This document shows, one piece after another, positions 1 to 26,943 of a stretch of DNA of 26,943 nucleotides. Both the position numbers and the translations under genes were made by a program. How positions within the stretch are numbered: the stretch's first letter is position 1; every line of letters begins with the position of its first letter. The notes beneath the pieces were generated by a model. It saw only the letters and a list, made by a program, of their open reading frames with translations, was not told the DNA's origin and did no database searches. Origin of the DNA: Paramacrobiotus metropolitanus (Eukaryota > Tardigrada > Eutardigrada > Parachela > Macrobiotidae); NCBI RefSeq assembly GCF_019649055.1, contig NW_026570620.1:1-26943 (forward strand), read 5' to 3'.

Positions 1-1119
1 GGGAAGTGGCCCGGTACATGGTACCAATTTCGTATACATGCACGAAATCTTTCTCTTTCGCACACTCCCAAACCATTTTTTCTCATGTTTTATGACATTC
101 TGTGGCCCAATGATTTGTATAAACTGCCCTGAGAACCGTTTGCGCGCGCAACATCCGTTTCGGGAGTTAGCGCGGCGAGATGGCCATGCGGTGAAATGTC
201 TGCGACGAAAAAACCTGCGACTAGTTGTCCGCGGTGCCGTAGTTACCATGTCTTGAATGCATCATCAAACCTGTATTTTTCTTAGTACATTCAAGTAGTT
301 CGTACTTTCATGTGATATTTATCAAAGTATGATCAATACTGATATCGTTACCAGGGAAAACCAGAGCTTATACAGACTTCGAGGAGCACGAGATACATCG
401 CTATCAAGATGAGAACAGGCGAATCACAGATAACAACCGCAGTGACGTAGGAGAATGCGTACAGTAATCATAATCATAAGTAAACAGAATCTGATGTGTA
501 CGAACTATGTATCATCCCCACACGTCAAAAGATTCATCGGGTGAACAACATTTCGAGAGAGTTCGTATAGTTAAGTTGTAGTCAGAGTTTATGTTATGTA
601 GTCAATGAAATTACGCTACGTTAAACCATATTAGCGATCAGAGGAAGCAAAATTTATCTAGTGTAACACAATAATTTCATTCTTTGTGTACCGCCTACCC
701 GCGATCACCGTTCCGCTAATTAACTGGGATAAGTGTGGGTTGTGACGGTACGTTTAGCGGGTAGCGCCAAGGACAGCGGCATGTCAGGCATAAACGATTA
801 TCACACGGAGTCTATCTGCGGATACTAATGGATACGACGACCGATGGGCGATCTGCCATCCAAATTTCATCGTGAGGCTTGGATGCATAAGAATTACCTT
901 GCACGAACTTCTTTGGGGGTTACCCACATGCAAACGGAAATTCCGTAATGTAGCGAGCCAAACAAAGCTAACAGATATAGAGGAAAATAAATAGTGGCGA
1001 AACGCCAAACTACATAATATACGTGTAAAATAATTCCTCGAAAAAACACACACACCACTGACCACAGAGTACAACACCGATGACAGCCTCCAGCACTTAA
1101 TTACGAGCACGGATCCGAC
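1..1119. other. Intergenic, no gene recognised
   Basis: I see no convincing coding region here on either strand. The open frames are short and their translations lack domain-like composition; the longest, on the minus strand at 784-1110, has no recognisable motif. No tRNA-like fold, tandem repeat or inverted-repeat element was noticed. The segment lies beyond the 3' end of the F-box pseudogene. Confidence 0.5.
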
Positions 1120-2690
1120 TTATGCAGTCCTTAACTCTTTTACAAAGGGCACCATCCTTTGCGTCGTCCACTTGCGCAGTTTAACGAGGAAGTACCGGGC
1201 AATGCGCGACAACTTCTCGCACTGCAGACCGTCCAGGCCATCCACACACCACTCCTTCCCACGATAATACGACAACGGATGCGGATCACTCGACTGCGCC
1301 AAACAGTGTCAGTAAACCAGCATTTCAGCCCAGTGGTTCCTCCGTCGTAACCGCGGTGCAAGTTAGAAAACTATGTAATTGTACTTCTGCCTGACGGATC
1401 ACTTTTTTCAGTTTGTCCGCTTTTTTGGAATTTCCGCCCACTTTCAACCGCTGGAGCAGCTTGTGCAGTTTCTGCTCACTGCACATCGGAAGCGCCCCCT
1501 CCGACGTATCCCACACGGCGCAGCCGAAAACAGCAGTCGGTGCCAGACCTATGGTAATGTGGATGTCCTTCCACTGGCAAAAATTCTTATGCTTTAACTT
1601 CTTCCGGTCCGGTCCGCTAATACTGAAGACGCAGTTCAATCAGACGACTCAGTCGACCACGTGGATGGTCTCCCACGGCAGACTGCGCTAATCGGTAGTA
1701 ATGAAATCCTCCAGTCAGCAATACTCGACCGCCGAATCCACGTTCACATGCTGCTGCCGATGCAGGCCACACTCGGGCGTGTAGGTCATCTTGTAGTCCA
1801 ACTTGACGCGGTGCAGAAGCACGGTACGCAGTTGAATACCGGGTCGTTGATCAGTCACGTACTGCATCATGTCGCACACCTTCTCCGTGCTGAAAACACT
1901 CATCCCCTCTCCGTTCATCCCATGCGTAAGTCGTAAGGGCAACGCGCTGCGTGTCGGGGCGTAGGCAGTTGTAAACCGTTGCCAGACGAAGGAAATTGGA
2001 ATGTCCAAAAGGGATAACCACGGTGGAGCGCACCGCTGGCGCACCCATGAGGCGGTTTCATGTGGCGCAGACTGCCCGCAGCTCCGTCTGCTCCATTATC
2101 AAGTGGGAAAGGACCTCCTGCCACAGTTCCGCCGGGAGCACCATACGGTCATCGGTGGCCGGAGTGTCTTTAGGTGAATCCTTGAGCAGGCTCACCACGC
2201 GAAAGCGGTAAACGATTTCCCGATCTCGGCAACGAACTCGACAATTCTACAACACACGCAAGCCCATACATACAAACCATCCTACAACACACAAGAATCG
2301 ATTGCTTATCCACGAGTCGCCTTGACCGACGATACATCTATCTGCATCATCGAGATGGTAGAAGTACTGCAGCCTTCCTTCCACGAGATTCACGGCGAAC
2401 ACTCGCGTCGCACCGAGATACAGGTAACCGTCATCTAGTCGAGTGATGAAGGCCTCGGCTTCTCCAGTGCACAGCGAACGCAGTTCCTGGCCCAGCTCCA
2501 CACTACGCTTGATGAAGGTGTCTGGACCGATGCTATCGTAATACAAGGAACTATTGGTGCCATCACGAACGGAGCGAATGCGTATGAACGGGACGAAATC
2601 GGTGCAGAAAACTGCGGCGTCCCGTCTGCGCCAACAGACGATGGCTCCGTCGTAATGCCCAAATTTGTATGTGCGTCTCACGCTGCTCAT
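1120..2690 (-). pseudogene. F-box domain protein pseudogene, multiply disabled
   Basis: An ATG at 2690 in good context (GGGAAAATGAGC) opens a 147-codon frame ending at 2247. It has soluble, beta-rich composition (for example RLDDGYLYLGATRVFAVNL) of unknown fold. Further along the same strand, another frame shows an F-box-like segment at about 2061-2144: LPAELWQEVLSHL followed by LRAVCA, the usual F-box ending. An in-frame TGA (2058-2060) comes straight after it. The frame then continues (IPFGHSNFLRLATVYNCLRP) and must shift near 1930 to continue to about 1715. More stops (near 1640-1670) and shifts precede plausible coding segments at 1325-1639 and 1120-1302. F-box proteins normally bind Skp1 in SCF ubiquitin ligases. 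An intron between 2250 and 2330 is possible, since TTGTAG acceptor-like sites are present, but introns would not explain all the stops. I am fairly sure it is broken; the 3' limit is uncertain. Confidence 0.6.
2061..2144 (-). other. F-box motif within the pseudogene
   Basis: The translated segment starts MVLPAELWQEVLSHL and ends ELRAVCA. It has the Leu-Pro start, the central hydrophobic/aromatic pattern and the L-R-x-V-C ending typical of F-box domains. The reading frame meets TGA one codon beyond the motif, so the domain could not be followed by its substrate-binding region without read-through. Confidence 0.55.
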
Positions 2691-3778
2691 TTTCCCAGGG
2701 ACCGTAGACGTAGTGGCATGGCAACAGTGGTTGCCATTGTGGCTGTAAAAAGCAGTACGATATTTAGTTTGCGTATGAGCAGCTCCCTGGCCCCGCTAAT
2801 AAACTATGCGCCAGGTCGAGACCGTAACGCAGCCGTTGATCGCTGCCCAGAACGTACACGGCGGTATCACGGTTCATTCCACTCGGCATGGTTTACAATG
2901 TTGGCATGAATAGTGCTCAACGTAGTTTTGCGGTTGAGGTTGGCCTGCGCACTGAGCGGTATTCGGCAAACCCGTGTTCGGATCCGCAAGCCCGACGCAC
3001 AAAATATGGTTGCAGAAACGATTGCTTGTTTTAAAGTTTAAAAAACTTAGCACGCATTAAGTATGGAGATTTTTGATCTTTTTTATCTATGCTCCTCCCC
3101 GAATCCCTTAGCCGTTTAGTGCAAACCTGTTTGAACCACGATTAAATCTTCGAAGTTTAATATATTAGTAGTTTTACTGTATATGCGCTTTTTTAAAATA
3201 AATTTAATACAGTACTGTAATTACTCGTACTGCGTTTCGATACGCGGTTGAGGTATATGTAAGTCCGCGAGTATAAAACTGCTCCAATCTGCATTCGCCG
3301 TTCAATAAGTAAAGTAAGCCAAGCTATCCAATCAAAACGCTTGACGGAATTGCCCCACCTGCAGTGGAATCCATTTATACGCATCCATTGAAATTTAAAA
3401 CTGATGTCGTACTTGTCGATCCAAGAATTGGTTCACTTATTATCACTCTATGGCCTGTGTGCATAACCAATTCTTTCATCATTAAATTTTTATTGCTGGT
3501 TCTTATGATCGGCGTTAATTGTTTTCCAGAGTTTCACGAGAGTCTGCTAGAGCCTGTTTTAATCTGGCAGCGCATTGTGCTCGAACAGGGAACTGTAGGG
3601 AGGTCTCTCATCTGAGCGTAGGGATTCGTCAGGTGAGTTGTCAGCCGTGACCTTTTAAAACGGCAACGGAGTTCCGAAACTGTACTACGCTTGCTTCGTA
3701 TTTTGTGAAAATATTTTCCACCATTTCTCATTGTGTGTCGGATCAGGGGACAAGCGCGTATAAATTGACTACGCTGAA
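2691..3778. other. Intergenic between two divergent genes
   Basis: This 1.1-kb gap separates the divergent 5' ends of the F-box pseudogene and the BTB/ubiquitin-like gene, so it should hold both promoters. I saw no convincing TATA box or long repeat. The short open frames (3364-3615 plus strand, 3534-3995 minus strand) are not protein-like, and the second runs antisense into the downstream gene. Confidence 0.45.
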
Positions 3779-5474
3779 ATGGAAGAGCGATTTGACGTGG
3801 ACGGGAAGGGATTCTCGATCCGGCATTCGACGAAACACCACCTGGGCCACGAACTCGATGGCAGCTGCAGCGTTGCCAATTCCTCCGCATTCGGAAGCGC
3901 CGCCCTGCCCGCGGATCGCCTAACTGGACAGCAGCTGCTGGAAAAGGGAGTTTTGGACTTGCTGACCGACTATCAACTGGCCAACATGGACGCAACGGAT
4001 GTGTTGTGCTGCCGTGCCATGTACACCTTCAAGATGGATTTGCAGGACTTGCACTCGGCAGCATGGAATGACTACGGTCAAGGGAAACTGCAGCGCGTGC
4101 GTGTGTCGAAGGTTGGCCGCGAAATCTCCCCATTGCCAGCGTGGTTAGAAAACGGCGTTGGACTACAAGTATTCTGTAAGTGATCACCATCACCGCATTT
4201 CGTATTTGGATCTCTGCCTGCCGGTGCGGCCGTCGAACTGATTTACAGTACCTCGTTAAGCTAATTATCCTTGTTGCTTTACAGTGCAGAACAAGGTTGT
4301 AACAAACCAACCGCACTCCTCCGGTGACAACTCTAAGCGTGGTTTCGAGATTCCCTGGAGTGCCCGAATCCACCTGCAGCGAGTTCCCGACGCATGCAGC
4401 CTGACGGAGGTACAGCTGGCGTTCATTAATCCGGACAACTGCGGAAGCCCGACAGTCTACATCAACCTGCAGCGGACGCATGCCACCAACATGCGCCGCA
4501 TCAACAGCGTACTGGAGAACATCAACGGGCAGACCTACTCCGAGTGCTGCCAAGAACTTGGCATTTTCCGTGAAGCCTACTGCTTCGTCACCATGCGTGT
4601 CCCGCTGCGGCGCTTCCTGCGACAACTGCTCAGTGAATTCCGGCAGACCATTCCGGATTGTCCCGATCAGGTGCACGGGGCTGCCGGGAAAGGAGCGGAT
4701 ATCGTGGTGCTGAAAACGTGTGATGGAAGGATGGAGACCGATCGCGAGATCCTGGCTAGTGTATCACCCACAGCGCGGACCATCTTCGCCGGCGAAGACC
4801 AGGGGAAAGTCAGCTTGTATCTACTGGATTATAGCAAGGCAGCCGTAGTAACCGTGGTGGGCGCGGCAATGCACAAGCACCAGTCTCTGCCCGTGGATCC
4901 ACTCCGAGTGGATCCGTTCTTCCTGTATGAGGTCATGAAGTTGGCGTTGAGTTGGGAGATTCCGCAGCTGAAACTGTGGACGCAGGTGGCGTTCGTGGAG
5001 CGTTTGTGCCATCCCCTCGCCACATTGCAGGATGTCCCTGTTCTGGATGCTGTCCGTGTTGTCCGCGATCATGCCGATCCGCAGGAGTTGGGCAGTCGGA
5101 TGGTTCTCTGTGGACTGGTCAGTGTTCTCCGTATCCTGCATTCCCGGGCTGCGCCCTGGACCCTGGATGAACTGCAGCAGCTGATTGCACCGACACCGGC
5201 ATTGTGGAAGAGCGTCATCCAGCCGACGCGTCTGGTACCGGTCACTCACATTCTCGTCAAAACCTTGCTAAACGGAACCCTTACTGTCGCGGTCAATCTG
5301 GCCGATTGGGTGTACCAGGTGAAATGCCGGATTCAGGACATGAGAGGGATTCCCAGCGATCAGCAGCGACTGATTTCTGTTGGCAGACAGCTGGAGGACA
5401 ACGCTACCTTGACAGACTACGGCATTACCCCGGGGGCCACACTGCATCTTGTCTTGAGATTGCGTGGATGTTGA
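3779..5474 (+). CDS. BTB/POZ-like protein with C-terminal ubiquitin-like domain (2 exons)
   Basis: The gene has exon 1 at 3779-4175, an intron at 4176-4284 and exon 2 at 4285-5474. Splicing joins T and TG into a Leu codon and gives 528 aa. The ATG at 3779 has good context (CTGAAATGG). Residues 1 to about 265 match no family I recognise. Residues about 270-372 look like a BTB/POZ fold: VVLKTCDGR, then [16 protein letters not shown], and a later [17 protein letters not shown] helix pair. Residues 453-528 align with ubiquitin without gaps over all 76 positions. The L8/I44/V70 patch, H68, R42, R72 and R74 are kept, as are K6 and K27. K48 is Arg, K63 is Pro, K11 is Gly, K29 is Arg, K33 is Met and the last Gly is Cys. 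BTB proteins often act as Cullin-3 adaptors, so a role in ubiquitin signalling is a reasonable inference. With G76 missing, conjugation through the C-terminus looks unlikely. No canonical AATAAA follows closely. Confidence 0.85.
4176..4284 (+). other. Spliceosomal intron in the BTB/ubiquitin-like gene
   Basis: The donor is GTAAGT at 4176-4181 and the acceptor is TTGCTTTACAG ending at 4284. The intron is 109 bp and interrupts a codon after its first base. Removing it joins the two long open frames (3779 onward and 4285-5474) in phase. Without splicing, exon 1 would stop at the TGA at 4181-4183. Confidence 0.85.
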
Positions 5475-5900
5475 AGATGTGCAGTAGAGTCGGGAATGGA
5501 AGCATGAAGTTGGATCCCGCCGATGGCATACTATGTAATGAAATTTTGAATAGCTTTATTGCGCCCGATCGCTGTATAATTCTTTTTCCTTATAAAATTT
5601 TTTAATCATGTTTATAAGTGGGGTTTAATGGCAAATTGTTTATAAACAAGACGATTATTTATACTCGTACGTCTGCTGTCCCGTAACTACCACAACCTGC
5701 CGTTGTCGTTCCGTACGCTTCAAGACCAAGCCTTTACTTACCCATGTACAGTTGTATTCGGTTTCTACGCTGGAGCGAGAAAACAGACTAGTATGATACT
5801 GTCTCCGCAAAGATTCGATTCGACAGAATTCTATGAAACACAGCCTGTATACTCGTACCGTAATCCTAACATTCTTTGGTACTGGACAGTGTTGGCACAC
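5475..5900. other. 3' flank of the BTB/ubiquitin-like gene
   Basis: No gene seen. The region directly after the stop is AT-rich (5540-5650) and probably includes the 3' UTR and polyadenylation site, but no AATAAA is present; TATAAA-like strings occur near 5590. Short open frames extending into the MITE (5703-6101 plus strand) are not credible proteins. Confidence 0.45.
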
Positions 5901-5908
5901 AGTTTGTG
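5901..5908. repeat. Left target-site duplication AGTTTGTG
   Basis: This 8-bp sequence directly precedes the left terminal repeat of the MITE and is repeated exactly at 6343-6350, right after the other end. It fits the 8-bp duplication typical of hAT elements. Confidence 0.85.
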
Positions 5909-6342
5909 TAGTGTTGGGTCGGCCCGAGCAAGAGGGCCGGGCCGTCGTTTACACGGCCCGGGCCGCGGGCCGATCCGGGCTGCGGCCCGACATGTCCCCG
6001 GGCCGCGGCCCGGGCCGTCTTGCAGCACAGTAATATTTCATTCCCGGATGTCATTATGCAAGCGGGTATGTCAACGGAAAAATAGACGGATTTTCGCCTA
6101 GAAACGTTTACTGCTATGAAAATTAAGAAAAACTCATCGAAAACTACTAAATTTCAGTAAATCCCAATGAAAGTTTTTGTTTTTCTACGTCTTTTTCCAT
6201 ATTCAACGTCCACAGCGGGCCACGGCCCGGGCCATGGCCCTTCTCCCCGGGCCGAGGGCCGCGGCCCGGCGCGGCCCTCCCAAAAGGGCCGGGCTGACCC
6301 TCGGCCCGGGCCGCGGCCCTGGGCCGGGCCGGCCCAACACTA
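5909..6342. mobile_element. hAT-like non-autonomous element (MITE), 434 bp
   Basis: The ends are inverted repeats: the left end reads TAGTGTTGGGTCGGCCCG, and the right end read in reverse is the same 18 bases with C for T at position 11. An identical 8-bp direct repeat, AGTTTGTG, flanks it at 5901-5908 and 6343-6350, as expected for the target-site duplication of hAT-superfamily insertions. Both subterminal regions (about 5925-6025 and 6215-6340) are dense in GGCCCGGGCC-type palindromes. The middle (6030-6180) is AT-rich. There is no transposase frame, so movement would need a transposase supplied elsewhere. Confidence 0.85.
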
Positions 6343-6350
6343 AGTTTGTG
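6343..6350. repeat. Right target-site duplication AGTTTGTG
   Basis: This is an exact copy of 5901-5908, placed directly after the last base of the MITE. The perfect match suggests the insertion is not very old. Confidence 0.85.
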
Positions 6351-9300
6351 ACACATTCTGATTCACCTACCCAGCAGCTGATTCGCAGTATTTCTAGGTT
6401 TTGGTTCGATGGGCAGTGGTGCTGCTTTTCACTTTGTGTATAGGTATCTGTAGGCATGCAGACGACGAGCAAAAACGTTGTCAAAATGCTTTTATTTATG
6501 CATTCAGTTTTTGTTTCTTATAACAGCAGTATGATCCGGGTTTTCGAATAAGGGCTTTCGTAATAATAATTACACAGTAGTGCTGCATCCAATTTAGAGT
6601 AAATGTAAATAAAACCTAACCTTACTGTGCGCTATTCACTGCGTTGCACAATCGCACTTAGTGTTCGCCGGTTTTTGTGTACAGGAAGTTAACATTTCCT
6701 AGAGTAGCGTACCGTTTACGTGCAGTTGTGCATCATTTGCATACCGACTGATGCCCGTGACACTTCCGGCACACCTTCTTCGACCGTTTTTTCAAGAATT
6801 TCGTGTTTCAAGTGTCTAGTGTATTATCGTGATTGGGGAAAAGGTCACGGGATGACGCAACCTACGTGGATTTATCCTAATCCGACTGCCGGCGGCGGAG
6901 AGCCTGCTAATGAATAATTCCTCCCATTTCTAGCATTAAACCAATAATAAAATTCTTTTTGCGTAATTAGGATGGTTTGTAAACGGCGATTTTGAGGATT
7001 TATTCAGTGAGATAATTCCAACAAACTGCCTGGTGTGTATTCGGCATGTTGAACAACGGATGCATGTTACCCAGAACAATCCCCGATTTTTTGTACAAGC
7101 GCCTTGACTGTTACTGAAAGAAATATTCTGGGTTTTCTGGGTATAAGTACGTACAGGATAAAGGAGAAGTTAAAGTTAAAGATTGTTTTTTCTTGATGTT
7201 TCTTGCTGGTGTTTTTTGACTATTGGTACTTATGAAATCACATCATAACTGCAGACGTGTTGAAAAGCGGAACTATAAATTCCTAATTTGCCCCGCTGCA
7301 CCACCCTAGTGCGGTTGGAACCGTACGACTAGGCGACGACCGGAAGCCATCATAGGCTCATAGCAACACGGACTTTCCCTGCCACTTTTCAAACAGCGCG
7401 CCTCGCTCACTATGCTGTTTACTAAGATTACAAACACATGAAAATCAACAGAAAACAGAGCTCTGCTCACTATGCTGTATGAAATCAAAACACCTCGATT
7501 TTTTGACTTTTGTATGACAGGTAAAAAAATAAGTGGAAAAATCTGTCACCTTTATATTCCTCTTATTTTGATAGGTGATCGTCTCCGTGTTTGCTTAATA
7601 GCTAGATATTGCTTCTTTGGTGATTTCTTCACTGACAGTACTCTGTAAGTCGCAGCCGTGGTTGTTAATCGATCAGCACCTGCGTATTGACGAGTTGCTG
7701 ACGACGAATAGCGCTCGTTGTAATACAGTGTATGTATTTGTAAATTTGTACAGTAATTACTGTGCAATATTCCCATGTACTTGTACAGTCATAATAATAT
7801 CGTATCGAGCTACACTTATCGATAGACGCAGGGAAAAAAGGGAATAAGGAATTATCGCTTCCAGATGAGGTCACAAGGGTCAAGGATATTCTTATGGCAC
7901 GTCAAATTCCGTCACGCACTAGCATTTTCCAGTTTCCATGCACTAACTGATCTCGTATGGAAACTGGTGAATGCAAAACGTTAACCCAAATATGACGGAA
8001 TAAGTCACGAGAATAAAGACTCTTCCTTCAACGATAAAAGTTGACCATGCATGCACTGCGCAAGCCGTAGCGCCGGAGTCGCTGCTATCCGTAAACCAGT
8101 AACCACATTTCACTAGCCAACGTGTCCGATTTCGACGTGCTCGTATATGAATAACGCTCACCACGGCCAATCCTCACTTGATCGATCAATCCAATTCAAA
8201 GTCAAAACTATCGGTAAACTGGCAATCATTAATTAAATAAAAAAATTAATTGTAAAATTATGGTGAAACTTCTTCATCGTCATTTATACCTGCTGAATGA
8301 CGCTAGCTAGCAATTTGTATATTTTGCAAAAAAAGTGTCCACTCTTACCTCTTATAGACGACAAAGCCGCAAAGCAGACACGTCTCACCGTCACGGCAAC
8401 AGCAAAACAGATGGTTGACTTGAAAATCAACTCGGTTGGTTGAAAAAATTTAACAAGAAACCAGACGAGTTGATTTGTGGTTGAATTCTCGGTTGGTTAT
8501 TTGTTGAATTTCTGCAAGCATTTTTGGAGATACAGGACCACAACGGCTGCAAAAAAACATCACCATATTGCTAATAATAAAATGCAATGCACGTGCAATA
8601 AAACCTGAAATAAAAGAAGATCGGGAAAGTATTATGAAAGGTTATCACACACACTTAGAACTTAGACAAGGGATGATTAAATAATTAACGAATAAAAGAT
8701 CTCATATCTGGCATCTAAGAGATAGCAGATAAGCAGATCTTCTATTCATTTTTTGGTGGTTCCGTCCGATTTTCCTGTGCGAGCTGATTATGGTTGACAC
8801 CGTTAGCGTTACCTATACAGTAGTATGAGGCATTGCAGAATATTACCAGTTGTCGGATCAAAATGAAAGTAATGCAACAGCAGGATTTCGACGCCTTTTT
8901 AAGAGATTTCTCGCGTGCAACATACCGTACATCGATTTTTCTTTGCAATTGTTCACTTGTTTGCAACGTATGTACAACAGATGCTGTACATACACTGCAA
9001 ACAACTGATCACCAGCAACACTTTGCCGGATGCAGCTGCACTTCCGTGTTTACTGAAAGAACGGCTACCGATGTACATCCGGTTGCGCAACTGAATGAGA
9101 CAGTGAGAAAGAGAGCACGGGTGACGTGATCACATCTCACTACTCAAAAGGCGGCGACTTACATACGTGGGTGACCATTGTTCATATTGAATGGTGAAAG
9201 TGGGTTTAAGCGGCCAATTGTTCAGAAATCTGGAAGTATACCTCAACTTACGTCAGTTCCCACCACGGGTCCACCCAGCTTGCCAGAATTACCTTTAACG

Positions 9301-10728
9301 GTGTTCATTCAGACCTTTTCTCATTTCGACTTGACTCTGTTAAATCAACAATGAATGTGGTGCCTTTGTTAACGCGAGGTTGGCAGCGATACAGACATTT
9401 TGCGCCAAGTCGTATGACGCGGTCAGGATACGGTTTAGAACTTTAGAGTTGTGTAAAGTTAAAGACACATCAGAAGAATGATTATACTACACTACTACGC
9501 TGGCAAAACAATTGATTAAAGTTAAAGCGCTAAAACACTTTTTTTGGCAATTTCCTGCTGGAAAAATAAAAATAGAGTAATTGCATTTCCTTTAAGCTGT
9601 GTCATAAGCTCATAATAATTTTATTTGAATTATAGAGAAAATTTATCAGATAGCATAATAATTATCCGAAACTGATAATAATCCTGATTTGGTGGGAAAA
9701 AAAGAGAGAAAATTAACCTCTTTGTAGGATGATCGCCCGGTGCCGAACACACCGAGAGGTTTTGTGTGTACCGTATATAGCCGTTAGGTGAGCGGAAGTC
9801 GGCGGAAATAATAACAACGCTGTTCAATACGATCGATTAATTCTCTGCACGAGCGTTACAACCGGCAACTTTATGCTGGGCTCCCACGACCACTATACAG
9901 TCGGCGTAAAATGCCTAGCTACATAAAGTATACGTAAAAAGTATTACGTAAAATCTGCATAAAGTGTACTACGTAAAATGACAAATTAATGTCATAACTC
10001 ATAACACAGAGATTTCACTTCCATTGGAATCTGGAATCAACGCCATCACAGCAGGCTATATAATATAAGTTTAATGGGCAATAGCCACCAAGATAACAAT
10101 GATTGCAAACGCCGGTACACTACTTGCTAGTTAAAATTTAATACATAATAACTTCTATGTTGCCATTTCTAATTGTTATTTTTGACCAAAGGGAACGGGA
10201 AGCGTATGTTTGGTTTTCAGCTTTTGTTTGTTGTCTGCTCAGGGTGTCCCTGGGTGTGGGCAGGCGCTGTTTGGTGTTTGTCTTTACGCAAGTTGTTGTT
10301 CAGTGTTCACTATGGCGGGCAAAGTCCTCAGTCAGGGATTTTAATATAAAAATACACCCACATGCACATCTGTATTTGCTGTTCTACACAAGCAGTTAAG
10401 CGCAATAATAATATATTGGCTTTGATAAAACCAGATCGATGGACACTCGTTTACTTTTGTATACCCGGATAGGTTGTCATCGTTTGTACCGTCTGGCGTT
10501 TTCGAACACTTTTCGATTTTCAAATGGATGACGGGAGAATTCTTTTCGTCGGTGGTAAAAGGTAAAATAGAAAAAAATCTGGATGGATTAAGGCAGTATT
10601 TCACTGACGTTCGGTCGAATCGGCTGTAGTTATGTAGATTGGCAACTTTCCATAAACCGTCGCCACATTAAGTCTGCAGTAGTACGCGGTAAAAGTCCTC
10701 ATAGCGGCACAGATTGCTACCGACAAGT
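6351..10728. other. 4.4-kb stretch with no recognised gene
   Basis: No coding region stands out on either strand; the longest frames (8833-9129 plus, 10157-10399 plus, 10341-10604 minus) lack recognisable domains. Small items seen: a 14-bp direct repeat GCTCACTATGCTGT at 7405-7418 and 7465-7478, and a degenerate CATAAAGT...ACGTAAAA direct repeat at about 9922-9978. I saw no transposon ends, tRNA or receptor remnants. Regulatory DNA or unrecognised exons cannot be excluded. Confidence 0.45.
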
Positions 10729-11642
10729 TTAACGATGGCATATTTGTGCTAATTTAGACCCGACAGCCTTACGTAGGTGTTTGAACGATAACGTAAACAG
10801 TAAGGGATCCAATATCAACTGCAAGGGGATATCCCCCAGGATGATTTGCAGCAGCTCTGGCACCGTAACATCCACGAAAATCCTAAGAATCCCGATAATC
10901 TTAACCGGGGTCCAACATATTAGCGCTGTTGACGCGGAAGCCATTAGGATCCAGAACGCACGTCGGTTTTCTTTCGCCGGTCTTTGTAAGTCACTCTTCT
11001 CAGTGGTAGCTGTTTGACGAGGGAGTGTTCTACCGGTATCCATAGTTCTGTACAATAAATACGGGTACGCCCCTAAAATAATCAGCACGGGCACATTATT
11101 GATCTAGATCTTCAAGAAGCGACGCAGAACTGGCTGGGCGCTGCTGACCACCTCGCATTCGATGACCGTCTGCATATGGGCGATAATACAGAAGATCCTG
11201 CAATAACAACGGCGAAAGTAGCACATGACAGTAGGTCCACATTGCCAGGCAAATACCCAACGCGATCTTCGTGGAATGGTAGTTGCGGTAGTTCAGCGGA
11301 AAAGTCAACGCCCAAATACCGTTTAATGTGATTAGGAGGTGTGCGGACAGAATAAGGGCAGTGCCAGTGTGGTCCAGATAGATCTTGATATTGCATAGTA
11401 CTGATGTGAAGAACCAGCGCACTTGCCAGATTCCACCATGTACAAAGGGTCCGTCAGGATGTTCGACAAGAGCAGATTGATCATCTACCAAATGAAAGGC
11501 GTGCGCAGGCTGCGATTGTTTAGAATAAAGAACAGCAGGCATGCGTTTAGTACTCGTACAATTTTTACGGCGAGAAAACACCGACTGATATGATCGGCCC
11601 GTATAAATCTTCCGTGGTGATGTTGGACAAGTCGGAAGACAT
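10729..11642 (-). pseudogene. Class A GPCR pseudogene (receptor 1 of the array)
   Basis: The presumptive ATG at 11642 starts MSSDLSNITTEDLYG, close to intact paralogues, but the frame hits TAA within about 26 codons. TM1-TM2 segments (NNRSLRTPF, MINLLLSNIL) lie in other frames or past a stop. TM3-TM4 are open at about 11190-11430 (WFFTSVLCNIKIYLDH). There the paralogues' NRIW reads NGIW, so Arg 3.50 is lost. After FYRP-equivalent residues there is a 2-base loss near 11180. Back in frame, TAG replaces the conserved Trp of KIWIN just before TM5 (near 11103). TM5-TM7 (10729-11094) remain open with CWTP and DPLLF. At least four disabling changes make it clearly dead. It is closest to the 12467-13522 receptor. 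Confidence 0.85.
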
Positions 11643-12466
11643 GTTGTAATCACTCAGTGGCTGTTCTTCCGATCGCTATGACATTTTGTATATTCCGCAT
11701 ATGTCGTTTTCCACTGTATCGTTAATGTGACTAGAAACAAGTGACTAGGAAACAGGAAACCAGGCTAGTACAAAAATATTGCAAAGCCATATCTGCAAAG
11801 TTACTTTGAGGCTTTAAGCAAGAGTAAATATTTGCCGACACAAATCCCTAAGGAATGCTGTACGCTTGGCCAGAACACTGTGCCGTTTCCAATTAATTTT
11901 ATTTCGCAGCTCATTTGCCGCGATCACGGAAAAACGAAAGAAGCGATAATGCTTCGTTTTTTTTTAAAAAAAAATGGTGCAGAGCTGCATCTGCTGAATA
12001 AAATATTTGCCGTAGGATTCCCTTCATGAAAACATTTTGCCGAACCAATTTATTACATATTCAGCCGATAAAACGTAATATGTCTTAGCGCAGTACTTTC
12101 TCGCTCACTATAGAATTTTGAGATACGATGGGATACGCATTTTTTTTAGATATGATTTTTTTTAGATACGCAGTCTGTAAATTACTGAAGCAACAAGCTA
12201 CCTTAGACAATGTTTGGAGATATAAAGATATTTTCCGAAATTGCGATGGAGAGTGCGTTGATGCATTTATATTAATTATATAAGCATCTGTCTTACAAGA
12301 TACCGCTGTATGCGCGCCACTTTAGGGATTAACAAATTGATTCGTATGCTCACAAGTCGTTTACAAATATTTTGTGTCTTAAGTCGTGATTTCCAGAGCC
12401 AAGAAACTGCTCAGATCAATTTGCTCGGACTTCACAAATTATTTTGTGCCATGCCTGTTGAGTGTT
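11643..12466. other. Intergenic between receptor pseudogene 1 and receptor 2
   Basis: AT-rich spacer with no gene seen. It contains homopolymer T runs, including two copies of TTTTTTTAGATA about 20 bp apart near 12140-12175. No receptor remnant or transposon end was recognised. It should carry the promoter side of pseudogene 1 and the 3' flank of receptor 2. Confidence 0.45.
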
Positions 12467-13522
12467 TCACTGATTCGTTGTTGTGGAATACCACATATAA
12501 TTTTCATAAAACATGATAGCCTTAATATGGCTTGTATTCGCGGGCAAATGATTAACACCCCAAATTACGGTAATTTTTTTACGGCAACAGAAACGCTGTA
12601 AATGCGCTATGACTTTGATACGCAGACGTTTCAACGAAATCGTAAACAAAACAGGATCAAGAATCAACTGGCATGAGAATAATACATCGACAAATGCCAC
12701 GTCAACCCATCCTGGCATTTTAGTGCCCCCAAACACCCTGACGATACTGATGACCTTTGCCGGCGTCCAACATACCAGAATGCTGCCGGTTAAAACGGTG
12801 AGCACCCAGAAAGCGTGCCGATTTTCTCTTGACTCTGCTTTTCCTTTTAGGATGTCCATGCTTTGCCCGGTGATTTCACTATCTATTTGTGGTGGAATCT
12901 TTTTTTCCGTGCTCTTGGCTCGCCATAATAAATACGGGTAGGATAACACAATAATCACCATCGGTACCGTATTTATCCAGATTTTTAGAAATTTTCGCAG
13001 AACCGGCTGGGTGCTGCCGACCACTTCGCATTCAGTGGCGATCTGCATATCAGGTCGATAGAAAAGTAAATCGATCAATAATAACGGCGCTAATAATAAA
13101 TGGCAGTACAGCGCCATTAAAAGACAGAAGATGACAGCGATTTGCTTGGAATGGTAGTTGCGGTATGAGAGAGGAAAGGCCAGCGCCCAGATGCGGTTCA
13201 GCGTTATAAAAAAGTGGGCGTGGAGGATTAAAGCGCTTCCCATATGGTCCAAGTAAATCTTGATGTTGCACAATACTGAGGTAAAAAACCAGCGCAGTCG
13301 CACAGTTTCTAAAATAATCAAGGGATCTCCTAGAGTTACGAAAATATTAGAGACCAATAAATTAATCAGGTACACGGCAAACGATGTTCGCAAGCTCCTG
13401 TTATCGAGGAAAACCAACAGCAGATAACCGTTTAGTAAGCATTTCACTACAGCAAAGACGCTTAAAATTACGGTCGACGAATCGGAATGGAAATCGGTAA
13501 TATTGGAAATGTTTCCAGTCAT
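12467..13522 (-). CDS. Class A (rhodopsin-like) orphan GPCR, intact
   Basis: Single exon of 351 aa. I start at the ATG at 13522 (MTGNISNITD), which matches the N-termini of the paralogues; the frame is open further upstream but offers no ATG. The N-terminus carries two N-glycosylation sequons (NIS, NIT). Seven hydrophobic segments follow the class A plan. TM1 has LLNGYLL (N31). TM2 has NLLVSNIF with Asn59 at 2.50. The TM3 Cys is at 85, NRIW at 109-112 replaces DRY, and the ECL2 Cys is at 165. TM5 has SYPYLLW, TM6 has CWTP (251-254), and TM7 has DPVLF (289-293) in place of NPxxY. It is a plasma-membrane receptor by family; ligand and G protein are unknown. It lies between pseudogene 1 and the 13829 receptor, all transcribed leftward. 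A class A GPCR is clear; the subfamily is not. Confidence 0.88.
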   Translation of the reverse strand: MTGNISNITDFHSDSSTVILSVFAVVKCLLNGYLLLVFLDNRSLRTSFAVYLINLLVSNIFVTLGDPLIILETVRLRWFFTSVLCNIKIYLDHMGSALILHAHFFITLNRIWALAFPLSYRNYHSKQIAVIFCLLMALYCHLLLAPLLLIDLLFYRPDMQIATECEVVGSTQPVLRKFLKIWINTVPMVIIVLSYPYLLWRAKSTEKKIPPQIDSEITGQSMDILKGKAESRENRHAFWVLTVLTGSILVCWTPAKVISIVRVFGGTKMPGWVDVAFVDVLFSCQLILDPVLFTISLKRLRIKVIAHLQRFCCRKKITVIWGVNHLPANTSHIKAIMFYENYMWYSTTTNQ

Positions 13523-13828
13523 GTTGGTACCCTTTAAAGGAACCAATTTCCTCAGTGAGTGTACACATTCATAGTTTAGTAGAGCGATCGTTTTCTTGTA
13601 ACCGTACTAAAATACTAACTACTACGTTCAGGATGGACTAGTAGTTGTTGATGTCAAAGATACACCTTTTTCGGTTGGTGATGATATTAACGGTTGTGCA
13701 GCTGTTTGCGCCGTTTTCAGCTGTCTTGAGTAAACATAACAAGAACGTTTGCACGTCTCAACTGGCAACCGATGTGCCGCCATCCAGAATGACGAAATCA
13801 TTTGCTGCTGCTTCTTGTTTTTTCTTGC

Positions 13829-14770
13829 TTATGTAACTTTTGATCGTTTTCGGAGACGAAAGCATTCCTCTGCTTGCTCCCTTACGACCCACCGAAACTT
13901 CTCCAAAGCCAGCACACACAGAATCGGGTCGATGATTCTCTGTACTGAGTACAGAGCACTTCCAACCAAATGCAGAGTCGGTAAATTGGTACCGCAGAAA
14001 CCTAGCAGTATCCAGTGCGTCTTGACCGTTGTCCAACACACCACGATGCTCCCGGTTAACACGGTCAAAACCCGAAATCCGTGCTGGCCGCCGCTAACGG
14101 CTTCCCGCTTCTCCAGAGCACCGGCGTGTCCTGGTGGAACCCGGAAAATTTTGACCTGGTTGCGTCTCCACAGCAGATACGGATAGGACAGCAACATGAT
14201 GACTATCGGCATAATGTAAATCCAAATCTCGATGAAGCCCGCGTATTGCGGCTGTGCACTGAAGATCACGTCGCAATCGGTGACGTTGTCCATATTCGGG
14301 CGATAATAAACGTAGTCAATGATTAACATCGGGCAGATTAATAGATGATAATAGATCACTACAAGCCAGCAGAGGAGAATCGCTATTTTACGGGAATGGT
14401 AGTTGCGATAGTGTAGAGGGAACGTCGCCGCCCAGAGGCGATTGACGGTAATTATGAAGTGGCTGTGGACCACGGCAGCGCCGGTTATCCACTGAGCGTA
14501 AATGCGGAAATTGCATAAGGTAGATGTGAAGTACCAGTGATATCGTGCGTACTGCATAATGTCCATTAAATCGAAGAGCGTCTCGAAGATGTTGGACCAT
14601 AAAAGACTGCTGACGTATACAATAAAGGATGTTTGCAGGGACCGGTGCATCGCGAATAAAATGAGTACGTAGCCGTTAGTTAATAAGGTCAGCGCCGTCA
14701 TAGTTACTAGCAGCGTTGTGGAACCTTTCCATTCGTCGTTGGTAAATGTGGAATTATTGGCAGACATCAT
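13829..14770 (-). CDS. Class A orphan GPCR, second subfamily, intact
   Basis: Single exon of 313 aa starting with ATGATG at 14770, so the first or second Met may be used. The N-terminus has NNS/NST sequons. The landmarks are TM1 TNGYVL, TM2 SLLWSNIF (Asn60 at 2.50), TM3 Cys86, NRLW 110-113, TM4 with a Trp (LLCWL), ECL2 Cys166, TM5 SYPYLLW, TM6 CWTT (245-248) and TM7 DPILC (281-285). Pro 6.50 is replaced by Thr, unusual for class A and absent from its closest relative in the window, pseudogene 24178-25097, which has CWTP. These two form a subgroup separate from the other receptors. An AATAAAAG box lies 44 bp upstream of the start. Only 306 bp separate it from receptor 2. Ligand unknown. Confidence 0.87.
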   Translation of the reverse strand: MMSANNSTFTNDEWKGSTTLLVTMTALTLLTNGYVLILFAMHRSLQTSFIVYVSSLLWSNIFETLFDLMDIMQYARYHWYFTSTLCNFRIYAQWITGAAVVHSHFIITVNRLWAATFPLHYRNYHSRKIAILLCWLVVIYYHLLICPMLIIDYVYYRPNMDNVTDCDVIFSAQPQYAGFIEIWIYIMPIVIMLLSYPYLLWRRNQVKIFRVPPGHAGALEKREAVSGGQHGFRVLTVLTGSIVVCWTTVKTHWILLGFCGTNLPTLHLVGSALYSVQRIIDPILCVLALEKFRWVVREQAEECFRLRKRSKVT

Positions 14771-14813
14771 TCGACTAAGTGGAGTTTAGAGAGGAAAAGT
14801 TTCATTAGATGTT

Positions 14814-14821
14814 CTTTTATT
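14814..14821 (-). promoter_or_regulatory. Possible TATA-like box of the 13829-14770 receptor
   Basis: AATAAAAG on the minus strand lies 44 bp upstream of the ATG at 14770. The spacing resembles that of the clearer TATAAAAG upstream of the 15966 start. This is weak evidence on its own in AT-rich DNA. Confidence 0.25.
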
Positions 14822-15459
14822 CCATTAACTGTCCAACTTCATGCATCCACTGCAAATGAACAATACTACCGTTTTTAGTTTTAGTACTCATTATCCATGC
14901 AGTGTAATAATAGGCATAATGGACTATTGACTGGTATAATATTATTTGAAAGCATGATGGAGAATGACGATGAATTTTATGGATCTTTAGTTTATTTAAC
15001 GGTATAGTTGACCATTCTATTTCCCTTAAGGTATCCAAACCACCCGAGTAATTCCCGAATTGACCGGGGACCGGCGCGAACTATTTGTTTGGTTAGAGAA
15101 TCCATGGGGACAGAATCCCATAATAACGTCCGTTTGTGGCGCTTAAAGTTTTATTAGGTTTTTCTGTGTTTTATAGTTTTAATGGGCGTGTCTTTTCTAA
15201 CCTCAAAGTAACAAAGCGATGATGTAAGTTCAGCGCAGATTGCTTATTTTAGCGCTTCGAGCGTGCTTCTAGGTATGTAGCTGTACACTGGATAAGGATT
15301 CATAGTCACCAATGCAGCTATGACTGGGATTATCTGAGCGAACGCTCGATTTAAGTTACTTACCTATTACACGGTTCGTCTTGTACTTAAGAAAGGAAAC
15401 ACCAAAGCTAAAGTAAGATGAGCAGGACCAGAAAACCAGCTTCTACATTCATGCGACGC
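14822..15459. other. Intergenic, no gene recognised
   Basis: Nothing gene-like seen on either strand. The missing 3' half (TM4-TM7) of the neighbouring truncated receptor (15460-15966) was looked for here and not found, so it has been deleted or has decayed beyond recognition. Confidence 0.5.
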
Positions 15460-15966
15460 TTACAATAATGTGCTCAAGCTCTCTCGACAGAGCAAACCGG
15501 TTAGACAGCAAGTCACAGTATTACTTTCAATATCATAATTAATTACATAATCTTTCAATATCAATATCAATATCATCAGTTTTTTTGTATGGAGTATTCG
15601 ATAATTAAGTGGGAAGCTTAGCGCCCAGATGCGGTTGATGGAGATCATAAAGTGCGCATGCGTTATCAGTGCACTACCGATTTGCTCGAGATATATTCTA
15701 AAATTGCACAGTATGGATGTGAAATACCAGCGCTGTTGCAGAAGTTCCACAACGATCAGGGGATCTTCCAGTGTTATGAAGATATTAGCGGACAACAGAT
15801 TCATAAGATAAACAGCAAACGGATTGCGTAAGTTTCGGCTTGTCACAAAGATCCATAACAGGTATCCGTTAGGCAGGAGTTTGACGGCAGCAAACACGGC
15901 TACGGATACAGCCGAACCGCTGAGATCGGAATTGTTGGCTGTTGTATTTGATATATTTGACGCCAT
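15460..15966 (-). pseudogene. Truncated class A GPCR (TM1-TM3 only)
   Basis: Starts at the ATG at 15966 (MASNISNTTANNSDLS). By hand count about 104 of its first 130 residues are identical to the intact receptor at 16828-17829. It holds TM1-TM3 and the start of TM4 with normal family landmarks (NLLSANIF, Cys87, NRIW). Similarity ends at about 15577, just after YRILHTKKL. The frame stays open to 15460 but encodes unrelated, low-complexity-derived residues from an AATATC-type repeat (about 15525-15575). TM4-TM7, ECL2, CWTP and DPxxx are missing, so it cannot be a seven-helix receptor. It could be transcribed, since it has a good TATA box. Paralogues are single-exon, so a second exon is unlikely. 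Confidence 0.8.
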
Positions 15967-16014
15967 CCTGGCCTCCGAACAGGTGGCACAAGGGGGGTGA
16001 AAGGCGCAATTAAA

Positions 16015-16022
16015 CTTTTATA
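16015..16022 (-). promoter_or_regulatory. Probable TATA box of the truncated receptor
   Basis: TATAAAAG on the minus strand lies 49 bp upstream of the ATG at 15966, a suitable distance for a short 5' UTR. The aligned position upstream of the intact paralogue (start 17829) reads TATGAAG followed by the same TTAATTG, so the box is altered there. Confidence 0.45.
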
Positions 16023-16576
16023 CCGGTACCGATTTTATATCACAAGTAAGTTATGCAGGTGATGTTGCGGCTTTGCGTGAAGCCGGCTGATGCTGCGTTA
16101 AGCCAGCTGTTATTTCTTGGATGGTTGTTATTGTATCTTATGTAAATACTGTTTGCACTAATGAGAGCTTTAAAGGATTTTTTTTTGCTGTTGTAAGCAT
16201 ATTTTAATACACGAAGGGAAGACAATCTTTCGTAGTGCGGTTGTGACGCAGCCAAAGCGTATCACAAGGGGAGCGAATCAATCAGTTTGCGTTCTATGCT
16301 GTATTCTAAGCTCGAAGGTGCCGTAGGTAAAATTAATCCCGTCATAGTCTCGGTGGAATTATCTGTGTTAGAAAAGTTTGTTATGATCTTTACTGCCAAA
16401 AGTATTTTATATCCATGAAGAAATTGATTCTCAGATCTGGCTGCTGCAGAGGTTGATATTTAAAATCTTTCATGAAAATTGCAATCGCAGCGAAATTGGT
16501 GGGCTGCCAGACCATGCCAATAGCATCCTCATTACAAAATTTCAATTAGATAAATGTTTGTGTTACCTTGCTCCAG
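16023..16576 (-). repeat. Receptor 5' flank, duplicated copy A
   Basis: This upstream flank of the truncated receptor is visibly similar to 17880-18424, upstream of the intact paralogue. Shared landmarks are CTGCTGTTATTT, GCTGTTGTAAG, CAACCAAAGCGTATCACAAGG-like strings and TCTGGCTGCT. Each copy is followed on its far side by the C-terminus of another receptor. It therefore marks a tandem duplication that included more than the coding sequence. Confidence 0.65.
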
Positions 16577-16720
16577 TTATTTTACTGGAAGAAGGTCGTG
16601 CGCAGCTGCACGAACGTCTTTTAGACTCAGTGTAATGAGAATGGGATCCAATATCAGTTGACATTCAGGCATTATATTGACACATTATGGCCGAAAAAAT
16701 CTACATTTACTAGGCATAAC
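16577..16720 (-). pseudogene. GPCR C-terminal remnant (TM7 only)
   Basis: Read leftward, the frame CVNIMPECQLILDPILITL continues to SLKDVRAAAHDLLPVK and a TAA at 16577-16579. This matches the TM7 and start of the tail in the 23053-23454 fragment (CVNILYACQLVVDPIIITL, SLKDVRVAV). Upstream there is a TAA and a deletion, with only a trace of the TM6-TM7 loop. The rest is gone, cut off by the 3' end of the intact receptor at 16828. This is the leftover of the receptor that once stood upstream of the truncated one. Confidence 0.7.
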
Positions 16721-16827
16721 ATTCAGTATTTTTTATCCGTTTCTGTATTGCCATTTTACGAATATTTCAGTTACGAATGTCGCCAAAGCATTGGAAGATC
16801 TGCCGCAGAAAGAACACCTGCTACTCT

Positions 16828-17829
16828 TTACAGTGTTTTACCCAGTTTCTTCAACAGTAAGCTCCTTGCAGCAGAACCATCTTTTCCAAAGCGCCTAAAT
16901 TTAGAAACACTTGATTGCAGGACACCCCTGATGTCTTCCACCGTCCACGCAATAATAATCGGATCCAATGCAAACTGACACGCAGGCAATATATCCGCGC
17001 ATACGACTACCAAGACTGCCGGGACCTGCATATCGAAGAAAACGGCTAATATCCCAATTATCTTTGTGGGTATCAAACAAACCATGATACTACTGGTCAG
17101 CGCCGTCAATATCCAAAAAGCGTGCCGGTTCTCTTTCGCTCCACTTCCATATTTATGGCTGCTGAGCGCATGTTTAACCGTTTCTGCTTTGCGGAAGCTT
17201 CTTTTGCCGGTATTCATGGTTTTCCATAGTAAGTACGGATACGATAGTAGAACAACGAACACCGGGGCAATGTTGATCCAGATTTTGATGAATTTGCTAA
17301 GTACCGGCTGCGCTTTACTAACCACTACGCACTTAGCTGCGCAATTCATATTTGGTCGGAAATACAACGCGTCGATTAGCAAATAAGGCGCCAGCAGCAC
17401 ATGGCAGTACAGAAGCAGCAACAAGCAAAGCAGAAACGCCAGTTTTCGTGTGTGTAAATTTCGATAACTAATCGGGAGACTCAACGCCCAGACGCGATTG
17501 ATCGTAATCATAAGGTGCGCATGCACAGTCAGAGCACTGCCCATTTGTTCCAGGTAGATTCTAATATTGCACAGTACGGATGTCAAGTACCAGCGCTGCT
17601 GTAGCAGTTCCAAAACGATCAGAGGATCCTCCAGTGTTATGAAGATATTAGCGGACAACAGATTCATGAGATAAACGGCAAACGGATTACGCAGGTCTCG
17701 GTGTGTCACGAAGAGCAATAACAGGCATCCGTTAAGTAGCAGCTTCACGGCAGCAAATACGGCTACGGACACAGCCGAGACGCTGAGATCAGAGTAGTTG
17801 GTTGTTGTATTGGACATGTTGGACGGCAT
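16828..17829 (-). CDS. Class A orphan GPCR, intact, atypical TM6
   Basis: Single exon of 333 aa, ATG at 17829 (MPSNMSNTTTNYSDLS; three sequons NMS, NTT, NYS). Landmarks are TM1 LLNGCLL, TM2 NLLSANIF (Asn61 at 2.50), TM3 Cys87, NRVW 111-114, ECL2 Cys167, TM5 SYPYLLW, TM6 CLIP (251-254) and TM7 DPIII (289-293). The usual CWxP toggle Trp 6.48 is Leu here, while most relatives in the window keep CWTP. The DPxxF/NPxxY aromatic is also lost. It may signal differently or be drifting, although the frame is fully open. Its closest relative is the truncated 15460-15966 copy, then the element-split pseudogene at 18425-22450. The upstream TATA position is altered to TATGAAG. Confidence 0.86.
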   Translation of the reverse strand: MPSNMSNTTTNYSDLSVSAVSVAVFAAVKLLLNGCLLLLFVTHRDLRNPFAVYLMNLLSANIFITLEDPLIVLELLQQRWYLTSVLCNIRIYLEQMGSALTVHAHLMITINRVWALSLPISYRNLHTRKLAFLLCLLLLLYCHVLLAPYLLIDALYFRPNMNCAAKCVVVSKAQPVLSKFIKIWINIAPVFVVLLSYPYLLWKTMNTGKRSFRKAETVKHALSSHKYGSGAKENRHAFWILTALTSSIMVCLIPTKIIGILAVFFDMQVPAVLVVVCADILPACQFALDPIIIAWTVEDIRGVLQSSVSKFRRFGKDGSAARSLLLKKLGKTL

Positions 17830-18424
17830 CCTCGCTTCTGAACAGCTGTCGCATGAAGCGTGAATTTAACAATTAACTTCATACATACATACAGAGTACA
17901 ACTGAATTTCTGTATAGCAATATTATGAGTAATGGTGCAGTGTAAGAGTGTAGGCTGCTGTTATTTTTTGAATGATTATTACTGCATCGTAGATACTGTT
18001 TGTACTGATGGGAGCTCTACCGGATAGTTTTTGCTGTTGTAAGGATTGTTTCTATACACAAAGTAATAAAATCTTCCGTGTTGCGATTCTAGTGCAACCA
18101 AAGCGTATCACAAGGGAGCGAAGTAATGCGTATTCTGTACTGTAACACAAGTTTGATATTGTTTGAAGGCGCCGCAAGTGCAGTTAAATCCATCATTTTC
18201 CCGGCAGAATCATGTCTATTAGTTTGTAGAAATATTTATTGTTACTGATATGTTATATGGAGAAATTAAATTCTAAAATCTGGCTGCTACAGAATTTGGC
18301 ATTCAAAATCCTGTATGAAACTTTCAGACACAAGTATCTTGAACATCAAAATCCTGACTGCCCGACCGGGTAACCGATCGTTGTGAAATTTTTATCAAAA
18401 TTACACCGTTATTGTGCACCGCTT
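17830..18424 (-). repeat. Receptor 5' flank, duplicated copy B
   Basis: This flank of the 17829 start aligns by eye with copy A (16023-16576) and more weakly with 22840-23052. It contains a short ATAC microsatellite just upstream of the gene (near 17880-17893). No coding region is seen. Its far end runs into the C-terminus of the next receptor pseudogene, as in the other copies. Confidence 0.6.
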
Positions 18425-18992
18425 TATTCTTTACGGTAACTGGATTGCATAGCCGCCCGAACGTGTTTTAGTCTCAGTGTAAAATAATAATCATCTAATC
18501 GAAAACCAGTTGGCAAGACGGCACTATATTGACCCACACGACTGTTACGGACGTTTCGGACACCCTTGCATCAAAAACACGATTACAATCCCGATGACCT
18601 TTATAGGGTCCAACAGGTCAGCATATTGCCGGTCAGCGCTGTCAGTATCCAAAATACAAAAAAACATGGTCAAAAGAAGCGACACAGAGCAGCGCTCAAC
18701 CCCTCACCACAAGGCAGCCTGATTAGGCATCAGTGCTTTCGCTATGTACCTATGTTCTCTTCCAACTGGGCACTTTTCCAGCGCCAGCTATTTCCGCTCG
18801 ATGAAGGTGCGTTTTTCCGGTAGTCATAATTTTTCTTAGCAAATGCGGATACGGTAACTATATAACAAACGCCGGAGCAATGTTGACCCAGATTCTTAAG
18901 AACTTGCTAAGGATCGGTTGCGCTTTATTGACCACGTCGCAGTCGGTTGCTTAATTCATATTCTGCCGAGAATACAGTGCGTCCATTATCAA
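18425..18992 (-). pseudogene. GPCR pseudogene, 3' half, split by a transposon
   Basis: Read leftward, it begins with MDALYSRQNMN at the end of TM4/ECL2, then a TAA. It continues through KAQPILSKFLRIWVNIAPAF (TM5), a TAG, a decayed TM6, and VNIVPSCQLVFD (TM7) with further stops. It corresponds to residues about 153 onward of the intact 16828-17829 receptor. The 5' half of the same gene lies at 22254-22450, on the other side of the 3.26-kb element. The last four bases (18989-18992, TCAA) are the target-site duplication. Confidence 0.8.
18989..18992. repeat. Left target-site duplication TCAA
   Basis: TCAA directly precedes the left TIR end (TTGTAGCC) and recurs at 22254-22257 after the right end (GGCTACAA). 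Removing the element and one copy restores alignment with the intact receptor paralogue over this codon region. ATCAA (5 bp) is an alternative reading if the right end is one base shorter. Confidence 0.7.
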
Positions 18993-19215
18993 TTGTAGCC
19001 GGCAGATCTATTGGCCTGTTGACTGTTGGCGAGCCCGGCAGAAAAGTGGTTTTTCTCCCATAGATCTGCCGAATTGCTCCCACAATTCTGCCGACTCGAC
19101 CCTATGCATTGCCTATGGGAACTCCAATAGATCGGCCGAACCGGCGCAACAGTGAGACTTGACACTTCTAATGAGCGCAAGCAGCTGCTGTATGCATAGC
19201 GCGGGCAGGCTGCAA
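18993..19215 (+). repeat. Left terminal inverted repeat
   Basis: About 223 bp, matching the reverse complement of 22033-22253 over its whole length with scattered substitutions and small indels. It contains several copies of an AGATCTGCCGA-like motif in both orientations, so the TIR is itself internally repetitive. Confidence 0.8.
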
Positions 19216-19602
19216 CGTCAGATGCAGCTGCCTCGGCACACTTTATCGACAATAAATCAGAGAATTAAGCGCGCGATCTGTATTAATGTCAAGCTTAATT
19301 TTTGCCAATTAGGTGAGTATGCTTATTACTGTGAACTGTGAAGTGAGGCACTGGACCACCGGCATCATTCGTGAAGATTGCAAGACGTAATCAAAAATCT
19401 GAATGTACATGTAGTTACAAGTTATTATTATTCGCAGTTGTATTTTCTAATTAATCTCACAGACTATGTATAATAAATTGTGTATTCTATCCTTTGTCTT
19501 TACTTAAAATTTTTTATGATATAAAAATTAATAGTTAGCCTTGCTTTGCAAGACTAAACTTAAACCCCCAAAACATCAAAGTAGTTCGGAAACAACGTTA
19601 CC

Positions 19603-19755
19603 ACCAGTAGATTGGCCGAACTGCGCCAATAGCCCTGCCGACCCGATACTATGCCTTGTCTATGGGAACTCCAGTAGATCTGCCGAACATGCGCAAAAGT
19701 GAAATTCGATATCTCTGTTGAGCGTGAGCCGGCAATAGCGCGGCCGGGCTGCATC
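19603..19755 (+). repeat. Internal partial third copy of the TIR
   Basis: In the same orientation as the left TIR, this stretch repeats its inner two thirds: GCCGACCCGATACTATGCC, TATGGGAACTCCAGTAGATC and GAGCCGGCAATAGCGCGG. The outer end (TTGTAGCC...) is missing. It suggests a second, nested or rearranged copy of the element. Confidence 0.7.
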
Positions 19756-19772
19756 ATACGTAATATTGAAGA

Positions 19773-19823
19773 AGTTGGTTTTATTAAGTACAAACAAGTT
19801 GTTTGTACTTAATAAAGCCAACT
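19773..19823. repeat. 51-bp near-perfect palindrome
   Basis: The two 25-base arms (19773-19797 and 19799-19823) are inverted copies with one mismatch, around a single G at 19798. There is essentially no loop, so it would extrude as a cruciform. It directly follows the internal TIR copy. Confidence 0.8.
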
Positions 19824-20282
19824 GCGGCGATTTTCCTAAAAATTGAAACAAGTATCTGTATGTTAATAGTAGTAATGGTTCAATAAACTTTTCACCTTGT
19901 AGAATATTAATTAACATAATATCATCTCGACAAAGTTTTGTTGATGTATCAAAGTCAATCTTGAATTCATAATCCTGTTTTGGGTGCCCACTTTCTGCTT
20001 GACATGACATGCTGAGCTGACAAAATGTTGATTATGTATTGATAAATTTTAAGGTTTCCTCCTGGTTTATTTTTCTGCCCACATTTTTATCAGCGCGGAC
20101 ATATAGTGTTATTTGTGTAGTGGCTACTGCAGATAGGATGAAAAGTGAATTTATGACTTTTGTTGACTCAAACGCATTTACTAGGACTCAGAAGGGAATT
20201 TTTGTTAACTTTCCATCCCGACTCAGAGTCTACCAGGTGCTAAATTTTTCCAACCTGAAGAATGCTTGCAATAAATGCTGGT

Positions 20283-20428
20283 GGTACTTGGGTCACTCGT
20301 TCACCTAGCGGGCTGTGTGCTCTGGACAGTAACGGTACTTCGGTCACTCGTTCACCTAGCGGGCTGTGTGCTGTGGACAGTAACGGTACTTCGGTCACTC
20401 GTTCACCTAGCGGGCTGTGTGCTGTGGA
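20283..20428. repeat. 51-bp minisatellite, about 2.9 copies
   Basis: Direct repeats start at 20283, 20334 and 20385. They are nearly identical, with differences at only a few bases, and the third copy is cut at 44 bases. Because 51 is a multiple of three, two plus-strand frames stay open across it. I regard those frames as chance rather than genes. Confidence 0.85.
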
Positions 20429-21132
20429 AATGGTTTTTGCTGATTCTGTACGGGAGAGCTGTGTTCGTGTATCACATTATACAGCATTTTTTGTGGTAAT
20501 AACGATTTCGAATGTAGATACCGTATTATTATTCCGTATTAAACGGAGTAATTTACGGACCGTATATGCTGATTAATTAATTACTTTCCTTAGTTTTGCT
20601 CGGACTGCAATGAAGGGTCAGCTTGTTTGAACCACTACTATGGCCAGTTTCTTTTACAGCTGCCTTTATTGAGTGTTCTTATTCTTGAGCCACTGTTTTT
20701 GAGTGCTTTAAATTTGAAGGACTTTTTTAAACGAAGCCATTATAAACTGCATCGTTTGTATTATGTGTGTTATGCTAACTGGCTTTTCTAGTTTTGTAGA
20801 AGAAAAAGTTTAAACCTTTTAATTCGCTGATCTAAAAAGGTACTGTATCAGTTTAAATTTACTGATTTTTTTGCTCCATGCAACCGGACTCTGAAATTGT
20901 TTTCAAGGTCACCTTGAGCTTTCAGCTCAACCGGCACTGGCGTCTGTGCACGGGAGCCGGAGCGGATAATTACCAAAACAAAATGCATGTGACAGAGTTT
21001 CCAGACATGCTGAATCGAATGGCGATAGCAGTTTTTCGATTAATTTTTGGTTTGTTCTGATCAGATCGTACGGGGTTTTCCGCTGTAATATAGATCTTTA
21101 CCTTGATAAACAATGGCAGATAATATTAACTG

Positions 21133-21200
21133 GTAACTACACTGTACATGCAAAGTAACTACACTGTACATGCTAAGCAAAGTAACTACACTGTACATGC
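21133..21200. repeat. Three copies of a 19-bp repeat
   Basis: GTAACTACACTGTACATGC occurs at 21133-21151, 21155-21173 and 21182-21200, separated by short AAA/TAAGCAAA linkers. The last copy runs directly into the hairpin at 21199. Confidence 0.85.
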
Positions 21201-21232
21201 TGGTCGGCAAGCACTTGTGCTTGCCGACCAGC
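21199..21232. repeat. Perfect 16-bp-arm hairpin
   Basis: Arms at 21199-21214 (GCTGGTCGGCAAGCAC) and 21217-21232 are exact inverted copies around TT. It may be a structural end of a nested element, placed as it is between short tandem repeats and the retroelement remnant. Confidence 0.85.
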
Positions 21233-21303
21233 TCGGTATATTGCCTTCACATCAAGCGCTGTTTTTGCTTAAGAACTGTTTGTCGCTGCCGAAGTTATTG
21301 TAG

Positions 21304-21983
21304 CTTCTTAGAACTTCACCGTGCTGGCGATTCCCGGACGAGCTAAAGAAATTCGATGAGGGCATCCGAGTGAAAGCACAGCAGCTGACCAACGTAACAA
21401 TGTCCAGTTTAGTATGGGAGCAAGCCTCGTTACCTACGAAATTTGGAGGCCTTGGTCTGATCGACGCAGCGGATGTCGCACTAGCCGCTTACGCCTCCTC
21501 GGTATACGGAGCGGCTGATATGGTGGGCAAGATCACAGGCAACGCCACTATAAAAGACACTGCCAATCAGCTAACGGAAGTATGGACTGAACGTTTCTCC
21601 CTGGAACCCCCGCGGACGGAAAGCCGCCACTTCCAGTCGGTCTGGACAGCTTTGCAGCATACCCAGACAGCATCCCGTATGATGGAGAATGCCGACGTAT
21701 TTACCTCTGCTCGATTGTTGGCTGCATCCTCACCGGAATCGCGTGCCTGGTTTTCTGCTTTGCCGGTATCTATATTCGGAAATTTACTGGAGGATGCCCA
21801 CTTACGAGTTGCCGTAGCACGACGGCTGGGAGCGCCAGTATTCAGACGCATGTGTGTCGGTGCGGCACTACCGTAGACAGTCTCGGACACCATGGGCTGG
21901 TTTGCAAGCTGGCGAAAGGTAGGCACGGTGTCCACGCCGTCTTGAACGAAGCAACCAAGCGAGCGCTGAGTTCGGCCCCTTGA
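21304..21983 (+). pseudogene. Reverse-transcriptase-like retroelement ORF, C-terminal remnant
   Basis: The frame opens after a TAG at 21301 and reads LLRTSPCWRFPDEL, then ASLPTKFGGLGLIDAADVA, SARLLAASSPESRAW and VAVARRLG. It stops at 21876. A shift near 21845 recovers the Zn-finger-like CRCGTTVDSLGHHGLVC and then NEATKRALSSAP before TGA at 21981. As I recall, this motif series (LLRxSP, LPxxxGGLGL, ARLLAxSxPxS, CxCG...HGLxC) is typical of the region C-terminal to the polymerase in mobile-element reverse transcriptase genes of marine invertebrates. The polymerase core is missing. It lies wholly inside the TIR element, just before the right TIR. Family placement is moderately sure; exact clade unknown. 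Confidence 0.65.
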
Positions 21984-22032
21984 GTAGGGCAGTGGCCTGT
22001 ACAATAGGTTTAGGCGGCTGTATGGTGTATGC

Positions 22033-22253
22033 GATGCAGCTCTGCCGTGCTATTGCCGGCTTGCGCTCAACAAAAGTATCACATTTCTCTGTTGTTCTGG
22101 TTCGGCTGATCTATTGGAGTTCCCATAGGCAATGCATAGGGTCGGGTCGGGTCGGCAGAAGTGTGGGCGCATTTCGGCAGATCTATGGGAGGAAAACCAC
22201 TTTCCTGCCGGGCTCGCCAACAGTCAACAGGCCAACATGTTTGCCGGCTACAA
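22033..22253 (-). repeat. Right terminal inverted repeat
   Basis: About 221 bp and the inverted partner of 18993-19215. It has a small GGGTC duplication near 22140-22155 (GTCGGGTCGGGTCGG) that the left copy lacks. It ends at GGCTACAA, directly before TCAA. Confidence 0.8.
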
Positions 22254-22450
22254 TCAACCACGACCACACCAGCACATGGCAATATACTAACACAAACAAA
22301 CACAATATGAGTGTCAGGTTTTTCGTGTGACGATTTCGATAGTCAATCGAGAAAGTGCCCAGAGGCGATGGTGATAAAAAAGTCAGTCAGCGCAAAGTCA
22401 GGAATTGCGTAAATGCCGGGTTGTTGCAAAGATCCATAACAGGTATATGT
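22254..22450 (-). pseudogene. GPCR pseudogene, 5' half, split by a transposon
   Basis: Read leftward, this has YLLWIFATTRHLRN (end of TM1 and ICL1) and then a deletion removing TM2 and most of TM3. A degraded RLWAL segment and YRNRHTKNLTLILCLFVLV plus YCHVLV (ICL2-TM4) follow, in shifting frames. It ends at the element boundary, where the same codons resume at 18988. The start codon and N-terminus are not recognisable beyond about 22450. It is closest to the 15460 and 16828 receptors (YRNLHTRKL, YCHVLLA). Confidence 0.75.
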
Positions 22451-23052
22451 CGTGTTCGTTGCTGTCCTAGCAACTACTGTTTTACTTCATACGTCTTCCT
22501 GTTATATTCCTGTCATTCTACCTGCTGCGCAGTTGCTGTACACATCATTGATTATGTAGTGTTAATCTCGAATAACGGGTGTATCTACTGTACACTGTTT
22601 GGTTTAGCTGTTACGGTAAAGAGCGGACTGCCTTTGCTGTTGTCAGCAAACTTTTAAAACGCAAGGCAACAGTCTTTTTTGCAGAATGGTGCAGTGCCGG
22701 TTTGTCAAAGTTAAAGCCTACCGCCCGGTAGCAAATTACCACGCTTACTTTTGCTTGCGTACTAAAAGAAGCCGCAGGCCAACTCCCTTGATTTCCCTGC
22801 AGAATCGTTTCTTTGAACAACGTCGTTATTGTCGGTTACTATCACTAATGCATTCTACGTAGAAATTGTTTCCTCCGGTTGGTCTGGTTGCAGAGTCTGA
22901 TCTTTAAATTTTAAAACCGTGTGTCAAACTTTGAATCACCATCCATTTTGAACTGTAAGACTTTTCGATTGCCGTTCGGGTATCTGTACAATGTACATAA
23001 AACGCAGACTATTGCAATCCCTAAAAATATTAGTAAGAAACCGTTAAGACTC
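22451..23052 (-). other. Receptor 5' flank, possible duplicated copy C
   Basis: No gene seen. The part from about 22840 to 23052 shares short blocks with copies A and B (TAGAAATT, TCTGG-TGC, TTTTAAAACC, TGTCAAACTTT) and occupies the same position between a receptor N-terminus and the C-terminus of the next receptor. The rest is unrecognised. Confidence 0.45.
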
Positions 23053-23454
23053 TCATACCGCTCCAATTGCTGTACGGAAACTGGATCGCACAGCCACACG
23101 AACGTCTTTGAGGCTCAGTGTGATGATAATGGGATCCACAACCAACTGACACGCGTACAGTATATTAACACACACAACTGTCACGGCGTCGGATACTATG
23201 GCGTCGAAAAATACAGTTAAAATCCCGACGACCTTTGTCGGAGTCCAACAGATCAACATGCTGCTAGTCAGCGCGGTTAGTATCCAAAAAGCATGATGGT
23301 TTTCCCTAACGGTTTTCCGGTATCTTCCACTGTCATTGGTTTTCCTTGCTGACGATTCCGACGAGCGAAGAAACATCCTATTGGAAGCTTTGGTTTTCCA
23401 TAGTAAATATGGATACGCCAGGAGAATAAAAAGTAGCGGTCCCACATTTATCAA
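23053..23454 (-). pseudogene. GPCR fragment, TM5-TM7 only
   Basis: The frame is open from TM5 (INVGPLLFILLAYPYLLWK) through ICL3, TM6 (ILTALTSSMLICWTPTK) and TM7 (CVNILYACQLVVDPIIITL), ending at 23053. The frame upstream continues about 20 codons without clear similarity, then meets TAA. TM1-TM4 are absent, so this is a 5'-truncated copy. What remains looks well conserved (CWTP, DPIII, basic ICL3), so truncation is either recent or the fragment was the 3' end of a rearranged gene. It lacks a plausible ATG before TM5. Confidence 0.75.
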
Positions 23455-24177
23455 ATATAGTGCTTCTAGCAGTATTTCACAAACAAACGATTGGCGAGTA
23501 CGAGTTTATTCCAGAGAACGCAGTGAGTATGTGGCCTGTAACACGCTGTGTGTATCTGACACGTCAACAAACGTTTTGCTATAGTTTAGCCAACAATTGT
23601 TCAGGTGGTTCTTCTGTCAATTTAATTGACATTGTCTCAATCAAAAGTAACAGAACCTTCTTGCTGTACAGGGTCGAGAGACAGCGGTATAACACGGTCC
23701 AGACTGTATTCAAGTGCTGCGTACCCAAATCTATATCTAAATACAGATTCGGATATCTAAAAACAGATACATAAATTCTAAATATAGATATAATATATTC
23801 AACAGAATTTACTGGTACCATTCCTTCATTAGTGTTTAAAATTCATTGCTTGGAAAATTCAGTTATGTTATATGCATCGCCAAATTATGTAAGTACTGCA
23901 TATATAGTAGCGAATTTTTTGCTTATGGCATAAACACTCGTATAAATGCTATTGAGCGTGTGGCTTCATTGCCGGGAGCCCGCAGATAGAGTAGATTTTA
24001 CGATCGAGAATAGTTTCGCGTTTGTTCGTCAGCTTTGGTTTTAAGGCTTTTCTTGGATGCTTCATAGAGAAAAATAATATCACGGTACTCAGTATTTTGT
24101 GCGCCAGGAGAACAAAACCCAGCGGCTCCCCGGCCCCGATAAACCGATTTAATTAATCACAGCACCACAAGCTCAGC
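23455..24177. other. Spacer with possible weak receptor trace
   Basis: No gene seen. An AT-rich block at 23720-23800 carries repeated TATCTAAA/TAGATAT strings in both orientations. At about 24090-24150 the minus strand reads FIGAGEPLGFVLLAHKIL, similar to the TM5 of the 23053 fragment, and shares CGCCAGGAGAA with it at the DNA level. This may be a decayed receptor piece but is too short to be sure. Confidence 0.35.
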
Positions 24178-25097
24178 TCAACACGCCCATCGTACACTGC
24201 TGATCGCCGCATTTCGAAATGCCTTGAACGCCAGCATAAACAGTATGGGATCCAGAATTCTTTGCAGCGAGTACAGCACATTCCCCACAACATGCAACAT
24301 GGAAATCTTCGTACCGGAAAACGTCAGTAGTATCCAATAAACCGTGTTCGGCGTCCAGCAGATAAAAATGCTCACGGTCAGTGCCGTCGAAATCTGAAAA
24401 CCATGCGCGTGACTTGTATTACTTTTAGGAACCGGCGCTGTATGTATCTCGTTGTGATTGTTGCTGGAGCCGGTCGGGTTCTTCGCTGTCTGCCCAACAT
24501 GTCGTCGACGAAAACAAAATATGGATACGACAGTAGTATGGTGGCAATGGGCGCCCCGAATACCCACGTCTCAATAAACTGCGAGTATGGTATCTGCGTC
24601 AACCACTACACTGCATTCCGTCGCAGAATTCGGAGTGATAGTGCAAATAATCGATTAAGAGAAACGGTCCAATCATTACATGGCAATATAACAACATGTA
24701 CAGAGGCAGAAAATCACGGCGGTTTCCGCCGCCATGATGATTTCGATAATGAATGGGAAAGGCCGCTGCCAGATCCGGTTGAGGGTGATGGCCAGGTGGC
24801 TGTGTTGTACGGCCGCGTTTCCCATCCATCCATATACAGCTCCGCATTGCAGAAAGTAAAGTTAAATAGGAGGCTGGGACGATGTAGTGGAGAAGACTGA
24901 GAAAGTCCGCGACGGTTTCAAAGAGATTGGTGCAAAGAAGGCTTATGAGGTATACCGCGAAGGATGTCTGCAGGGAACGGTGAGCAATGAACAAGCCCAA
25001 AGCAGTTGACAATAAGGGTGACACCGGAAAACACAGCCCATGTTGTTGTTCCGCCATCCCATTCATGCACGATGTGGCTGGAATTGTTAAACTGCAT
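24178..25097 (-). pseudogene. Class A GPCR pseudogene of the second subfamily
   Basis: The likely start at 25097 reads MQFNNSSHIVHEWDGGTTT, parallel to the intact 13829-14770 receptor. The frame must shift within TM1, again in TM3 and around ICL2, and again after the TM5 SYPYF region. Recognisable pieces are HRSLQTSFAVYLISLLCTNLF (in part TM2, Asn at 2.50), FPIHYRNHH, YCHVMIGPFLLIDYLHYH, CWTPNTVYWILLTF and LYSLQRILDPILFML. TM6 keeps CWTP, unlike the intact relative's CWTT. The tail ends RNAAISSVRWAC at 24178. Several independent frameshifts make it a clear pseudogene. Confidence 0.85.
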
Positions 25098-25870
25098 TTT
25101 CTTGGCGTAGTTCTGAGTCGATATTTTTAAAACATATTCGGCGGTTTTTGTGGCAAGTAGAATGCCATTTATGCAACTGCTGCTGCTGCCACTATTGGTT
25201 TGGAAACCCAGGTTTCCCTAAATTTAGAATCAGCACCATTGTGACAACTGGATCAATATTGTACTAACAGATGCAGGTACGATATTTGCCTACCTATGTT
25301 ATGTACTCTTACTGTGTGTGTACTATTTTACGCGGTCTGATGCTGACGTATGAACGAAACCACCTGGGATTTTCTGTCATATCGACGGTTACTGCTTGTT
25401 GATATTCGTAAAACTACTTTGGGTCCAAAGTCCGTATCTCCGGCACAATTCCCACTTCAGCCTTACAATTAACAGATCATTACACCGTCTCTCATCGTCG
25501 GCCTTTCGCAAACAACCACGGTGTTGGGAGAGCAATATGTGAGTAAGAGTTAAAACAGAGGAGCGTTCAGGTTTAGTAGGTTTACAGATATGGTTCGGTT
25601 GGGAAAAATGACTCCCTCCTTTCGGTGAAAACCGGAGACGCGAAAAAGCAAATATTCCGCACTATTTCGAACATGCCTACTTCGGCGGCGCCCAACTGCA
25701 GTAGACGCTAGAAACGAGTTAACTTGTCGGACTATCACTTGCTCGATCAGTGACATCCTCAGTCCTCACGCACCGCTCACTGCTATTAAACTATAGCATA
25801 GGCGTGTTCCAATGTATCGCCCATTAAGACGAATACAGGTAGATGAGCTCGTGTGCCTGGCTAAATGTAT
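25098..25870. other. Intergenic, no gene recognised
   Basis: Nothing convincing on either strand. A 68-codon minus-strand frame (25550-25756) starts with ATG but has no recognisable domain and no paralogue in the window. It separates two receptor pseudogenes. Confidence 0.45.
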
Positions 25871-26874
25871 TTAATTGTACAAATGCCAAAGCGTAGCGCT
25901 GGCTCGTTTTAGTCGTCCAGTGTAGATAAAATGGGTACGTAACCATCGGATATCGGCTAGGACAGCGTTACGGAGATTCTCTAGCGTAAGAGTAAAAAGA
26001 ACAGGCCCGGAGATTCTCTGTAGCAGAGGAAGAATATCCACGAAGACGGTGGTCATGCTCTCCGGCATCTTGACATCCCAGAAGACATTTAGAATTCCGT
26101 ACACCTTGGTCGGCGTCCAGCACACTAGTATACTCCCCGTAAGAGCGGTTAAAACCCAAAAAGCATGACCATTCTCCTTTGCGATATGATGATCTTTCCA
26201 CTCCCCATCCGCGTTAGCCAGCATTTCCGCGCCAAATCGACGCGCATGCATTTGGCGAATATCCATTCGTTTCCACACAATGTATGGATACGAGAATAAG
26301 ATCACGAACACCGGTGCGATATTGACCCAAATACGAAGAAATCTACGCAGTGTAGATTGTGCTTTACTGGATACATCGCATTCGGCCGCGGTCTCCATGT
26401 TGGGTCGGTAATACAGAAGATCGATCAACAATAAAGGTGCCATTATCGTGACAGTATGCCAGCATTATAAGACACATCGTCAGAGCTGCTTTTTTCGAGT
26501 GGTGGTTGCGATAGCTAATGGGAAATGTAAGCGCCCAGATGCGATTGACCGTAATGAGAACGTAGGCATGAAGAACCAGCGCGCTTCCCACTTTATCTAG
26601 GTAAATATTCATTTTGCACAAGATCGATGTAAAGTACCAGCGCCATCGCAAGAAACCTATTATCAACCCGAGGATCTCCGAGCGTAATAAATATGTTGGC
26701 ACATAAGAGATTAATTAGGTAAAAAGCAAACGGTGTTCGGAGAGATCCGTTTTTAAGAAACACAGACAACAAATATACATTTACCAAAAAGGTTACCGTC
26801 GCACATATACCTAGTGATACTGCTGAGCTCGTGGCTTTTTGCTGCAAATCATTTATGACCGAAATTTTCGACAT
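25871..26874 (-). pseudogene. Class A GPCR, near-intact with two single-base frameshifts
   Basis: ATG at 26874 (MSKISVINDLQQKATSSAVS) and TAA at 25871 enclose a full seven-helix receptor if two extra bases are ignored. One is near 26671, after TLGDP, where GLIIGFLRWRWYF follows in another frame. The other is near 26441, after AYCH, where MAPLLLIDLLYYRP follows. Everything else is conserved: NLLCANIF (Asn 2.50), TM3 Cys, NRIW, ECL2 Cys, FSYPYIVW, CWTP, and TM7 in which the family's DPxxx is GPVLF. The loss of Asp 7.49 is unusual in this family. It is either a very young pseudogene or an intact gene with two assembly indels. Confidence 0.8.
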
Positions 26875-26943
26875 GCTGCATGCTTAAAATAGTACATAAT
26901 ATGATGGTGAAAAAATGCTGCAACGTAGCGAAAGTGCATGATT

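Follow-up and report, generated by a model that had tools for sequence, protein, structure and literature searches.

A non-autonomous transposon in a tardigrade receptor pseudogene and its putatively Ginger1-like coding relatives with 6-bp target repeats

Transposon superfamilies are partly sorted by the length of their target repeat. The part of the published description drawn on here (PMC2836005) gives Ginger1 elements a length of 2.6-7 kb, terminal inverted repeats (TIRs) of about 40-270 bp and a 4-bp duplication, CCGG or CCGT/ACGG, and places in their gene a YPYY segment before an H2C2 zinc finger, a DDE core, a GPY/F motif and a C-terminal Ulp1 or OTU domain, sometimes with a PHD finger. 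Among integrases of the Ginger-like kind the stagger is 4-6 bp, and the Polinton repeat is 6 bp, according to the relevant passages of PMC10045372.

The window analysed here, 26,943 nucleotides long, is positions 1-26,943 of the forward strand of contig NW_026570620.1 from the Paramacrobiotus metropolitanus assembly GCF_019649055.1. It contains a single clean insertion of a long-TIR DNA transposon into receptor sequence, with the following features.

18994..22252, no strand: whole non-autonomous element, TGTAGCCGGC...GCCGGCTACA, 3,259 bp, its ends set against 22 two-ended copies
18994..19182, + strand: left TIR, pairing with the right end; at least 41 genome matches
22059..22252, - strand: right TIR, pairing with the left end
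18988..18993, + strand: left copy of the 6-bp target site duplication, ATCAAT, from the empty-site alignment and the two-ended copies
22253..22258, + strand: right copy of the 6-bp duplication, ATCAAC, matching the left at 5/6
19608..19755, + strand: further copy of the terminal module in the interior of the element, matching the TIRs at 73-77% (self-alignment)
20283..20435, + strand: three 51-bp tandem repeats within the element
21208..21976, + strand: fragment of about 770 bp from a high-copy repeat's long ORF, both cuts lying inside the ORF; 84% over 771 columns against the contig C155 copy
21199..21223, - strand: inverted copy (24/25 bases) of the first bases of this fragment, forming a hairpin at its left breakpoint (alignment)
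18430..18992, - strand: C-terminal remnant of a 7TM receptor, containing in-frame stops and covering paralogue residues 150-216 and 238-310 (tblastn)
22255..22356, - strand: remnant of the same receptor across the insertion (paralogue residues 117-150; tblastn)

As the original prediction had it, a long-TIR element interrupts one receptor gene and the flanks rejoin against an intact paralogue. The inverted ends, 18992-19182 and 22059-22254, match at 86% identity over 196 columns in a self-alignment of the window, and the flanks align with the paralogue at 17202-17498, a 7tm_1 protein by Pfam, with no gap at the junction (71% over 297 columns). Both left-side segments, residues 150-216 and 238-310, contain in-frame stops by tblastn, and the interrupted receptor is a decayed pseudogene, the element explaining the splitting of this one receptor-gene remnant in the window. 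The two sides are indeed parts of one receptor, but to call the right-hand one an N-terminal half was excessive, only residues 117-150 being recognisable there. Comparison with the 22 two-ended copies places the termini at TGTAGCC...GGCTACA; the ends are TGTAG instead of the predicted TTGTAG...CTACAA, and the element is one base shorter at each end. No transposase is visible in it, also as predicted, a Pfam search of the window ORF returned no family, and the copy is non-autonomous.

A genome search with the TIR, in which 40 of 109 candidates were scored, gave at least 41 matches, one of them the window's own, which disposes of the possibility that there were no other copies. The end pattern was found at 69 sites, against 3 for a reversed-pattern control, and copies defined by the 10-bp terminus TGTAGCCGGC and a CG-centred duplication of 6 bp range from 74 bp to 17.7 kb. 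Among the 22 two-ended copies the TGTNR terminus reads TGTAG at all but two left ends and one right end (20 and 21 of 22), the exceptions being L001, C298 and L015. TIR length varies from 142 columns in C19:171913 through 196 in the window to as many as 1,044 in L004, and L035, 224 bp long, has both ends and is flanked by a perfect GGCGCT repeat. By eye no transposase was recognised among ORFs of at least 120 aa in the eight single-end loci L035-L042, and Pfam gave nothing above the cut-off for the ORFs searched in two larger copies, six in C298 (10 kb) and two in C330 (15 kb). C330 has 6-kb arms, possibly an assembly artefact. An 18-kb stretch, C95:113506-131520, was rejected as an autonomous copy, its flanks matching at 3/6 only and its ORFs being retroelement-like by eye.

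The empty-site alignment leaves the length of the target repeat undecided, since removing the element and one repeat takes out an identical 3,265 bases whether the repeat is the predicted TCAA (4-5 bp) or 6 bp. The two-ended copies peak at n=6, where 14/22 have perfect flanking repeats, compared with 1/22 each at n=2 and n=3 and 0/22 at n=4, n=5 and n=7 to 12, and the target site duplication of the group is therefore 6 bp; four of the 22 have no convincing repeat. The target-site table holds the 18 copies with at least 5/6 matching (C95b, L015, L017 and L018 being left out), which came from an end pattern without a CG requirement. CG occupies positions 3-4 of the left repeat in 17 of these and of the right repeat in 15; with a CG dinucleotide frequency of 0.049, P for 17/18 is 9e-22. 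A widened set of 35 copies (the 18 plus 10 small and 7 larger) has 30 perfect repeats and 34 with CG, and is uninformative on CG preference because 15 of the 17 added copies came from a CG-requiring pattern. The window copy's own target centre is CA, not CG. A palindromic target extending beyond the CG core was also considered and failed per site (P 0.15).

Mutator-like transposons typically show long TIRs, foldback forms and gene capture, and their duplication is 8-11 bp. It is extremely improbable that the present element is one of them: perfect repeats of 8-12 bp flank 0 of the 22 two-ended copies. What suggests it is a SWIM-like segment in L021 that comes from a transposase-like gene, L021:2851-3228 matching the longer C86 gene at 95% and the SWIM match itself being below the cut-off (E 0.098). 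The C86 gene is MULE-like by eye, with no Pfam family, and the L021 piece spans only part of it and reads as captured. Relatives of the C86 gene led to rejection of the MULE assignment: the elements that contain them end differently (GGCTAGGTAAG in both C74 and C118), and in the C118 element (L032) the repeat is 9 bp, TGCTTTGAT.

Four coding copies were found, C19:171913-185640 (13.7 kb), C11:1791161-1807706 (16.5 kb), C19:441086-457736 (16.7 kb) and C78:365914-383391 (17.5 kb); all have TGTAGCCGGC at both ends and repeats matching 6/6, and a nested copy accounts for about 1.3 kb of C78. Jointly they carry exons of a single integrase-type gene, with an H2C2 zinc finger, an rve/DDE core, a GPY/F-like motif, a Ulp1 protease and a PHD-like finger. 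The rve domain (PF00665) scores E 1.4e-11 in C78, 7.1e-12 in C11 and 6.8e-13 in C19:441086, the three copies keeping this exon, and Integrase_H2C2 (PF17921) E 2.8e-11 in C78 and 9.6e-9 in C11, both copies examined for it. In C78 a manual count gives 35 residues from the second D to the E, across an apparent GT-AG intron. Peptidase_C48 is above the cut-off in C19:171913 (E 6.1e-5) and C78 (E 1.2e-4) and below it in L007, C43 and L029. Profile comparison indicates a second Ulp1-like domain (probability 92%); the stretch between the two is an internal repeat (30% over 247) in which Ulp1 is not detectable (probability 0.4%). A KLKGPA segment conserved in C19:171913, C78, C19:441086 and C43, matchless in Pfam, was called GPY/F by eye, and a segment HYPG...HYRLKNEKLYF was set beside the published YPYY pattern by eye only. 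The PHD-like finger has no Pfam match in C78 and C19:171913, and its relative in L029 is below the cut-off. Searches against solved structures gave weak matches, to TnsB for the rve piece (E 0.035) and to yeast Ulp1 for the Ulp1 alignment (E 0.018). A same-strand Ulp1 match lies at most 12 kb away from 9 of the 12 genome hits that best match the rve exon. As for the autonomous partner that had been sought, exons of the integrase-type gene are spread over four relatives, but no intact copy is demonstrated among them, C19:171913 being without the D-D exons, stops falling within the Ulp1 matches on C11 and C19:443898, and one stop lying in the GPY/F segment of C19:441086. At C58:168954-172635 and C245:57286-61083 lie two integrase-Ulp1 lineages of greater divergence, with ends not recognised in the stretches examined.

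The window TIR is linked to this gene through two relatives. C43, a truncated copy without a recognisable left end, has one TIR of the window family (89% to the window's left TIR, 85.5% to its right) beside GPY/F-like, Ulp1 and PHD-like exons. In C210 (L007) both TIRs are of the window type, the flanking CGCGCC repeat is perfect, and exons for Ulp1 and the PHD-like finger are present; its identity to C43 is 99.6% over 2,455 columns. Ulp1 is under the Pfam cut-off in both (E 0.012 in L007, 0.017 in C43). The DDE-bearing relatives agree with the window TIR over no more than roughly its first 12 bases, and no copy combining the window's long TIR with DDE exons was found.

The observed ends, repeat length and CG preference, together with coding relatives that have matching ends, make it very probable that the window element is a non-autonomous cut-and-paste DNA transposon, moved by a Ginger-kind integrase-type transposase encoded in trans by 14-18 kb relatives. 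This retroviral/Gypsy-like transposase would recognise the TGTAGCCGGC ends and excise the element, whose CA-3' ends it would then attach to the two strands of the target, at points six bases apart on either side of a CG dinucleotide; filling of the gaps would produce the 6-bp repeat. The original prediction could not name a superfamily; the coding relatives, whose gene layout appears to be that of Ginger1 when likened to its published description, now suggest one. In the part of PMC2836005 used, Ginger1 resembles these elements in its TGTNR termini, long TIRs, introns and CG-centred target, and apparently in the order H2C2, DDE, GPY/F-like, then Ulp1 with a PHD-like finger. It differs in its 4-bp duplication, against 6 bp here (a CG centre alone being common to both), in a length of which the four coding copies, at 13.7-17.5 kb, are at least about twice, and in having one Ulp1 or OTU where two Ulp1-like domains and a repeated region between them are found here; the very long inverted-repeat and 74-141 bp forms are without counterpart in that part of the description. 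Ginger2/TDD-4 shares the TGTNR termini and integrase-type transposase but, in the same source, has a 4-5 bp repeat, an AT-rich RTATAY target and no GPY/F motif. Dada repeats are 6-7 bp, some with GCG, but Dada is described in the part of PMC3706591 used as having no terminal inverted repeats, a different transposase and small RNA genes as targets. There is perhaps an even chance that a Ginger-type lineage shifted its target stagger from 4 to 6 bp while keeping the CG-centred target, the geometry of the integrase complex changing within the superfamily, that this was accompanied by a longer tail with two Ulp1-like proteases, and that the system mobilises foldback, miniature and fragment-carrying copies. 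If one superfamily does contain 4-bp and 6-bp repeats centred on an identical CG core, comparing the two would be a natural way to ask what region of the protein determines the spacing.

Polinton/Maverick elements are of similar length to the coding copies, and share with them an integrase as well as large size. That the elements belong to, or were moved by, Polinton/Maverick integrases is nevertheless most improbable, even with a 6-bp repeat of the published Polinton length (given in part of PMC10045372) and with DNA_pol_B_2 (PF03175) abundant in the genome (at least 169 matches): no PF03175 lies inside the four coding elements among the matches listed (79 of 507 candidates scored), and the integrase has an H2C2 finger and, in its elements, Ulp1 and PHD-like exons, as in Ginger1. 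With a Ginger1-type gene and Polinton-length repeats, these elements would be misfiled by repeat length alone.

In the non-autonomous copies of this putative Ginger-type system the gene may have disappeared or given way to inverted-repeat DNA and fragments of other sequences; in the window copy the fragment would be the ORF piece from the high-copy repeat, one breakpoint of which carries a hairpin. The source repeat is very common, with at least 150 genome matches (150 scored of 1,032 candidates), as would suit a separate nested insertion by the repeat itself; this seems unlikely, however, with the piece beginning and ending inside the ORF and 25 bases copied in inverted orientation at its left breakpoint. 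The repeat is called LINE-like by eye, because Pfam gave no family, a search of the longer related ORF L066:636-2027 returning nothing. Capture by the transposon, the favoured route, recalls the Pack-TIR and Pack-MULE elements of animals, likewise TIR elements with captured sequence, but those covered in the part of PMC8277862 used are Mutator-like and other TIR elements, whereas the ends here are Ginger-type. Other copies in the genome also have inner repeats resembling the window's inner terminal module.

Once the element and one repeat are taken out of the window, the receptor flanks realign against a receptor paralogue, a 7tm_1 protein, without a gap at the junction (71% over 297 columns, 17202-17498), as the original prediction had expected of the empty site. 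This alignment is blind to whether the repeat is 4 or 6 bp, because 3,265 bases are removed under either model. One flank corresponds to paralogue residues 150-216 and 238-310 and the other to residues 117-150, and their meeting at residue 150 bears out the proposal that they are consecutive parts of one receptor. In-frame stops are present in both C-terminal-side segments (150-216 and 238-310) and absent from the short segment 117-150.

Features of the window element (TIR, terminal inverted repeat)
18994-22252: whole element, 3,259 bp, with ends TGTAGCCGGC and GCCGGCTACA
18992-19182 with 22059-22254: TIR pair, 86% over 196 columns
19608-19755: further, internal copy of the terminal module

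Searching the genome with the TIR, as had been proposed, revealed further copies and settled the target site duplication at 6 bp, replacing the 4-bp TCAA first read. Among the 22 copies with both ends identified, perfect flanking repeats were seen at 6 bp in 14, at 2 and 3 bp in one each, and at 4, 5 or 7-12 bp in none. Imperfect 6-bp repeats match at 5/6 positions in four copies, including that in the window, and at 2 to 4 of 6 in another four. In the 18 elements matching at 5/6 or better, CG occupies repeat positions 3-4 in 17 left and 15 right copies (genomic frequency of CG 0.049; P for 17/18 = 9e-22). In the window element both repeats read CA at these positions. Since the aligned receptor paralogue also has CA at that place, this copy probably inserted at a site without CG, as opposed to one whose CG decayed afterwards.

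Counting itself, the left TIR of the window element matches at least 41 places in the genome (109 candidates, of which 40 were scored), all genome counts here being lower bounds. The end pattern occurs at 33 + 36 sites, its reversed control at 2 + 1. When one mismatch is allowed, CGNNTGTAGCCGGC gives 535 + 569 sites; most single sites at this stringency could be due to chance, as the control gives 372 + 350. Exact CGNNTGTAGCCGGC sites form many inward pairs among the first 100 listed. Ten small pairs were read (74, 74, 127, 127, 119, 141, 138, 366, 508 and 224 bp), nine with perfect 6-bp repeats and one with 5/6, and seven larger pairs (4.6, 5.1, 13.7, 16.5, 16.7, 17.5 and 17.7 kb) all have repeats of 6/6. 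Other copies carry part of a MULE-like gene (L021; L numbers denote stretches read, C numbers contigs) or pieces of Ulp1 (L016, L020, L027, L007), and some are long palindromes, such as L004 with TIRs of 1,044 columns at 98%. A 15.2-kb copy of the window TIR family at C330:22845-38044 (L011/L012) has two inverted 6-kb arms, 98% identical, and is either a very large foldback or a product of misassembly. At about C76:36001-38566 (L041), long open frames that by eye look like non-ribosomal peptide synthetase modules adjoin a remnant of the TIR family.

The original observation that no transposase is visible in the window element was upheld: nine exon queries from the Ginger-type gene found no match in it and its longest ORF matched no Pfam family. 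Positions 21208-21976 align with the central part of a long C155 ORF (84% identity over 771 columns), breaking off within the ORF at both left and right, with an inverted copy (24/25 bases) at the left breakpoint. The C155 ORF, by eye a LINE and without a Pfam match, is part of a very common repeat (at least 150 scored matches; 1,032 candidates).

A candidate for the autonomous partner that was sought is provided by the Ginger-type exons of four relatives, none of which is established as intact.

Coding elements
C19:171913-185640: coding element
C78:365914-383391: coding element
C19:441086-457736: coding element
C11:1791161-1807706: coding element

As far as each element was read, the exons follow a common order of YPYY-like segment, H2C2 zinc finger, integrase D-D, E part, C-terminal segment, GPY/F-like segment and Ulp1, the C11 stretch ending before any GPY/F segment and the Ulp1 on C11 and at C19:443898 being taken from the genome-wide Ulp1 match list. 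The labels GPY/F, YPYY, PHD-like finger, LINE-like and MULE-like are assigned by eye. Pfam identifies rve (E 1.4e-11 on C78, 7.1e-12 on C11, 6.8e-13 on C19:441086), Integrase_H2C2 (2.8e-11 on C78, 9.6e-9 on C11) and Peptidase_C48 (6.1e-5 on C19:171913, 1.2e-4 on C78). On C78 the second-D exon stops before GT and the next opens after AG in the same phase, with 35 residues between D and E by our count. Intactness is in doubt because C19:171913 lacks the D-D exons (0.2 kb compared with 2.0 kb at that place in C78), the Ulp1 matches contain three stops on C11 and two at C19:443898, and the GPY/F segment of C19:441086 contains one. A second Ulp1-like domain lies upstream of the first (profile probability 92%), with aligned H, D, Q and C positions, and an internally repeated region lies between the two. 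Queried with one Gypsy-like pol ORF from this genome, nine stretches (C19:171913 whole, the others partly) gave no match.

As for linkage of integrase and Ulp1, nine of the 12 genome loci that best match the rve exon (995 candidates, of which 150 were scored) have a same-strand Ulp1 match within 12 kb; those on C35, C135 and C1 have none within that distance. Two more diverged loci have the same domain order, C58:168954-172635 (rve 1.1e-9, above cut-off; Peptidase_C48 0.0042, below) and C245:57286-61083 (rve 1.2e-7, Peptidase_C48 5.8e-4 and PHD_4 1.4e-4, each below), their element ends not being found in the stretches inspected. The diverged integrase-Ulp1-PHD element on C245 lies between inverted tandem arrays (L069, C245:55300-63400), one of which reaches the edge of the stretch read.

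The window TIR shares only about its first 12 bases with the TIRs of the four coding elements. On C43, a single window-family TIR (89% to the window left TIR, 85.5% to the right; flanking AGCGCC) accompanies GPY/F-like, Ulp1-like and PHD-like exons; a left end could not be recognised there, and neither H2C2 nor DDE was matched. The C210 copy (L007), 99.6% identical to C43 over 2,455 columns, has Ulp1-like and PHD-like exons together with both TIRs and is flanked by a perfect repeat, CGCGCC. The Ulp1 matches of both are below the Pfam cut-off (E 0.012 in L007, 0.017 on C43) and can be aligned with those above it. That these two copies join the window TIR to Ulp1- and PHD-like exons supports, without proving, descent of the window family from a Ginger-type element. 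At C43:618600-628599 (L043), tandemly duplicated open frames with 70-78% DNA identity adjoin the truncated Ginger-type element.

Ginger1 elements are described as 2.6-7 kb long and ending in TGTNR, with 40-270 bp TIRs and a 4-bp repeat (CCGG or CCGT/ACGG); their transposase combines YPYY, H2C2, DDE and GPY/F with a subsequent OTU or Ulp1 and, in one listed family, PHD (PMC2836005). The coding relatives match this gene layout, but their repeats are 6 bp rather than the published 4 bp and the coding copies are 13.7-17.5 kb rather than 2.6-7 kb; part of the length on C78 is due to a nested copy, about 1.3 kb, whose ends are related. The group has the Ginger1 gene layout and very probably works like Ginger1, and is not filed as standard Ginger1 because of its repeat length and size. 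The superfamily, left unnamed in the original prediction, can be named through the gene layout of the relatives. No report of Ginger with 6-bp repeats, or of Ginger in tardigrades, was found among the titles and abstracts listed.

Repeat lengths given by a second source are 4 bp for Ginger1, 4 or 5 bp for Ginger2 and 6 bp for Polintons (PMC10045372). Polinton-type polymerase genes are common in this genome, and a role for Polinton integrases in moving the elements is nevertheless unlikely. Polintons seem abundant, DNA_pol_B_2 having at least 169 matches on many contigs, a large share of them within 500-1,500-aa open frames. A MULE-like family was rejected as partner, as it forms its own elements with other ends, one with a 9-bp repeat. 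A related gene of this family on C86 matched no Pfam family. Its members on C9, C74 and C118 (L030-L032), MULE-like by eye, have a SWIM-like finger and CATAA-rich TIRs, with ends GGCTAGGTAAG on C74 and C118 and the 9-bp repeat TGCTTTGAT in L032, the C118 copy.
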